Made by a program: the position numbers and the translations under genes. Positions 1 to 64,000 of a stretch of DNA of 64,000 bases are shown here, piece after piece. The DNA comes from Lactobacillus johnsonii (GTDB taxonomy: Bacteria; Bacillota; Bacilli; Lactobacillales; Lactobacillaceae). Location of the stretch: assembly GCF_013487865.1 (NCBI RefSeq), contig NZ_CP047409.1, forward strand, positions 744,001 through 808,000, read 5' to 3'. The notes under the pieces were generated by a model that saw nothing but the letters and a program-made list of their open reading frames with translations, was not told where the DNA came from and did no database searches. Numbering within the stretch: the stretch's first letter is position 1; every line of letters starts with the position of its first letter.

Positions 1-236
1 AATTAGCAGAAGAAGATTTAAAGCTACGTGGTGAAGGAGATGTTTTTGGAAAGGCTCAATCTGGTTTACCTCAGTTTCAAGTTGGGGATGTAGTAAATGA
101 CTATAATGCCTTAGTTACAGCTCAAAAAGAAGCTCGTAACCTAATTAAGTCTGATCCAGATTTGACTAGTCCAGAAAACAAATTTTTACAAGAAGTGCTA
201 AAATATAAGAAAGATTTGAATAATAATTATAAATAA
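1..236 (+). CDS. recG: RecG ATP-dependent DNA helicase, C-terminal end (partial)
   Basis: The window opens inside this gene. Reading from base 3 gives 77 residues ending in TAA at 234-236. The peptide contains LAEEDLKLRGEGDVFG and QSGLPQF, which match the conserved C-terminal part of RecG helicases (the E-DL-RG-GD-G-QSG pattern). RecG remodels stalled replication forks and branched DNA. It lies directly upstream of plsX with only 11 bases to the plsX ATG, so the two are probably co-transcribed. Everything N-terminal of this fragment is outside the window. Confidence 0.85.
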   Translation, partial: LAEEDLKLRGEGDVFGKAQSGLPQFQVGDVVNDYNALVTAQKEARNLIKSDPDLTSPENKFLQEVLKYKKDLNNNYK

Positions 237-247
237 CCGGAGTGAAT

Positions 248-1249
248 ATGAAAATAATTGCAATTGATGCCATGGGAGGAGAAAATGCTCCTAAGGCTAT
301 TGTTGATGCCGTATTAAAAGCAAAGCCGAAATTAAAAGATACAAAATTTGTTTTATTTGGGGATGAAGAAAAGATTAATAAACTAATTCCCACTGAGCAA
401 AAAGATAGAATTGACGTTATTGCAACGAGTGAAGTTATTGTTGATAGTGACGAGCCGGTAAAAGCAATTAGACGTAAGAAAGATTCTTCAATGGTTGTTG
501 CTGCGAACTATGTAAAGGCAGGAAAAGCAGACGCCTTATTTTCACTCGGAAATACGGGTGCGCTCTTAGCTTGCGGGATTTTTATTATTGGCCGAATTAA
601 AGGTGTAGAGCGTCCAGCTTTAATGCCAACTCTTCCTAGTGCTAAAAGCGAGGAGGGCTTTAATATTATTGATGTTGGCGCAAATGCACAAAGTAAGCCT
701 GAATATTTAGTACAATGGGCACAAATGGCTAATTTTTATGCTCAAAAAATTAGAAATATTAAAAATCCAACGGTAGCTTTATTAAATAATGGTGCAGAAG
801 ATGATAAAGGAGATCCCCTTCACCAAGAAGCTTATAAGCTTCTTAAAGCAACTGATCTTAATTTTATTGGTAATGCTGAAGGAAATGATTTAATGGAGGG
901 TAAAGCCGATGTGATTGTAACAGATGGTTTTACTGGAAATGCCACTCTGAAGGCAATAGAAGGAACTGCAAGCGTAATTTTACGTCTGCTTAAGGATTCT
1001 TTGCTAAATAATGGATTACGTCCTAAGGTGGGAGCTTTATTAGCAAAGCCAGGACTTACTGCATTAAAGAAAAGATTTGATACGGCAAGATATGGGGGAG
1101 CAGTTTTACTTGGGGTAAATGCACCTGTTGTGAAGACGCACGGTAGATCGAATATCCGACCTATTTATTACACTTTATTACAAATTGATAAGATGTTGAG
1201 TCAAGATTTGGTTGGCGAATATAAAAAATACTTTAGTGAATCTCGCTAG
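248..1249 (+). CDS. plsX: Phosphate acyltransferase PlsX
   Basis: PlsX converts acyl-ACP and phosphate to acyl-phosphate, the acyl donor for the first step of phosphatidic acid synthesis, at the inner face of the membrane. The 333-residue protein starts MKIIAIDAMGGENAP, the family's N-terminal signature, and contains SLGNTGALL and DGFTGN further on. The ATG at 248 is chosen because GGAG (239-242) sits five bases upstream; an in-frame GTG at 242 overlaps that Shine-Dalgarno sequence and is less likely. It is followed by acpP, the usual Firmicute pairing of the enzyme with its acyl carrier. Length is normal for the family. Confidence 0.95.
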   Translation: MKIIAIDAMGGENAPKAIVDAVLKAKPKLKDTKFVLFGDEEKINKLIPTEQKDRIDVIATSEVIVDSDEPVKAIRRKKDSSMVVAANYVKAGKADALFSLGNTGALLACGIFIIGRIKGVERPALMPTLPSAKSEEGFNIIDVGANAQSKPEYLVQWAQMANFYAQKIRNIKNPTVALLNNGAEDDKGDPLHQEAYKLLKATDLNFIGNAEGNDLMEGKADVIVTDGFTGNATLKAIEGTASVILRLLKDSLLNNGLRPKVGALLAKPGLTALKKRFDTARYGGAVLLGVNAPVVKTHGRSNIRPIYYTLLQIDKMLSQDLVGEYKKYFSESR

Positions 1250-1303
1250 ACTTTAATATAAAAATGCCTTAGAATTAAACTAAACTTTTTTGGAGGTTAA
1301 AAA

Positions 1304-1546
1304 ATGACCGAAGAGGAAATTTTTAATAAAATTGCTGATATGATTTCAGAACGCTTTAGTATTGATCGTGATAAGATCACTAAAGATTTAAATTTTCAGA
1401 ATGATTTAGATGCAGATTCAATTGATTTCGTTGAGTTAGTAATGGATCTAGAAGATACATTTGGAGCAGAGATTCCAGATGATGATGCGGAAAAATTACA
1501 AACTGTTGGTGAAGCGGTAGAATATATTAAGAGTCACCAAAATTAA
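1304..1546 (+). CDS. acpP: Acyl carrier protein
   Basis: This 80-residue acidic protein carries growing or finished acyl chains on a 4'-phosphopantetheine arm. The attachment serine is Ser39 in the DADSIDFVEL motif. It starts with ATG behind a strong TGGAGG and follows plsX by 54 bases, so PlsX probably draws acyl-ACP from this carrier. A terminator-like inverted repeat follows the gene. Lactobacilli often have a second ACP in a fatty acid synthesis cluster elsewhere; that cannot be judged from this window. Confidence 0.95.
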   Translation: MTEEEIFNKIADMISERFSIDRDKITKDLNFQNDLDADSIDFVELVMDLEDTFGAEIPDDDAEKLQTVGEAVEYIKSHQN

Positions 1547-1570
1547 AATTTTAATCATTGAAATTTCAGA

Positions 1571-1630
1571 AGATACTGTCATTTTTCATTTACTTTTATA
1601 AAAGTTGTTGAAATAGCAGTATCTTTTGTT
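1571..1630 (+). terminator. Probable terminator of the plsX-acpP unit
   Basis: AGATACTG (1571-1578) pairs with CAGTATCT (1617-1624), followed by a T-rich run. The intervening sequence contains a smaller palindrome, ACTTTTATAAAAGT. The loop is long, so strength is uncertain. The downstream opp promoter overlaps the right arm. Confidence 0.5.
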
Positions 1631-1636
1631 TATAAT
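1608..1636 (+). promoter_or_regulatory. Predicted promoter of the opp operon
   Basis: TTGAAA (1608-1613), a 17-base spacer, then a perfect TATAAT (1631-1636). Transcription would start near 1643, about 60 bases before the oppD start. The -35 lies inside the terminator-like inverted repeat after acpP. Confidence 0.7.
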
Positions 1637-1703
1637 AATGACATTAAATTGAAAATCTAATTGACTTTTAATAATGTCGTAAGGTTTGAGAGGAGAATGG
1701 CCT

Positions 1704-2714
1704 TTGGAAAAGCAAAGTGATCTTTTATTAGATATCGAACACTTGCATACCGCATATCGTTTACACGGTAAGTTTTATGATGCCGCTGATGACATTAACT
1801 TAACCTTGAAACGAAATGAGATTTTGGCAGTTGTTGGAGAATCTGGTTGTGGTAAAAGTACAATTGCTTCAAGCATTATTGGTTTGTATGACCACAAGAA
1901 TACGAAAGTAACTGGCGATATTTTATACAATGAATTGAACCTAGTTAACTTAAATGAATCATTATTTAATAAAATTCGTGGTAATAATATTGGGATGATT
2001 TTCCAGGATCCATTAGCATCTCTTAATCCATTAATGAAGGTTGGAGATCAAGTTGCTGAGACACTTTACTATCATACTGATATGGATGAGAAAGCTCGTC
2101 ATGCACGCGTAATTGAACTCTTTAATCAAGTTGGAATGCCTCGTCCAGAAGAAATGTACGAGATGTACCCACATGAATTATCTGGTGGGTTACGTCAACG
2201 TGTCGTAATTGCGATCGCAATTGCATGTAAGCCAGAAATTATTATTGCTGATGAACCAACTACCGCTTTGGATGTTACTATTCAGGCACAAATCTTAGAT
2301 TTACTTAAAGAAATTCAAAAAGAATCTCATTCAGGAATTGTTTTAATTACACACGACTTAGGTGTTGTTGCTGAAACTGCTGATCAAGTAGCAGTTATGT
2401 ATGCAGGACAAATTGTTGAAAAAGCGGATGTTAAAACAATTTTTGAAAATCCTCTTCATCCATATACACGTTCACTTTTACACTCTATGCCACAAACAGA
2501 TGATGAAAGTGAAGACCTACATGTGATTCATGGAACAGTTCCTTCATTGATTAACATGCCAAGAACTGGGGATAGATTTGCAGCTAGAATTCCTTGGATT
2601 CCAGCTAGTGCTCATGAAGAGAACCCTAAGATTCATGAAGTTGAACCAGGACATTTTGTAAGATGTACTTGCTGGCAAAGCTTCCATTTCCAAGATGAAG
2701 AGAAGAAAGGATAG
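1704..2714 (+). CDS. oppD: Oligopeptide ABC transporter ATP-binding protein OppD
   Basis: One of the two ATPases that power oligopeptide import. In the 336-residue product the Walker A motif is GESGCGKST (about residues 45-53), the signature is LSGGLRQR, and Walker B is IIIADEPTTALD. The C-terminal extension typical of OppD/DppD, with HPYTRSLL, follows. The TTG at 1704 is preferred because AGAGGAGAA (1688-1696) lies at normal spacing upstream; an in-frame TTG at 1686 lies upstream of that Shine-Dalgarno sequence. It is the first gene of oppDFBC, with 6 bases to oppF. Confidence 0.92.
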   Translation: MEKQSDLLLDIEHLHTAYRLHGKFYDAADDINLTLKRNEILAVVGESGCGKSTIASSIIGLYDHKNTKVTGDILYNELNLVNLNESLFNKIRGNNIGMIFQDPLASLNPLMKVGDQVAETLYYHTDMDEKARHARVIELFNQVGMPRPEEMYEMYPHELSGGLRQRVVIAIAIACKPEIIIADEPTTALDVTIQAQILDLLKEIQKESHSGIVLITHDLGVVAETADQVAVMYAGQIVEKADVKTIFENPLHPYTRSLLHSMPQTDDESEDLHVIHGTVPSLINMPRTGDRFAARIPWIPASAHEENPKIHEVEPGHFVRCTCWQSFHFQDEEKKG

Positions 2715-2720
2715 GAAATT

Positions 2721-3689
2721 ATGGCCGATGAAATAATCGAAATAAAAAATTTAAAAGTTCACTATCCAATTCGTTCTGGATTTTGGAATAGAGTTACTGG
2801 ATATGTCAAAGCCGTTGATGGAATTAATCTTTCAATTAAAGAAGGAGAAACCTACGGTCTAATTGGAGAATCAGGTTCCGGTAAATCAACTACTGGTAAA
2901 GCAATTGTTGGTGTAGAAAAAGTAACTAGCGGACAAATTTTGTATAAAGGTGTTGATGTTACTAAAGCATCAAATCGTAAAAAACTTAACTACAATAAAG
3001 ATGTTCAAATGATTTTCCAGGATTCAATGTCGAGTTTGAATCCTAGAAAACGAATTGAAGATATTATTGCTGAACCTATTAGAAACTTTGAAAACTTAAC
3101 AACCGATGAAGAAAGAAAACGAGTTCAAGAACTACTAGATATTGTTGGTATGCCTAGTGATGCTATCTACAAATATCCACATGAATTCTCTGGTGGTCAA
3201 CGTCAAAGAATTGGGGTAGCACGTGCTGTAGCCACTAGACCGAAGTTGATCGTAGCAGATGAGCCAACCTCAGCTTTGGACTTGTCTGTTCAAGCACAAG
3301 TTTTGAACTTTATGAAACATATTCAACAAGAATATAATATTGCCTACCTCTTCATTTCACACGACTTGGGTGTTGTAAAGCATATGTCAGAAGATATTGC
3401 TATTATGCACCGGGGACGTTTTGTAGAAATTGGTAAACGTGATCAGATTTATAAGAATCCAATGCATATTTATACAAAGCGTCTACTTTCTGCAATTCCT
3501 GTTGTTGATGTTGAAAATAGGGAAAAACATAAGGAAGAGCGTCAACGTGTAGAACAAGAATTTTTGCAAGATCAAGATAAATGGTATGAAAAAGATGGTC
3601 GTGTATTACCACTACAAAAAGTTGGCGAGCGTCATTTCGTTGCTTTACCTAAAGATATGATTGAGCAAGAATTGAAGGAGGGAGAATAG
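2721..3689 (+). CDS. oppF: Oligopeptide ABC transporter ATP-binding protein OppF
   Basis: The second ATPase of the Opp importer, pairing with OppD beneath the two permeases. It is 322 residues, with Walker A GESGSGKST, signature FSGGQRQR, Walker B LIVADEPTSALD and the switch histidine in SHDLG. The C-terminal HIYTKRLL segment is the oligopeptide/dipeptide transporter extension. It starts with ATG six bases after oppD and is followed two bases later by oppB, so translation is probably coupled through the operon. Confidence 0.93.
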   Translation: MADEIIEIKNLKVHYPIRSGFWNRVTGYVKAVDGINLSIKEGETYGLIGESGSGKSTTGKAIVGVEKVTSGQILYKGVDVTKASNRKKLNYNKDVQMIFQDSMSSLNPRKRIEDIIAEPIRNFENLTTDEERKRVQELLDIVGMPSDAIYKYPHEFSGGQRQRIGVARAVATRPKLIVADEPTSALDLSVQAQVLNFMKHIQQEYNIAYLFISHDLGVVKHMSEDIAIMHRGRFVEIGKRDQIYKNPMHIYTKRLLSAIPVVDVENREKHKEERQRVEQEFLQDQDKWYEKDGRVLPLQKVGERHFVALPKDMIEQELKEGE

Positions 3690-3691
3690 AT

Positions 3692-4654
3692 ATGTGGAAA
3701 ACGGTTTTACGTCGAATCCTGATTATGATCCCCCAGTTACTTATCTTGAGTTTACTAGTCTTTATTTTAGCTAAAATGATGCCTGGTGACCCATTTACTG
3801 GAATGATTAATCCGAATTCAGACCCTAAGGAAATTGCAAGATTAAGACAAGAATATGGATTGAACGATCCAGTTTGGGTGCAATATACTCGCTGGCTTGG
3901 AAATATGTTCCATGGTGATTTAGGACAATCATATATTCAAAAGGTTCCAGTCACTTCTTTGATTTGGGATCGTGCAGTTAACACTTTCTGGTTGTCTTTA
4001 ATGACTGTTGTCTTAACTTATGTAATTGCGATTCCATTAGGTGTTACTGCAGGTCGTCACCAAGATGAATGGCAAGATCATGGAGTACAAATTTTTAACT
4101 ATATTACATTCGCAGTACCTCCATTTGTTTTCTACATTTTAGGTATTTGGCTATTCGGCTTTACTTTAGGTTGGTTCCCAATCTCAGGTTCCGTTAGTGC
4201 AGATGTAAACCCAGGAACACTTGCTTATTTCTGGAGTAGAATTTATCACTTGATTTTGCCTTCAATTCTTTGTGCTTTAATCTCTACTACAACTATTGTT
4301 CAATACTTAAGAACTGGTATTGTTGATAACAAGGTTGAAGATTATGTAAGAACTGCACGTAGTAAAGGTGTACCTGAAAATGTTGTCTTTAATAAACATA
4401 TTTTAAGAAACTCACTTTTACCAATTGCTGCATTCTTTGGTAATACTATTACTGGTTTACTTTCCGGTTCAATGGTTATTGAATCAGTATTTAGTTATCC
4501 TGGTATGGGTAAATTGTTCCTTGATTCTATTGGACAACGTGACTACACAACTTTAACTGCATTGATTTTATTGTTTGGTGTGTTAACTTTAGTTGGTAAC
4601 TTGTTATCTGATATTATCATGAGTATTATTGACCCAAGAATTCGGATTAAGTAG
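3692..4654 (+). CDS. oppB: Oligopeptide ABC transporter permease OppB
   Basis: Integral membrane subunit that forms half of the peptide channel. The 320-residue protein begins with a transmembrane helix (LLILSLLVFILAKMMPGDPF) that runs into the MPGDP motif common to OppB/DppB proteins. It ends with the EAA-type cytoplasmic loop (RTARSKGVPENVV) that docks on OppD/OppF, followed by further hydrophobic helices. It begins with ATG two bases after oppF, behind GGAGGGAG. Confidence 0.93.
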   Translation: MWKTVLRRILIMIPQLLILSLLVFILAKMMPGDPFTGMINPNSDPKEIARLRQEYGLNDPVWVQYTRWLGNMFHGDLGQSYIQKVPVTSLIWDRAVNTFWLSLMTVVLTYVIAIPLGVTAGRHQDEWQDHGVQIFNYITFAVPPFVFYILGIWLFGFTLGWFPISGSVSADVNPGTLAYFWSRIYHLILPSILCALISTTTIVQYLRTGIVDNKVEDYVRTARSKGVPENVVFNKHILRNSLLPIAAFFGNTITGLLSGSMVIESVFSYPGMGKLFLDSIGQRDYTTLTALILLFGVLTLVGNLLSDIIMSIIDPRIRIK

Positions 4655-4670
4655 GGAGGAGCAGTAAATT

Positions 4671-5585
4671 ATGGCTAAAGATAAAAATACATCGAAAAAA
4701 GATCAAAATGCTAAAACCTCTCTACCACCATCTGGATTTAAGATCATTGTGCGTGAGGTTTGGCGTGATAAGGTAGCATTTGTTTCATTCTGTATTATTG
4801 TAGCTATCTTATTATTCACTTTTGTTGGTTCTTTATTCTTAAATAAGAGTCAAGTAACAGAGATTAATATTGCAGAAGCATATTATGCTTGGGGTGAATC
4901 TGGTCACGTCTTTGGTACAGACGATGGTGGCCGTGATATCTTGAAGTTACTAATGATGGGTGGCCGTAACTCTATTTTGATTGGTCTATCTGTTACTGTT
5001 CTTTGTGAAGGTGTCGGACTTTTAGTTGGTTTGTTCTCAGGTTACTTTGGTGGGGTAACTGACGCAGTTATCATGCGTATAGTTGATTTCATCCAAATTT
5101 TACCTCAATTCCCAATCATTATTGTTTTAACTACTGTTATTCCTAACTACAATGCTTGGACTTTAGTATTATTGATTTCTATGTTTGGGTGGACAACAAC
5201 GGCAAGATATTTCCGGGCGTTTGTTTTGTCACAGAGAGAACGAGAATATGTCTTGGCTTCCAAGACTTCCGGTTCTTCTAACTTAACAATTATGTTCCGT
5301 GAAGTTTTGCCTAACATTACTTCAGCTTTGGTAATTGACGTCGTATTAATGATCGCCGGAAATATTGGTATTGAAACTACTTTATCCTTCTTGGGATATG
5401 GATTACCAACTACTACACCATCCCTTGGTACTTTAATTGGATTTGCTAATGACCCAGTTAATGTTACTACCCGTCCATGGCTATGGATGCCAGCAACTAT
5501 CTTGTTATTGGTCATTTCCTTGAGTATTAACTACGTTGGTCGTGCTCTTCAAAGAGCTGGGGATGCTCGTCAACGTGAAAATTAA
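4671..5585 (+). CDS. oppC: Oligopeptide ABC transporter permease OppC
   Basis: Second permease subunit of the Opp importer, 304 residues. It has an N-terminal cytoplasmic stretch rich in Lys and a first membrane helix near residues 35-55. The conserved HVFGTDDGGRDILKLLMMGGR follows, then the EAA loop VLASKTSGSSNL. It follows oppB by 16 bases with GGGAGGAG as ribosome binding site. A strong terminator follows, so the downstream binding-protein genes are separate units with their own promoters. Confidence 0.93.
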   Translation: MAKDKNTSKKDQNAKTSLPPSGFKIIVREVWRDKVAFVSFCIIVAILLFTFVGSLFLNKSQVTEINIAEAYYAWGESGHVFGTDDGGRDILKLLMMGGRNSILIGLSVTVLCEGVGLLVGLFSGYFGGVTDAVIMRIVDFIQILPQFPIIIVLTTVIPNYNAWTLVLLISMFGWTTTARYFRAFVLSQREREYVLASKTSGSSNLTIMFREVLPNITSALVIDVVLMIAGNIGIETTLSFLGYGLPTTTPSLGTLIGFANDPVNVTTRPWLWMPATILLLVISLSINYVGRALQRAGDARQREN

Positions 5586-5604
5586 ATTTGATTATTTAAA
5601 CATT

Positions 5605-5635
5605 AAAAAGCAACTCATAATTGAGTTGCTTTTTT
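5605..5635 (+). terminator. Rho-independent terminator after oppC
   Basis: AAAAAGCAACTCA pairs with TTGAGTTGCTTTTTT across a three-base loop, ending in a T6 tract. It separates oppDFBC from the two oppA genes. Confidence 0.88.
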
Positions 5636-5742
5636 GTATGTCTTTGCATAAAAGTTAAAGAATGTAGGAGATATTTATATTATAAATGGGCATAAAATAA
5701 GTTTTTTATGGTAAAAATAATAGTGAACAAATATTAATCTAT

Positions 5743-5810
5743 CAATGCTTTATAGCAATTTACTCAAATATAAATTAAAAAATATTAAAAATAATTGAGT
5801 AAAAGCATTG
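5743..5810. repeat. Long imperfect inverted repeat upstream of oppA1
   Basis: The right arm TTGAGTAAAAGCATTG (5795-5810) is the reverse complement of a left arm split into CAATGCTTT (5743-5751) and TTACTCAA (5760-5767) by an eight-base insertion. The right arm ends on the predicted oppA1 -35 element. It could be an operator or cruciform; no regulator is identified. The rest of 5640-5800 is AT-rich sequence in which I see nothing else. Confidence 0.5.
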
Positions 5811-5836
5811 TATTATGAGTTTGATGATGATAATAT
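5808..5836 (+). promoter_or_regulatory. Predicted promoter of oppA1
   Basis: TTGTAT (5808-5813), a 17-base spacer, then TAATAT (5831-5836) with an extended TG at 5828-5829. It aligns with the promoter of the paralogous gene downstream, including the following TTAAAT and TCAACTTGTCC. The predicted start near 5842 excludes the upstream in-frame ATG at 5815. Confidence 0.65.
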
Positions 5837-5877
5837 TAAATCATCAACTTGTCCCAAATAGATGGAGGAATATAACT

Positions 5878-7632
5878 ATGAAGAAAGCCAAACTATTTGG
5901 AAGTTTAACTTTACTTTCTGGTGTTGCTTTAACATTAGCAGCATGTGGTAACAATTCAAATTCAAAAGTAGATAACCCAACTAAGAACTTTAAATCAGCT
6001 ACTCCAAAGAAAGCTGTTAAAAAGGGTGGTACAGTAAGTGTTGCACTTGAATCTGATACACCATTTACTGGTATCTTTTTAAATGAACTTTCCGATACTC
6101 AGAATGACTCTGATGCTATGGCACCTGCTAATGAAGGATTATTTGATACTGATGATACTTATCAAATTAATGACAAAGGACCAGCTACATTAAAATTAGA
6201 TAATGATAACAAAACTGCTACTATTAAAATTAAGAATGGTGTTAAGTGGTCAGATGGTAAGCAAGTAACTGCTAAGGATGTTGAATATTCTTACGAAATT
6301 ATTGCTAACAAGGCAACTAAGTCATCACGTTATACTGACTCACTTCAAAATATTGTTGGTATGAGTGAATACCACGATGGTAAATCTAACACTATTTCTG
6401 GTATTGAAATGCCGGATGGTGAAAATGGAAGAACCGTTGTTATTCACTTCAAAGAAATGAAGCCAGGTATGAAGTTCAGTGGTAACGGCTACTTCTGGGA
6501 AACTGCAGCTCCATATCACTATTTGAAGGATATCCCATTTGATAAGTTACAATCATCTGATCAAGTAAGAAAGAAGCCACTATTCTTTGGTCCATATAAG
6601 ATGAGTAAGGTTGTACGTGGTCAAGCAGTAACATTTGTACCTAATAAGTATTACTGGAGAGGTACACCAAAATTAGATAAAGTAACAATTCAAGTTTTGA
6701 ACCCAAACTCAGCTTCTCAAGCCATTAAGAGTCATAAGTATGATATTGCCGGTGTAATCAATACTCAATGGAAGAACGTTGCCAATACTGATAATGTTAA
6801 CTGGATCGCTAAGATTCCTTTGTCTTATCGTTACCTAGGTTTTAAGGTAGGTAAGTGGGATGCAGCTAAAGGCGAAAACGTAATGGATAAGAATGCAAAA
6901 ATGAATAATAAAGCATTACGTCAAGCTATTGCTTATGGTATGAATATCTCCGCTGTAAACAAACGTTATACCAACGGTTTGACTTTCCATATTCCAACTT
7001 TAATTCCAGCACAATTTGGTAAGTACTTCGATAAAAATGTTAAGGGCTACGATTACAATATCAAGAAGGGGAATGAAATTCTTGATAAAGCTGGATATAA
7101 GAAGAAGGGTAAGTACCGTGTTCAACCAAATGGTAAGCCTTTAACTATCCATTTTGCAGCTATGAGTGGTGACTCTACTCAAGAACCAATTATTCAAAAC
7201 TATATCCAACAATGGAAGAAATTAGGCTTGAATGTTAAGTTAACTGGTGGTCGTTTGATGGAAATGAACTCCTTCTATGACAAGGTCCAAAATGATTCTA
7301 AAGACGTAGATATGTTCATGGGTGCATGGTCATTATCTTCAGAACCATCACCAAATGACTTGTACAGCGCAAAAGCACCATACAACTTTAGTCGTTTTGT
7401 AACTGCTAAGAACACTAAGTTACTTCAAGAAATGGATTCACAAAAGGCATTTAATACTAATTACCGTGTTAAGAAATTCCATGAATGGCAAAAATATATG
7501 GATGATGAAGCGTATGTCGTTCCAGTATCTAATAACTACAGTGTAAATGCAGTTAATAGTAAGATCACAGGCTATTCATTGAAACCTTCAGCAGCAAACA
7601 GCTTATGGTACAATGTAGGAATTGCAAAATAA
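5878..7632 (+). CDS. oppA: Oligopeptide-binding lipoprotein OppA (copy 1)
   Basis: Extracellular receptor that captures oligopeptides and delivers them to OppBCDF. The 584-residue product starts MKKAKLFGSLTLLSGVALTL with lipobox LAAC, so Cys23 would be diacylated and the protein anchored to the outer face of the membrane. The body is a family 5 solute-binding protein (VKWSDGKQVTAKDVEYSYE, ALRQAIAYGMN). The ATG at 5878 is chosen because GGAGG lies just upstream and a signal peptide follows immediately. A paralogue follows at 7759, with very similar sequence over the full length. Both belong with the upstream oppDFBC set, which has no binding protein inside its own transcript. Confidence 0.93.
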   Translation: MKKAKLFGSLTLLSGVALTLAACGNNSNSKVDNPTKNFKSATPKKAVKKGGTVSVALESDTPFTGIFLNELSDTQNDSDAMAPANEGLFDTDDTYQINDKGPATLKLDNDNKTATIKIKNGVKWSDGKQVTAKDVEYSYEIIANKATKSSRYTDSLQNIVGMSEYHDGKSNTISGIEMPDGENGRTVVIHFKEMKPGMKFSGNGYFWETAAPYHYLKDIPFDKLQSSDQVRKKPLFFGPYKMSKVVRGQAVTFVPNKYYWRGTPKLDKVTIQVLNPNSASQAIKSHKYDIAGVINTQWKNVANTDNVNWIAKIPLSYRYLGFKVGKWDAAKGENVMDKNAKMNNKALRQAIAYGMNISAVNKRYTNGLTFHIPTLIPAQFGKYFDKNVKGYDYNIKKGNEILDKAGYKKKGKYRVQPNGKPLTIHFAAMSGDSTQEPIIQNYIQQWKKLGLNVKLTGGRLMEMNSFYDKVQNDSKDVDMFMGAWSLSSEPSPNDLYSAKAPYNFSRFVTAKNTKLLQEMDSQKAFNTNYRVKKFHEWQKYMDDEAYVVPVSNNYSVNAVNSKITGYSLKPSAANSLWYNVGIAK

Positions 7633-7652
7633 TATTAGATAAATTTCTTCAT

Positions 7653-7684
7653 AAAGATCGTCTTAAGTGACGGTCTTTTTTTAT
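7653..7684 (+). terminator. Rho-independent terminator after oppA1
   Basis: AAAGATCGTC (7653-7662) pairs with GACGGTCTTT (7669-7678) with one G-U pair, followed by a T-run. Confidence 0.8.
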
Positions 7685-7689
7685 TTAAG

Positions 7690-7717
7690 TTGTTTTAATC
7701 GGTTTCAGTGCTAAAAT
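7690..7717 (+). promoter_or_regulatory. Predicted promoter of oppA2
   Basis: TTGTTT (7690-7695), a 16-base spacer, then TAAAAT (7712-7717) with an extended TG at 7709-7710. The leader that follows repeats the TCAACTTGTCC motif found before oppA1. Confidence 0.6.
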
Positions 7718-7758
7718 TAAATATATCAACTTGTCCAATGTTATTGGAGGAAAAATTA

Positions 7759-9519
7759 ATGAAGAAAGGCAAATTAATTGGTACATTAACTTTGCTTTCA
7801 GGTGTAGCTCTAACTTTAGCAGCCTGTGGTAATAGTAATAGCAATAATACTAGTCATCCTAATTTCAAGGAGTCAACTCCTAAGAAGACAATTAAGGATG
7901 GTGGAAATGTCAGCGTTGCTGTAGTTACTGATACACCGTTTACTGGTATTTTTAATGATGAATTGTCTACTAACAATACAGACTCAGAAGTAATGCAATA
8001 TGGTGATGAATCATTATTTGCTACAAATAATACCTATAAATACGTTAAGGGTGGAGCAGCAGACATTAAAATTAATAAAGATGCCAAAACTGCAACCATT
8101 ACCATTAATCCTAAAGTTAAGTGGTCTGATGGCCAGCCCTTAGTTGCAAAAGATTATGAATACGCCTATGAAATTATTGCAAATAAGGCAACACATTCTC
8201 AGCGTTATACTTCAAGTTTAGCTAATCTTGAAGGATTAGAAGAATACCATGATGGAAAGTCCAATACTATTTCAGGTATTGAAATGCCAGACGGCGAAAA
8301 TGGTCGTACAGTAGTGCTCCACTTTAAAGAAATGAAGCCAGGTATGACGCAAAGTGGTAATGGATATATTTGGGAAGCAGCAGCTCCATATCATTACTTA
8401 AAAGATGTTCCATTTGATAAACTTATTTCAAGCAATAAGATTCGGAAGAATCCATTGTTCTATGGGCCATATAAAGTAAGTAAAGTGGTTCGTGGACAAT
8501 CAGTTTCCTGGGTTCCAAATGAACATTACTATAAAGGTAAACCACACTTAAAGAAGATAACTGCTTCAGTAATTACTCCAGCTTCAGTTGCTCAATCAAT
8601 TAAGAGTAATAAATTCGATGTAACGCAAGTAAGTAATTCTCAATGGCCAAATATTAAGGGTGCTAAAGGAGTAAACTTTATTGCTAATATTCCACTTTCA
8701 TATAGTTACTTAGGCTTTAAAGTGGGTAAATGGGATGCAGCCAAGGGCGAAAATGTGATGAATAAGGATGCAAAGATGAATAATCGTTCTCTTCGTCAAG
8801 CTATTGCCTATGGTATGAATGTTGACCAAGTTTATAAGAGATACTCATCAGGTCTTTCATTTAGAATTCCAACTTTAATTCCAAAGCAATTCGGTGATTA
8901 CTTTGATAAGAATGTTAAGGGATACACTTATAACATTAAAAAGGGTAATGAACTATTAGATAAGGCTGGATATAAGAAGAAGGGAACTTACCGTGTTCAA
9001 CCAAATGGTAAACCTTTAACTATTCGTTTAGCTGCCATGAGTGGTAGTAAAGTTCAAGAACCAATCATTCAAAATTACATTCAACAATGGAAGAAAATGG
9101 GCTTGAATGTTAAGTTAACTGGTGGTCGTTTAATGGAAATGAATTCCTTCTACGATAAGGTTCAAAATGATTCTAAAGACGTAGATATGTTCATTGGTGC
9201 ATGGTCACTTTCTTCTGAACCATCACCTCAAGACTTATACGGCGCAAAGGCACCATTTAACTACAGTAGATTTGTCACTAAAGAAAACACTGACTTGTTG
9301 AACGATATTGATTCTCAAAAAGCCTTTAATAATAGCTACAGAGTTAAGAAATTCCATCAATGGCAAGCATACATGGATAAGGAAGCTTATGTTGTGCCAG
9401 TTGCTAATAGCTACAGCATTTACGCAATTAACAATAAGTTAACTGGATACTCATTAGAGCCATCTAAGAGTATGGGTGGTGGATTCCCTAACTGGTACTA
9501 CGTTGGCTATGCAAAATAA
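7759..9519 (+). CDS. Oligopeptide-binding lipoprotein OppA (copy 2)
   Basis: Second, separately promoted peptide-binding lipoprotein of 586 residues, clearly a tandem duplicate of the upstream gene. It has the same signal and lipobox (LTLAACG, Cys23), the same WSDGQPLVAKDYEYAYE region, and a nearly identical block around LTGGRLMEMNSFYDKVQNDS. The divergent segments, in the N-terminal lobe and near the C-terminus, are where peptide preference would be expected to differ. It starts at ATG 7759 behind TTGGAGG. The in-frame start at 7708 lies before the predicted transcription start and is rejected. Its terminator is split by an insertion sequence. Confidence 0.9.
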   Translation: MKKGKLIGTLTLLSGVALTLAACGNSNSNNTSHPNFKESTPKKTIKDGGNVSVAVVTDTPFTGIFNDELSTNNTDSEVMQYGDESLFATNNTYKYVKGGAADIKINKDAKTATITINPKVKWSDGQPLVAKDYEYAYEIIANKATHSQRYTSSLANLEGLEEYHDGKSNTISGIEMPDGENGRTVVLHFKEMKPGMTQSGNGYIWEAAAPYHYLKDVPFDKLISSNKIRKNPLFYGPYKVSKVVRGQSVSWVPNEHYYKGKPHLKKITASVITPASVAQSIKSNKFDVTQVSNSQWPNIKGAKGVNFIANIPLSYSYLGFKVGKWDAAKGENVMNKDAKMNNRSLRQAIAYGMNVDQVYKRYSSGLSFRIPTLIPKQFGDYFDKNVKGYTYNIKKGNELLDKAGYKKKGTYRVQPNGKPLTIRLAAMSGSKVQEPIIQNYIQQWKKMGLNVKLTGGRLMEMNSFYDKVQNDSKDVDMFIGAWSLSSEPSPQDLYGAKAPFNYSRFVTKENTDLLNDIDSQKAFNNSYRVKKFHQWQAYMDKEAYVVPVANSYSIYAINNKLTGYSLEPSKSMGGGFPNWYYVGYAK

Positions 9520-9558
9520 ATAAAAATTATTTAAAAGTGCGACTTATATTATGAAGTG

Positions 9559-9606
9559 CCTCATAATTGTTAGACATAAAATCTAATAATTATGAGGTAT
9601 TTTTTT
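9559..9606 (+). terminator. Terminator-like hairpin at the left end of the IS, covering the orfA ribosome binding site (copy 1)
   Basis: CCTCATAATT-g-TTAGA (9559-9574) pairs with TCTAA-t-AATTATGAGG (9582-9597), followed by TATTTTTTT and directly by the orfA ATG (9607). The GAGG that serves as Shine-Dalgarno sequence lies in the 3' arm. The structure could both stop and silence read-through transcripts entering from oppA2. Confidence 0.65.
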
Positions 9607-10127
9607 ATGACCAAATATTCGACTGAATTAAAAATTGAAATTGTTTCCAAATATTTAAATCATGAAGATTCAATAAAAGGTTTAGCTAAACAATATAATA
9701 TTCATTGGACTCTTATTCGTAGGTGGGTTGATAAGGCTAAGTGTCAAGGTTTAGCTGCCTTATCTGTTAAACATACTAAAACTACTTATTCTTCTGACTT
9801 TAGGCTAAATGTGGTACGCTACTACTTAACACATTCTATTGGAGTTTCAAAGGTAGCGGCTAAGTTTAATATTAGTGATTCTCAAGTATACAATTGGGCT
9901 AAAAAGTTCAATGAAGAAGGATACGCTAACAGAAAGGTCGGCCTAGGAAAGTGCCTAAAAAGAGTAAGAAGACAACTAAAAAGTTAGAACTTAGTGAAAA
10001 GCAAAAGTATGAAGAAAAAATTCTTAAGCAGGAAGCTGAATTAGAAAGACTTAGAGTGGAAAATCTTGTCTTAAAAAAAGTGGCTGCCCGATATCCACGT
10101 TATCCAACAAACAAAAAACACAATTAA
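9607..10127 (+). pseudogene. IS3-family transposase OrfA, frameshifted (copy 1)
   Basis: OrfA supplies the helix-turn-helix DNA-binding part of the IS3 transposase. The reading frame starts MTKYSTELKIEIV and has two HTH_28-like segments (KGLAKQYNIHWTLIRRW and VSKVAAKFNISDSQVYNW). Compared with the copy at 38108, the 13 bases between GATACGCT and AACAGAAAGG (near 9925) are missing. This shifts the frame after EEGYA and ends the product at 9987, about 50 residues early. The lost part includes the leucine-rich coiled coil used for OrfA multimerisation and the slippery site needed to make the OrfAB fusion. Copy 1 is therefore unlikely to make its own transposase. Confidence 0.85.
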
Positions 10128-10180
10128 TACAGGATATTCGGGCAAAACACCATCAAATTAAACTTAAGGTCTTATTTAAG

Positions 10181-10996
10181 GTGCTTAAATTAAATAGAAA
10201 GACTTACTATGACAATGTAAAAAATAGAATTAATCAAGCTGATAAGTATGCTTTAGTAAAAGAGAAGATTCAAGAAATCTATTATGGCTATGAAGGACAA
10301 GAAACATATGGTTATCGTCCTATGTGGGGAGCGTTAAGAGATGAAGGATTTAAATTTTCTCTAGAAACAGTACGTAAGTTAATGAGAAGTTTAGGAATAA
10401 AAACAACAATTTATCATAAAAATACTGGTAAATATAGTTCGTATAAGGGTAATGTAGGAAAGAAAGCACCAAATATCCTAAATCAAACTTTTGATGAAAC
10501 TATCCCCTATAAAGTTCTTCATACCGATGTAACCGAATATAAACTAACTAACGGCAAGAAAGTTTATATTTCTCCTGTAGTAGATAAAGCTTCTTTGGAG
10601 ATTCTAGCTTGTGCAGTAAGTTACTCTCCTGAAATGAAAACTATTTATAATATGCTAGATGAACTAGCAGATAATCTTCCACCAGGAGCTGCTCCTATCC
10701 TTCATTCAGATCAAGGCTTTCAATATCAGAATCCAGGCTATCAGGCTCGACTAAAGAAAATGAATATAATCCAAAGCATGTCCCTAAAAGGAAATTGTCA
10801 TGATAATGCACCAGGAGAAACGATATTTAATCTAATGAAGAGAGAAAAACTGAATCGACTTAAGATTGGAAGTTTAGAAGAGATGAAGGAAATTCTGAAA
10901 GATTATATTTATTGGTTTAACAATGTTAGAAGATCAAACAAATTAAAATACACGACTCCTGTAAAATACAGAAATCGTGTATTATCAAATCTTTAA
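10181..10996 (+). CDS. IS3-family transposase OrfB (catalytic, copy 1)
   Basis: Catalytic DDE part of the IS3 transposase, 271 residues from the first ATG-type start. The HTH_21-like region (ETYGYRPMWGAL) is followed by an rve integrase core with Asp116 (LHTDVTEY), Asp177 (LHSDQGFQYQ) and Glu213 (DNAPGETIF). There are 35 residues between the last two, so the DD(35)E triad is intact. In family members OrfB is made as an OrfAB fusion by -1 frameshifting; the A7 run at 10073-10079 is the likely slip site. The frame is open upstream to that point. OrfB is intact here but its OrfA partner is broken, so activity would need the copy at 38053. Confidence 0.9.
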   Translation: MLKLNRKTYYDNVKNRINQADKYALVKEKIQEIYYGYEGQETYGYRPMWGALRDEGFKFSLETVRKLMRSLGIKTTIYHKNTGKYSSYKGNVGKKAPNILNQTFDETIPYKVLHTDVTEYKLTNGKKVYISPVVDKASLEILACAVSYSPEMKTIYNMLDELADNLPPGAAPILHSDQGFQYQNPGYQARLKKMNIIQSMSLKGNCHDNAPGETIFNLMKREKLNRLKIGSLEEMKEILKDYIYWFNNVRRSNKLKYTTPVKYRNRVLSNL

Positions 10997-11055
10997 AATT
11001 TTATAAATGTCTAACTTTTCTATGGCACTTCATTAGGTCACACTTTTTCTTTATC

Positions 11056-11084
11056 TTTTTTTAATAGGTTAAAATAGGTATAAT
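11056..11084 (+). promoter_or_regulatory. Candidate promoter of rnc
   Basis: A perfect TATAAT at 11079-11084 lies 27 bases before the rnc ATG. The -35 position holds only a T-run (11056-11061), so the call rests on the -10. Confidence 0.4.
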
Positions 11085-11110
11085 TAAAGGGTTAAAGAAA
11101 GGAAGCAACT

Positions 11111-11791
11111 ATGGTTTCAGTAGCTTTTAAACAAAATTTAAAGAAAAAATACGGAATAAAATTTAATAACGAAAAATTGCTTGAAGATGCATTTACGCAT
11201 TCTTCTTATGCTAATGAGCATCCCGGGAGAACGGACTATGAAAAATTAGAGTTTCTTGGTGATGCTGTTCTTGAATTGGCGGTATCCGATTATTTGTATC
11301 GTCATTTTCCTAGATTAAATGAAGGGAAATTAACAAGAATGCGATCTAACATTGTTAGAACAGAAGGATTTTCTGAATTTGCAATTGAATGTGGATTCCC
11401 AGAAGAAATTAATTTGGGTAAAGGAGAAGAAAAAGCTGGCGCTAGAAAACGTAAGACACTTCTTGAAGATGTGTTTGAAGCTTTTAATGGTGCACTTTTC
11501 TTAGATCAAGGAATGCTAGCTGTACAGCACTTCTTACATTTAACAGTGTATCCATTAATTGCTGAAGGAGATTTTAATGCCTCACGTGATTATAAAACTG
11601 AACTTCAGGAGCGTTTGCAGGTAAATGGACCAGTTAAGATTGAATACCAAGTAATAGATGAAGATGAATCAAAGCCATCTTTTAAAGTACAGCTACTTGT
11701 AAATGGTGAAAAAGTTTCAGAGGGACAAGGACGTAATAAAAAAGCTGCTGAGCAGCAAGCAGCTCAAGCTGCATTAGATAAAAATAAATAA
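11111..11791 (+). CDS. rnc: Ribonuclease III
   Basis: Double-strand-specific endoribonuclease that processes rRNA precursors and some mRNAs. Of its 226 residues the N-terminal part is the catalytic domain, with the signature YEKLEFLGDAVLE (Glu47 and Asp51) and a second acidic cluster in TLLEDVFEAFNGAL. The C-terminal part (about residues 155-224) is a dsRNA-binding domain ending in GRNKKAAEQQAAQAAL. It precedes smc by 14 bases and ftsY after that, the conserved rnc-smc-ftsY block of Firmicutes. The AAAGGAAG ribosome binding site is at normal distance. Confidence 0.96.
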   Translation: MVSVAFKQNLKKKYGIKFNNEKLLEDAFTHSSYANEHPGRTDYEKLEFLGDAVLELAVSDYLYRHFPRLNEGKLTRMRSNIVRTEGFSEFAIECGFPEEINLGKGEEKAGARKRKTLLEDVFEAFNGALFLDQGMLAVQHFLHLTVYPLIAEGDFNASRDYKTELQERLQVNGPVKIEYQVIDEDESKPSFKVQLLVNGEKVSEGQGRNKKAAEQQAAQAALDKNK

Positions 11792-11805
11792 GAAAAGGTG
11801 AGTCT

Positions 11806-14800
11806 GTGCCACTACAACAATTAGTTTTAAATGGTTTTAAGTCTTTTGCTGATAAGACGACAATTAGATTTAATAATGGTATTACCGGCATCGTTGGTCC
11901 AAATGGTAGTGGAAAAAGTAACATTACTGAAGCAATTCGGTGGGTAATGGGTGAAGGATCTGCCAAGTCTTTACGTGGTGAAAATATGAAAGATGTTATT
12001 TTCGCTGGTAGTCAAATGAGAGCTCCAATGAATCATGCTGAGGTTGAGTTGGTTTTTGATAATCGTGATCACCAACTTGCTTCTGATAATGATGAAGTGG
12101 TCGTAACGAGAAAGATTTTGCGTAACGGCGAAAGTGATTATCTTTTAAATCATCATCCAGTAAGATTGAAAGATGTTAGGACACTGTTTATTGAATCAGG
12201 GATGTCATCTGATAGTTTGGGAATAATTTCTCAGGGGAAGGTCGATGAAATTCTTAATTCTAAGCCACAACAGCGTCGAGGAATTTTTGAAGAGGCTGCC
12301 GGTGTCCTTCATTTTAAGCAGCAAAAAGAAATTGCACTCAAGCAATTAGACAAAACTAATGCCAATCTAATTAGAATTAATGATTTGGTTAAAGAATTGG
12401 AAGGTAGAATCGAGCCTTTACATGAACAGAGTTCTTTAGCAAAAGAATATAAATTTCAAAAAGAACAGCTTGATCATAAGTTAAAACAACTTTTGGGCTT
12501 GGAGATTGAAAGTTTAAATGAAGAGAAGAAGGCGGTCGCTAAGAAGGCGGCAGTAAATCAAGGGATTTTAAATAAGCTTGATGACGAGGTTAAACAATCC
12601 CAAGCTGATTTAGAAGAAAAACGTAAGCAATCAAATGAGCGCCATGCTGAAAAAGATGAAAAGCAGCAAGAATTATTATCTTTAACGCAAAAAATTGCAG
12701 CTCTGACTACTGATCTTCAAATGCATCAACAATCTCGAGAATATGATGTCGCTACTCAAAAAGAATACAGTGCACAATCTGAAGAACTAAAAGAGCGAAG
12801 AAAACGTTTGTTAGATCAGCTTGCAGCTAATGAGAAAGATCTAAACAGTCAAAATCAAGTCCTTGCTAATTTTGTAAAGAAACAAAAGAATTTAAAGCAG
12901 GAACTTAAGCAAGGTCCTGAACAATTAAATAATCAATTAGAGCAAGTTCGATCTGATTATATTCAAACTTTGCAGGATCAAACGAGTAATAATAACGAGA
13001 TTGTCTATTTAAAAAATGAGCTAACTCGTAGTAAAAAATCAAATGATAATCGCCAGCAAGAAGTTGAAGAACAATTAGATGAAGCTCAAAAAGTTCTTAC
13101 CCAGTTAAAAAAACAAGGGCAAGACCTTGTTTTAAAGAGAAAACAACTAAATGAAACTATTGCGACTCTTGATAGAAAAATTGCTGAGGAGAGTAAGCTT
13201 AAGGATCAAAGTGAACAAGCTTACTTAAAGGTTAAAAATGATTTACAACAACTTTCTGCACAAGTAAAAGGCCTAAAGAAAATTAGAAATAGACATGAAG
13301 GATACTATTATGGGGTTAAATATGTTTTAAACCATCAAAGTGATTTTCATGGAATTGTAGGGGTTATTGGGGAGTTAATTTCTTTTCCAGCTGAATTAGA
13401 AGCCGCTTTGTCAACAGCTTTAGGTGGTGGCGTTCAAGACTTAGTTACTATTGACCAAAGTAGTGCTAGGGATGCCATTAATTTGTTGAAGCAAACTCGT
13501 ACAGGTAGGGCTACCTTTTTACCTCTAGATGGATTACGTCATAATGAGATTGCTGCCTCCACTTTAAACTCCTTACAAAGTATTGAGGGATTTAAAGGTG
13601 TGGCAGCAGACTTAGTAACATCAAAAACTGAGACTGATATTTCTAATGCTATTTCTTACCTTTTAGGGAATGTTTTAGTGGTAGATACTATTGATACGGC
13701 TTTGCGTGTTCAACGCAGAATTGGACGATATTATCGAATTGTGACGCTGGACGGAGATATTATTAGTCCTGGGGGAAGTATGACTGGTGGGACTAGAAAT
13801 ACAAGAAATAATTCCCCTCTGGCAACAAATGCTGAGATTGATAAATTAACATTACAAATTAAGACGGGGAAGGTAGAATTTACTAAACTACAAACAGCCC
13901 TAAACGAACTAGATAAAAAATTAACCGAGTTACAAACTGAGCTAGAAGCTAAAAATACTGATTTAACTGCCCTAAATCAAAAAATCAGTGAGCAAGCTAT
14001 TAAGTATGAAAATGAAGAAAAAGAAGTTCAAAGGCTGACTCAGTTAAATGATTTACAGCAAAAGGCCCAACTTGAGAAGAAGCAAGAAGAAGCAGAACTT
14101 ACTAGTCGTCTTGAAAAAGAGCAGGCTAAAAAGAAAGAACTTGAAGAAGTTGCTCAAACACAACGAGCAAAAATGGATCAATTAAAGACTGATTTGACCG
14201 ATTTTGATGAAGCTTATCAAAAATTACAGGCAGAATTAAGTAACTTAAATTCCGACTTGGCCGTAGTAAAGAATAAATTGGAAAATATTACTACTAAGAA
14301 ATCTGAATTGGAAGAACAGCTTGAAAATACCAATTCCAGACTTAAGGATATTGAGGAAAAAATTAAAGCTTTGTCATTGTCTCAAAATGGACAAAGTGAG
14401 TCAGAAATTGAAGATCAAGTTGCTAAGCTAAGTAAGCAGAAAAAACAAATGCAAGAGGCTTTAGCTGAAATAAATAAAGATTTAGGTAAATTTGATGCTC
14501 AAATAAATAATCTTGATCAAGTTGCTACAAGAAATTATAATTTGCGTAAAAATACTGCTGCGGAGCAAGAAGAGTATTCTGCAAGGCTAGGAGAACTTAA
14601 GTCCCAAATTAATCAAAAACTTGGTATTTTAAGTGAAGAATATTCCTTAACTTTTGAAGCAGCTTTGCAATTATCTGAGGGACAAAATACAACAGATTTG
14701 CGTAAGAAATTGGAACGTGAAGTTCATCTACATAAAATGTCTTTAGCAGATATTGGTGAGGTTAACTTGAACTCTATTGAAGAGTATGAAGATGTTAAAA

Positions 14801-15366
14801 CGCGTTATGATTTCTTAAATGGACAACAGAATGACTTGCTAAAGGCTAGAAAAGATATTGAAGAATCAATGTCTAAACTAGATGATGAGGTAAAGAGTAG
14901 GTTTAGTGCAACCTTCCACCAGATAGAAAGAAGCTTTGCAAAGATTTTTCCAATTATGTTTGATGGTGGTCATGCTAGATTAGAGTTAACTGATCCAAAG
15001 AACTTACTTGAAACTGGAATTGAAATTATTGCGCAGCCACCTGGTAAGAAGTCCCAGAAGTTAACGCTTCTTTCTGGTGGGGAAAGGGCATTAACTGCAA
15101 TTACTTTATTGTTTGCAATGCTTCAAGTTAACCCCGTACCATTCTGTATTCTAGACGAGGTAGAAGCAGCTTTAGATGAAACAAACGTTGCTCGTTTTGC
15201 TCAGTTTTTGAATCATTATGATATGAAAACTCAATTTATTGTTATTACACACCGTCGTGGAACTATGCAGAAAGCAGATAATTTGTATGGAATCGTAATG
15301 CAAGAATCAGGTATTTCAAAAGTGTTATCTGTATCGTTAAATGAAATTAAGAAAGAAGTGAATTAG
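11806..15366 (+). CDS. smc: Chromosome segregation ATPase SMC
   Basis: Large coiled-coil ATPase that compacts and segregates the chromosome with ScpA and ScpB. The 1186-residue protein has an N-terminal Walker A GPNGSGKSN, a long heptad-rich coiled coil, and a globular hinge around residues 510-660 (HGIVGVIGELISFPAE, ALGGGVQDLV). A second coiled coil and a C-terminal head follow, with signature LSGGERALTAI and Walker B FCILDEVEAALDETN. Start is GTG behind AAAAGGTG. It overlaps nothing and is followed two bases later by ftsY. Full length for the family. Confidence 0.97.
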   Translation: MPLQQLVLNGFKSFADKTTIRFNNGITGIVGPNGSGKSNITEAIRWVMGEGSAKSLRGENMKDVIFAGSQMRAPMNHAEVELVFDNRDHQLASDNDEVVVTRKILRNGESDYLLNHHPVRLKDVRTLFIESGMSSDSLGIISQGKVDEILNSKPQQRRGIFEEAAGVLHFKQQKEIALKQLDKTNANLIRINDLVKELEGRIEPLHEQSSLAKEYKFQKEQLDHKLKQLLGLEIESLNEEKKAVAKKAAVNQGILNKLDDEVKQSQADLEEKRKQSNERHAEKDEKQQELLSLTQKIAALTTDLQMHQQSREYDVATQKEYSAQSEELKERRKRLLDQLAANEKDLNSQNQVLANFVKKQKNLKQELKQGPEQLNNQLEQVRSDYIQTLQDQTSNNNEIVYLKNELTRSKKSNDNRQQEVEEQLDEAQKVLTQLKKQGQDLVLKRKQLNETIATLDRKIAEESKLKDQSEQAYLKVKNDLQQLSAQVKGLKKIRNRHEGYYYGVKYVLNHQSDFHGIVGVIGELISFPAELEAALSTALGGGVQDLVTIDQSSARDAINLLKQTRTGRATFLPLDGLRHNEIAASTLNSLQSIEGFKGVAADLVTSKTETDISNAISYLLGNVLVVDTIDTALRVQRRIGRYYRIVTLDGDIISPGGSMTGGTRNTRNNSPLATNAEIDKLTLQIKTGKVEFTKLQTALNELDKKLTELQTELEAKNTDLTALNQKISEQAIKYENEEKEVQRLTQLNDLQQKAQLEKKQEEAELTSRLEKEQAKKKELEEVAQTQRAKMDQLKTDLTDFDEAYQKLQAELSNLNSDLAVVKNKLENITTKKSELEEQLENTNSRLKDIEEKIKALSLSQNGQSESEIEDQVAKLSKQKKQMQEALAEINKDLGKFDAQINNLDQVATRNYNLRKNTAAEQEEYSARLGELKSQINQKLGILSEEYSLTFEAALQLSEGQNTTDLRKKLEREVHLHKMSLADIGEVNLNSIEEYEDVKTRYDFLNGQQNDLLKARKDIEESMSKLDDEVKSRFSATFHQIERSFAKIFPIMFDGGHARLELTDPKNLLETGIEIIAQPPGKKSQKLTLLSGGERALTAITLLFAMLQVNPVPFCILDEVEAALDETNVARFAQFLNHYDMKTQFIVITHRRGTMQKADNLYGIVMQESGISKVLSVSLNEIKKEVN

Positions 15367-15368
15367 TA

Positions 15369-16643
15369 GTGGGATTATTTGATAAAATCAAGAAATCGCT
15401 CTTTGGTCATAAAGATGAAGAACAAGAAGAAATTAAAAAAGAACTAACTGAAAATTCAAATGAAGAACTTCAAGAGCCTGAACAAACCAATGAAGCTGAA
15501 GATATTCAAAAAAATAAAGAGGTTGTAGAGCCTAAGTCGGAACCTTCTGAAGATGAACATGAAGAAGAAAATGAGGAAGTTGAGGAAACTCCAGGTTGGA
15601 GTGATGCTGGAACTGCTTTTGAAGAGAAACAGGATGAAGTTGAAAAAGCTGAAGAGGAGACTGAAGAAACTGAATCTCCTGAAGAGAGCTCTGAAGAAGG
15701 AGCTACAGAAGATGAACAGGAAAGATATGACAAAGGGTTAGAAAAAACCAATCATTCTTTCGGAGCACGCCTAAATGCATTTTTTGCTAAATTTAGAACA
15801 GTCGATGAAAACTTTTTTGATGATCTTGAAGATTTATTAATTGAATCTGACGTTGGTTTTGAAACTGCTGAAGAATTAACTGATTCTTTAAGGGATGAAG
15901 CCAAGCTTCAAAATGCAAAAAGTCATGATGCCTTAAAGCAAGTGATAGTTGAAAAATTAGTTGATATTTATGATAAAGGTGGCGAAGGTGAAGATTCTAA
16001 ATTAGCCGATGATCCTTCTGCAAAGTCTAATGTTTATCTTTTTGTTGGCGTTAATGGAGCTGGAAAAACAACAACAATTGGTAAATTAGCTAAGCGAATT
16101 AAAGACTCGGGCAAGTCTGTCATGATGGTAGCGGCCGATACTTTTAGAGCCGGTGCTGTAGAGCAATTGGTAGAATGGGGTCGACGTGATGGCGTTGAAG
16201 TAATCACTGGTCCTGAAAAAGCTGATCCGGCTTCTGTAGTTTATGATGGTGTTAAAAAAGCAAAAGAGAGAGGAATTGATTTCTTATTAGTTGATACAGC
16301 AGGTCGTCTTCAAAATAAGGTCAATTTAATGAGCGAGCTTGATAAAATTAAGCGAACAATAAAGAAGATCTTACCCGATCAACCAAATGAGGTTCTTTTA
16401 GTCCTTGATGGCTCAACAGGTCAAAATGCATTACTACAAGCAAAAGACTTTGATAAAACTACTAAACTTACAGGTTTAGTTTTAACTAAGCTTGATGGCT
16501 CATCTAAGGGTGGAGTAGTATTAGCAATTAGAAATGAAATGGATTTACCGGTTAAATTAGTTGGCCTTGGAGAAAAAGTTGATGATTTGGCAAACTTTGA
16601 TGCAGAAAAATTTGCAATCGGGCTCTTCCAAGGATTAATCTAA
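15369..16643 (+). CDS. ftsY: Signal recognition particle receptor FtsY
   Basis: Membrane-associated GTPase that receives SRP-bound ribosomes at the translocon. Residues 1 to about 125 are extremely acidic (Glu-rich), the A domain found in many FtsY proteins. The NG GTPase domain follows, with GVNGAGKTTTIGKLA, DTFRAGA, DTAGR and TKLDG. 424 residues; start GTG two bases after smc stop. Its partner Ffh lies 11 kb downstream, with a dipeptidase gene, an IS and a giant adhesin gene between them. That separation looks like later insertion into an ftsY-ylxM-ffh neighbourhood. Confidence 0.96.
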   Translation: MGLFDKIKKSLFGHKDEEQEEIKKELTENSNEELQEPEQTNEAEDIQKNKEVVEPKSEPSEDEHEEENEEVEETPGWSDAGTAFEEKQDEVEKAEEETEETESPEESSEEGATEDEQERYDKGLEKTNHSFGARLNAFFAKFRTVDENFFDDLEDLLIESDVGFETAEELTDSLRDEAKLQNAKSHDALKQVIVEKLVDIYDKGGEGEDSKLADDPSAKSNVYLFVGVNGAGKTTTIGKLAKRIKDSGKSVMMVAADTFRAGAVEQLVEWGRRDGVEVITGPEKADPASVVYDGVKKAKERGIDFLLVDTAGRLQNKVNLMSELDKIKRTIKKILPDQPNEVLLVLDGSTGQNALLQAKDFDKTTKLTGLVLTKLDGSSKGGVVLAIRNEMDLPVKLVGLGEKVDDLANFDAEKFAIGLFQGLI

Positions 16644-16682
16644 TAATAGGCAAAGTTACAAGTAATATATAAGGAGTAAATA

Positions 16683-18107
16683 ATGAAGCATTTAAGTGCA
16701 TGTACAACTATTTTAGTTGGAAAAAAAGCATCAATTGATGGATCAGTAATGATTTCACGTAATGACGATACTGCAGGTGCAATTACGCCACAAAAGTTTA
16801 TTATTGAGCCAGCTGTTCATGGTGAAAAGGGACGTAAAATTAAATCTTGGCTTAATAAGTTTGAAATGGAGCTTCCTGAAGATGCTCAAAGAGTTCCAGC
16901 AGTTCCAAATGTTGACTATAAAAAGTTAGGTTATTATGACGAAAGTGGTATCAACCAAAAGAATGTTGCTATGTCATGTACTGAATCAACTTATGGTAAC
17001 GAAAGAACGTTAGCATTTGATCCATTAGTTAAAGATGGTTTAGATGAAGATTGTATGCAGACTGTAGTTTTGCCATATATTGATTCCGCAAGAGATGGTG
17101 TAAAACGTCTTGGTTCCTTAATTAAAAAGTATGGTTCACCTGCTGGAAACTCAGTTCTATTTGGTGACAAAGATGAAGTATGGTATATGGAAATTGTCAC
17201 GGGACACCACTGGGTTGCTCAACGTATTCCAGATGATTGTTATGCAGCAACTGGTAACCGTGTTGCTATTCAACAAGTTAACTTTGATGATCCAGATAAC
17301 TTTATGTGGAGTGAAGGAATTCAAGAATTCGTTGAAGAACACCACTTGAATCCTGACCATGAAGGTTGGAATTTCCACCACATTTTTGGAACTTATACTG
17401 AACAAGATCGTCACTACAACACTAGTCGTCAATGGTATATCCAAAAACTTTTCAACCCAGAAATTGAACAGGATCCTGAAGACCCAGATATTCCTTTCAT
17501 TAGAAAAGCTTCTAAGAAATTAGCTAAGGAAGATATTGAATTTGCACTTGGTTCTCATTATCAAGATACTCCATTTGATCCATTTGGTCATGGAACTGAG
17601 GAAGAGAAGCATCGTTATCGTCCAATTGGTTTAAATAGAACTCAAAACTCCCATATTTTGCAAATTAGAAGTGATGTTCCTGAAGAAATGGCGGGTATTA
17701 TGTGGTTATGTATTGGTGGACCAACATTTACACCATATATCCCATTCTTTGCTAATATGAACGAAACTGATCCATCATTTAACAATACGTCAATGACCTA
17801 TAATAAAGACGATGCATGGTGGTACTACAAATCTTTGGCTGCCTTAGTTGAAAGTCACTATCCTCAATTTGTTCAACTTGATACTAAATATCTTGAAGAA
17901 TTGAATAGATATTACCGTGGTAGAGTTGAAGAAATTATTGAAAATGCTAAAGATTTAAGCGGTGAAGAATTAACCGACTACTTAACTCGTGAAAATCAAA
18001 AGACTGTTGCTCATACTAAGAAAGATAGTGAAGAATTAATGGGTCAAATGTTTACTGATGCAATTAAGATGTCTAAGTTAACATTTAAGATGGATCCAAA
18101 TCTTTAA
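16683..18107 (+). CDS. pepD: C69-family dipeptidase
   Basis: Intracellular dipeptidase of the N-terminal-nucleophile (U34/C69) family, completing degradation of peptides of the kind brought in by Opp. The 474-residue product begins MKHLSACTTILVGKKASIDG. Cys7 is the likely catalytic nucleophile after removal of the short leader, and the GSVMISRNDD motif follows as in L. helveticus PepDA-type enzymes. ATG start with AAGGAG. The length matches that family. Lactobacilli usually carry several PepD paralogues, so the exact paralogue is not resolved. Confidence 0.88.
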   Translation: MKHLSACTTILVGKKASIDGSVMISRNDDTAGAITPQKFIIEPAVHGEKGRKIKSWLNKFEMELPEDAQRVPAVPNVDYKKLGYYDESGINQKNVAMSCTESTYGNERTLAFDPLVKDGLDEDCMQTVVLPYIDSARDGVKRLGSLIKKYGSPAGNSVLFGDKDEVWYMEIVTGHHWVAQRIPDDCYAATGNRVAIQQVNFDDPDNFMWSEGIQEFVEEHHLNPDHEGWNFHHIFGTYTEQDRHYNTSRQWYIQKLFNPEIEQDPEDPDIPFIRKASKKLAKEDIEFALGSHYQDTPFDPFGHGTEEEKHRYRPIGLNRTQNSHILQIRSDVPEEMAGIMWLCIGGPTFTPYIPFFANMNETDPSFNNTSMTYNKDDAWWYYKSLAALVESHYPQFVQLDTKYLEELNRYYRGRVEEIIENAKDLSGEELTDYLTRENQKTVAHTKKDSEELMGQMFTDAIKMSKLTFKMDPNL

Positions 18108-18127
18108 TTTGAAACTATGTTTCATTA

Positions 18128-18269
18128 AGAAAAGTCTGGGAAAAAGATAATTTTATGCTTTACTCAAAATCAAGCTCCTATTAAATTGAGGTTAACACCA
18201 ATTGATTTAAGGCTCTTTTGCAAATCCTGTTGATGGATAATTTTAAGAAGGAATTAAGCAGCTAAGAAA
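18128..18269 (-). other. Possible remnant of an older mobile element
   Basis: The stretch between the dipeptidase gene and the IS end has no intact gene. On the minus strand it holds a short open tail ending DLQKSLKSIGVNLNLIGA-stop that reads like a real protein C-terminus. It is closed upstream by a stop codon close to the IS end. The family is not recognised; a decayed transposase end is only a guess. Confidence 0.25.
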
Positions 18270-18300
18270 TTGATATGAACCCAAAAATTAGGACATATTA

Positions 18301-19689
18301 TTAAACTGTTTGATTTAAAACCATATTTCGATATTGAATCGGAGTATGGTTTTTTATTGAGCTCTTAATTCTAAAATTATTATAGTAATAAATATACTCT
18401 TTGATTGCATCTTCTAGTTCATCTAAATTCTTAAAATTTTTTTCAAAGCCATACCACATTTCTCGCTTTAAGATACCAAAAAATCCTTCCATTAATCCAT
18501 CATCTAATGAATTACCTTTTCTAGACATTGATTGCTCAATACCATGATCTGTAAGCCATTTTTGAAAGGTAGAATGTTGATATTGCCATCCTTGATCAGT
18601 GTGAAAAATAAGACCATTTAGAGCGGGATGAGCTTTATAAGCTAGGTCAAGCATGGTCATTACTTGTTCTAAAACTGGACGACGACTTAATGTATAAGAA
18701 ATTATCTCATGGGTACACCCATCCATAATTGGTGATAAATATAATTTTTCGCCGTTTAAATGAAACTCAGTTATATCTGAATACCACTTTCTATCTGGTA
18801 AAATGGCTAAAAAATTGCGACAGATCAAATTAGGTTTGATTTCACCTACAGTTCCTCGATAACTTGAATATCTTTTTCTACGTCTAATGGCAATACCAAA
18901 TAAATGCATCTTTTTCATCAGACGCTTTACTTTCTTATGATTGATTTTAATTCCTTCAATGTGCAATTGAGCTGTAATTCTTCTATAGCCGTAGCGATGT
19001 TTATGTTCCTCAAATATTTCTTTGATACGTTTCATGATCTGATGATTTTTTGAATCTTTATCATTTTGTTTTAGAACATAGTAATAATTACTTTTAGATA
19101 AGTGAGGTAAATCAGGATTAGAATTGATTACATTTAATATGAAACTGACGGTTACATGAAGTTCTTGCCTTAGTTCAGTAACCACCTGAGCTATTTCTGG
19201 TGCTTTTGGTTTTTTCTTTTGGAAACTAAGGCGCTCAATTTTTTTACAAATTCGTTTTCGACAGTAAGCTTGAGATTCTCTTGTTTTAAGTCTTTTACTT
19301 GTTTTTGTAGTTCTTTGATTTGTTGGTCTTTGCTTTTCATGATGTGGTCTGCCTTTCTTATGATTAATGACATTATACCCATCCTCTTTATATTTGCGAA
19401 GCCAATTATAGATCATACCTGAGCTTGGCAATCCTAAGTCTAATGAAACTTGATTCGCTGGTTCATCGTTAATCAATATTCTTTTAATGGCAGTTTTCTT
19501 AAATTCTACTGAATAAGAAGAATATGATTTATTCAAAATTTCTAAGCCGTGAAGGTCTATTAGACGGATTAAATAATATAAATTGTCAGGTCTTACTCCA
19601 TATTCTCTACCTAGTTGAGATAGTGACTTATGATAATGCTTCCAATTATTGTAGATGTCAATTTTGTCTTGCTTAGATAATTTAGACAT
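18301..19689 (-). CDS. IS3-family transposase, single frame with internal out-of-frame segment
   Basis: The 462-residue frame begins with OrfA-type helix-turn-helix segments (SLSQLGREYGVRPDNLYYL) and ends with an OrfB core. The core holds the triad in WYSDITEFHL, FHTDQGWQYQ and DDGLMEGFFG, with 35 residues between the second Asp and the Glu. The middle (about residues 116-170) reads as non-zipper sequence. The next frame over the same bases (19191-19346) encodes MKSKDQQIKELQKQVKDLKQ and further heptads, the expected OrfA leucine zipper. That frame also contains a slippery A-AAA-AAC. A one-base insertion near CATCATG (about 19341) would explain this. The product may therefore be a non-functional accidental fusion. 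Confidence 0.85.
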   Translation of the reverse strand: MSKLSKQDKIDIYNNWKHYHKSLSQLGREYGVRPDNLYYLIRLIDLHGLEILNKSYSSYSVEFKKTAIKRILINDEPANQVSLDLGLPSSGMIYNWLRKYKEDGYNVINHKKGRPHHEKQRPTNQRTTKTSKRLKTRESQAYCRKRICKKIERLSFQKKKPKAPEIAQVVTELRQELHVTVSFILNVINSNPDLPHLSKSNYYYVLKQNDKDSKNHQIMKRIKEIFEEHKHRYGYRRITAQLHIEGIKINHKKVKRLMKKMHLFGIAIRRRKRYSSYRGTVGEIKPNLICRNFLAILPDRKWYSDITEFHLNGEKLYLSPIMDGCTHEIISYTLSRRPVLEQVMTMLDLAYKAHPALNGLIFHTDQGWQYQHSTFQKWLTDHGIEQSMSRKGNSLDDGLMEGFFGILKREMWYGFEKNFKNLDELEDAIKEYIYYYNNFRIKSSIKNHTPIQYRNMVLNQTV

Positions 19690-19696
19690 AATAAAA

Positions 19697-19726
19697 ACCT
19701 CGAAATTCTTGTCCGAATTTCGGGGT
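19697..19726 (-). terminator. Terminator-like hairpin at the start of the second IS type
   Basis: On the minus strand ACCCCGAAATTC pairs with GAATTTCGAGGT (one mismatch) across GGACAA. A T5-rich run and the transposase ATG follow. As in the other IS, the GAGG Shine-Dalgarno sequence lies in the 3' arm. Confidence 0.5.
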
Positions 19727-19773
19727 TCATATCAAAAATGAAGATAGGGACAGATTTGTATACATGTATCGAC

Positions 19774-19815
19774 AATAATTATAGGAAAATTGTAAATAAT
19801 TTTCCTATAATTATT
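19774..19815. repeat. Perfect 18-bp inverted repeat upstream of the adhesin gene
   Basis: AATAATTATAGGAAAATT (19774-19791) is followed by a six-base loop and its exact reverse complement (19798-19815). It ends about ten bases before a TATAAT (19826-19831) that could be the -10 of the adhesin promoter, so it covers the -35 region. No T-tract follows the right arm. Operator, or the remains of a terminator, are both possible. Confidence 0.6.
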
Positions 19816-19825
19816 TAAACTGTTA

Positions 19826-19831
19826 TATAAT
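19826..19831 (+). promoter_or_regulatory. Candidate -10 element of the adhesin gene
   Basis: TATAAT lies 46 bases before the adhesin ATG. No good -35 is visible, because the inverted repeat occupies that position. Confidence 0.4.
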
Positions 19832-19877
19832 TTAGTAAGAACCTTAAAGCTGTTTTAATATTTAGGAGGACAGGTAT

Positions 19878-22800
19878 ATGTCTAAGCGTAATTTTAAAGA
19901 ACGGATTCGTAAAATGGAGGATAGACAAGATAGATTTTCTATTAGAAAATTTTCTATAGGAACAGTCTCAGTCTTAATTGGATCATTTATTTTTGGAATA
20001 CAGTCAATTCAAGTAGTTCATGCGGATACTGTTACAGATAGTAATTCAACAGTTGTAACTCAAAAAGAAAATTTACAACCTAAAAAAGAGATAGAAAATG
20101 AAGCTAGAGGCAATTCCTCTACTTCTGTTCAATCATCTCAATTAAATAAGAAAGTGGGGGGGGGGAGCGACCTCGCTAAAGACCCACAAGTAGAATCTGT
20201 AAATAATAGTTTTGTGAAAACTGATAACAAAGATTCTAAAGAAGAGAAAAGTTCTTCTTTAGACAATAAGGTTTTGCAAGTATCAAGTAATGTAGAAAGT
20301 CAGAATCAAGGAAATCCTTATCAGATTAATGGATCTAATGATGAAGTAAACAATCAAAATAAATTAAAGGTTCAGCCTCAAAGTTTTACTGAATCAACAG
20401 ATACACCAACTACTCCATCAGATAGTTCTGGTGTAACGATTACTGATGATGCGCATTACCCTAATACCAATGGTATTGTTCCGGCAAATCAATATATTTT
20501 TGATCAGTTTACTTTAACTAATGGTTATACACCTTTAAATATGGTAATTACACTGGCTACTGATAGAAATAATCCCGGAGGAAATCTAAACTATTACATT
20601 ACCAATAGGGACTATTCACAAGTATATGCTAGCAATACAATAAGCGTGGGACAAAGGGCGACTTATTCAGGGAGTGGACCATATCCAAATTCTAATTTGA
20701 CAATATACAACTTTGGTCCGGATGGAATTAGCATTAATGAAAATAATTATAACTTTAAATTAGCCTTTACATTTGGGTATGGAAAGTATGATTCTATAGT
20801 TAATTCGAATAATTCCAACCCTGTGGCAAATGCATGGGGAGATACAACTCCAAGTAAAGCAACTCAGACTATTAGTTACATTGATGCAGAAACTGGTGAG
20901 CCAATGCCCGATACAACAAGTATCACTAGTAGTGGCTTAACAGGACAAACATACCAAATAGACCCTAGAGCAGAAAAAATTATTAAGGGATACTATTTAG
21001 TTAATAAAGAGAGAGATCATGGCGTAATCTCACAATATAAAAATGGCGGAACTTATACTAATGAGTGGGTTTCTTTAAATGGACAATTTGTAAAAGAAGT
21101 ATGGCATCAAATTAATTCCAGTGGTGTTATGCAAGCTAGCATTTATATCAATAATGTCCAACAATATGATCCTAATAATCCTCGGGGAATCGTGTATCCA
21201 GCAACGTTATCTAATGAAGGCCCCACTGAGTTAACTGTTAGCGGAAGATATGTTTTTCCTAATCCATATGTAGAGCAAACAACTAATATTGAACTTAAAT
21301 ATGCTACAATTGGCAAGATTATTCCAGTTGATCCTAATGGTAATCCAATCCCGGGAGCAGATCAACCACAGTTTCCGAATGACCCAAATGATCCATCAAA
21401 ATCAAATCCTGGTGAAAAACCAAATGTACCAGGATGGACTCCAGAAGATTCGAATCCAACTGTTAATCCGAGTCCAAAGGGTCCTGGTGAAAATGTAAAT
21501 GTGACATATGTCCAAGAAGCTGAGCTGAAAACTTGGAAGAAGGACGTAAGCTTAACAGTTAAGTACGTAAACAGCGATGGCAGTCAATTTACTGGCACGG
21601 TTCCAGCAAACGCAAGTCAAAGCCTAAACTTTAGTGGAGAGGCATACGTAAGCAAGGTAACAGGCAAGCTAGTAAACGCAAAGCAAGATGCCAAGGGACA
21701 ATGGATTGTAGATAGCTCAAATACGGCCACCCCAGAAATCACTTGGACGCCAGAGAGCAGTTCATTTAGTGAAGTAGTCTCACCAGTCGAAGCAGGTTAC
21801 TACTTGAAGAACATTTCAAGTCATGAAGCAGGCAACAACGTTGAGGCCATTAGTGGCATTACCCACACTAGTGATAATGTGGAAGTAACAGTAACTTACG
21901 CACCACTAGGAAAGATGATTCCAGTAGATCCAAGTGGCAAGCCAATTCCAGATGCGCCAACCCCACAATTCCCTAATAACCCAAGTGATCCATCAAAGGG
22001 CAATCCAGGGAACAAGCCAGAAGTACCAGGATGGACGCCAGTAGATCCAAGCAAGACAGTCAACCCAGATCCAAGTGACCCAGGCAAGAATGTACCAGTT
22101 CCTTATGCTCAAGTAGTAGCAGGAACAGTAAGATATATTGATGACACGACCGGCAAGACCTTGTCAACATACGATATTCCAAAGGGGACAGTTGGTAGCA
22201 AGATCAACTACTCAACTACGGAAACTATTAATAACTATGAAAAACAAGGTTATGTATTAGTAAGCAACAACTATCCAACGGATGCGGTTTACAAGGTAAG
22301 TGGTAATGATTATCAAGTTCACTTAGTAGAAGGTGTACAACCAATTACGCCAGATACGCCACCAACAGATGTACCGACAGGAACTCCAGAAAATGCACAA
22401 CCAAGTGCATTAAAGAAGGACGTAAGCTTAACAGTTAAGTACGTAAACAGCGATGGCAGTCAATTTACTGGCACGGTTCCAGCAAACGCAAGTCAAAGCC
22501 TAAACTTTAGTGGAGAGGCATACGTAAGCAAGGTAACAGGCAAGCTAGTAAACGCAAAGCAAGATGCCAAGGGACAATGGATTGTAGATAGCTCAAATAC
22601 GGCCACCCCAGAAATCACTTGGACGCCAGAGAGCAGTTCATTTAGTGAAGTAGTCTCACCAGTCGAAGCAGGTTACTACTTGAAGAACATTTCAAGTCAT
22701 GAAGCAGGCAACAACGTTGAGGCCATTAGTGGCATTACCCACACTAGTGATAATGTGGAAGTAACAGTAACTTACGCACCACTAGGAAAGATGATTCCAG

Positions 22801-25800
22801 TAGATCCAAGTGGCAAGCCAATTCCAGATGCGCCAACCCCACAATTCCCTAATAACCCAAGTGATCCATCAAAGGGCAATCCAGGGAACAAGCCAGAAGT
22901 ACCAGGATGGACGCCAGTAGATCCAAGCAAGACAGTCAACCCAGATCCAAGTGACCCAGGCAAGAATGTACCAGTTCCTTATGCTCAAGTAGTAGCAGGA
23001 ACAGTAAGATATATTGATGACACGACCGGCAAGACCTTGTCAACATACGATATTCCAAAGGGGACAGTTGGTAGCAAGATCAACTACTCAACTACGGAAA
23101 CTATTAATAACTATGAAAAACAAGGTTATGTATTAGTAAGCAACAACTATCCAACGGATGCGGTTTACAAGGTAAGTGGTAATGATTATCAAGTTCACTT
23201 AGTAGAAGGTGTACAACCAATTACGCCAGATACGCCACCAACAGATGTACCGACAGGAACTCCAGAAAATGCACAACCAAGTGCATTAAAGAAGGACGTA
23301 AGCTTAACAGTTAAGTACGTAAACAGCGATGGCAGTCAATTTACTGGCACGGTTCCAGCAAACGCAAGTCAAAGCCTAAACTTTAGTGGAGAGGCATACG
23401 TAAGCAAGGTAACAGGCAAGCTAGTAAACGCAAAGCAAGATGCCAAGGGACAATGGATTGTAGATAGCTCAAATACGGCCACCCCAGAAATCACTTGGAC
23501 GCCAGAGAGCAGTTCATTTAGTGAAGTAGTCTCACCAGTCGAAGCAGGTTACTACTTGAAGAACATTTCAAGTCATGAAGCAGGCAACAACGTTGAGGCC
23601 ATTAGTGGCATTACCCACACTAGTGATAATGTGGAAGTAACAGTAACTTACGCACCACTAGGAAAGATGATTCCAGTAGATCCAAGTGGCAAGCCAATTC
23701 CAGATGCGCCAACCCCACAATTCCCTAATAACCCAAGTGATCCATCAAAGGGCAATCCAGGGAACAAGCCAGAAGTACCAGGATGGACGCCAGTAGATCC
23801 AAGCAAGACAGTCAACCCAGATCCAAGTGACCCAGGCAAGAATGTACCAGTTCCTTATGCTCAAGTAGTAGCAGGAACAGTAAGATATATTGATGACACG
23901 ACCGGCAAGACCTTGTCAACATACGATATTCCAAAGGGGACAGTTGGTAGCAAGATCAACTACTCAACTACGGAAACTATTAATAACTATGAAAAACAAG
24001 GTTATGTATTAGTAAGCAACAACTATCCAACGGATGCGGTTTACAAGGTAAGTGGTAATGATTATCAAGTTCACTTAGTAGAAGGTGTACAACCAATTAC
24101 GCCAGATACGCCACCAACAGATGTACCGACAGGAACTCCAGAAAATGCACAACCAAGTGCATTAAAGAAGGACGTAAGCTTAACAGTTAAGTACGTAAAC
24201 AGCGATGGCAGTCAATTTACTGGCACGGTTCCAGCAAACGCAAGTCAAAGCCTAAACTTTAGTGGAGAGGCATACGTAAGCAAGGTAACAGGCAAGCTAG
24301 TAAACGCAAAGCAAGATGCCAAGGGACAATGGATTGTAGATAGCTCAAATACGGCCACCCCAGAAATCACTTGGACGCCAGAGAGCAGTTCATTTAGTGA
24401 AGTAGTCTCACCAGTCGAAGCAGGTTACTACTTGAAGAACATTTCAAGTCATGAAGCAGGCAACAACGTTGAGGCCATTAGTGGCATTACCCACACTAGT
24501 GATAATGTGGAAGTAACAGTAACTTACGCACCACTAGGAAAGATGATTCCAGTAGATCCAAGTGGCAAGCCAATTCCAGATGCGCCAACCCCACAATTCC
24601 CTAATAACCCAAGTGATCCATCAAAGGGCAATCCAGGGAACAAGCCAGAAGTACCAGGATGGACGCCAGTAGATCCAAGCAAGACAGTCAACCCAGATCC
24701 AAGTGACCCAGGCAAGAATGTACCAGTTCCTTATGCTCAAGTAGTAGCAGGAACAGTAAGATATATTGATGACACGACCGGCAAGACCTTGTCAACATAC
24801 GATATTCCAAAGGGGACAGTTGGTAGCAAGATCAACTACTCAACTACGGAAACTATTAATAACTATGAAAAACAAGGTTATGTATTAGTAAGCAACAACT
24901 ATCCAACGGATGCGGTTTACAAGGTAAGTGGTAATGATTATCAAGTTCACTTAGTAGAAGGTGTACAACCAATTACGCCAGATACGCCACCAACAGATGT
25001 ACCGACAGGAACTCCAGAAAATGCACAACCAAGTGCATTAAAGAAGGACGTAAGCTTAACAGTTAAGTACGTAAACAGCGATGGCAGTCAATTTACTGGC
25101 ACGGTTCCAGCAAACGCAAGTCAAAGCCTAAACTTTAGTGGAGAGGCATACGTAAGCAAGGTAACAGGCAAGCTAGTAAACGCAAAGCAAGATGCCAAGG
25201 GACAATGGATTGTAGATAGCTCAAATACGGCCACCCCAGAAATCACTTGGACGCCAGAGAGCAGTTCATTTAGTGAAGTAGTCTCACCAGTCGAAGCAGG
25301 TTACTACTTGAAGAACATTTCAAGTCATGAAGCAGGCAACAACGTTGAGGCCATTAGTGGCATTACCCACACTAGTGATAATGTGGAAGTAACAGTAACT
25401 TACGCACCACTAGGAAAGATGATTCCAGTAGATCCAAGTGGCAAGCCAATTCCAGATGCGCCAACCCCACAATTCCCTAATAACCCAAGTGATCCATCAA
25501 AGGGCAATCCAGGGAACAAGCCAGAAGTACCAGGATGGACGCCAGTAGATCCAAGCAAGACAGTCAACCCAGATCCAAGTGACCCAGGCAAGAATGTACC
25601 AGTTCCTTATGCTCCAAATACACCAGTTCAAGAAGAAGGTTCTATTACCGTAACTGTTCATGATAAAACTGATAACGTTGACTTGCCACAATACGGTAAA
25701 ACTAGTGGTGAACAAAAAGTTGGCACTGAGTTTACTTATGACAAGAATTCTGTAATTCAAGAACTTGAGAATAAGGGTTATAAAGTTCTGAATCCAGAAG

Positions 25801-27032
25801 TAGTAATTCCAACTGAAATTACTAAAGGTAATCAAAATATTGTCATCGAGGTTGAACACCAATTAGTTCCCGTAACCCCAGAAAATCCAGGGAAACCAGG
25901 CGAACCAATCAATCCTAATGATCCAAATGGACCAAAATGGCCAGCAGGAACAGATAAGGATAGTTTGGAGAAGACTGGTACCCAAACGATTAAGTATGTA
26001 GCTGCAGGTGACAAGACGCCAGCTGATAATACTCAAAGCTTTACCTTCACTAGAAGTGCAGTGGTTGATAAAGTAACTGGTAAGATTGTTAGTGAAATTG
26101 GTTGGAATGAAACTAGCCATACCTTTGGCGAAGTTAAGACACCAGAAGTGTCCGGATACAAGGCAGATAAGGAAATTGCTGGTGGTGCAACGATTACTCC
26201 AGATGATTTGCATAAGACCATCGTCGTAATTTATAGTCCTGAGAATCCAACTCAAGATACTTACAATGGTAGTCAAACAATCAAGTTTGTGGATCCAAAT
26301 GGCAACGAACTTGAACCATCAAACGTTCAAACTGCAACTGATTTAACTGGTGACCACACATTTGGCATCATTGATGTTCCAGTAATCAATGGCTATGTAT
26401 CTCCAGTGACTACAGCTGGTGGAGCAACAGTAACTAAAGATAATCCAAATGCTGTGATTACTGTGGTTTACACTCCGGTAGGTAGAATTATTCCGGTAGA
26501 TCCAAACGGAAATCCAATTCCAGGACAAGAGCACCCACAATTCCCTAATAATCCAAATAATCCAACTGAAGTTATTCCAGGAACTAAACCAAATATTCTA
26601 GGCTACCATCCAGAAAATGGCAAACCAGGTGATCCAGTAAATCCAGTACCGGGTAAGCCAGGAGAAGATGTACTAGTTAAGTACGTACCAGATACTTCAA
26701 CACCAAAAGTACCAAACAAATCAACAACTCCAGTTAAGCCTGAGACACCAGCAGAACAACCTGCTAAATCAGAGAAGCCAGCTACTCCAAGCACTCCAGA
26801 AAAGACAAATGTTTCAAATAAGAGTGAAAAAGTAGAAAATACTTCGATTAACAATATTGCTTCTCAAGCAAACAAGAGAACAGAAAAAGTTGTTAATAAG
26901 AAGGCTAAGACATTGCCAAAAACAGGTGCACAGAATAATGAAGGTGTACTTGCAGGCGTAGTAGGAAGTGCATTAGCACTATTTGGTTTAATTGGATTAA
27001 TAGAAGACAATAAGCGAAAAAAGAAAATTTAA
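19878..27032 (+). CDS. LPXTG-anchored mucus-binding protein with Mub/MucBP-type repeats
   Basis: Very large surface protein (2384 residues), likely an adhesin for mucus glycoproteins. A YSIRK-type signal (FSIRK at 20-24) runs to a probable cleavage site after Ala49. A Ser/Asn/Lys-rich stretch follows (to about 190), then a unique N-terminal domain (about 190-390). Further on are four 292-residue repeats plus a partial fifth (554 to about 1745-1913), each pairing a Muc_B2-like domain, a Pro-rich linker (IPVDPSGKPIPDA) and a MucBP-like domain (GTVRYIDDTTGKTL). Diverged Mub-type domains follow, then a Pro/Lys-rich wall segment. LPKTG at 2346-2350 precedes a membrane helix and basic tail for sortase anchoring. 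ATG start with AGGAGGA. A G10 tract at 20156 may make expression phase-variable. It sits between genes that are neighbours in related genomes, as far as I recall. Confidence 0.93.
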   Translation: MSKRNFKERIRKMEDRQDRFSIRKFSIGTVSVLIGSFIFGIQSIQVVHADTVTDSNSTVVTQKENLQPKKEIENEARGNSSTSVQSSQLNKKVGGGSDLAKDPQVESVNNSFVKTDNKDSKEEKSSSLDNKVLQVSSNVESQNQGNPYQINGSNDEVNNQNKLKVQPQSFTESTDTPTTPSDSSGVTITDDAHYPNTNGIVPANQYIFDQFTLTNGYTPLNMVITLATDRNNPGGNLNYYITNRDYSQVYASNTISVGQRATYSGSGPYPNSNLTIYNFGPDGISINENNYNFKLAFTFGYGKYDSIVNSNNSNPVANAWGDTTPSKATQTISYIDAETGEPMPDTTSITSSGLTGQTYQIDPRAEKIIKGYYLVNKERDHGVISQYKNGGTYTNEWVSLNGQFVKEVWHQINSSGVMQASIYINNVQQYDPNNPRGIVYPATLSNEGPTELTVSGRYVFPNPYVEQTTNIELKYATIGKIIPVDPNGNPIPGADQPQFPNDPNDPSKSNPGEKPNVPGWTPEDSNPTVNPSPKGPGENVNVTYVQEAELKTWKKDVSLTVKYVNSDGSQFTGTVPANASQSLNFSGEAYVSKVTGKLVNAKQDAKGQWIVDSSNTATPEITWTPESSSFSEVVSPVEAGYYLKNISSHEAGNNVEAISGITHTSDNVEVTVTYAPLGKMIPVDPSGKPIPDAPTPQFPNNPSDPSKGNPGNKPEVPGWTPVDPSKTVNPDPSDPGKNVPVPYAQVVAGTVRYIDDTTGKTLSTYDIPKGTVGSKINYSTTETINNYEKQGYVLVSNNYPTDAVYKVSGNDYQVHLVEGVQPITPDTPPTDVPTGTPENAQPSALKKDVSLTVKYVNSDGSQFTGTVPANASQSLNFSGEAYVSKVTGKLVNAKQDAKGQWIVDSSNTATPEITWTPESSSFSEVVSPVEAGYYLKNISSHEAGNNVEAISGITHTSDNVEVTVTYAPLGKMIPVDPSGKPIPDAPTPQFPNNPSDPSKGNPGNKPEVPGWTPVDPSKTVNPDPSDPGKNVPVPYAQVVAGTVRYIDDTTGKTLSTYDIPKGTVGSKINYSTTETINNYEKQGYVLVSNNYPTDAVYKVSGNDYQVHLVEGVQPITPDTPPTDVPTGTPENAQPSALKKDVSLTVKYVNSDGSQFTGTVPANASQSLNFSGEAYVSKVTGKLVNAKQDAKGQWIVDSSNTATPEITWTPESSSFSEVVSPVEAGYYLKNISSHEAGNNVEAISGITHTSDNVEVTVTYAPLGKMIPVDPSGKPIPDAPTPQFPNNPSDPSKGNPGNKPEVPGWTPVDPSKTVNPDPSDPGKNVPVPYAQVVAGTVRYIDDTTGKTLSTYDIPKGTVGSKINYSTTETINNYEKQGYVLVSNNYPTDAVYKVSGNDYQVHLVEGVQPITPDTPPTDVPTGTPENAQPSALKKDVSLTVKYVNSDGSQFTGTVPANASQSLNFSGEAYVSKVTGKLVNAKQDAKGQWIVDSSNTATPEITWTPESSSFSEVVSPVEAGYYLKNISSHEAGNNVEAISGITHTSDNVEVTVTYAPLGKMIPVDPSGKPIPDAPTPQFPNNPSDPSKGNPGNKPEVPGWTPVDPSKTVNPDPSDPGKNVPVPYAQVVAGTVRYIDDTTGKTLSTYDIPKGTVGSKINYSTTETINNYEKQGYVLVSNNYPTDAVYKVSGNDYQVHLVEGVQPITPDTPPTDVPTGTPENAQPSALKKDVSLTVKYVNSDGSQFTGTVPANASQSLNFSGEAYVSKVTGKLVNAKQDAKGQWIVDSSNTATPEITWTPESSSFSEVVSPVEAGYYLKNISSHEAGNNVEAISGITHTSDNVEVTVTYAPLGKMIPVDPSGKPIPDAPTPQFPNNPSDPSKGNPGNKPEVPGWTPVDPSKTVNPDPSDPGKNVPVPYAPNTPVQEEGSITVTVHDKTDNVDLPQYGKTSGEQKVGTEFTYDKNSVIQELENKGYKVLNPEVVIPTEITKGNQNIVIEVEHQLVPVTPENPGKPGEPINPNDPNGPKWPAGTDKDSLEKTGTQTIKYVAAGDKTPADNTQSFTFTRSAVVDKVTGKIVSEIGWNETSHTFGEVKTPEVSGYKADKEIAGGATITPDDLHKTIVVIYSPENPTQDTYNGSQTIKFVDPNGNELEPSNVQTATDLTGDHTFGIIDVPVINGYVSPVTTAGGATVTKDNPNAVITVVYTPVGRIIPVDPNGNPIPGQEHPQFPNNPNNPTEVIPGTKPNILGYHPENGKPGDPVNPVPGKPGEDVLVKYVPDTSTPKVPNKSTTPVKPETPAEQPAKSEKPATPSTPEKTNVSNKSEKVENTSINNIASQANKRTEKVVNKKAKTLPKTGAQNNEGVLAGVVGSALALFGLIGLIEDNKRKKKI
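20156..20165 (+). repeat. G10 homopolymer in the adhesin coding region
   Basis: Ten consecutive G residues encode Val-Gly-Gly-Gly near residue 93. The frame is open with ten. With nine, the stop TAG comes about nine codons later; with eleven, TAA comes within five codons. This is the classic layout for slipped-strand phase variation. Confidence 0.85.
21537..25614 (+). repeat. Tandem 876-bp coding repeats (four full plus one partial)
   Basis: Units start at 21537, 22413, 23289, 24165 and 25041, exactly 876 bases apart. The last is truncated after about 574 bases at GCTC (25614). The copies appear identical wherever I compared them by eye. Each unit encodes 292 residues of the adhesin. The block is richer in G and C than flanking genes, with different codon choices. 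Confidence 0.92.
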
Positions 27033-27036
27033 TGAT

Positions 27037-27065
27037 AATCAAGATATAACACTCAAATCTTGATT
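27037..27065 (+). terminator. Hairpin directly after the adhesin gene
   Basis: AATCAAGAT (27037-27045) pairs with ATCTTGATT (27057-27065), with no T-tract. It precedes the stronger hairpin at 27068 and may form a tandem structure with it. Confidence 0.4.
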
Positions 27066-27067
27066 CT

Positions 27068-27098
27068 AAAGTGGAATGCACATGCACTCCACTTTTTT
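27068..27098 (+). terminator. Rho-independent terminator of the adhesin gene
   Basis: AAAGTGGA (27068-27075) pairs with TCCACTTT (27088-27095). The stem extends through TGC/GCA beyond one mismatch and ends in T6. Confidence 0.8.
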
Positions 27099-27174
27099 GT
27101 AATATTGTTATTAATGGTGTTTTTAATACTTCTCTTAAAAGTAGAATGCTATCATTTTAGAAATAAGTTTTTTT

Positions 27175-27183
27175 TGCTATACT
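27175..27183 (+). promoter_or_regulatory. Candidate extended -10 promoter of ylxM-ffh
   Basis: TGCTATACT (27175-27183) fits an extended -10, but the start would lie only about ten bases before the ylxM ATG and no good -35 is visible. Confidence 0.35.
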
Positions 27184-27200
27184 GGTTCAAGGTGAGACAA

Positions 27201-27542
27201 ATGGATGAACTTGAAAAAAATGAAAGATTAGGCGATTTATTTGCCTACTACGGTCTATTATTAACAAAAGGACAACAAGAGTATTTTGAGGATTATTATT
27301 ACAATGATCTTTCTTTAGGAGAAATTGCAGATAATCACCATGTCTCTCGACAAGCTGTTTATGATAATTTGAAACGAAGCAGCCGTGCTTTAGAAAAATA
27401 TGAAGATAAACTTCATATGAAACGTGATTATACGCAAATAGAAGAAAAAATTACTGAGGCAGTATATGCCCTTGAACATGGCAAAATTAATCGAGCTCAG
27501 ATTGAACTTTTGAAATTATTAAGACAAATGGGAGTAGAATAG
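27201..27542 (+). CDS. ylxM: YlxM, SRP-associated DNA-binding-like protein
   Basis: Small helix-turn-helix protein (113 residues, UPF0122/YlxM family) encoded just before ffh. In streptococci YlxM modulates SRP GTPase activity. The HTH (LSLGEIADNHHVSRQAVYDN) resembles sigma region 4. The ATG at 27201 is selected because AAGGTGAG (27189-27196) precedes it and the family starts here; upstream in-frame starts would add an unrelated hydrophobic stretch. It is separated from ffh by one base. Confidence 0.9.
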   Translation: MDELEKNERLGDLFAYYGLLLTKGQQEYFEDYYYNDLSLGEIADNHHVSRQAVYDNLKRSSRALEKYEDKLHMKRDYTQIEEKITEAVYALEHGKINRAQIELLKLLRQMGVE

Positions 27543-27543
27543 T

Positions 27544-28974
27544 ATGGCTTTTGAAAATTTAAGTGAAAGACTTCAAAAAGCATTAAAAAATTTAACTGGT
27601 AAAGGTAAGATCTCAGAAGCAGATATTAATGACGCTAGTCGTGAAATTCGATTGGCTTTATTAGAAGCGGACGTTAACTTTAAGGTTGTAAAAGACTTTA
27701 TTAAAAAAATAAAAAAGGAAGCTTTAGGTAAAGAAGTCCAAGATAGCTTAAATCCAGGACAACAAATCATCAAAATTGTTGATGATGAGTTAACTAAAAT
27801 GATGGGAGAAGAGACTGTTTCTCTTAATAAATCTCCGCATATTCCAACAATCATTATGATGGTCGGTTTACAGGGTACTGGTAAAACTACTACTGTCGGT
27901 AAACTTGCAAATTACTTAATGAAGAATGAAAAAGCTCGTCCTTTGTTAATTGCAGGCGATATTTACCGTCCAGCTGCTATTGAACAGTTAAAGCAAATTG
28001 GTCAACAATTAGATGTACCGGTTTATAGTGAAGATAACCAAGATGTAGCCGAAATTGTAAAGCATGGTCTTGAAGAAGCTGATAAAAATAAGAATGACTA
28101 TGTTTTGATTGATACGGCTGGTCGTCTTGAAATTGATGAACAATTGATGGATGAGTTGAAACGTGTAACTGAGGTTGCTCATCCTGATAATACTTTATTA
28201 GTTGTTGATGCAATGACGGGTCAAGCAGCTACACAAGTAGCAGAAGGATTTAATAATGACTTAGATCTAACTGGAATTGTTTTAACTAAGCTTGATGGTG
28301 ATACTCGTGGTGGTGCGGCACTTTCTATTCGTGCTGTCACTGGTCTTCCAATTATCTTTACAGGGCAAGGTGAAAAATTAACTGATCTTTCTACTTTCCA
28401 CCCTGATCGAATGGCTTCACGTATCTTAGGTATGGGTGACATGTTGACCTTAATTGAAAAGGCTCAGCAAGATTACGATGCTAAAGAAGCCGAAAAGATG
28501 GCTGAAAAGATGCGGGAGAATACTTTTGATTTTAATGACTTTATTGATCAAATGGAACAAGTTCAAAAAATGGGTCCTCTAGATCAAATTATTAAAATGA
28601 TTCCTGGATTAGGTAATAATCCTGCTCTTAAAAATATTCAGATTCCGGAAAAGCAAATCGATCACATTAAGGCTATTGTTTATTCAATGACCCCAGAAGA
28701 GCGTGAAAATCCTGATATTCTTAATCCATCAAGAAGACGTAGAATTGCTGCTGGTTCGGGTAGATCGATTGCTGAAGTTAACCGAATGATTAAGCAATTT
28801 AAGCAATCAAAAGAAATGATGCAAAAAATGACTAAAGGTGATATGGGTGAATTGGCTAACTTACCAGGAATGAATTCACCAATGGGCAAGATGGCAATGA
28901 GATCAATGAATAAGCGCTTTAAGAAAAATAAGAAGAAACGGATGAAGAATATTAAACGTTATCGTTCAAAATAA
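27544..28974 (+). CDS. ffh: Signal recognition particle protein Ffh
   Basis: GTPase and signal-peptide-binding subunit of the SRP. 476 residues: an N domain, then a G domain with GLQGTGKTTTVGKLA, DTAGR and TKLDGDTRGG. The methionine-rich M domain (MEQVQKMGPLDQIIKMIPG) follows, ending in a basic tail (KKNKKKRMKN). It works with FtsY encoded upstream. It follows ylxM by one base, so the two are translationally coupled. Full family length. Confidence 0.97.
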   Translation: MAFENLSERLQKALKNLTGKGKISEADINDASREIRLALLEADVNFKVVKDFIKKIKKEALGKEVQDSLNPGQQIIKIVDDELTKMMGEETVSLNKSPHIPTIIMMVGLQGTGKTTTVGKLANYLMKNEKARPLLIAGDIYRPAAIEQLKQIGQQLDVPVYSEDNQDVAEIVKHGLEEADKNKNDYVLIDTAGRLEIDEQLMDELKRVTEVAHPDNTLLVVDAMTGQAATQVAEGFNNDLDLTGIVLTKLDGDTRGGAALSIRAVTGLPIIFTGQGEKLTDLSTFHPDRMASRILGMGDMLTLIEKAQQDYDAKEAEKMAEKMRENTFDFNDFIDQMEQVQKMGPLDQIIKMIPGLGNNPALKNIQIPEKQIDHIKAIVYSMTPEERENPDILNPSRRRRIAAGSGRSIAEVNRMIKQFKQSKEMMQKMTKGDMGELANLPGMNSPMGKMAMRSMNKRFKKNKKKRMKNIKRYRSK

Positions 28975-28998
28975 TTTTCAACTGTTAAGGAAAACCCC

Positions 28999-29027
28999 TT
29001 TACACATATTTTTCTATATGCTATATT
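28999..29027 (+). promoter_or_regulatory. Promoter of rpsP
   Basis: TTTACA (28999-29004), a 17-base spacer, then TATATT (29022-29027) with an extended TG at 29019-29020. Confidence 0.75.
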
Positions 29028-29060
29028 ATTTAAGTCAAGAAATTTAGGAGGAATTAATTA

Positions 29061-29333
29061 ATGTCTGTTAAGATTCGTATGCGCCGTATGGGCTCAAAGA
29101 GAAAACCTTTTTACCGTATCGTAGTTGCTGATTCACGTATGCCACGTGACGGCCGTTTCATCGAAGAAGTTGGTTACTACAACCCACTTACTAACCCTGA
29201 TGAAGTTAAGCTTGAAGAAGATAAGATTTTTGAATGGCTTGAAAAAGGTGCTCAACCATCAGATACTGTAAGAAGTTTACTTTCAAAAGCTGGTTTGATG
29301 ACTAGATACCACGACGCAAAGTACGGTAAGTAA
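29061..29333 (+). CDS. rpsP: 30S ribosomal protein S16
   Basis: Small-subunit ribosomal protein of 90 residues. It begins [20 protein letters not shown], the family's N-terminal signature, and contains [10 protein letters not shown]. It has an AGGAGGA ribosome binding site, its own promoter and a terminator after it. It heads the S16-RimM-TrmD-L19 cluster, which couples ribosomal protein, ribosome maturation and tRNA modification genes. Confidence 0.97.
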
Positions 29334-29350
29334 TTTACTATTGCAATTAG

Positions 29351-29381
29351 AAGTTTGGGAAAGTTCTTCCCAAACTTTTTT
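29351..29381 (+). terminator. Terminator between rpsP and rimM
   Basis: AAGTTTGGGAA (29351-29361) pairs with TTCCCAAACTT (29367-29377), followed by a T-run. It lies inside an otherwise conserved operon and probably reduces rimM-trmD expression relative to rpsP. Confidence 0.85.
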
Positions 29382-29401
29382 ATTTAGAAAGAATAAGTTC
29401 T

Positions 29402-29923
29402 ATGACTGAATATTTTGAAGTTGGAAAGATATTGTCTCCTCATGGATTAAAGGGAGAAGTTAAGGTAAATGCAACAACTGATTTTCCAGAGGAAAGATTA
29501 GCTACAGGAAGTAGATTGTTTATTAAGAATAATAAACAGTATGAAGAATTAATTGTAGAAAATACTCGACGCCATAAACAATTTTATTTAGTTAAATTTG
29601 AAAAGATTGATGATATTGATCAAGCTGAAAAAATTTGCAGTAAAGAATTATATGTAGCAGAAACAGATCAACAAGAATTACCTGAAGGTAGCTATTACTT
29701 TAAGGACATCTTAAATTGCCCGGTCTATGATGCTGAGACTGGAGAAAAGCTAGGAGTATTAGAAAACATTGAAACTCCTGGTGCTAATGATATTTGGGAG
29801 ATAAAGCCAGAAAAAGGAAAGAGTTTTTGGATTCCAAATATTGAATCAGTAGTTAAAAAAGTTGATCTAGCCAATAAGAGAATAGAAGTAACTTTGCTTG
29901 AAGGATTACGAGATGAAAATTAA
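29402..29923 (+). CDS. rimM: Ribosome maturation factor RimM
   Basis: Assembly factor that binds the 30S head through S19 during 16S rRNA maturation. The 173-residue protein has the N-terminal EFVGKILSPHG-like motif (YFEVGKILSPHGLKGEVKV) and a C-terminal PRC-barrel domain with GANDIWEI and WIPNIESVV. Start ATG 29402, with only a weak AGAAAG upstream. That fits low translation behind an internal terminator. It overlaps the start of trmD by 11 bases. Confidence 0.95.
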   Translation: MTEYFEVGKILSPHGLKGEVKVNATTDFPEERLATGSRLFIKNNKQYEELIVENTRRHKQFYLVKFEKIDDIDQAEKICSKELYVAETDQQELPEGSYYFKDILNCPVYDAETGEKLGVLENIETPGANDIWEIKPEKGKSFWIPNIESVVKKVDLANKRIEVTLLEGLRDEN

Positions 29924-30635
29924 TGTTTTAACCCTTTTTCCAGATATGTTTACTCCTTTGCAGGTCTCAATGTTAGGAAGAGGTCTAGAAGACAAAAAAT
30001 GGGAATTAAACTTAGTTAATTTCCGTGACTTTACTAGGGACGTACATCATCATGTCGATGATACTCCTTATGGGGGTGGAGCTGGGATGGTACTTCAAAT
30101 TATGCCAATAAAAAAAGCTCTAGATTCTTTAACTAATAAAGGAAAAGTAATTATTACTGCTCCACAAGGAAAAACTTTCAATGAAAAAATGGCCCAAGAT
30201 TGGTCAAAAGAAGAAAATTTAACTTTTATTTGTGGTCACTATGAAGGTTTTGATCAGAGAATCTATGATTTGGCTGATGAAACAGTATCAATTGGCGATT
30301 ACGTCCTTACTGGTGGAGAATTACCAACAATGAGTATGATTGATGCTACTGTTCGTCTCTTACCGGGGATTCTGGGAAATTCTGCTTCTCCAGTAGAAGA
30401 AAGTTTTTCACACGGTCTTTTAGAATATCCGCAATATACGCGTCCTGCTGATTTTGAAGGTCAGAAAGTCCCTGAAGTATTAACATCGGGCAATCACCAA
30501 AAAATTGCTGAATGGCGTCATAAGGAAGCCTTACGAGCAACATATCTCTACCGTCCCGATATGTTAGCTGACCGTGAGTTAACATATGAAGAAAAGAGAA
30601 TGCTTGAAGAAATTAAAAGTGAAAAAGAGAATTAG
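29913..30635 (+). CDS. trmD: tRNA (guanine-N1)-methyltransferase TrmD
   Basis: SPOUT-fold methyltransferase that makes m1G37 in tRNAs and so prevents frameshifting. The 240-residue product starts MKINVLTLFPDMF. It contains the knot motifs DDTPYGGGAGMVL, ICGHYEGFDQRI and SIGDYVLTGGELP. The ATG at 29913 lies within the end of rimM and matches the family N-terminus; a start 15 bases earlier would add non-conserved residues. A separate promoter for rplS follows. Confidence 0.96.
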   Translation: MKINVLTLFPDMFTPLQVSMLGRGLEDKKWELNLVNFRDFTRDVHHHVDDTPYGGGAGMVLQIMPIKKALDSLTNKGKVIITAPQGKTFNEKMAQDWSKEENLTFICGHYEGFDQRIYDLADETVSIGDYVLTGGELPTMSMIDATVRLLPGILGNSASPVEESFSHGLLEYPQYTRPADFEGQKVPEVLTSGNHQKIAEWRHKEALRATYLYRPDMLADRELTYEEKRMLEEIKSEKEN

Positions 30636-30637
30636 TA

Positions 30638-30666
30638 TTTACAAGCATTTTTCTATTTGGTAAACT
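30638..30666 (+). promoter_or_regulatory. Promoter of rplS
   Basis: TTTACA (30638-30643), a 17-base spacer, then TAAACT (30661-30666) with an extended TG at 30658-30659. Confidence 0.7.
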
Positions 30667-30672
30667 AGTCGT

Positions 30673-30740
30673 TGTGGCATAAGCCACTGATTTATGGGTA
30701 TTCCGCTGGCACAAGGTGTTGATGAATGCCGTAGAAGGAG
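30673..30740 (+). ncRNA. L19 leader-like structured 5' region
   Basis: The leader forms GTGGC-ATAA-GCCAC. A second stem pairs GGTATTC with GAATGCC, enclosing the GCTGGCAC segment just before the ribosome binding site. The GGTATTCCGCTGGCA and GATGAATGCCG blocks resemble the Firmicute L19 leader family (from memory), thought to be autoregulated by L19. Confidence 0.65.
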
Positions 30741-30748
30741 AGAAAATG

Positions 30749-31099
30749 ATGGATCCATTAATTCAAGAATTAACTAAAGAACAATTACGCGATGATATGC
30801 CTGACTTCCGTGCAGGTGACACTGTTCGTGTTCACGTACGTGTTGTAGAAGGTACTCACGAACGTATTCAGATGTTCGAAGGTGTTGTAATTAAGCGTAA
30901 GGGTGCTGGTATCAGCGCAACTTACACTGTACGTAAGATGTCATCAGGTATTGGTGTTGAACGTACTTTCCCAGTAAATGACCCACGTGTTGCTAAGGTT
31001 GAAGTTCTTCGTCACGGTCGTGTACGTCGTGCTAAGCTTTACTACTTACGTGAACGTCACGGTAAAGCAGCTAGAATTGCTGAAAAGCGTCGCGGTTAA
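30749..31099 (+). CDS. rplS: 50S ribosomal protein L19
   Basis: Large-subunit protein at the 30S-50S interface, 116 residues from [20 protein letters not shown], with [15 protein letters not shown] and a basic C-terminus ([14 protein letters not shown]). Two adjacent ATGs (30746, 30749) follow AAGGAG (30735-30740). The second has better spacing, but either is possible. It follows a structured leader and its own promoter, so it can be expressed independently of rimM-trmD. Confidence 0.95.
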
Positions 31100-31121
31100 T
31101 TTAATTAATCAAGACAGTATT

Positions 31122-31153
31122 AAAAGCCATCTCGAAAGAGATGGCTTTTTTTG
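31122..31153 (+). terminator. Rho-independent terminator of rplS
   Basis: AAAAGCCATCTC pairs perfectly with GAGATGGCTTTT across GAAA, followed by T-run. Confidence 0.92.
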
Positions 31154-31160
31154 TAGATAA

Positions 31161-31190
31161 AAAAAGAGTTTCAAAAAAGAAACTCTTTTT
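31161..31190 (-). terminator. Rho-independent terminator of lepB
   Basis: AAAAAGAGTTTC pairs perfectly with GAAACTCTTTTT across A6. Placed just beyond the lepB stop on the minus strand, it has U-tracts on both strands and can act in both directions. Confidence 0.85.
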
Positions 31191-31192
31191 GA

Positions 31193-31843
31193 TTAATAAA
31201 ATGTAATGTGATTTAGTGGCCAGTAGCGCATCTTCACTACTCCCACAATTTTACTTCGTGGAATTGTTCCAATATAGCGACTGTCTTTAGAAACGCTTCT
31301 GTGATCTCCCATTACAAAATAAGTATTAGCAGGAACTTTATTAGTCTTTTGCATTTCTTTTAGTTGCTTTGAAGTATAAAATTGACGATAATTTTGAGTT
31401 TTAGCTAGAGAACTCAGAGTGAAATTTTGGGTATTAGTATATTTAGTACCGGAAATTCCGTCCTCTCCATTGTCAATTAATTTTTGACCAGCTTTTAACC
31501 ATGGTTGATTAAGTTTTTTACCATTAATATAAATTTGATTATTTTTACTTACAATGGTATCTCCCGGTAACCCGATTACTCTCTTAATATATACGGCTCC
31601 TGGTTCGTCAGGCGCATCAACAATTACAATGTCGCCTTCCTTAATCTTGGCGTGCCTAAGAGCAATAACACGATCGTTATTTTCAAAAGTAGGTTGCATT
31701 GAAATTCCAGATACAGTTAAGTTGGCAAAAACATATTTATTTAGTACAAAGAAGATACCAAAAAATATGGCTGCTAGAATTAGTACCTGGAGAATCCACT
31801 GACCCCAGCTTTCAGATTGTTCTTGTTTTTTCAATTTTTTCAC
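31193..31843 (-). CDS. lepB: Signal peptidase I
   Basis: Membrane-bound serine protease that cleaves signal peptides from secreted proteins. 216 residues: a short cytoplasmic N-terminus, one membrane helix (about residues 17-38), then the extracytoplasmic catalytic domain. The nucleophile is Ser48 in SGISMQPTF and the general base is Lys87 in YIKRVIGLPGD. The later boxes GDHR and SKDSRYIG are present. It is transcribed leftward, opposite the Nudix gene. The adhesin with its YSIRK-type signal would be one of its substrates. Confidence 0.95.
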   Translation of the reverse strand: MKKLKKQEQSESWGQWILQVLILAAIFFGIFFVLNKYVFANLTVSGISMQPTFENNDRVIALRHAKIKEGDIVIVDAPDEPGAVYIKRVIGLPGDTIVSKNNQIYINGKKLNQPWLKAGQKLIDNGEDGISGTKYTNTQNFTLSSLAKTQNYRQFYTSKQLKEMQKTNKVPANTYFVMGDHRSVSKDSRYIGTIPRSKIVGVVKMRYWPLNHITFY

Positions 31844-31867
31844 CTTATTTAATCTATTTCAACATAA

Positions 31868-31896
31868 AGTGTAACCCTAAATTAGTATTTTGTCGA
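31868..31896 (-). promoter_or_regulatory. Candidate promoter of lepB
   Basis: On the minus strand: TCGACA (31896-31891), a 17-base spacer, then TACACT (31873-31868), about 25 bases before the start codon. Each hexamer departs from consensus by one or two bases. Confidence 0.45.
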
Positions 31897-32029
31897 TTAA
31901 ACAAAAAAGATGAAAAATAATTTTAATTTATATAATTAAATAGGAGATAAAGGTCTTGAAGAGGTCGAAAATTTTAATTTAGCTTATAATGAAAACAACA
32001 AGAGCAATCATAAGAAGGGAGTAAAAAAG

Positions 32030-32449
32030 ATGCATGAATATTCAGCTGGTAGTATTGTTTATCGTATTAAAAATAATAAAATAGAATTTTTACTTGTCCA
32101 AAGTAGACTTAACCGAACTTGGGGCTTTCCGAAAGGGCATCTAGAAAAGGATGAAAATAATGTACAGGCTGCTCAAAGAGAAGTCTATGAAGAAGTGGGA
32201 CTAAAACCAGATTATGATTTTGATTTTGAGGAAAGTATTACTTATAAAATTGCCCGGGATCGATTAAAAACTGTAACATTGTTTTTGAGTAGATTTAACC
32301 CGGATCAAAAAATAGAGCTACAAAAAAGTGAAATTGGAGATTATAAATGGGCAACTTTAGGAGAAGCTAATTCCTGTTTAAATTATGAAGAATTGAAAGA
32401 ATTATTGAAGAAGGCACAGGAATATATTGAAAATGAAATATCCAGATAA
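32030..32449 (+). CDS. Nudix hydrolase (Ap4A hydrolase-like)
   Basis: Nudix protein of 139 residues, most similar in pattern to bis(5'-nucleosyl)-tetraphosphatases. It has the TWGFPKGHLE lead-in and the Nudix box G-x5-E-x7-REVYEEVGL (about residues 39-61), which binds the metals for pyrophosphate cleavage. Substrate is inferred from the family and could be another nucleoside diphosphate derivative. ATG start with AAGGGAG upstream. Its end overlaps the start of the glycosylase gene by 17 bases, so the two form an operon, perhaps for nucleotide-pool and DNA maintenance. Confidence 0.85.
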   Translation: MHEYSAGSIVYRIKNNKIEFLLVQSRLNRTWGFPKGHLEKDENNVQAAQREVYEEVGLKPDYDFDFEESITYKIARDRLKTVTLFLSRFNPDQKIELQKSEIGDYKWATLGEANSCLNYEELKELLKKAQEYIENEISR

Positions 32450-33071
32450 ACTCTTAGCTGAAGTTAAGGAAAGATCAAAGGGGATGAAATTAGAAGGAAT
32501 TAATTTTGGTGCTGGTCCAGTTCATCCCAAGCTTATGATTGTAGGAGAAGCGCCAGGAAGAGAAGAGATAGAGTCGCTAATCCCGTTTCACGGTGCGTCT
32601 GGAAAAGAATTAATGAAATCTTTAGCCTCAATCGGGCTTAAACGAGACGATGTATATATAACTAGTGCTGTCAGAAGCCGTCCTTATAGTATTAAGCACA
32701 CATTTAGTAAAAAAGAAAATAAAGAAGTAATCAAATATCCTAATCGAAAACCGACTAAAAAGGAAATTTTGGCACATGCACCATTTTTAGATTATGAAAT
32801 TAAGTGTGTTAAACCTAAAATCATTGTAACAGTGGGTACTACGGCTCTAACAAGATTGCTAGATGATAAATATGAAATTAGTAATGTGCATGGAAAAATT
32901 ATTGAAAATACTCCAATTTTAGAATTAAATGATAAAAAAGATGGTTATATTTGGTCTAAAGAAAAGTATATCGTTGTACCGCAATACCATCCCGCAGCTG
33001 TTTTTTATAATAGAAAATTAGCCGAAGTAATTGCGCAAGACTGGTTAAATGTAAAACCGCTAATTAAATAG
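32433..33071 (+). CDS. Uracil-DNA glycosylase superfamily protein
   Basis: 212-residue protein of the uracil-DNA glycosylase fold, resembling family 4/5 enzymes. Motifs are GEAPGREE near the N-terminus, FHGASGKELM, and YHPAAVFYNRK near the C-terminus, matching the uracil-pocket and HP-loop regions. An insert (residues about 80-110) is rich in Lys and Asn. The four-cysteine iron-sulphur pattern of classic family 4 is not visible. ATG 32433 is preferred to an in-frame TTG six bases earlier. It overlaps the Nudix gene, which supports a shared role in removing damaged or wrong nucleotides. Confidence 0.8.
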   Translation: MKYPDKLLAEVKERSKGMKLEGINFGAGPVHPKLMIVGEAPGREEIESLIPFHGASGKELMKSLASIGLKRDDVYITSAVRSRPYSIKHTFSKKENKEVIKYPNRKPTKKEILAHAPFLDYEIKCVKPKIIVTVGTTALTRLLDDKYEISNVHGKIIENTPILELNDKKDGYIWSKEKYIVVPQYHPAAVFYNRKLAEVIAQDWLNVKPLIK

Positions 33072-33072
33072 C

Positions 33073-33109
33073 AAAAAAATGGTAGGAATGACATTTCCTA
33101 CCATTTTTT
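33073..33109. terminator. Bidirectional terminator between the glycosylase gene and lexA
   Basis: AAAAAAATGGTAGGAA pairs with TTCCTACCATTTTTT, with U-tracts available on either strand. The lexA stop lies at its edge, so it serves both convergent genes. Confidence 0.9.
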
Positions 33110-33731
33110 AATCAATATTATTACGATATAGACCTACAACTTTACCTAAAATTTGAACCACAGGTAAAATAATTGGATCCATTGTATCGTTTTCTGGCTG
33201 CAGACGATAATAGCCATCTTCTTTGAAAAATCTTTTAACAGTTGCTTCGTTATCTTCAGTCATAGCAACAACAATCTCACCATTATTAGCACTAGATTGT
33301 TTACGAACAATGACATGATCACCATTTAAAATTCCAGCATTAATCATTGATTCGCCATACACACGTAACATGAAAAGCTCGCCAGCATCATTTTCGAGAT
33401 CAGGAGGAAGAGGAAAATACTCATCGATGTCCTGAACAGCTAAGATAGGTTGACCAGCAGTAACTACGCCAACAACAGGAATATCTTTAGGTTTAATTCC
33501 TAGAGCTTCTCGACCTTTTTCAGTTACTTCGATTGCTCTTGGTTTAGTGGCATCTTTTAAAATATAGCCTTTCTTTTCTAGGCGTGCTAGGTGACCGTGA
33601 ACGGTTGAAGTAGAAGAAAGATCCACTGCGCTACAGATTTCTCGCACTGTAGGAGGAAAAGCTCGTTCTTCAACAGTATCGTAAATAAAACGTAAAATTT
33701 CTAATTGTTTATTTGCATGTGGTTCAGTCAT
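33108..33731 (-). CDS. lexA: LexA SOS repressor
   Basis: Repressor of the DNA-damage response. 207 residues: an N-terminal winged HTH ([20 protein letters not shown]), then an S24 autoprotease domain. The cleavage site is Ala92-Gly93 (VTAGQP), the nucleophile Ser128 (YGESMIN) and the general base Lys166 (ATVKRFF). RecA-DNA filaments trigger self-cleavage. It is transcribed leftward from a promoter that contains a LexA-type box shared with the divergent DUF896 gene. This parallels the lexA / yneA-yneB-ynzC arrangement of Bacillus, though no yneA is seen here. ATG preceded by GGAG. Confidence 0.97.
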
Positions 33732-33761
33732 AATTTTTTCTCCATTTACTTACTTATTAGT

Positions 33762-33790
33762 ATTCTAACAAAAAAATATTATCTCGGCAA
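33762..33790 (-). promoter_or_regulatory. Predicted lexA promoter
   Basis: On the minus strand TTGCCG (33790-33785), a 17-base spacer, then TAGAAT (33767-33762) with an extended TG. The -35 overlaps the SOS box. Confidence 0.65.
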
Positions 33791-33801
33791 ACAGGCGTTC
33801 T
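33788..33801. promoter_or_regulatory. LexA (SOS) box between lexA and the DUF896 gene
   Basis: The sequence CAAACAGGCGTTCT matches the Bacillus-type LexA site CGAAC-N4-GTTCG at all but two positions. It overlaps the lexA -35 and lies about 25 bases upstream of the DUF896 -10, so it could repress both directions. Confidence 0.7.
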
Positions 33802-33823
33802 TAGTAGTTGAGTCTTTTTTTAT

Positions 33824-33832
33824 TGGTATAAT
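33824..33832 (+). promoter_or_regulatory. Extended -10 promoter of the DUF896 gene
   Basis: TGGTATAAT (33824-33832) is a perfect -10 with extended TG. The -35 position is weak. Confidence 0.55.
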
Positions 33833-33868
33833 TAAGGTAAACTAACATTGTTTAGTGAGGTGTTTATT

Positions 33869-34117
33869 ATGGACAAAAAAGAAGAAGAAAATTTAATTAA
33901 ACGAATCAATGAATTAACTAAAATTAGTAGAGAACGTGAATTAACTCCTGATGAGTTAGAGGAACGTAAAAAATTAAGATCTGCTTTTCTAGAAAACTTC
34001 CGTGCTGGATTTAGACAACAATTAGAGGATACTGTAGTCATTGATAAAGATGGTAAAGAAGTAACCTCAGAAAAAGCTAAAGAGGCACAACGTCGTAAAG
34101 GATTAAGAAAAGATTAA
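33869..34117 (+). CDS. DUF896 (YnzC/UPF0291) family protein
   Basis: 82-residue, highly charged helical protein of unknown function. The sequence MDKKEEENLIKRINELTKIS is the typical helical start of the family, which has a helix-hairpin fold. The ATG at 33869 follows GTGAGGTG; an in-frame ATG 21 bases upstream adds unrelated residues. In Bacillus the homologue ynzC lies in the SOS-controlled yneA operon opposite lexA. The same divergent placement and the intervening LexA box suggest DNA-damage control here too. Confidence 0.88.
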   Translation: MDKKEEENLIKRINELTKISRERELTPDELEERKKLRSAFLENFRAGFRQQLEDTVVIDKDGKEVTSEKAKEAQRRKGLRKD

Positions 34118-34125
34118 TATTTTAC

Positions 34126-34154
34126 TTTAAAAAATACTATTTTTTTGGTATGCT
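34126..34154 (+). promoter_or_regulatory. Candidate promoter of the yneF gene
   Basis: TTTAAA (34126-34131), a 17-base spacer, then TATGCT (34149-34154) with extended TG at 34146-34147 plus one base. Weak to moderate match. Confidence 0.4.
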
Positions 34155-34189
34155 GAAAAAGTACATTAATTTTTGGAGGTTTTTGGGAA

Positions 34190-34411
34190 ATGAATTTAGG
34201 TTTAGCAATTTTTCTTATTATTATCGCATTATTAATCGGTCTTGTTGGCGGATTTTATGGTGCTCGCGCATACATGAAGAAGTATTTCCAAGACAATCCT
34301 CCTATTAGTGAAGATATGATTGCAGCTATGATGGCGCAAATGGGACAAAAACCATCTGCTAAGAAGCTTAATCAAGTTATGAATATGATGAAGCATCAAC
34401 AACAAAAATAG
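34190..34411 (+). CDS. yneF: YneF-like small membrane protein (UPF0154)
   Basis: 73 residues with one N-terminal membrane helix (LAIFLIIIALLIGLVGGFYG) followed by the conserved cytoplasmic segment ARAYMKKYFQDNPPISEDMI and a Met/Gln/Lys-rich tail. The family is widespread in Firmicutes and of unknown function. It has a strong TGGAGG ribosome binding site and a clear terminator after it. Position next to the lexA/DUF896 pair matches the Bacillus yne region. Confidence 0.9.
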   Translation: MNLGLAIFLIIIALLIGLVGGFYGARAYMKKYFQDNPPISEDMIAAMMAQMGQKPSAKKLNQVMNMMKHQQQK

Positions 34412-34438
34412 TAGCTTCCTTTACTAATATTTGGTAAT

Positions 34439-34468
34439 AGACAGAGGATCGTATTCCTCTGTCTTTTT
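34439..34468 (+). terminator. Rho-independent terminator after yneF
   Basis: AGACAGAGGA pairs with TCCTCTGTCT, followed by a T-run, ending 20 bases before the ABC exporter gene. Confidence 0.88.
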
Positions 34469-34487
34469 GTATATGGTGGGGTGAAAA

Positions 34488-36254
34488 ATGAATATTTTTA
34501 GCAAATTAGGATGGTTTTTTAAGCAAGAGAAGAAAAGATATATTATTGGTATTAGTTTTTTAGCTTTAACTTCAATTGCCAATTTAGTCCCACCTAGAAT
34601 TTTGGGACTGATGGCTGACCAGCTAGATAAAGGGGCAATTAGCTGGGGTGAGTATGGTGCCTTGATTTTAGCTGTCATTGCTGCAGCCATAGTTTTATAT
34701 TTATTGCGCTACTTTTGGCGTAAGCAAATTTGGGGTGGAGCAGCAGAGTTAGAAAGACAAATGCGATCCCGCTTATTTAAGCATTTTATGATAATGGATA
34801 AAACCTTTTATCAAAGGCACCGCACTGGGGATTTAATGGCACATGCGACTAATGATATTAATTCCATTCAAAATGTAGCAGGAGATGGAGTTTTGACTTT
34901 AGTTGACTCTTTAGTTACCGGTGGAACTACAATGATTGCAATGATTATTTTTACCAATTTTAGGTTAACGATTATTGCCCTTTTACCCCTTCCTTTTCTT
35001 GCTTTAGGTGCTTGGAAGTTAGGAGATAAGCTTCATTATAGTTTTGACAAATCACAAGCTGCATTTTCACGTTTAAATAATAAGACTCAAGAATCAGTTT
35101 CCGGAATTAAAGTATTAAAAGCCTTTGGTGAAAGTGAGCAAGATTCAGCTGCTTTTAATAAGATGATAGATGATACTATTCAAATCAATAAGAAAGTTTT
35201 TAAATGGGATTCAATGTTTGATCCATTAGGGACATTAATTATTGGAGCAACTTATGTAATTACGATTATCTATGGTGGATTACTGGTATCAAATCATACT
35301 TTATCAGTTGGTCAATTGGTTTCTTTTATTGCCTATATTTCTAATATGGTATGGCCGATGTTTGCAATTGGTTATTTATTTAATATTTTAGAGCGTGGAT
35401 CAGCCTCCTATGATCGTGTTGAACGTCTATTATATGAGAAACCTCAAATTACTGATGAAAACGCTGATCAGAGCTTAACAGCTCGAGATATTCAAGGTGA
35501 TTTAAAATATGAAATTAAATCCTTTGCCTATCCTGATGAAAAAGAAATACCAGTTTTGCAAAATATTAATTTTACATTAAAACCAGGACAAACATTAGGT
35601 TTAGTGGGAAAAGTTGGATCCGGAAAGACCACTATTATTGAGCTTTTATTAAGAGAGTTTGATCAATACCAAGGAAGAATAAGCTTAGGTGGTCATGATA
35701 TTAGAAATATTCCTTTAAAATTACTTTTAAGTGAAATTTCGTATGTTCCACAAAATAATTTCTTGTTTTCTACCTCCATTGAAAAAAATATTGCTTTTTC
35801 TGATGAAAATGTGGAGAAGGATAAAATTGAATCTGCAGCTCAAAAGAGTGATTTACACGATGACATTTTGCAAATGCCAAATGGGTATAAAACATTGGTA
35901 GGTGAGAATGGAGTATCTTTGTCTGGGGGACAAAAACAAAGATTGTCAATTGCACGAGCCTTGTTAAAAGAAAGTCCTGTTTTGATATTAGATGACGCTC
36001 TTTCAGCGGTGGATGCAAAGACAGAGACATCTATTTTGGATTCACTTAAATCGGAAAGAAAAGGAAAAAAGACCTTGATTGCGGCCCATCGTTTGACTTC
36101 CGTAATGGATGCAGATCTCATCTTAGTTCTAAAAGAGGGGAAGATTGTTGAAAGAGGAAAACATGCCGACCTTTTAGCTCAAAATGGTTGGTATGCTGAA
36201 ATGTGGCGTAAACAAGAACTACAAGCAAAGGTGGGTGAAGTAGATGGACAATAA
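34488..36254 (+). CDS. ABC exporter half-transporter, subunit with degenerate Walker B (heterodimer partner 1)
   Basis: 588 residues: a six-helix exporter membrane domain (about 1-310) fused to an ATPase domain. Walker A is GKVGSGKTT, the signature LSGGQKQR is canonical, and Walker B reads LILDDALSAVD, with Asp where the catalytic Glu normally sits. This is the pattern of the non-catalytic partner in heterodimeric exporters such as LmrCD, BmrCD and TM287/288. Substrate is unknown; multidrug or lipid export is typical. It overlaps the next gene by 11 bases, so the two subunits are co-translated. ATG start behind GGTGGGGTG. Confidence 0.88.
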   Translation: MNIFSKLGWFFKQEKKRYIIGISFLALTSIANLVPPRILGLMADQLDKGAISWGEYGALILAVIAAAIVLYLLRYFWRKQIWGGAAELERQMRSRLFKHFMIMDKTFYQRHRTGDLMAHATNDINSIQNVAGDGVLTLVDSLVTGGTTMIAMIIFTNFRLTIIALLPLPFLALGAWKLGDKLHYSFDKSQAAFSRLNNKTQESVSGIKVLKAFGESEQDSAAFNKMIDDTIQINKKVFKWDSMFDPLGTLIIGATYVITIIYGGLLVSNHTLSVGQLVSFIAYISNMVWPMFAIGYLFNILERGSASYDRVERLLYEKPQITDENADQSLTARDIQGDLKYEIKSFAYPDEKEIPVLQNINFTLKPGQTLGLVGKVGSGKTTIIELLLREFDQYQGRISLGGHDIRNIPLKLLLSEISYVPQNNFLFSTSIEKNIAFSDENVEKDKIESAAQKSDLHDDILQMPNGYKTLVGENGVSLSGGQKQRLSIARALLKESPVLILDDALSAVDAKTETSILDSLKSERKGKKTLIAAHRLTSVMDADLILVLKEGKIVERGKHADLLAQNGWYAEMWRKQELQAKVGEVDGQ

Positions 36255-38037
36255 TGAAGAAAGCAAATCAGTTTGGTCTAAGGCCATCCCATTTAAAGAA
36301 CAAGTTCAAATATTTAAAAGAGTTTTAAAGTACGTAAAGCCTTTTAAAGTGGAAATGGGAATTGCAATTTTTGGAGCTTTCTTAGTAAGTGTAATTAATA
36401 TGCTTTTACCAAGAGGACTACAGTTTTTCTTAGATAATTATTTGATCAAACAAAAAGCGACAGTACAGATTATAATTTGGGCTGGACTATTATATGGGCT
36501 TGGAACAATTATTAAGGCAATTCTTCAGTTTGTATATCAATATTTATATGCACTTGGCGCTGAAAAGATACTTGAAAGTGTAAGAAAAGATTTATATCGA
36601 AAACTTCATAGTTTAGGGATGCGCTATTTTGACCAGACCCCAGCAGGTTCAATTGTATCAAGAGTCACTAATGATACGATGACTCTAAGCGACTTTTTAG
36701 GAGTACTTTGTCAAGTAGTCATTGGAGTATTTTCTTTAGTAACTGCTTTTATAGCGATGTATGTAACCAATAAATTTGCGGCGTTAATTGTCTTGCTGTT
36801 TTTACCAATTTTAGGTTTTATTTTCTGGATTTATACACAAAAGAGTTCTAGATTGTATCGTGCTTTTAGGGAACGACTTAGTCGAATTAATACTAACTTA
36901 AATGAATCTATTGAAGGAGTTTCTCTCATTCAGCAATTTAAGCAGGAAAAAAGAATGACAAACCATTTTGAAAATGAGAATGGTACTTTAATGAGAACAC
37001 GTTTTAACTTGATCCGAGTTAACTCGCTTTTGCTCTCTCCAATGACTAGTTTGCTTTATTCATTGGCTCTTGCACTAGTGTTAATGTATTTTGGATTCCC
37101 ATTACAAAAGACTTTTGTTCCTGCCGGAATTGTATATGCTTTTTCTCAATATGTACAACAATTTTTTAATCCTATTTCTACTATGATGGATCGAATGACT
37201 TCTTTTCAGGATGGGATTGTGGCAGGTAAACGTATTTTTAGAATTATGGATGAAAAAGAATACGAGCCGCGACAAGAAAATGATGAAAGAGCAGTTATTT
37301 CAAAAGGAAAGATTGAATTTAAAAATGTCAGCTTTTCTTATGATGGAAAGAATGAAATCTTACATGATGTATCTTTTGTAGTTAATCCGGGTGAAACTTT
37401 AGGAATTGTTGGTCATACTGGATCAGGAAAGAGTTCAATTATCAATGTAATGATGAGATTTTATGAATTTGGTAGTGGGGAAGTACTTATTGATGGCATT
37501 GATATTAGGAAGTTTCCAAAGAAAGAATTACGTAAAAAACTAGGATTAGTTTTACAAGAACCCTTTATGTTCTATGGGGACATTTCTTCAAATATTCGCT
37601 TGTATAATGACAAAATTACAGATCAACAAATTAAAGATGCTGCTAAAACCGTACAAGCAGATTCATTTATTGAAAAGATGCCTGGTAAATATCATGCAAA
37701 AGTGATTGAAGGTGGATCAGAACTTAGTCAAGGACAACGACAATTAATTTCATTTGCACGAACCTTAGTAACTGATCCTAAAATTTTAGTTCTAGATGAA
37801 GCAACGGCTAATGTCGATACAGAAACCGAAAATTTAATTCAAGAGGGATTAAAGAAGCTTCGTCAAGGAAGAACGACTTTGGCAATTGCGCACCGTCTTT
37901 CAACAATTGCAGATGCGGACCAGATTATTGTTTTGGATAAAGGAAGAATTGTTGAACGTGGTACACATGAGGAACTATTGAAGAAGAAAGGGTATTACTA
38001 CAATCTTTATAAGCTTCAACAAAATAGCGATAAATAA
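36244..38037 (+). CDS. ABC exporter half-transporter, catalytic subunit (heterodimer partner 2)
   Basis: 597 residues with six predicted membrane helices (about 35-320) and an ATPase domain. Walker A is GHTGSGKSS, Walker B LVLDEATANVD has the catalytic Glu, but the signature reads LSQGQRQ instead of LSGGQ. Together with its partner this gives one normal site (this Walker A/B with the partner's LSGGQ) and one degenerate site, the hallmark of heterodimeric exporters. Its terminator is split by the IS copy downstream. Confidence 0.88.
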   Translation: MDNNEESKSVWSKAIPFKEQVQIFKRVLKYVKPFKVEMGIAIFGAFLVSVINMLLPRGLQFFLDNYLIKQKATVQIIIWAGLLYGLGTIIKAILQFVYQYLYALGAEKILESVRKDLYRKLHSLGMRYFDQTPAGSIVSRVTNDTMTLSDFLGVLCQVVIGVFSLVTAFIAMYVTNKFAALIVLLFLPILGFIFWIYTQKSSRLYRAFRERLSRINTNLNESIEGVSLIQQFKQEKRMTNHFENENGTLMRTRFNLIRVNSLLLSPMTSLLYSLALALVLMYFGFPLQKTFVPAGIVYAFSQYVQQFFNPISTMMDRMTSFQDGIVAGKRIFRIMDEKEYEPRQENDERAVISKGKIEFKNVSFSYDGKNEILHDVSFVVNPGETLGIVGHTGSGKSSIINVMMRFYEFGSGEVLIDGIDIRKFPKKELRKKLGLVLQEPFMFYGDISSNIRLYNDKITDQQIKDAAKTVQADSFIEKMPGKYHAKVIEGGSELSQGQRQLISFARTLVTDPKILVLDEATANVDTETENLIQEGLKKLRQGRTTLAIAHRLSTIADADQIIVLDKGRIVERGTHEELLKKKGYYYNLYKLQQNSDK

Positions 38038-38059
38038 AAAGCTCGGTCGTTTTGAAGTG

Positions 38060-38107
38060 CCTCATAATTGTTAGACATAAAATCTAATAATTATGAGGTA
38101 TTTTTTT
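38060..38107 (+). terminator. Terminator-like hairpin at the left end of the IS (copy 2)
   Basis: Identical to the structure in copy 1: CCTCATAATT-g-TTAGA pairs with TCTAA-t-AATTATGAGG, then a T-run and the orfA ATG at 38108. It may substitute for the host terminator the element disrupts. Confidence 0.65.
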
Positions 38108-38641
38108 ATGACCAAATATTCGACTGAATTAAAAATTGAAATTGTTTCCAAATATTTAAATCATGAAGATTCAATAAAAGGTTTAGCTAAACAATATAAT
38201 ATTCATTGGACTCTTATTCGTAGGTGGGTTGATAAGGCTAAGTGTCAAGGTTTAGCTGCCTTATCTGTTAAACATACTAAAACTACTTATTCTTCTGACT
38301 TTAGGCTAAATGTGGTACGCTACTACTTAACACATTCTATTGGAGTTTCAAAGGTAGCGGCTAAGTTTAATATTAGTGATTCTCAAGTATACAATTGGGC
38401 TAAAAAGTTCAATGAAGAAGGATACGCTGGGCTGCTGCCTAAACAGAAAGGTCGGCCTAGGAAAGTGCCTAAAAAGAGTAAGAAGACAACTAAAAAGTTA
38501 GAACTTAGTGAAAAGCAAAAGTATGAAGAAAAAATTCTTAAGCAGGAAGCTGAATTAGAAAGACTTAGAGTGGAAAATCTTGTCTTAAAAAAAGTGGCTG
38601 CCCGATATCCACGTTATCCAACAAACAAAAAACACAATTAA
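38108..38641 (+). CDS. IS3-family transposase OrfA (intact copy)
   Basis: 177-residue DNA-binding part of the transposase. Two helix-turn-helix segments (KGLAKQYNIHWTLIRRW; VSKVAAKFNISDSQVYNW) are followed by a basic linker and a C-terminal coiled coil (KILKQEAELERLRVENLVLK) for multimerisation. The A7 run at 38587-38593 (frame TTA AAA AAA G) is a likely -1 slippage site producing OrfAB, because orfB lies in the -1 frame and is open back to this point. Start ATG 38108; its Shine-Dalgarno GAGG sits in the upstream hairpin. Confidence 0.92.
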   Translation: MTKYSTELKIEIVSKYLNHEDSIKGLAKQYNIHWTLIRRWVDKAKCQGLAALSVKHTKTTYSSDFRLNVVRYYLTHSIGVSKVAAKFNISDSQVYNWAKKFNEEGYAGLLPKQKGRPRKVPKKSKKTTKKLELSEKQKYEEKILKQEAELERLRVENLVLKKVAARYPRYPTNKKHN

Positions 38642-38694
38642 TACAGGATATTCGGGCAAAACACCATCAAATTAAACTTAAGGTCTTATTTAAG

Positions 38695-39510
38695 GTGCTT
38701 AAATTAAATAGAAAGACTTACTATGACAATGTAAAAAATAGAATTAATCAAGCTGATAAGTATGCTTTAGTAAAAGAGAAGATTCAAGAAATCTATTATG
38801 GCTATGAAGGACAAGAAACATATGGTTATCGTCCTATGTGGGGAGCGTTAAGAGATGAAGGATTTAAATTTTCTCTAGAAACAGTACGTAAGTTAATGAG
38901 AAGTTTAGGAATAAAAACAACAATTTATCATAAAAATACTGGTAAATATAGTTCGTATAAGGGTAATGTAGGAAAGAAAGCACCAAATATCCTAAATCAA
39001 ACTTTTGATGAAACTATCCCCTATAAAGTTCTTCATACCGATGTAACCGAATATAAACTAACTAACGGCAAGAAAGTTTATATTTCTCCTGTAGTAGATA
39101 AAGCTTCTTTGGAGATTCTAGCTTGTGCAGTAAGTTACTCTCCTGAAATGAAAACTATTTATAATATGCTAGATGAACTAGCAGATAATCTTCCACCAGG
39201 AGCTGCTCCTATCCTTCATTCAGATCAAGGCTTTCAATATCAGAATCCAGGCTATCAGGCTCGACTAAAGAAAATGAATATAATCCAAAGCATGTCCCTA
39301 AAAGGAAATTGTCATGATAATGCACCAGGAGAAACGATATTTAATCTAATGAAGAGAGAAAAACTGAATCGACTTAAGATTGGAAGTTTAGAAGAGATGA
39401 AGGAAATTCTGAAAGATTATATTTATTGGTTTAACAATGTTAGAAGATCAAACAAATTAAAATACACGACTCCTGTAAAATACAGAAATCGTGTATTATC
39501 AAATCTTTAA
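38695..39510 (+). CDS. IS3-family transposase OrfB (catalytic, intact copy)
   Basis: DDE transposase core, 271 residues from its first start, identical to the copy at 10181. Asp116, Asp177 and Glu213 form the DD(35)E triad. The frame is open upstream into the end of orfA, so the functional enzyme is probably the frameshifted OrfAB fusion rather than this stand-alone product. With orfA intact, this copy can in principle transpose. Confidence 0.93.
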   Translation: MLKLNRKTYYDNVKNRINQADKYALVKEKIQEIYYGYEGQETYGYRPMWGALRDEGFKFSLETVRKLMRSLGIKTTIYHKNTGKYSSYKGNVGKKAPNILNQTFDETIPYKVLHTDVTEYKLTNGKKVYISPVVDKASLEILACAVSYSPEMKTIYNMLDELADNLPPGAAPILHSDQGFQYQNPGYQARLKKMNIIQSMSLKGNCHDNAPGETIFNLMKREKLNRLKIGSLEEMKEILKDYIYWFNNVRRSNKLKYTTPVKYRNRVLSNL

Positions 39511-39577
39511 AATTTTATAAATGTCTAACTTTTCTATGGCACTTCATTTAAGACCGAGCTTTTATTTGAATTATATT

Positions 39578-40759
39578 TTATTTATCATTCAGCATGTATT
39601 GACGAGTCATTGGTAAGGTTTTACCAGATGGGCCCTTTGTTAATAGGTATTGAATAACATCAATGTTTCCTGATTCAAAGGAAGCTGCACAAGCTTGAAG
39701 ATACATATCCCACATTCTTACAAAGCGTTCGCCCATCATTCCTTCAACCTCTAAACGATGGTCATTAAAGTTTTTATCCCAAATTTCAAGAGTTCTTTGA
39801 TAGTGGCGACGAAGCATTTCCATGTCAGCAATTTGTAAGTTAGCTTCTTCAATTCTTGAGACAATTTCTACTAGGCCAGGGATGTAGCCACCTGGGAAGA
39901 TATATTTGTTAATCCAGGCATTGGTAGCCCCGCCTTGTTGACGAGTAATACCATGAATTAAAGCAACACCGTGTGGCTTTAGGTATTTAGCAACGTCTTT
40001 GAAGTATTCTCCTAGGTTTTCTGAACCAACGTGCTCAAACATACCTACAGAAGTAACATAATCAAAATCACGATTACCTAATTCACGGTAATCTTCAAGT
40101 AAAACTTCGGCTTGATTTTCAAGACCCATGTCCTTGATCTTTTGGTTGACTAAATCAAATTGTTCTTGACTTAAAGTGACTCCGGTAACTTTAAGTCCAT
40201 ATTCTTTAGCTGCAGTTAGCATTAAGGTTCCCCAGCCACACCCAATATCTAATAAAGTCTTACCTGGTTTAGGATCTAATTTTTGAAGAATATGATGAAC
40301 TTTAGCAATTTGAGCAGCTTCAAGATCATCTTTATTACCATTAGTGAAGTAAGCACATGAGTAAGTCATAGTTGGATCAAGCCATAGTTTATAAAAATCG
40401 TTACCGATATCATAGTGACTTTGAACATCTTCTTGACTTTGCTTCTCAGTATGCTTTTGCTTAGGTAAAAATTTTCTAAATTTTGAAGCACGCATAAATG
40501 ATTCACTACTTTCATATGCTGCTTCAATTAATTTTTGGATACTACCCTTAATTTCAAGGTCCTTATCCATATAAGCTTCACCTAAAGCTAAAGAGGCATT
40601 ACTTGTTATTTCTTTAAAAGGAATCTTTTTGTTAAAAATAACCTCCACTTCCGGTGTGCCATTTCCATAAATTTCTGATTTTCCATCCCAGTACGTAACT
40701 TTTACAGGGACATTAAATGAATGACTAAGCATCATTTTATACAAAGGTTTTTCTAACAT
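39578..40759 (-). CDS. cfa: Cyclopropane-fatty-acyl-phospholipid synthase
   Basis: SAM-dependent enzyme that converts double bonds in membrane phospholipid acyl chains to cyclopropane rings, a stationary-phase and acid-stress adaptation. The 393-residue protein has the CFA N-terminal domain, then the methyltransferase core with [16 protein letters not shown] for SAM binding. [20 protein letters not shown] and the conserved YIFPGGYIP follow. Transcribed leftward, convergent with the ABC exporter; their shared terminator is disrupted by the IS. Start ATG preceded by AAAGGAGAA. Confidence 0.95.
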
Positions 40760-40792
40760 TATCGATTCTCCTTTTCTACACTAGACTATGTC

Positions 40793-40801
40793 ATTTTAAC
40801 A
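40793..40801 (-). promoter_or_regulatory. Candidate extended -10 of cfa
   Basis: On the minus strand TGTTAAAAT (40801-40793) lies about 34 bases before the start codon; no good -35 is seen. Confidence 0.35.
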
Positions 40802-40826
40802 CTAAAAATCTTGAATAATAAAAAAA

Positions 40827-41441
40827 TTATTTTGCGATATAGTGAAAGTCAGGATTTTGTTCTTTATCTAGCTTGTCCCAAGCTTCTTCCAATTGCTGGT
40901 ATAGAGCAGGTGTAGTTTCTTTATTAATCTTTTCGCGGCGTGGAATATAGATTGGATCACCAAAACAAATGTCTAAGGATTTTCTTTTTAGGAAGCCTTT
41001 AAAGGTCAACGGTCCTTGATAAACAACTGGCACTAAAGGCTTATTAGCCATTTTGGCAATAACAAATGCGCCACTTTTAAGTTCTTCAGAATGACGAGTT
41101 CCGGAAGGAAAAATAATCAAAGATAGGTCACCTTTGCGTAATCCTTTAACAGGAATTTTAATTGCAGAAGGACCAGGATTATCGCGATCTACTGAAAAAG
41201 CATGTGCATGCACTAAAATAAATCTCAAAATAGGATTTTTAAAAAGTTCTTTTTTTGCCATAAACATAAATTCCATTGGACTTGCAGCCAAGGCAAAAAG
41301 AATTGGTTCCCACCAAGTTCGATGAGGGGCTACTAAAATATAGTTACCTTTTGGTATACGGTCTTTATGATGAACATGTAAATGTCCATTAAGTACCCAG
41401 ACAATAAATCGGGCGATTGGGCGAATAATTTTATAAAACAT
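40827..41441 (-). CDS. plsC: PlsC-like 1-acylglycerol-3-phosphate acyltransferase
   Basis: Membrane acyltransferase of the LPLAT family (204 residues) that would add the second acyl chain to lysophosphatidate. Motif I reads PHRTWWEP, so His is present but the partner acid is Glu rather than Asp (H-x4-E). Motif III reads FPSGTRH, with Ser where FPEGTR is usual. VPVVYQGPL corresponds to motif IV. The start at 41441 follows TTGGAGG on the minus strand; an upstream in-frame ATG at 41477 adds a non-conserved extension. It is adjacent to cfa on the same strand, both being lipid genes. Confidence 0.82.
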   Translation of the reverse strand: MFYKIIRPIARFIVWVLNGHLHVHHKDRIPKGNYILVAPHRTWWEPILFALAASPMEFMFMAKKELFKNPILRFILVHAHAFSVDRDNPGPSAIKIPVKGLRKGDLSLIIFPSGTRHSEELKSGAFVIAKMANKPLVPVVYQGPLTFKGFLKRKSLDICFGDPIYIPRREKINKETTPALYQQLEEAWDKLDKEQNPDFHYIAK

Positions 41442-41509
41442 GATCTTTCCTCCAATTTTATCTATAGTATTATACAATACAGCAAAGAATTTTTAGAAGG
41501 GTATAGAAA

Positions 41510-42532
41510 ATGGATCTATTGAAACCTAATGAACGAATTGATTATATGTACAATGATGACCTACAAATCATCCAAGAAAAAGATGCGTTTTCTTTTTCTT
41601 TAGATACGCTTCTTCTTGGATATTTTGCGCAAAATAAAATACATGATAATTATAAAGTTGTTGATTTATGTAGTGGTAATGGGGCTGCTAGTATCTACAT
41701 GTCCTATTTTAACCGGGCACATTATGATACGGTGGAGATTCAAAAAGAAATAGCTGATCAGGCAAGACGAAGTATTAAATTGAATAAATTAGAAAATCGG
41801 ATAGAAGTCCATTGTCTGAATGCATTAGATGCCCCGAAAAAATTAGGTAAAGATAAGTATGATGTAGTTGTTGTTAATCCTCCTTATTTCAAAGTTCCTA
41901 AAGGTCATATTGTTAATCCAGATGAAAAAAAGGCCTTAGCAAGACATGAACTAGCAATTAACCTTGAGCAAATAATTAAAGTATCAAGTGATCTGCTGAA
42001 GATGAAAGGCAAAATGTTTATGGTTCATCGGCCTGAGCGTTTGGGTGAAATTATGCACTATTGTTTAGAAAATCAACTGAGTGTAAAGTGGGTGCAACCA
42101 TTTGTCTCTAAGAGAGAGGCAGATGCTAATTTAGTTGTGGTAGAAGCAATTAGAAATACTGCGAGTGATGGTCTAGTTTTGAGGGATGCAATTGTTGTTC
42201 ATAATCAAGATGGATCGTTTACACCTGAAATAAAAAAAGTTATCACTGAAAATAAGGAAGAAGGGCCTAAAAAAGAAAAATATTATTTTTACTGCTTATT
42301 GTGTAATGATGGAAGTTTCTATGGTGGTTTTACAAATGACTTAGCTCATCGATTAAAGATGCACAATGAAGGAAAAGGAGCTAAATACACAAAAACACGT
42401 CGACCAGTAAAAATGATTTATCATGAAGAATTTGATGATAAAAAACTGGCCTTAAAGAGAGAATATTGGTTCAAACACCATTCAAGAAAATGGAAAGAAG
42501 AGTTTTTAAAAGAACATAATGTAAAATTTTAA
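41510..42532 (+). CDS. Fusion of a TrmN6-like adenine-N6 methyltransferase and a GIY-YIG domain
   Basis: 340 residues. The N-terminal part (about 1-245) is a Rossmann methyltransferase, with VVDLCSGNGAASIYMS for SAM and NPPYF for the amino-group target, matching the YabB/TrmN6 (tRNA1-Val A37) type. The C-terminal part (about 255-340) is a GIY-YIG domain of the YazA/UPF0213 type (YYFYCLLCNDGSFYGGFTND, NEGKGAKYTKTRRPVKM). In Bacillus these are the adjacent genes yabB and yazA; here they are a single frame with no break. GAAGGG precedes the ATG. The GIY-YIG activity is unproven for this family. Confidence 0.88.
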   Translation: MDLLKPNERIDYMYNDDLQIIQEKDAFSFSLDTLLLGYFAQNKIHDNYKVVDLCSGNGAASIYMSYFNRAHYDTVEIQKEIADQARRSIKLNKLENRIEVHCLNALDAPKKLGKDKYDVVVVNPPYFKVPKGHIVNPDEKKALARHELAINLEQIIKVSSDLLKMKGKMFMVHRPERLGEIMHYCLENQLSVKWVQPFVSKREADANLVVVEAIRNTASDGLVLRDAIVVHNQDGSFTPEIKKVITENKEEGPKKEKYYFYCLLCNDGSFYGGFTNDLAHRLKMHNEGKGAKYTKTRRPVKMIYHEEFDDKKLALKREYWFKHHSRKWKEEFLKEHNVKF

Positions 42533-42561
42533 TTGCATTTATAAAATTAATTAGTTACAAT
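42533..42561 (+). promoter_or_regulatory. Promoter of rpsB-tsf
   Basis: TTGCAT (42533-42538), a 17-base spacer, then TACAAT (42556-42561), starting just after the methyltransferase stop. Start near 42568. Confidence 0.75.
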
Positions 42562-42568
42562 GTTCAAG

Positions 42569-42683
42569 TATGCGTTTCGCATATTAAATTTATATCACAT
42601 CAAGAGCGATTAAATTCCTAGGTGCCATTTATTGGTCAGAATTTAATACGACCTCTTGAGAGGAATTAACCAGGAGGAATTTT
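42569..42683 (+). ncRNA. Structured leader of rpsB
   Basis: The 5' leader holds hairpin TATGCG-TTT-CGCATA (42569-42583). A larger two-part stem follows: TCAAGAG (42600-42606) pairs with CTCTTGA (42653-42659), and ATTAAATTC (42609-42617) with GAATTTAAT (42639-42647). The apical loop contains CCA and TGG. No terminator tract is present. Autogenous control by S2 is inferred. Confidence 0.6.
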
Positions 42684-42685
42684 TT

Positions 42686-43471
42686 ATGACAGTTGTTACT
42701 ATGAAGCAATTGCTTGAAGCAGGTGTCCACTTTGGTCACCAAACTAGAAGATGGGATCCAAAGATGGCTCCTTACATTTTCACTCAAAGAAACGGAATCT
42801 ACATCATTGACTTACAAAAGACTATTAAGATGTTAGATGACGCTTACAACTACGTTAAGGCAGTTGCTCAAGACGGTGGCGTATTCTTGTTTGTTGGTAC
42901 TAAGAAACAAGCACAAGACGCTGTTAAAGAAGAAGCTACACGTGCAGGTCAATACTACGTTAACCAACGTTGGTTAGGTGGTACTTTGACTAACTGGACT
43001 ACTATCCAAAGCCGTGTTAAGAGATTAAAGGAATTAAAGCAAATGTCAGAAGATGGCACTTTCGACGTATTACCAAAGAAGGAAGTTGCACTTTTGACTA
43101 AGGAAATGGAAAAACTTGAAAGATTCTTAGGTGGTATTGAAGATATGCCAAGAATCCCAGATGTTATGTTTGTTGTTGATCCTAAGAAAGAAAAGATCGC
43201 TGTTCACGAAGCAAACATTTTAGGTATCCCTGTAGTAGCTATGGTTGATACTAACACTGATCCAGATCCAATCGACGTTGTTATTCCAGCAAACGATGAC
43301 GCAATTCGTGCAATTCGTTTGATTTCAGGTGCTATGGCTGATGCAATTATCGAAGGTAAGCAAGGCCAAGATGACAGCGAAGATGTTGAAAAAGAAATGG
43401 CTGATAAAGCAGCAGCTGAAGACGATGAAGAAGAATCCATCGAAGTAGTTGTTGAAAAATCAGAAGACTAA
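42686..43471 (+). CDS. rpsB: 30S ribosomal protein S2
   Basis: Small-subunit protein of 261 residues. It starts [20 protein letters not shown] and has [19 protein letters not shown] and [12 protein letters not shown]. An acidic C-terminal tail follows. The ATG at 42686 follows CAGGAGGA; the in-frame start 30 bases upstream lies in the leader stem and is rejected. It is paired with tsf, the usual arrangement, and preceded by its own promoter and a structured leader. Confidence 0.97.
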
Positions 43472-43508
43472 TTTGTTTTTACTGTTAGTTCTGTAGGAGG
43501 ACATATTA

Positions 43509-44534
43509 ATGGCAAAAATTACTGCTCAATTAGTTAAAGAATTACGTGAACGTACTGGTGCTGGTGTTATGGATGCCAAGAAAGCATTAGTAGAAGTTGA
43601 CGGTGACATGGATAAGGCAGTTCAATACCTTCGTGATAAAGGTATGGCAAAGGCTGCTAAGAAAGCTGACCGTGTTGCAGCTGAAGGTTTAACTGGTGTT
43701 TACGTTGATGGTAATGTTGCAGCTATTACTGAAGTTAACTCAGAAACTGACTTCGTTTCTTCAAACGATAAGTTTGTTAAATTAGTTAATGCAGCTACTA
43801 AAACTATTGCTGAAGGTAAACCTGCTGACATGGAAGCAGCTGAAGAATTAAAGATGGCTGATGGTACTACTTTGGGTCAGTCATTCGTAGATGCAACTGC
43901 TACTATTGGTGAAAAGATCGTCTTACGTCGTTTCGCTTTAGAAGAAAAAACTGATGACCAAGAATTTGGTGCATACCAACACAATGGTGGCCAAATTGGT
44001 GTTATCACTGTTTTAGAAGGTGCTGATGCAGCTACTGCTAAGCATTTAGCTATGCACATTGCTGCTATGAGTCCTAAAGTTATCTCACCTGATGAATTAG
44101 ATGATGAATTCATCACTGATCAATTAGCTGTTATGAACCACAAGATTGATCAAGATAACGAAAGTCGTGCTTTGGTAAACAAGAAGCCATTACCACACCT
44201 TGTTTATGGTTCAGAAAAACAATTAAGCGATGATGTTTTAGCTAAAGCTAAAGAAGACATTAAGGCTGAACTTAAAGAAGAAGGTAAGCCTGAAAAGATT
44301 TGGGATAAGATTATTCCTGGTAAGATGCAACGCTTTATTGATGATAATACTCAAGTTGATAAGCAATTTGCAGTTTTATCACAAAACTACATTATGGACG
44401 ACAGCAAGACTGTTGGCGAATTCTTGAAGGAAAAGGGAGCTAAGTTAGTTGCTTTCCAACGTTACGAAGTTGGCGAAGGTATTGAAAAGAAGCAAGAAGA
44501 CTTTGCTGCCGAAGTACGTGAACAAATGAAGTAA
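43509..44534 (+). CDS. tsf: Translation elongation factor Ts
   Basis: Nucleotide-exchange factor that regenerates EF-Tu-GTP. 341 residues with the N-terminal signature [15 protein letters not shown] and the core [12 protein letters not shown]. The C-terminal [17 protein letters not shown] follows. It follows rpsB by 37 bases with GTAGGAGG as ribosome binding site. A strong terminator follows, so rpsB-tsf is a unit separate from pyrH-frr. Confidence 0.97.
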
Positions 44535-44550
44535 TTATTTACTTAAAAAT

Positions 44551-44582
44551 GGGAGTAACGCTTAGGCGTTGCTCCTTTTTTT
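44551..44582 (+). terminator. Rho-independent terminator after tsf
   Basis: GGAGTAACGC (44552-44561) pairs with GCGTTGCTCC (44566-44575) with one G-U pair, followed by T7. Confidence 0.88.
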
Positions 44583-44608
44583 CGGTATAATATATTGCAG
44601 TGATTTTA

Positions 44609-44617
44609 TGGTAAAAT
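44609..44617 (+). promoter_or_regulatory. Candidate extended -10 promoter of pyrH
   Basis: TGGTAAAAT (44609-44617) lies 26 bases before the pyrH ATG. A second TATAAT at 44586 could also be used. No clear -35. Confidence 0.4.
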
Positions 44618-44643
44618 GATAAAAGCAATGAGGAGGTAAATTT

Positions 44644-45369
44644 ATGAGTCAAGTTAAGTATAAACGTATTATTTTAAAAGTTTCTGGTGAGGCCCTTGCT
44701 GGTGAAAAAGGTACTGGTATTAACCCAGAGGTTATTAAGCATCTAGCTGAAGAAATTAAGTCTGTTCACGATATGGGTGTTGAAATCGGCATTGTGTGTG
44801 GCGGTGGAAACATGTGGCGTGGTGAAACTGGTGCAAATCTGGGTATGGAAAGAGCTCAGGCAGACTACATGGGAATGTTAGCAACAATTATGAATGGTCT
44901 AGCATTACAAGATGGATTAGAAAACTTGGGCGTTCCAACACGAGTACAAACATCAATTGAAATGCGTCAAATTGCGGAACCATATATTCGTCGTAAAGCC
45001 GTTCGTCATTTAGAAAAGGGCCGTGTTGTTATTTTTGGTGGTGGTACCGGTAATCCTTACTTCTCAACCGATACTACTGCAGCTTTAAGAGCAGCTGAAA
45101 TTAATGCAGATGTAATTTTGATGGCTAAAAATGGAGTTGACGGCGTTTACTCAGCTGATCCTAAAGTTGATCCAAATGCTAAGAAATACTCTGAATTAAC
45201 TCAACTTGATTTGATTTCAAAGAACTTAAAAGTAATGGATAGTACAGCTAGTTCATTGTCTATGGATAATAATATTCCACTAGTTGTCTTTAATGTAAAT
45301 AAGCCTGGTAACATCAAGAAAGTTGTTATGGGTGAAAATATTGGTACTGTAATCAAAGGTGATAAATAA
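44644..45369 (+). CDS. pyrH: UMP kinase
   Basis: Phosphorylates UMP to UDP, feeding nucleotide and cell-wall precursor synthesis. 241 residues of the amino acid kinase fold. KVSGEAL lies at the N-terminus, [12 protein letters not shown] binds nucleotide, and [19 protein letters not shown] is the conserved active-site stretch. It starts with ATG behind GAGGAGG. Its stop codon overlaps the frr ATG by one base (TAATG), so pyrH and frr are coupled. Confidence 0.97.
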
Positions 45370-45926
45370 TGGCTAATGAAGTAATTGAAAAAGCAAAAGA
45401 TAATATGAAAAAGTCTATCGCTGTATTCCAAAAGGAATTAGGTGGTATTCGTGCCGGCGTGGCAAATGCAAGCTTATTGGATGGAATTAAGGTTAACTAC
45501 TACGGTGTTCCAACTCCACTTACACAAATGTCTAGTGTAAGTATTCCTGAAGCTCGTGTTTTAATGGTAACGCCTTATGATAAATCAACTTTAGATGACA
45601 TTGAACATGCTATCTTAGCTTCTGATCTTGGAATTACTCCAGCTAATGATGGTACTGTAATTAGAATTGTTATTCCGCAATTAACTGGTGAACGTCGTCA
45701 AGAAATTGCTAAGCAAGTAGGCAAGCTTGCTGAAAAAGGTAAGATTGCTGTCCGCAATGTTCGTCGAGATGCAATGGATACTTTGAAGCGTCAAGAAAAA
45801 GATGGCGATATTACTGAAGATGAACAACGTAGTTTAGAAAAACAAGTTCAAAAAGTAACTGACGATGCTACTAAAGAAATTGATAAATTAGCAGATCAAA
45901 AGAGTCAAGAAATTACTCAGGGTTAG
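45369..45926 (+). CDS. frr: Ribosome recycling factor
   Basis: Splits post-termination ribosomes together with EF-G. 185 residues; helical domain I and a small beta domain ([31 protein letters not shown]). The C-terminal long helices contain RVRRDAMD-like [14 protein letters not shown] overlaps the pyrH stop. It precedes uppS by 18 bases. Confidence 0.97.
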
Positions 45927-45944
45927 TTTAGGACTTGATAAGAT

Positions 45945-46664
45945 ATGTCAGAATCAAAAAAACCACTTAATCATTTAGCCATAATTATGGATGGAAATGG
46001 TAGATGGGCAAAAAAAAGACATTTACCACGTTTTGTCGGACATCGTCATGGTATGGATAATATTCGAAATATTGCTCTTGCCGCCAATAAATTAGGAATA
46101 AAAGTTTTAACACTTTATGCTTTTTCAACTGAAAATTGGGCTCGTCCGACTGACGAAGTAAACTATTTGATGCGTTTACCAATTGACTTTTTTGATAAGT
46201 TTATGCCGGAACTAATGGAAAATAACGTTCGGGTTAATATCATGGGATTTGTAGACGAATTACCTGAGAAGACATATTTAGTAACCCAAAAAGCCATGGC
46301 AGAAACAGCTAATAATACAGGAATGGTATTGAATTTTGCCTTTAACTATGGATCGCGTAGAGAAATAACGGCTGGAGTACAAGAAATTGCTCGTAAGGTA
46401 AAAGTCGGGGAAATTGATATTGATGATATTAGTGAAAAAATGGTCTCGGATCATTTGCTGACTCATTCTTTAGCTCCATATGAAGACCCTGATTTATTAA
46501 TTAGAACATCTGGAGAAGAACGTTTATCAAATTTCTTACTGTGGCAAATGGCCTATACTGAATTTAGTTTTTCAGATAAATTATGGCCAGATTTTGATAA
46601 AACTGATTTAGAAGAATTAGTTAAAGATTATCAAGGACGTAATCGTCGTTTTGGAAAAGTATAA
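45945..46664 (+). CDS. uppS: Undecaprenyl pyrophosphate synthase
   Basis: Cis-prenyltransferase that makes the C55 lipid carrier for peptidoglycan and other wall polymers. 239 residues. Catalytic Asp16 lies in [13 protein letters not shown], with HRHGMDNI next to it. [12 protein letters not shown] follows, and the C-terminal [15 protein letters not shown] completes the signature. It is followed by cdsA, giving a lipid-precursor pair inside the translation run. Confidence 0.97.
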
Positions 46665-46690
46665 TTTTAATTAGAACTGTAGAATTTTAA

Positions 46691-47482
46691 ATGAAACAAC
46701 GTGTAATAACAGCTATTGTAGCTTTAATTTTATTTATTCCGATTGTTTTAATGGGCGGCATTTGGATTGATGTCCTAGTTTGTGCGTTTGCAGCAGTTGG
46801 AATTAGCGAAATTTTTATTATGAAGAAGCAAATTATTGTTTCTTGGGATTTTATCTTGGCCTTATTAGCAACCTTGACTATGGCAGTCCCCGATTCATTC
46901 TTTAAATTTTTACCTGCGTTTTTAAATAAGTATGATATTTTTTATATCTTCGTAATGTTGATGCTCGTAAGAACGGTTTTGTCTAAGAATAAGGTTACAT
47001 TTGATGATGCCGGAGTTTATACTTTGGCTGCCTTATACATCGGAACTGGCTTTCACTTCATGGCCGCTATTAGAAATGCCCATCTTGGATTAGCAATTTT
47101 AGGCTATGTATTTGCAGTTGTTTGGTCAACGGATATTGCAGCGTATATGGTGGGACGTAAGATTGGAAAGCATAAATTATGGCCAGTTATTAGTCCTAAT
47201 AAAACATGGGAAGGATCTATTGGAGCAGTAATTTGTGCAGTAATTATCGCAGCAATTTATGTTACCTTAGTTCCTACTGGTAGGAATAATGCTATGATGA
47301 TTGTTCTAGCCTTCTTCTTATCAATTGTTGGTCAGATGGGAGATTTAGTTGAATCAGCCTACAAACGCTTTTATGGTGTGAAAGATTCAGGTAAGATCTT
47401 GCCTGGTCATGGAGGAATTTTAGATCGATTTGATAGCATGCTTTTCGTTTTACCTGTTGTTGCATTTATGGGTATTTTATAG
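46691..47482 (+). CDS. cdsA: Phosphatidate cytidylyltransferase
   Basis: Membrane enzyme making CDP-diacylglycerol from phosphatidate, the branch point to phosphatidylglycerol and cardiolipin. 263 residues with about seven hydrophobic helices. The family signature is SPNKTWEGS near the middle and DSGKILPGHGGILDRFDSM near the C-terminus. It starts with ATG; upstream Shine-Dalgarno is weak (AGAACTGTAGAA). It follows uppS by 26 bases. Confidence 0.95.
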   Translation: MKQRVITAIVALILFIPIVLMGGIWIDVLVCAFAAVGISEIFIMKKQIIVSWDFILALLATLTMAVPDSFFKFLPAFLNKYDIFYIFVMLMLVRTVLSKNKVTFDDAGVYTLAALYIGTGFHFMAAIRNAHLGLAILGYVFAVVWSTDIAAYMVGRKIGKHKLWPVISPNKTWEGSIGAVICAVIIAAIYVTLVPTGRNNAMMIVLAFFLSIVGQMGDLVESAYKRFYGVKDSGKILPGHGGILDRFDSMLFVLPVVAFMGIL

Positions 47483-47494
47483 GAGAGCTACTGA

Positions 47495-48751
47495 ATGAAA
47501 GGTATTTTAATCTTTCTAGTTGTTTTTGGGATACTTGTTTTTGTTCATGAATTTGGACATTTTATTGTTGCAAAAAAGTGCGGTATTTTAGTTCGTGAAT
47601 TTTCAATTGGTATGGGGCCAAAATTGTTTCAAAAGATGCGTGCTAAAACCACTTATACTATTAGATGGCTTCCTTTAGGGGGATATGTGCGTTTAGCGGG
47701 ACCTGATGATGCCGCAAAGATTGATCCTGGTACTACAGTAGTATTGCAGTTAGATGATCAAAATAAAGTTAAACGAATTGATGCATCAGGATCTCAAATG
47801 CCAATTGAAGGAATTCCAGTACAAGTCAATGCCGCTGATTTAGTAGATGCATTAACTATTCAAGGATATGAAAATGGTGATGAAGATCAACTAAAAACTT
47901 ATTCTGTTGATCATGATGCCACGATCATTGAGCAAAATGGAACTGAATTGTTAATTGCACCCCGAGATACACAATTTCAAGAGGCTAGTGTTGGTAAAAA
48001 ACTAGCTACTAATTTTGCTGGTCCATTCATGAATATTGTCTTAGGATTTGTTGTATTTATTATTTGGTCATTAGCAGCTCCTGGTGCACCGACTACAACA
48101 GTAGGTAGCACTATTGCTCATCAACCTGCTCAAGTAGCTGGGATCAAAGCTAATGATGAAATTATCGCGATTAATAATAAAAAAATTAGTAATTTCAATC
48201 AAATTGCTGCTGAACTAGCTGAAAGTAAAGGTAAGACTGTTGAAGTAAAGGTAAAAAGAGATAATAAGGTTAAAAATTTCTCCATAAAGCCTAAAGCTAA
48301 TAAGATAGATGGTCAAAAAGTCTATCAACTTGGTTTTTATGGAAAGCCTGATAATAGTCTTGGTGCAAAAATTAGCCGTGGATGGAATACAAGTATTAGT
48401 ACAACTGGTTTAATCTTTAATGCCGTAGGTAATTTGTTTAGACATTTTAGTTTGAACAAGCTTTCTGGACCGGTAGGAATTTATTCGCAAACCGTTCAAG
48501 TTTCAAACATGGGCTTTACATACTTGCTAGCATTTTTAGCAATGATTTCTATTAATTTGGGAATTGTAAATTTGATTCCAATCCCTGGATTAGATGGTGG
48601 AAAATTATTACTTAACCTGATTCAGCTCATTATTCGAAAACCAATTCCTGAAGATAAGGAAGCAATTATAGATGTAATCGGTTTTGTCATTCTCTTACTG
48701 TTAATTGTTGCAGTAACTGGAAATGATATTTATCGCTATTTTATTAAGTAA
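47495..48751 (+). CDS. rseP: Site-2 intramembrane metalloprotease RseP
   Basis: Intramembrane zinc protease of the RseP/RasP/Eep family, 418 residues. Such enzymes clear remnant signal peptides and cleave anti-sigma factors or peptide pheromone precursors. HEFGH (residues 18-22) in the first helix binds zinc, a PDZ domain lies around residues 200-270, and LIPIPGLDGGKLL in the C-terminal helices supplies the third ligand. It follows cdsA by 12 bases with AGGAGAG. Confidence 0.95.
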   Translation: MKGILIFLVVFGILVFVHEFGHFIVAKKCGILVREFSIGMGPKLFQKMRAKTTYTIRWLPLGGYVRLAGPDDAAKIDPGTTVVLQLDDQNKVKRIDASGSQMPIEGIPVQVNAADLVDALTIQGYENGDEDQLKTYSVDHDATIIEQNGTELLIAPRDTQFQEASVGKKLATNFAGPFMNIVLGFVVFIIWSLAAPGAPTTTVGSTIAHQPAQVAGIKANDEIIAINNKKISNFNQIAAELAESKGKTVEVKVKRDNKVKNFSIKPKANKIDGQKVYQLGFYGKPDNSLGAKISRGWNTSISTTGLIFNAVGNLFRHFSLNKLSGPVGIYSQTVQVSNMGFTYLLAFLAMISINLGIVNLIPIPGLDGGKLLLNLIQLIIRKPIPEDKEAIIDVIGFVILLLLIVAVTGNDIYRYFIK

Positions 48752-48767
48752 ATTTTTGGAGGAATAA

Positions 48768-50465
48768 ATGCGTCAATCAAAATTTTTTATGCCAACGTTA
48801 AAAGAGGCACCTTCTGATGCTGTAGCAAAAAGTCACCAATTAATGCTTAGAGGTGGCTATATCCGTCAAGTAACTGCCGGGGTTTATGCATACTTACCTT
48901 TGGGTTACCGCGTCCTACGCAAGGCGGAAAATATTATTGAAGAAGAAATGGATAATATTAATGTACCTGAAATGATCATGCCTCATCTCTTGCCTGCAAC
49001 CCTTTGGCAAGAATCTGGTCGTTATAAAAAATATGGCGCAGAAATGTTTAAGCTTCAAGACCGACATGGACGTGAAAGTTTGCTTGGACCAACACATGAG
49101 GAAACCTTCACCGAAATTGTTGCTAAGAACTTAAAGAGTTACAAGCAAATGCCACTTGCTCTATATCAAATTCAAACTAAATTCCGTGATGAAAATCGTC
49201 CACGTTTCGGTTTGCTCCGTGGTAGAGAATTTGTCATGTTAGATGGCTACAGCTTTGCAGCAACTCGTGAACAATTAGATGAACAATTCGATGATCAAAA
49301 ATCCGCATATTTAAAGATCTTTAATCGTGCTGGTGTTACTGTTCACCCTGTTATTGCAGATTCAGGTACAATGGGTGGAAAGAACTCAACTGAATTTCAA
49401 GCTCCTGCTGCAATTGGTGAAGATACAATTGCTACTAATGAAAAAGGCACTTACGCTGCTAACCTTGAAATGGCTAAAAGTATTGATACTTTTAAACAAG
49501 AACCAGAAGAAGCAAAAGACTTAGCTAAAGTAGCCACTCCAGGAATGGATACAATTGAAAAGTTAGCTGATTTTCTTAAAGTTCCTTCAACTAGAATTGT
49601 TAAGAGTATCTTATACATTGCAGATGACCAAAAGGTCTTAGTTCTCATCCGTGGTGATAAGGAAATTAACGAAGTTAAATTAGGTCATATCTTAGATGCA
49701 GATGAAGTTAGAACTGCAAATGCTGATGAATTAGTAGAAATTACTGGTTCAGAAAAGGGCGGCGTTGGACCAATCAATGCTGACTGGGCTGATAAAATTA
49801 TTGCGGATGAAACAGTCAAAGATTTGTACAATGTAGTTGTAGGTGCAAATGAAACCGACTATCAATATCAAAATGCTAATTTAGATCGCGACTTTAAAGT
49901 TGACGAATTTGCGGATATTCGTACGGCAAACGAAGGAGAACCAGATCCAGTTGATCATTTACCATTGAAATTTACTACTAGTATTGAAGTTGGTCATATC
50001 TTTAAATTAGGTACTTACTATACTGATACTATGGGTGCTGATTTCTTAGATAATAATGGTAAAGCTAAGCCAGTAATCATGGGCTCCTATGGAATTGGGG
50101 TAACCAGAATGCTGTCAGCTGCAGTTGAACAACACTTAACTGAAAATGGAATCGCATGGCCAAAAGAAATTGCTCCATTTGCCATTCATTTAATTCAAAT
50201 GAAAATGAAGGATGAAACTCAAACTGAATTAGCTGAAAAACTTGAAAAAGAACTTTCAGCCAAGTATGATGTTTTATACGATGATAGAAATGAACGACCA
50301 GGTGTTAAATTTAATGATGCTGACTTAGTCGGAGCACCATTAAGAATTACAATCGGTCGAAAAGCAAAAGATGGTATTGTAGAAGTAAAGCGTCCAATGG
50401 ATGAAAAGGCTACTGAAGTTAATATTTCTGATTTGGATGCTGTGATTACAAAAGAGTTAGGATAA
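48768..50465 (+). CDS. proS: Prolyl-tRNA synthetase (bacterial type with editing domain)
   Basis: Class II aminoacyl-tRNA synthetase of 565 residues. Motif 1 region TAGVYAYLPLGYRVLRK, motif 2 FRDENRPRFGLLRGREFVM and motif 3 GSYGIGVTRM form the active site. The INS (YbaK-like) editing domain lies between motifs 2 and 3 (about residues 225-400). A C-terminal anticodon-binding domain follows. TTGGAGGA precedes ATG. No T-box leader is present in the 16 bases before it. Confidence 0.97.
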   Translation: MRQSKFFMPTLKEAPSDAVAKSHQLMLRGGYIRQVTAGVYAYLPLGYRVLRKAENIIEEEMDNINVPEMIMPHLLPATLWQESGRYKKYGAEMFKLQDRHGRESLLGPTHEETFTEIVAKNLKSYKQMPLALYQIQTKFRDENRPRFGLLRGREFVMLDGYSFAATREQLDEQFDDQKSAYLKIFNRAGVTVHPVIADSGTMGGKNSTEFQAPAAIGEDTIATNEKGTYAANLEMAKSIDTFKQEPEEAKDLAKVATPGMDTIEKLADFLKVPSTRIVKSILYIADDQKVLVLIRGDKEINEVKLGHILDADEVRTANADELVEITGSEKGGVGPINADWADKIIADETVKDLYNVVVGANETDYQYQNANLDRDFKVDEFADIRTANEGEPDPVDHLPLKFTTSIEVGHIFKLGTYYTDTMGADFLDNNGKAKPVIMGSYGIGVTRMLSAAVEQHLTENGIAWPKEIAPFAIHLIQMKMKDETQTELAEKLEKELSAKYDVLYDDRNERPGVKFNDADLVGAPLRITIGRKAKDGIVEVKRPMDEKATEVNISDLDAVITKELG

Positions 50466-50470
50466 TTTTT

Positions 50471-53400
50471 GTGACAAAAAAGAACGAACTTTTCAAAAAA
50501 CTATTAGATCAAATCAAGTTTCCTGATAAGTTTGAAGATAACGATATTGTCCAAAATGGTGAAATTGAAAACGTGGATGTATACGCTAATGAAAGAAAGT
50601 GGAAAATCCACGTTTTTTTTGATACACCATTAGATTTTGAAACTTATCGCTCTCTTAATGAACTTATTCATGAGACTTTTGAACCATTTGTGAATGTTGA
50701 ATTATTAGTTCAAACACGCGATGGAAGTAGTAAGAAACTACCGGCCTACTGGACTTATGCCATTCAGAATTCAACTAACCTAAAACCAGCTGTTCGGGAA
50801 TTTTTACAAGGACAAGCTCCTCATTTAGAAAAAGAAAAATGGCTAATTCCAACTCAAAACCAAGTAGTAAATGGCTTGCTTTCAGAACAAGTTTTAGCAG
50901 AACTAAATAAAGAATTCAGACGTTATGGTTTCTTCAATATTAAGTTTACAACGAAAGTTGATGAAACTAATATTGATGAAAATTTAAGAAGTCTAGAACA
51001 AGAGCAGGCTCAGCATGAGTCTGCTATGCAAGAATTCTATGAAAAACAACCGGCAGAACCTAAGAAAAAAATGCCTGTTAAGAGCACAAGAATGGGCAAC
51101 AAAAAGGTCGATAAAAAAGCTAAATTTATTCAAATTAAAGACTTGGAAGATGGCAGTGGAAACGTAGCTATTGAAGGCCATATTTTTAATACTGATATTC
51201 ATGAATTAAAATCTGGAAGTGTAATTTTTACTGGTGAGATTACTGACTATACAGATTCAATTAGCTTTAAAAAATTTGTTTCTGACAAAGATCAAATTGA
51301 TTATCTAAAGGGAATTAAACCTGGCGTTTGGGCTAGAATGCAAGGTTATGCAGCTGATGATCAATATCAACATGACGTTGTTTTTAATATTCGAAACTTA
51401 GAATTAATTGAACATAAGGGTCGAGAAGAAAAGTATGAAGGAGAGAAAAAGCGTGTAGAGTTGCACCTTCATACAAATATGAGTCAATTGGACGCAACTA
51501 GTACGGCGAGTGACTTTATCAAAACTGCGAAAAAATTTGGTCAAAAGGCAATTGCAATTACGGATCATGCAGATGTGCAATCTTTCCCAGAAGCTTATCA
51601 TACTGGTGCAAGCGAAAAAATGAAGATTTTATATGGCTATGAGGCCAATATGATTGATGATCATGCTTTGCTTGTCCTTAATCCTACTGAAATGGATTAT
51701 CGAGATCGTGAATATGTGATTTTCGACGTTGAAACAACAGGACTATCTTCTGTTTACGACACCATTATTGAAATCGGTGCGGTAAAAATGAAAAATGGAG
51801 AAGTACTGGAAAGATTCGATGAGTTTATCAATCCCCACCATCCCTTAAGTGATACAACGATTAACTTAACATCAATTACTGATGAAATGGTTGGTGCAGC
51901 TAATGATGAAAAAGATGTAATTAAGAAATTTAAAGAATTTTATGGTGATCGTCCTCTCTGTGGACATAATGTTCAATTTGATGTTGGGTTTGTAAATGCG
52001 GCTTTACGCCGTGCAGGTCTAGAAGAAATTACGCAACCTGTTGTTGACACGCTTGAAGTTTCAAGACTTTTGCATCCTGAACAAACTCGCCACACCCTTG
52101 ATTCTTTAGCTAAGAAATACAATGTTGTTCTTGAACATCATCACCGCGCTAATCAAGATGCCGAAGCTACAGGATACTTAATGTTTAAATTGCTAGATGC
52201 TTTTAATGAACGTTTTCATGAAGCAGATTTAGGCAAAATGAATGACTATGCTAAATATGGTCAAGTTTATAAGCGAGCTAAGCCAAGTCATATGAGTGTT
52301 CTTGCTTTAAATCAAGAAGGACTAAAAAATATGTACAAGCTTGTATCGCTTGCAAGTACTAAATATTTCTATCGTATTCCACGTACCCCAAAGTCGGAAT
52401 TAAGAAAATATCATAAAGGTTTATTATTTGGTAGTGGGTGCTGGCAAGGCGATGTATTCATTTCAATGATGCAAAAAGGATATGATGAAGCTCGTGAAAA
52501 AGCACGTTTTTATGATTATCTTGAAGTCCAACCGCCAGCATCTTATCAAACCTTAATTGAAGATGATCTAATTAAAGATGAAGACGAGCTGCATGAAATT
52601 ATTCAAAATATTTATAAATTAGGTAAAGAATTAAATAAACCAGTCGTAGCTACCAGTGACTCGCACTATGTTGAACCGCATGAAGCAATTTATCGTAAAA
52701 TTTTATTAGCGGCTCAAAAGGGAAATCCTAATCGCAATAAGAATTTACCGGATTTACATTTTTATTCAACGCAGGAAATGCTTGATGCATTTAGCTTTTT
52801 GGGTGAAGATGTAGCTAAAGAAATTGTAATTGATAATACCAATAAATTAGCTGATCAAATTGAGGAAATCGCTCCGATTAAAAGTGGACTATATCCACCT
52901 CATATTGAAAATGCGGATCAAGAAATGAAGGATTTAACCTATAATAAAGCCTACGAATTATACGGAAAACCTTTACCAAAGATTGTAGAAGATAGAATTG
53001 AACTTGAATTGAATTCTATTATTTCAAACGGATATGCAGTTATTTACTTAATTTCTCAAAGGCTTGTTGCCAAATCAAATAAAGACGGATATTTAGTAGG
53101 GTCACGTGGGTCAGTTGGTTCTAGTTTAGTAGCGACGATGTCTGGAATTACGGAAGTAAATCCTTTGGCTCCGCACTATCGTTGTCCGAATTGCAAGTAT
53201 TCAAAATTCTTTGAGAATGGAGAATATGGGTCAGGATATGATTTACCTGACAAAGAGTGTCCAAAATGTGGAACTCCATTAGTTAAAGATGGGCAAGATA
53301 TTCCGTTTGCTACTTTCTTAGGATTCCATGGAGACAAGGTGCCGGATATCGATTTAAACTTCTCTGGAGACTATCAACCAGTAGCTCATAACTACATTCG

Positions 53401-54769
53401 AGTTATGTTTGGTCCAGACAATTCATTTAGAGCGGGGACGATTGCGACTGTTGCTGATAAGACTGCTTATGGGTATGTTAAGCATTATGAAGATGAAAAT
53501 GAACTACATTTAAGAAATGCTGAGCTTGATCGTCTAGCAGCCGGTGCTTCTGGAGTAAAAAGAACAACTGGACAACACCCAGCAGGTATTGTTGTAGTGC
53601 CCGATGATATGGATATTTATGACTTTACTCCAGTCCAGTATCCAGCAGATGATTTAAGTGCAGCTTGGCTTACAACTCACTTTGATTTCCATTCTATCCA
53701 TGATAATATTTTGAAATTTGATATTCTGGGTCACGATGATCCTACCATGATCAGAATGCTACAGGATCTATCCGGAGTTGATCCATTAACTATTCCTCCT
53801 GATGATCCGGGAGTAATGTCTCTCTTCTCAAGTCCTGAAATTTTAGGTGTTACTCCTGAACAAATCCAATCAAAAACGGGAACACTTGGTGTACCAGAAT
53901 TCGGTACAAAGTTTGTTAGAGGGATGCTTGAAGAAACAAAACCAACTACTTTCTCAGAATTATTGCAAATTTCTGGCTTATCGCACGGTACTGATGTATG
54001 GTTAGGAAATGCAGAAGACTTAATTAATAATGGGACTTGTAAGTTGAAGAATGTGATTGGTTGTCGTGATAACATCATGATGGACTTGATTCACTGGGGT
54101 GTAAAACCAGAAGTTGCTTTCTTTACAATGGAATCTGTACGACATGGTAGAGGAATTAGCGATGAAAATATGGAAATCTTGAAAAAGAACGATAAGATTC
54201 CTGATTGGTACATTCCCTCATGTCTTAAGATTAAGTATATGTTCCCTAAAGCCCATGCTACAGCCTATATCCTGATGGCACTGAGAATTGCTTGGTTTAA
54301 AGTATATTATCCAGTAATTTATTATGCTTCTTACTTCTCTGTTCGTGCTGACTTGTTTGATTTGGTAGCAATGAGTCACGGCAAGAATACAGTTAAAGCT
54401 GCAATGAAAGAAATTCAGGATAAGGGAATGGATGTTTCTGCAAAAGACAAGTCATTACTTACTGTACTTGAAATTGCAAATGAATGTTTAGAGCGTGGAA
54501 TAAAGATTAAGATGGTAGATGTAAACGAATCTGAAGCCACAGACTTTAAGATTATTGATGACCATACAATTTTAGCACCATTTAATGCTGTTCCTGGGTT
54601 AGGTGACAATGCTGCAAAGCAAATTGTAGCTGCACGTGCGGAACAGAAATTTCTTTCAAAAGAAGATCTTGCCACTCGCGGCAAAGTATCACAAACAATT
54701 ATGGAGTATTTTGAAAATAATGGTGTTCTTGAGGGAATGCCTGATCAGAATCAATTGTCACTATTTTAG
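50471..54769 (+). CDS. polC: DNA polymerase III alpha subunit PolC (Gram-positive type)
   Basis: Replicative polymerase of low-GC Gram-positives, 1432 residues. Domain order: an N-terminal region, an OB fold (VAIEGHIFNTDIHELKSGSV, about 235-320), and a PHP domain (ELHLHTNMSQLDATS). The latter is interrupted by a 3'-5' exonuclease (VIFDVETTGLSS, about 415-590). The polymerase core follows, with a zinc-binding module CPNC...CPKC, DIDLNFSGDYQ and SRGSVGSSLVA. GTG start five bases after proS. Full length. Confidence 0.97.
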   Translation: MTKKNELFKKLLDQIKFPDKFEDNDIVQNGEIENVDVYANERKWKIHVFFDTPLDFETYRSLNELIHETFEPFVNVELLVQTRDGSSKKLPAYWTYAIQNSTNLKPAVREFLQGQAPHLEKEKWLIPTQNQVVNGLLSEQVLAELNKEFRRYGFFNIKFTTKVDETNIDENLRSLEQEQAQHESAMQEFYEKQPAEPKKKMPVKSTRMGNKKVDKKAKFIQIKDLEDGSGNVAIEGHIFNTDIHELKSGSVIFTGEITDYTDSISFKKFVSDKDQIDYLKGIKPGVWARMQGYAADDQYQHDVVFNIRNLELIEHKGREEKYEGEKKRVELHLHTNMSQLDATSTASDFIKTAKKFGQKAIAITDHADVQSFPEAYHTGASEKMKILYGYEANMIDDHALLVLNPTEMDYRDREYVIFDVETTGLSSVYDTIIEIGAVKMKNGEVLERFDEFINPHHPLSDTTINLTSITDEMVGAANDEKDVIKKFKEFYGDRPLCGHNVQFDVGFVNAALRRAGLEEITQPVVDTLEVSRLLHPEQTRHTLDSLAKKYNVVLEHHHRANQDAEATGYLMFKLLDAFNERFHEADLGKMNDYAKYGQVYKRAKPSHMSVLALNQEGLKNMYKLVSLASTKYFYRIPRTPKSELRKYHKGLLFGSGCWQGDVFISMMQKGYDEAREKARFYDYLEVQPPASYQTLIEDDLIKDEDELHEIIQNIYKLGKELNKPVVATSDSHYVEPHEAIYRKILLAAQKGNPNRNKNLPDLHFYSTQEMLDAFSFLGEDVAKEIVIDNTNKLADQIEEIAPIKSGLYPPHIENADQEMKDLTYNKAYELYGKPLPKIVEDRIELELNSIISNGYAVIYLISQRLVAKSNKDGYLVGSRGSVGSSLVATMSGITEVNPLAPHYRCPNCKYSKFFENGEYGSGYDLPDKECPKCGTPLVKDGQDIPFATFLGFHGDKVPDIDLNFSGDYQPVAHNYIRVMFGPDNSFRAGTIATVADKTAYGYVKHYEDENELHLRNAELDRLAAGASGVKRTTGQHPAGIVVVPDDMDIYDFTPVQYPADDLSAAWLTTHFDFHSIHDNILKFDILGHDDPTMIRMLQDLSGVDPLTIPPDDPGVMSLFSSPEILGVTPEQIQSKTGTLGVPEFGTKFVRGMLEETKPTTFSELLQISGLSHGTDVWLGNAEDLINNGTCKLKNVIGCRDNIMMDLIHWGVKPEVAFFTMESVRHGRGISDENMEILKKNDKIPDWYIPSCLKIKYMFPKAHATAYILMALRIAWFKVYYPVIYYASYFSVRADLFDLVAMSHGKNTVKAAMKEIQDKGMDVSAKDKSLLTVLEIANECLERGIKIKMVDVNESEATDFKIIDDHTILAPFNAVPGLGDNAAKQIVAARAEQKFLSKEDLATRGKVSQTIMEYFENNGVLEGMPDQNQLSLF

Positions 54770-54777
54770 CGGGATAA

Positions 54778-54806
54778 TTTACAAATTGCAGTAAATATGC
54801 TATTCT
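54778..54806 (+). promoter_or_regulatory. Predicted promoter of the rimP-nusA-infB operon
   Basis: TTTACA (54778-54783), a 17-base spacer, then TATTCT (54801-54806) with extended TG at 54798-54799. An inverted repeat TGCTATTC / GAATAGCA (54798-54805, 54820-54827) covers the -10 and start region. Confidence 0.65.
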
Positions 54807-54832
54807 AAAAACGAAGTTCGAATAGCAAATTC

Positions 54833-54862
54833 GAGTGAGCAGTAATGCTCACTCTTTTTATT
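54833..54862 (+). terminator. Attenuator-type terminator in the rimP leader
   Basis: GAGTGAGCA (54833-54841) pairs perfectly with TGCTCACTC (54846-54854), followed by T5ATT, all between the promoter and the rimP start. A competing stem, TCGAA (54818-54822) with TTCGA (54830-54834), overlaps its base, so alternative folds are possible. Confidence 0.75.
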
Positions 54863-54876
54863 ACGGAGGAAGAGAT

Positions 54877-55353
54877 TTGACAAAAGTTACCGAATTGGTG
54901 GCAGACGTAGTTACGCCTTTAGCCGAAGCAAGAGGCGATGAACTGGTCGATGTTGAATATGTAAAGGAAAAGAAGCAATATTATCTTCGCATTTATGTTG
55001 ATCGTCGCCCAGGCGGAATTGATATTGAAGAGATCGCAAATTTAAGTGAATTGGTATCAGAAAAACTAGATGAATTAGATCCTGATCCTTTTCCTGAACC
55101 GTATATTTTAGAGCTTTCATCTCCTGGTTTAGAGCGTCCAATCAAGAATGAAAAAGATTGGGAACGTGCCAAGGGATCCTACATTCATGTTAGTCTTTAT
55201 CAAAAAATTGATGGTGAAAAGACTTTTGAAGGTACTTTAAAAGATCTCAATCAAGATCAGATCGTCTTAGAAGTAAAGATCAAAACACGACGCAAAGACA
55301 TCACAATCCCTAGAAAGGTGATTGCTTCTAGTCGCTTTGCAGTTGAATTTTAG
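54877..55353 (+). CDS. rimP: Ribosome maturation factor RimP
   Basis: Assembly factor for the 30S subunit, 158 residues, with [21 protein letters not shown] and [14 protein letters not shown], both family hallmarks. The TTG at 54877 is selected because GGAGG (54865-54869) precedes it at seven bases and the N-terminus [12 protein letters not shown] fits. An earlier in-frame start at 54835 falls inside the terminator hairpin and is rejected. First gene of the rimP-nusA-ylxR-ylxQ-infB-rbfA operon. Confidence 0.95.
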
Positions 55354-55372
55354 AAAGGATGATCAAAAACTT

Positions 55373-56593
55373 ATGTCTAAAGAAATGGTGGAAGCCTTTG
55401 CAACCTTAGAAAAAGAAAAAGGCATTAAACAAGAAGTTATTGTTGATGCGATTAAGGCTGCTTTAGTAGCTGCATATAAGAAAAATTATAACCAAGCTCA
55501 AAATGTAGAAGTTGTTTTTGATGAAAAGAAAGGCAACTTCAAAGTTAATGCAATTAAGACTGTAGTTGATGAAGTTCAAGATAGTCGTCTCGAAGTAAGT
55601 TTGAAAGATGCTCTTGAAATTAACCGTGCTTACGAAGTTGGTGACGAAATTCGTTTTGAAGTAACTCCTAAAGACTTCGGACGTTTAGCTGCTCAAACTG
55701 CTAAGCAAGTTATTATGCAACGTTTACGCGAAGCTGAAAGAGAACATATTATTAGCGAGTACTCTCAATATAAAGATGAAATTGTTACTGGTACAGTTGA
55801 AAGACGTGACAATCGCTTCGTTTATGTGAAGATTGGAAATGTAGAGGCTGTAATGCCGCATAATGATCAACTACCAGGTGAAACTTACAATCCTCAAGAT
55901 AAAGTTCGTGTCTTGGTGACTAGAGTAGGATCTGATTCAAAGGGAGCACAAATTACAGTTTCTAGAACAGCACCTGATTTAGTAAAACGTCTTTTTGAAC
56001 AAGAAGTACCAGAAGTTTACGATGGAACTGTTGAGATTGTATCCATTGCTCGTGAAGCAGGCGATAGAACCAAGATTGCAGTTAAGAGTAATGATTCTGA
56101 TATTGATCCAGTCGGTACCTTAGTAGGACCAAAGGGAGCTCGTGTTCAAAACATCGTTAATGAATTGGGTGGAGAAAATATTGATGTTGTAAAATATGAA
56201 GATAATCCATCTGATTTTATTGCCAATGCTTTGAATCCAGCAGAAGTAATTGCAGTTCAATTTAGCGGGGATGAAGATGATAAGAATGCTTTGGTAATTG
56301 TACCTGATTACCAATTGTCATTGGCCATTGGTAAACGTGGTCAAAATGTACGCCTTGCTGCTCGCTTAACTGGCTATAAGATTGACATTAAACCTGAATC
56401 ACAAGTTGAATTTGTTGATTCTGAAGGTGATGATGTTGAAGCAGATCAAGAGACTACAAATGATAATGTCTCAAATGAAGAAACACCAGAATCTATTGCT
56501 GAACAAATTGAAGACGATCCAAGCGATAAGTTTCCAAATGGAGAAGACGTTAATTCAGCATTAAATGATGATGCAGATAAAGATGAGGAATAG
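55373..56593 (+). CDS. nusA: Transcription termination/antitermination protein NusA
   Basis: RNA polymerase-associated factor modulating pausing, termination and antitermination. 406 residues: N-terminal domain, S1 domain (TGTVERRDNRFVYVKIGNVE), then KH domains (GPKGARVQNIVNELGGENI and AIGKRGQNVRLAARLTGY). An acidic tail with repeated Asp/Glu completes it, typical of Firmicute proteins that lack the AR repeats. The ATG at 55373 is the family start. NusA may itself act on the terminator in its operon leader. Confidence 0.96.
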   Translation: MSKEMVEAFATLEKEKGIKQEVIVDAIKAALVAAYKKNYNQAQNVEVVFDEKKGNFKVNAIKTVVDEVQDSRLEVSLKDALEINRAYEVGDEIRFEVTPKDFGRLAAQTAKQVIMQRLREAEREHIISEYSQYKDEIVTGTVERRDNRFVYVKIGNVEAVMPHNDQLPGETYNPQDKVRVLVTRVGSDSKGAQITVSRTAPDLVKRLFEQEVPEVYDGTVEIVSIAREAGDRTKIAVKSNDSDIDPVGTLVGPKGARVQNIVNELGGENIDVVKYEDNPSDFIANALNPAEVIAVQFSGDEDDKNALVIVPDYQLSLAIGKRGQNVRLAARLTGYKIDIKPESQVEFVDSEGDDVEADQETTNDNVSNEETPESIAEQIEDDPSDKFPNGEDVNSALNDDADKDEE

Positions 56594-56603
56594 GTGACTT
56601 TCT

Positions 56604-56900
56604 TTGAAGAAAAGAAAAATTCCAATGCGTAAAGACTTGTTAACAAATACTATGCAACCAAAAAAAGAATTGGTGCGAGTAGTTGTTGATAAGGATAAAA
56701 ATATTTCGGTTGATCCGACTGGAAAGAAATCAGGTAGAGGTGCATATGTATCTTTAGAACCTGATAAAATTGCTGAAGCACAAAAAAATCAAGTTTTGGA
56801 AAAAAGCTTAGGGGTTAAAGTTTCAGCTGATTTTTATGATGATCTTTATGCATATGTTGATCATCAAAAAGCAAGAAAAGAATTGTTTGGTGATAAGTAA
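56604..56900 (+). CDS. ylxR: YlxR family RNA-binding protein
   Basis: 98-residue basic protein of the YlxR (DUF448) family, encoded between nusA and infB in most Firmicutes. The core is MQPKKELVRVVVDKDKN followed by GRGAYVS. TTG start at 56604 behind AGGTGA, giving MKKRKIPMRKDLLTN. The start is supported by position only. It probably binds RNA; exact role unknown. Confidence 0.9.
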   Translation: MKKRKIPMRKDLLTNTMQPKKELVRVVVDKDKNISVDPTGKKSGRGAYVSLEPDKIAEAQKNQVLEKSLGVKVSADFYDDLYAYVDHQKARKELFGDK

Positions 56901-56902
56901 TT

Positions 56903-57214
56903 TTGCAAAACAAACAAAAAACTTTAAATTTACTTGGATTAGCGCAAAAAGCTGGAAAGTTAGCAACGGGATTTGATGCAGTAAAAATATCTTTAAGCAA
57001 AAATCAAGCAAAATTGATTTTTATTGGGAATGATGTAAGTCAAAATACTAAAGATAAACTGAATTTCCTTATAAGAAAAAAAGATGTCAAACTAGTAGAT
57101 ACTTTTTCTAGTGCTGAAATAACACAGGCCCTTGGAAAAGAAAGAAAATTAGTTTCTGTTACGGATTCCGGTTTCAGCAAAGCAATGATAAAGAATTTAA
57201 ACGAAGGAGTGTGA
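56903..57214 (+). CDS. ylxQ: YlxQ, L7Ae-family ribosomal protein-like
   Basis: 103-residue member of the L7Ae/L30e/Gadd45 family that binds kink-turn RNA. Family features are [32 protein letters not shown] and the following [13 protein letters not shown] start at 56903, two bases after ylxR. No convincing Shine-Dalgarno sequence is visible, so translation probably depends on coupling to ylxR. Confidence 0.88.
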
Positions 57215-57218
57215 TTTG

Positions 57219-59861
57219 ATGGCTAAAAAACGTATTTATGAAGTAGCGAAAGAATTAGACATTGAAAACAAAATTGTTGTAAAAAAGGCACAAGATTTGG
57301 GTTTTGATGTAAAGAGCCACATGTCCTCCCTAGATGATAAGCAAGTTTCTAAGTTAGTAGATAGTTTGAAGTCTACTAATACTACGCCATCTACTGAAAA
57401 GGATTCTAAAAATTCAAGTCGTAAAGAAAAAGCTAAAATAAAGGTTTCTGTGGGTGCAATTCGTCGTCGTGATAATAAAAATGAACATGATAATCGTCAC
57501 GGAAATAACAAGCACAGAAATAATAATTTTAAAAAACAACAAAATAATCGACGTGAGAATGAAGATAAAAAGACAACTTCTGCTAAACCAGCAGCACGTG
57601 ATTTATTAAATAAATTTAAGAAAAAACAAAGAGCCGAAGCTAGTGAATTAAACGCTCAGACTGAGGCTTCCCGCCGTAAATGGCATCAAGAACAAAATCC
57701 TCAAAGATCAAAGGTTAAAAAAGTGGAAAATACTCGTAAGCCAAAAGAAGAAAAACTCGAAGGAGCTGCAGCTGTAAAAGCTCGTGTTCAAGCTTCACAA
57801 AAACCAGTTGGTCCAAAGATTATTAAACCATCGCCGGCTAGAAATAAGGCTAAGAGACCTACTGTAAAAAAGGTAGAGCCTATCGCTCCAGTTGTACCTG
57901 CTCCTCAAAAAGAAGAAACAAAGCCAACTCGTAAGAAAGACTTTACTCGTAAGAAACGTGAAGTGCCAGATTATGAACGTGAAAGAAGCGAACATTCAGA
58001 TAAGGCACGTCGTCGTAGAAATAAAAAGAATAAACGTATCAACCAAAGTAAAGAAGTCAAGAAGCAACCAACTCAAAGAAAGGAACGTCCATTGCCAGAA
58101 ACATTAGTTTATGAAGAAGGCATGAATGCTCAAGATTTAGGAAAACTTCTTCATAGAGAGCCTGCAGAAATTGTTAAGAAGCTATTTATGTTAGGTGTTA
58201 TGACTAACCAAAACCAATCTTTAGATAAGGATACTATTGAGCTTTTAGCAGCTGAATATGGTATTGAAGCTGAAGAAAAAGTGCATGAAGATATCTCTGA
58301 TATTGATACTTTATACACTAAGGAAATGGAAGAATCTAAAGCTTCTAAGCATCAAGAAAAACGTCCACCAGTTGTAACAATTATGGGTCACGTTGACCAC
58401 GGTAAGACTACTTTACTTGATAGATTGCGTCACACTAACGTGTCTGAACACGAAGCCGGTGGTATTACTCAGAGAATCGGTGCTTATCAAGTAAGAATCG
58501 ATGATCGTTTAATTACTTTCTTAGATACTCCAGGACATGCCGCTTTCTCAAATATGCGTGCCCGTGGTGCTGAAATCACCGATATCGTTATCTTAGTAGT
58601 TGCAGCTGATGATGGTGTAATGCCACAAACAATTGAAGCTATTGACCATGCTAAGAGTGCTGGGGTTCCGATTATTGTTGCTGTGAACAAGATTGATAAG
58701 CCAGGCGCAAATCCTGATCATGTTATGGAACAACTTATGAAATATGGTTTAGTTCCTGAAGATTGGGGTGGCGATACAATCTTTGTTAAGATCTCTGCTA
58801 AGACTGGTAAAAATGTTGAAGAGCTCTTGCAAATGATTTTACTTCAAGCTGATGTCATGGAACTTAAGGCTGATCCAGATCAAAAAGCAATTGGTACTGT
58901 AATTGAAGCTCGTCTTGATAAGGGCCGTGGTTCAGTAGCAGATATTTTAGTTCAACAAGGTACATTAAAGGTTGGAGATCCAATTGTTGTTGGTGATACA
59001 TTTGGCCGTGTGCGTGTTATGACTAATGATAAGGGACGTAGAGTGAAGAAGGCTACCCCATCTACTCCTGTAGAAATTACCGGTTTAAATGATGTTCCAG
59101 AAGCAGCTGATAAATTGGTTGTCTTTGATGATGAAAAGACTGCTAGAAGCGTTGGTGAACAACGTGCTAAGAATGCCTTAGAAAAACAACGTGAAAATGT
59201 CCAACATGTTACTTTAGACAACTTGTTTGATACAATGAAGAAAGAGAACATGAAGGAAGTTGACATTGTTCTTAAGGCTGACGTTCAAGGTTCAGCAGAA
59301 GCATTGCAACAATCTCTTGAAAAGATCGAAGTTGAAGGTGTAAGAGTTAACATTATTCACTCTGGTGTTGGTGCCATTAATGAATCTGATGTTACTTTAG
59401 CTGGTGCTTCAAACGCATTTATTGTTGGTTTCAATGTTCGACCAACTAATACTGCTAAGAGTCAAGCAGATTCTGAAGGTGTAGATATTCGTCTATATAA
59501 CATTATTTACAAGGTTATGGATGACGTAGAAGCTGCAATGAAGGGTATGCTTGAACCTACATACGAAGAAAAAGTTACTGGTAACTTAACTGTTCGTGAA
59601 ACTTGGAAGGTATCTAAGATTGGTACAATTGCTGGTGCCTTTGTTGATAACGGATATGTTACTAGAGATTCAGGTATTCGTGTAATTCGTGATGGTATTG
59701 TTAAATATGATGGAAAAGTTGCATCTCTAAAACGTTTCAAGGATGACGTTAAGGAAGTTAAGCAAGGATTTGATTGTGGTATCACAATTGAAAACTTTAA
59801 TGACATTAAAGTTGACGATCAACTTGAAGCCTACGAGATGCAAGAGGTACCTGTTAAATAG
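57219..59861 (+). CDS. infB: Translation initiation factor IF-2
   Basis: GTPase that places initiator tRNA on the ribosome, 880 residues. The N-terminus has the IF2-N fold ([20 protein letters not shown]). A long basic, low-complexity linker (about 50-300) follows, then a second IF2-N module and the G domain with [17 protein letters not shown] and NKIDKPG. Domains II to IV end in the fMet-tRNA-binding part. The ATG at 57219 is preferred to a TTG three bases earlier, because AAGGAG (57204-57209) is nine bases away. Confidence 0.97.
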
Positions 59862-59891
59862 GCATCTTTTTTCACAAAAAGGAGCTTAATT

Positions 59892-60263
59892 ATGAAACAT
59901 AGAATTGGTCGTGTAGAAGGCGAAATTTTACGTGAATTGACAAAGATATTACGTAAAGATATTCGTGATCCACGTTTAAATGATGTCACTATCACAGCTG
60001 TAGAATGTACAAATGATTTATCATATGCGACTGTTTACTACAGTATGTTGACAGATGATCCAGCAAAGGAAAAAGAAGTAGCTGAAGGACTTGATAAAGC
60101 AAAAGGTATGATGCGTCACTTGCTTGGTCAAACTTTAACTGTTTACAAGGTTCCTGAGTTGATTTTTAAACGTGATACTTCTGTTGCTTATGGTTCTAAG
60201 ATTGATAAGTTAATTAATCAAGTCAAGAAGCAAGATCAAGAACGCGAGAATAAAAATAAATAA
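59892..60263 (+). CDS. rbfA: Ribosome-binding factor A
   Basis: Cold-shock assembly factor for the 30S subunit, 123 residues, KH-type fold. The typical N-terminus HRIGRVEGEILRELTKIL is followed by DPRLNDVTITAVECTNDLSY. AAAGGAG precedes the ATG. Last gene of the rimP operon before a weak terminator and truB. Confidence 0.95.
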   Translation: MKHRIGRVEGEILRELTKILRKDIRDPRLNDVTITAVECTNDLSYATVYYSMLTDDPAKEKEVAEGLDKAKGMMRHLLGQTLTVYKVPELIFKRDTSVAYGSKIDKLINQVKKQDQERENKNK

Positions 60264-60266
60264 ATG

Positions 60267-60295
60267 AAAGAGACGCCGAAAGGCGTCTTTTATTT
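60267..60295 (+). terminator. Terminator between rbfA and truB
   Basis: AGACGCC (60271-60277) pairs with GGCGTCT (60282-60288) across GAAA, then TTTATTTT. The stem is short and the T-tract broken, so some read-through into truB is likely. Confidence 0.65.
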
Positions 60296-60308
60296 TGGAG
60301 ATTAAATA

Positions 60309-61202
60309 ATGCTAAATGGAATTGTAGTAGTAAATAAGCCACGCGGAGTAACCAGTAGTGACTGTGTTTATAAATTACGAAAAATTTTACAAATTAGAAA
60401 AATTGGACATGCAGGTACGCTGGATCCAGAAGTAAATGGGGTATTACCGATTGCAATTGGCCAAGCCACAAAGCTAATTGAATTGATGCATGAAAAACCA
60501 AAGTCATATATTGGAAGTGGAATGTTTGGAAGAGCAACTGATAGCTATGATTTAGATGGAACAACCACTGCAGAAGAAAAGATAGTTACTCCATTTACAA
60601 GTGATGAAATTATTAGTGGAATGAAAAAACTTACTGGAAAGATTGATCAAGTTCCTCCAATATATTCTGCGGTCCGTGTTAATGGTAAAAGACTTTATGA
60701 ATATGCTCGAGAAAATATCCCAGTAGAACGTCCGAAAAGAAAAGTAAACATTTATAGTTATGAATTAACTCAAGATCCAGAATATGATCCACTAGAAAAA
60801 ACTGAAAGTTTTAATTTTGCTATTCGCTGTTCTAAAGGAACCTATGTACGATCCCTAGTAAATGATTTGGGAGAGGAATTGGGAGTTCCAACTGTAATGA
60901 CCAGTCTTACTAGAACTAGCAGTTCAGGTTTTGATTTAAGTCAAGCGGTAGATCTAGAAACTATTGAAAAAGAAATAGATTATCCTGAAAGATGGCTTCA
61001 ACCAATTGATAGCTTTTTCGTAGATTTACCCCAACTTCAAATATCACCAGATCAATTTAAAAGAGTTTCAAATGGAGCAAGCATTAAATTGAATACCACT
61101 TATGCCAAGGTAGCTTTGGTTTATAATGGACATATAAAAGCTATTTATCAACGACAAGGTAAAATTTATCGTCCTGAAATGATGCTTTTAAAAAATGAAT
61201 AG
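60309..61202 (+). CDS. truB: tRNA pseudouridine synthase TruB
   Basis: Makes pseudouridine 55 in the T-loop of tRNAs. 297 residues. Catalytic Asp39 lies in GHAGTLDPEVNGVLP, and GKIDQVPPIYSAVRVNGKRLYE and CSKGTYVRSLVNDLG are the other conserved motifs. TTGGAG precedes the ATG at a normal distance. It is followed by ribF 12 bases later, a common pairing. Confidence 0.96.
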   Translation: MLNGIVVVNKPRGVTSSDCVYKLRKILQIRKIGHAGTLDPEVNGVLPIAIGQATKLIELMHEKPKSYIGSGMFGRATDSYDLDGTTTAEEKIVTPFTSDEIISGMKKLTGKIDQVPPIYSAVRVNGKRLYEYARENIPVERPKRKVNIYSYELTQDPEYDPLEKTESFNFAIRCSKGTYVRSLVNDLGEELGVPTVMTSLTRTSSSGFDLSQAVDLETIEKEIDYPERWLQPIDSFFVDLPQLQISPDQFKRVSNGASIKLNTTYAKVALVYNGHIKAIYQRQGKIYRPEMMLLKNE

Positions 61203-61214
61203 TGAGAGTAAAAA

Positions 61215-62153
61215 ATGAAAGTAATAACCTTAGATTATCCTATTTCTGCACCTATCACGACTAAAAAGGTAATCTTAACACTAGGTTTTTTTGATGGGGT
61301 GCATATTGGACATCAAAAACTTATTAAAGATGCTAAGCTAATAGCAGAACAAAAGCACTTACCATTAATGGTAATGACTTTTGATAAACATCCTAAAGAA
61401 ATTTATAACAACGATCATAAATTTGTCTATTTAGAAACTGAGCAAGAAAAAGAGCATAAAATGGAGAAGCTGGGAGTAGATTACTTAGTAATTATTAAAT
61501 TTACTAAAGAATTTAGCCAGCTTTCGCCTCAAGATTTTGTTGATCAGGTGGTAATGAAACTCAAAGCTGATACAGTAGTCGTTGGTTTTGATTATACTTA
61601 TGGCCCCAAAGATATTGCTAATGTAGAAAATCTACCTAAATTTGCTAAAGATAGATTTAAAATTGTAGTGGAGCCAAAACAAGCAATAGATAAAATAAAA
61701 GTGGGATCTACTTATATTAGAAAAGCTATTCAGCATGGAAATGTTGAACTAGCAGCTGAGTTACTTGGCCAGCCTTATGAAACTTCTGGCATTATTGTTC
61801 ACGGCTTCAGACGTGGACATAAAATTGGCTTTCCAACTGCTAATCTTGAAATTTCTGGCTCTAAAGTTTTACCAGCTGAGGGAGTTTATGCAACTAGAGC
61901 AAAGGTAAATGGAAAATGGCATGATGCTATGACTAGCGTTGGCTATAATGAAACTTTCAAAACAAATCATGGTTTGACAATTGAAACTAATATTTTTGAT
62001 TTTGATGAAGAAGCCTATGGTAAGCCACTAACTTTAGCCTGGTACAAGTTTATCCGTAAAAATAAAAAGTTTTCTGGTATAGAAGAACTTTCACATCAAT
62101 TAGATCAGGATAAGCGTGATATTAAACAATATTTTTATAAATTGAAAAACTAA
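61215..62153 (+). CDS. ribF: Bifunctional riboflavin kinase / FAD synthetase
   Basis: Converts riboflavin to FMN and FAD. 312 residues. The N-terminal nucleotidyltransferase domain contains LGFFDGVHIGHQKLI and, later, GFDYTYG and GSTYIRKAI. The C-terminal riboflavin kinase domain contains HGFRRGHKIGFPTANLE and TNIFDFDEEAYG. Start ATG after AGTGAGAG. It ends the housekeeping run; an ABC-F gene with its own promoter follows. Confidence 0.96.
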   Translation: MKVITLDYPISAPITTKKVILTLGFFDGVHIGHQKLIKDAKLIAEQKHLPLMVMTFDKHPKEIYNNDHKFVYLETEQEKEHKMEKLGVDYLVIIKFTKEFSQLSPQDFVDQVVMKLKADTVVVGFDYTYGPKDIANVENLPKFAKDRFKIVVEPKQAIDKIKVGSTYIRKAIQHGNVELAAELLGQPYETSGIIVHGFRRGHKIGFPTANLEISGSKVLPAEGVYATRAKVNGKWHDAMTSVGYNETFKTNHGLTIETNIFDFDEEAYGKPLTLAWYKFIRKNKKFSGIEELSHQLDQDKRDIKQYFYKLKN

Positions 62154-62161
62154 TTTTAGGG

Positions 62162-62190
62162 TTACTTTTATATAATCTATGTGATAGAAT
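62162..62190 (+). promoter_or_regulatory. Predicted promoter of the ABC-F gene
   Basis: TTACTT (62162-62167), a 17-base spacer, then TAGAAT (62185-62190) with extended TG at 62182-62183. A perfect palindrome TGATAGAA-TAT-TTCTATCA (62182-62200) lies over the -10. An upstream TATAAT at 62171 is an alternative. Confidence 0.6.
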
Positions 62191-62234
62191 ATTTCTATCA
62201 ATTGAAATTTAATATTTGAAAGAAGGTTACGCCG

Positions 62235-62246
62235 TTGCGTTTTTAA
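62235..62246 (+). CDS. Upstream mini-ORF 1 (M-R-F-stop) in the ABC-F leader
   Basis: TTG CGT TTT TAA preceded by GAAGG (62222-62226) at eight bases. The stop codon touches the first arm of the leader's long stem, so a ribosome held here would block that stem. Function inferred from position. Confidence 0.5.
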   Translation: MRF

Positions 62247-62395
62247 TCTTGCAAAATAGCATAGTTGAATTTTAATAATTATTTTCTTTTATAAGGACAA
62301 CTGTGCACTTTTGACAAGATTGAACGTAGATGGGGATCTTCTTTTTTTGCTTAACTAGGAGAAAGTCTACACTTGTCAAAAGTGTAGGCTTTTTT
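62245..62395 (+). promoter_or_regulatory. Ribosome-mediated attenuator of the ABC-F gene
   Basis: Three mutually exclusive pairings are visible. (1) 62245-62267 with 62298-62321: AATCTTG/CAAGATT, AAAA/TTTT and CATAGTTG/CAACTGTG. (2) CACTTTTGACAAG (62306-62318) with its exact complement CTTGTCAAAAGTG (62372-62384). (3) Terminator AGTCTACACTT (62364-62374) with AAGTGTAGGCT (62380-62390) and T6. Pairing 2 destroys 3; pairing 1 prevents 2. A ribosome stalled on a mini-ORF in the leader would favour read-through. Confidence 0.8.
62303..62314 (+). CDS. Upstream mini-ORF 2 (M-H-F-stop) in the ABC-F leader
   Basis: GTG CAC TTT TGA preceded by AAGGA (62293-62297) at five bases. It lies inside the antiterminator's 5' arm. 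It shares the M-x-F-stop form with mini-ORF 1. Confidence 0.5.
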   Translation: MHF

Positions 62396-62410
62396 CGTGA
62401 GGTGATTAAT

Positions 62411-63922
62411 ATGAGTAATATTAATATTTCAAATCTTTCTTTTAGATATCAAGATAGCTCAGATAATATATTTAATAATTTAAATTTAGACTTGGATAGT
62501 AGTTGGAAATTAGGTTTAGTAGGAAGAAACGGAAGGGGAAAGACAACCTTCTTAAATCTTTTACGAGGTAATTTAAGGGGAACAGGAAAGATACAAGCTA
62601 AACTTGAATTTAACTATTTTCCGCTTACTGTTAAAAATAAGGAACAATTAACTTTATATGCGCTGCAAGAACAAGTTTCATTTGAACAGTGGGAGCTTGA
62701 ACGTGAATTAAATTTAATGAAAGTTGATCCTGAACTTATTTGGCAGCCTTTTAATTCTTTAAGTGGTGGAGAACAGACTAAGGTTTTGTTGGCACTATCC
62801 TTCATTAATAAAAATAGTTTTCCTTTAATTGATGAGCCCACTAATCATTTAGATGAAGACTCCAGAATGCAGGTTATAGCTTATTTACAACAACATTCTA
62901 ATGGCTACATTGTGGTGAGTCACGATCGTGCTTTCTTAAATCAAGTAACAAACCATATCTTAGCAATTGAAAATACCGAGATTCATTTGTATCAGGGAAA
63001 TTTTGCCAGTTATGAAGATACAAAGACAAAGCGAGATAAGTTTAATCAAGATAAGAATGAAAAACTTCAAGGTCAAATTAGAAGTTTGAACGAAAGTAGA
63101 AAGCGAGTAAAAGGATATTCTCTTCAATCAGAAAACAATAAAAAAGCAAGTGCTCATAAAAATGAAATCCATGCATTCATTAATAAAGGTTTCTTTAGTC
63201 ATAAAGCGGCTAAAATAATGAAAAGATCGAAGAATCTTGAAAGAAGAATGGATAAGAATATTCAAGATAAAAAAGGCTTAATGATAAATGTTGAGTCTAT
63301 TTCTGAATTAGAAATGAACTTTCATCCCAACTATCATGGAACTCTATTAGAAGCGCAGCATTTAGATCTTACAGTCCAAAATAAGAAATTGTTTGAAGAT
63401 TTAAATTTAACTATTAAAAATCATGGGATTGTAGCTCTAGAAGGAAAAAATGGATCTGGAAAGTCTACATTTTTGAAAAATATTTTAAAACCAGATAAAA
63501 ATGTGATTTCTCAAGGAAAGCTTGATATTGTTAATGGCTTAAAGATATCATATTTACCACAAAATTTTATTGAATATTCTGGTACTTTATCTCAGTTTGC
63601 AGAAAAAGAAAAAATATCTTATGAAAATCTATTAAATATTCTTAGAAAAATGGGTTTTCCGAGAGAAAGCTTTGCCACAAAAATTGAAGAAATGAGTATG
63701 GGACAGCAAAAAAGAGTGGCGATTGCCAAATCATTGGTAGAAGAAGCAGATATATATTTATGGGATGAGCCAGCTAATTATTTAGATGTGTTTAACCAGG
63801 ATCAGTTAATTAACATGTTAAGAAAAGTACAGCCAGCGATGTTAGTAACTGAGCATGATAAATACTTTATTGATCAGGTTGCTGACAAGCGGATAAGATT
63901 AAATTCTTCAAAGAAGTGGTAA
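62411..63922 (+). CDS. ABC-F family ribosome-protection-type ATPase
   Basis: 503-residue tandem ATPase without membrane segments. ABC-F antibiotic-resistance factors (Lsa/Vga/Msr/VmlR type) displace drugs from the ribosomal exit region. Domain 1 has Walker A GRNGRGKTT, signature LSGGEQTKV and Walker B IDEPTNHLD. Domain 2 has GKNGSGKST, MSMGQQKRV and WDEPANYLD. They are joined by a basic linker (about 190-300) that would reach the peptidyl-transferase centre. The ATG at 62411 follows GAGGTG (62399-62404) and is the family start; the in-frame ATG at 62330 lies in the attenuator and has no Shine-Dalgarno sequence. The attenuator leader supports a drug-inducible resistance role (lincosamide, streptogramin or pleuromutilin type) rather than housekeeping. 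The drug spectrum cannot be read from the sequence. Nothing notable is seen in 63923-64000. Confidence 0.9.
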   Translation: MSNINISNLSFRYQDSSDNIFNNLNLDLDSSWKLGLVGRNGRGKTTFLNLLRGNLRGTGKIQAKLEFNYFPLTVKNKEQLTLYALQEQVSFEQWELERELNLMKVDPELIWQPFNSLSGGEQTKVLLALSFINKNSFPLIDEPTNHLDEDSRMQVIAYLQQHSNGYIVVSHDRAFLNQVTNHILAIENTEIHLYQGNFASYEDTKTKRDKFNQDKNEKLQGQIRSLNESRKRVKGYSLQSENNKKASAHKNEIHAFINKGFFSHKAAKIMKRSKNLERRMDKNIQDKKGLMINVESISELEMNFHPNYHGTLLEAQHLDLTVQNKKLFEDLNLTIKNHGIVALEGKNGSGKSTFLKNILKPDKNVISQGKLDIVNGLKISYLPQNFIEYSGTLSQFAEKEKISYENLLNILRKMGFPRESFATKIEEMSMGQQKRVAIAKSLVEEADIYLWDEPANYLDVFNQDQLINMLRKVQPAMLVTEHDKYFIDQVADKRIRLNSSKKW

Positions 63923-64000
63923 TGAGGAAAATAATAAAAATAACGCGGTACAATATTTTAGCTTCATGATACTATGCTTATACAGGAATTTTTTAGAATA

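Follow-up and report, generated by a model that had tools for sequence, protein, structure and literature searches.

A putative ribosome-mediated transcription attenuator with a conserved three-codon uORF ahead of an Lsa-like ABC-F gene in Lactobacillus

Background

In Bacillus subtilis, the start codon and the SD of the uORF encoding MIN are needed for induction of vmlR by lincomycin, and it has been argued that the decision is kinetic and involves RNA polymerase pauses (PMC9226507). Other uORFs of this kind read MR[I/M] for cplR in Clostridioides difficile, MK[L/Q] for vmlR2 and MAGN for LsaA (PMC10201436), and start-codon stalling by the same drug classes as those considered here has been described for are5sc in Streptomyces coelicolor (PMC12421871). 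In Streptomyces lincolnensis, loss of the start of the lmrC uORF2 results in constitutive expression, i.e. translation of this uORF favours the terminator (PMC8546547). A further related paper deals with hflXr (PMC6310831).

We report the analysis of a leader located in a 64,000-nucleotide stretch of Lactobacillus johnsonii DNA, hereafter the window, for which a sequence-only reading had proposed an attenuator with two M-x-F-stop mini-ORFs (uORF1 and ORF2) acting as a dual sensor ahead of an ABC-F resistance-type gene. Comparison of related leaders leads us to regard uORF1 as very probably the sensor of an attenuator through which ribosomes control transcription of an ARE ABC-F gene, and ORF2 is, as predicted by folding, almost certainly not a positive sensor. 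Taken as a whole, we favour with a probability of roughly 0.75 a leader with one positive sensor, uORF1, in which ORF2 is a possible second ribosome-entry site that favours termination.

Methods

After removal of duplicates, 64 regions upstream of the ABC-F gene were available. The 45 with a shared leader were aligned and the other 19 were excluded by eye: L056 has 59 nt of upstream sequence only; L028, L029, L031, L060, L062, L074 and L095 have no recognisable leader directly upstream; and L090, L091, L094, L030, L033, L034, L035, L036, L037, L092 and L093 have an M-R/K-x-stop uORF with another downstream structure. Parsimony steps were counted on the ABC-F protein tree.

Helices were scored in two subsets of the 45 leaders. 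A1 (32 leaders) lacks the near-duplicates L044, L046, L047, L053, L075, L078 and L081 and the divergent leaders L052, L063, L070, L087, L088 and L089. A2 (30 leaders) lacks the near-duplicates L044, L046, L053, L075, L078 and L081, the divergent L052, L063, L087, L088 and L089, and L066, L070, L071 and L086, in which T2 is weak or absent.

For footprint folding, positions -14 to +15 relative to the start codon were forced to be single-stranded in 43 leaders at three points of T2 synthesis. L047 and L070 are absent from this set, and from those used for SD2 pairing and start accessibility, since their ORF2 pattern was unmatched. Equilibrium folding of the full leader was rejected as a criterion for switching, since T2 prevails in most leaders and the switch would be missed there. 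Pairing of SD2 within its own loop was scored in 30 chosen representative leaders.

Results

Direct reading of the sequence places uORF1, ORF2, the AAT and AT helices, T2 and the ABC-F start at the positions claimed earlier (Table 1), and the AT arm at 62306-62318 is fully complementary to 62372-62384. Folding of 62188-62402 gives an MFE of -69.5 kcal/mol, whereas shuffles give -38.9 +/- 4.5 (z = -6.8) and none of 200 folds as well. The proposal of two mini-ORFs, three stems and a terminator before the ABC-F start holds for the window. Patterns of SD plus M-x-F-stop occur six times in the 64 kb, both strands included, and two of these are uORF1 and ORF2; when the leader was resampled 20,000 times with a Markov model, 1.6% of the resamples contained one such pattern or more and 0.015% contained two or more, and two in one such leader by chance are unlikely. 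The ABC-F frame is also open upstream to an ATG at 62330, across the terminator. Many relatives lack such a long extension, with frames near 500 aa, and judging from these sequences it is probably due to chance.

Table 1. Features of the leader and the downstream gene, in window coordinates
Feature	Position	Strand	Remarks
Extended -10 promoter element TGATAGAAT	62182..62190	+	TG-n-TAnnnT
Conserved 5' element ATCAATTGAAATT	62197..62209	+	Presumed RNA 5' end, just downstream of -10
SD of uORF1 (SD1) AAAGAAGG	62219..62226	+	GAAGG 62222-62226; also 5' side of long-hairpin base
uORF1 TTG CGT TTT TAA, M-R-F-stop, proposed sensor	62235..62246	+	Conservation, 45 leaders
AAT arm 1	62245..62267	+	18-pair helix
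SD2, SD-like AAGGA preceding ORF2	62293..62297	+	Purine-G conservation
Arm 2, partner of arm 1 (AAT) or, through 62306-62318, of the terminator (AT)	62298..62321	+	
ORF2 GTG CAC TTT TGA, M-H-F-stop, within antiterminator arm	62303..62314	+	
Possible first terminator T1: 3' side of long-hairpin base GATCTTCTTT and U-tract	62335..62348	+	
Intrinsic terminator T2 and U-tract	62364..62395	+	Stem 62364-62390; AT partner 62372-62384
Lsa-like ARE ABC-F gene, 503 aa	62411..63922	+	ATG at 62411

The claim of a promoter stands in modified form. A scan for two-hexamer sigma-70 promoters gave no match on the + strand at 62140-62200. The 12-mer ATCAATTGAAAT is exact in 32 of the 64 extracted leaders, however, and in 30 of these 32 the extended -10 motif lies at most 22 nt upstream of the 5' element; transcription would accordingly start near 62197. 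ATCAATTGAAAT occurs a second time at 44952, and TATCAATTGAAATT has 15 copies in the genome (one exact, 14 with one mismatch) vs 6 for the reversed control.

The 503-aa product of the downstream gene passes the NCBIfam model ribo_prot_ABC_F (NF000355; 446 bits, cut-off 380), which bears out the proposal of an ABC-F gene of the resistance type (ARE). Its score for the Lsa family model (NF000167) is 611 bits, and as this is below the cut-off of 750 we call the gene Lsa-like and not Lsa; among solved structures, Lsa(A) (7nhk, E 1.6e-147) is the closest in sequence. By analogy with the family, the protein is predicted to protect against lincosamides, streptogramin A and pleuromutilins. The ABC-F frames of L064, L072, L096, L097 and L098 show an early stop in the extraction while their leaders look intact; these genes may be broken, or the locus may be cut (L097).

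Within the 45 aligned leaders uORF1 always has a start codon (TTG in 43, GTG in two), the second codon specifies Arg in 44, and 41 have three codons and a stop; uORF1 is longer in L064, L066 and L070 and shorter in L082. The third residue is L in 22 leaders and F in 15. Parsimony steps were 2, 0, 0 for the start, 0, 1, 1 for codon 2, 10, 6, 10 for codon 3 and 0, 2, 0 for the stop. Because steps are few at the start, codon 2 and the stop and many at codon 3, uORF1 has, in terms of sequence, the signature of a coding region whose third codon is free to vary, and this signature points to a short, putatively translated uORF with an SD near the putative 5' end, as in an attenuator. Conservation of uORF1 in relatives, which the sequence-only reading had suggested to check, is thus evident, and the M-x-F-stop motif that it described is present in the window; what is conserved, however, is M-R-x-stop. 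An M-R-F- or M-R-L-stop uORF1 is also found in the unaligned leaders L110 (from another genus) and L131 and in the plasmid leaders L153-L155, and a pattern search for a start-(Arg/Lys)-x-stop uORF with an SD matched 51 of the 64 upstream regions.

The AAT helix (18 pairs) is paired in 93.3% of 567 cells of A1 vs 32-40% in slid controls, the AT helix in 94.5% of 384 cells of A2 (slid controls 36-55%) and the T2 helix in 97.3% of 329 cells of A2 (26-56%); these percentages are inflated relative to the slid versions by helix models drawn from the window sequence itself, and the omission of divergent rows from A1 and A2 favours the helices. Covariation scores were 0.114 for AAT, 0.164 for AT and 0.271 for T2, vs at most 0.064, 0.121 and 0.150, respectively, for the slid versions. 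In AAT, six pairs have changed on both sides (one of 500 shuffles had as many, and the +2 slide also had six), as have ten cells in AT (0 of 500 shuffles; slid versions up to eight) and ten in T2 (0 of 500; slides up to five). The mutually exclusive AAT, AT and terminator helices are hence conserved in relatives, as the earlier reading would have it, with weaker covariation for AAT than for AT and T2. In L071 and L086 only weak hairpins are found at the place of T2, and L070 looks degenerate. RNAalifold run on A1 recovered only the inner 8 pairs, and the covariance model built for searches (R1) is therefore mostly a sequence profile.

It is unlikely that T1, i.e. the long-hairpin base followed by a U-tract, is the main terminator, with the ribosome on uORF1 blocking T1 and T2 being secondary. 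In the window, the 3' side of T1 does pair with the SD1 region in the MFE fold and the pairing of SD1 with CUUCUUUU is followed by U-runs; moreover, L071, whose T2 is weak, retains T1 pairing, and a strong version seems, by eye, to be present in L094, which is not among the 45. Against this, at least 8 U in 12 are present at T1 in only 14 of 45 leaders, and T2 and AT covary. From its fold, T1 is a putative terminator.

With about half of the 3' arm of T2 transcribed, the mean P(AT) over 43 leaders was 0.01 without a ribosome and 0.74 with a ribosome on uORF1, where it exceeded 0.3 in 37 leaders (six failed); with the footprint shifted to codon 3 the mean was 0.73 (above 0.3 in 38 of 43). In silico, a ribosome on uORF1 would thus free the antiterminator arm at 62306-62318, as the sequence-only reading had proposed for drug-stalled ribosomes. 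For the full-length leader with uORF1 covered, mean P(T2) was 0.80 and mean P(AT) 0.19, and since T2 wins at full length in most leaders even in this state the decision must be kinetic.

Placing a ribosome on ORF2, alone or together with an occupied uORF1, gave a mean P(AT) of 0.00, with 0 of 43 leaders above 0.3 in each case. The ribosome abolishes AT because the body of ORF2 is the AT arm. Two positive sensors, with stalling on either mini-ORF leading to antitermination, are therefore very improbable, even if both mini-ORFs of the window have an SD, a start and a short length and ermB is reported to need both of its leader peptides (PMC8274638): in the folding, the second ribosome cancels the effect of the first. 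Of the ribosome-stalling attenuator proposed for this gene we consequently retain uORF1 as the sensor and the conserved AAT, AT and T2, and drop ORF2 as a co-sensor acting in the same direction.

A start codon for ORF2 is present in 43 of 45 leaders (ATG 30, GTG 12, TTG 1) and a start with a stop at codon 4 in only 25, so its M-x-F-stop pattern is not generally conserved; since relatives are not independent, such counts overstate the evidence. Retention of the start was rejected as proof of translation, given that it fits the G-U tolerance of the AAT helix. The upstream SD2 site is more uniform. Relative to the start of ORF2, column -9 is a purine in 45 of 45 leaders and column -8 is G in 43, the exceptions being L064 and L082 with A. 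Neither column shows a purine/pyrimidine step, vs 3-10 at the remaining 12 columns between -17 and -4, ten of which have 9-18 parsimony steps; two loop columns farther 5', -42 and -37, are also low with one purine/pyrimidine step each. The anti-SD energy of SD2 is better than that of 90% of loop shuffles (p<0.1) in 38 of 45 leaders, and the purine-G at -9/-8 is found in the unaligned L110 and L131 and in the plasmid leaders L153-L155 as well.

We give odds close to even, slightly on the negative side, to ORF2 being a structural by-product of the AAT/AT arm and SD2 a product of chance or a loop feature with another role. The G-U tolerance is consistent with this (partner column A 5 steps and C 3; ORF2's T 0 and G 2), and so are the lack of an ORF2 stop in all but 25 leaders and the covariation of AT, which is strongest at columns 106 and 107 of the ORF2 stop codon (unpaired in 7 and 3 of 30), such that these bases follow the T2 loop and not the stop. 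Likewise, whether or not a ribosome occupies uORF1, the ORF2 start is paired (P >0.5) in 41 of 43 leaders, and ribosome entry there may hence be rare, while L066 and L070 have lost the aligned start and still hold GGAG. The strict purine-G conservation at SD2 argues for a ribosome-entry site instead, and none of the alternative pairings tested accounts for it generally. With uORF1 covered, none of 43 leaders pairs SD2 with T2 (P >0.3) at half T2 and 5 of 43 do so at full length, while a single one pairs it with the T1 side; a place for SD2 in the AT helix or in T1 was accordingly rejected as a general feature. Pairing of SD2 within its own loop was somewhat above shuffles (mean 0.68 vs 0.57; 21 of 30 leaders above their shuffles; p 0.058 by Wilcoxon test) and at p<0.1 in 9 of 30 leaders only, and an apical helix hiding SD2 in this way was not established.

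Conservation of SD2 as an extension of the AT helix onto the base of the T2 3' arm (GAG with CTC), and not for ribosomes, is improbable. In leaders of the GGAG type, e.g. L054, GGAGAGACTATGCAC does resemble the T2 5' arm GGAGAGTCTGCAC, and the five leaders with pairing at full length pair SD2 in this manner; no such pairing is seen in the other 38 of 43, and the window and its closest relatives, with AAGGA, have no CTC in the T2 3' arm. On balance, we give similar odds to a conserved ORF2 ribosome-entry site and to a by-product, and if such a site were used it would oppose antitermination.

The ABC-F gene is present in 44 of 75 Lactobacillus genomes (match at 1e-60), and a search of named genomes gave 34 loci. 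R1 detected the leader in 37 of the 75, all but one of which belong to the 44 that have the gene. It also detected the leader in 13 of 301 sampled genomes across the family (2 of 40 genera) and in 8 of 246 sampled genomes across the order (1 of 64 genera); owing to strict filters these are lower bounds, and genome G061 was missed though its leader L088 is among those aligned.

Eight of the excluded leaders, from Limosilactobacillus and others (L030, L033, L034, L035, L036, L037, L092 and L093), carry a TTG AAA TTY TAA uORF (M-K-F-stop) with a different downstream structure and, by eye, no conserved ORF2, and represent a second leader type with the same gene family. An orphan leader, L111 (G038:C7:70512-70644; R1 72.8 bits), has M-R-stop and no clear ORF2; it is flanked by ORFs that we take to be ribF and hrcA, its genome has no match at 1e-60 to the Lsa-like gene, and the gene seems to have been lost. 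In L110, about 600 bases of repeated units (L110:1706-2328) lie between the terminator and the ABC-F start and separate the switch from the gene; its upstream sequence agrees with that of L029, Lapidilactobacillus bayanensis.

Among 72,556 plasmid records, three contain leader DNA of 74-75% identity. All three also carry the gene (73%), and in these copies (L153-L155) the two mini-ORFs and T2 can be read. The plasmids are from Ligilactobacillus salivarius (pig), where IS1216 lies at a distance of about 2 kb, Limosilactobacillus reuteri (dog), with an adjoining IS3 transposase gene, and Lactobacillus amylovorus (pig), with leader and gene; an IS1216 or IS3 transposase gene is thus less than 3 kb from the leader/gene unit in two of the three.

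Finally, Rfam at the gathering score had no matches in the 64-kb window, and the eight hits in 62150-62420 were weak, non-bacterial-looking or sub-threshold (best mir-1303, 22.9 bits, for which the gathering score is 107). The best matches listed for the open-licence literature included no title on an ABC-F leader from Lactobacillus, which weakly suggests that the leader is new.

Discussion

The attenuator described here is defined by the conservation, covariation and geometry of its elements as read from aligned leaders, and from these we infer drug stalling, the identity of the drug, termination and any role of ORF2. In the absence of drug, uORF1 would be translated and the ribosome would depart, arm 1 would pair with arm 2 (AAT) and T2 would form. 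With a PTC drug, a ribosome held on uORF1 would cover arm 1 and leave arm 2 free to pair with the loop and 3' arm of T2 during transcription (AT), such that RNA polymerase would read into the gene. The switch would be kinetic, with T2 as the predicted more stable full-length state in most leaders.

The SD-like site and start of ORF2 could constitute a second ribosome-entry site, occupancy of which would favour termination, as a brake or fail-safe. That ORF2 is an active brake we propose tentatively, with the odds somewhat against it, and we are rather doubtful that ribosomes, idle or drug-bound, load inside the AT arm and cancel antitermination begun at uORF1. If the brake were real, the response might be confined to a band of drug concentration or guarded against leaky read-through, and one switch would hold two three-codon ORFs of opposite sign; it would also illustrate how the response to an antibiotic can be limited by an ORF of three codons. 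Irrespective of ORF2, the leader is widespread in one genus, has no Rfam match and precedes a resistance-type gene of common gut lactobacilli. Genes under such induction may look silent without drug.

Two short ORFs in one inducible resistance leader are also known from ermB, which differs in sensing erythromycin, in translational attenuation and in longer peptides (PMC8274638). The are5sc leader likewise has two three-codon uORFs (MLV and MRS), the first with a TTG start, but these overlap, unlike uORF1 and ORF2, and toeprinting indicates that only the first is translated (PMC12421871). For a uORF that favours the terminator, as proposed for ORF2, the lmrC uORF2 is a precedent; it partly overlaps the terminator and was the sole one of four that mattered, whereas ORF2 is located within the antiterminator arm and the role of sensor is proposed for uORF1 (PMC8546547).

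In overall design the locus resembles vmlR, with a three-codon uORF with SD in the AAT, an AT and an intrinsic terminator before an ARE ABC-F gene; it differs in the peptide (M-R-F/L vs MIN) and in the TTG start conserved here, and the available part of PMC9226507 does not mention a second ribosome-entry site for vmlR. The LsaA uORF, MAGN, differs from M-R-F although the present protein is nearest to Lsa(A), and among cplR, vmlR2 and LsaA the closest uORF match is cplR, in which a 5' hairpin with a three-codon uORF, M-R-x, precedes a terminator that, unlike here, also hides the SD of the gene (PMC10201436). By its sequence, the M-R-x-stop uORF1 is a new relative of the vmlR and cplR uORFs, located ahead of an Lsa-like gene.
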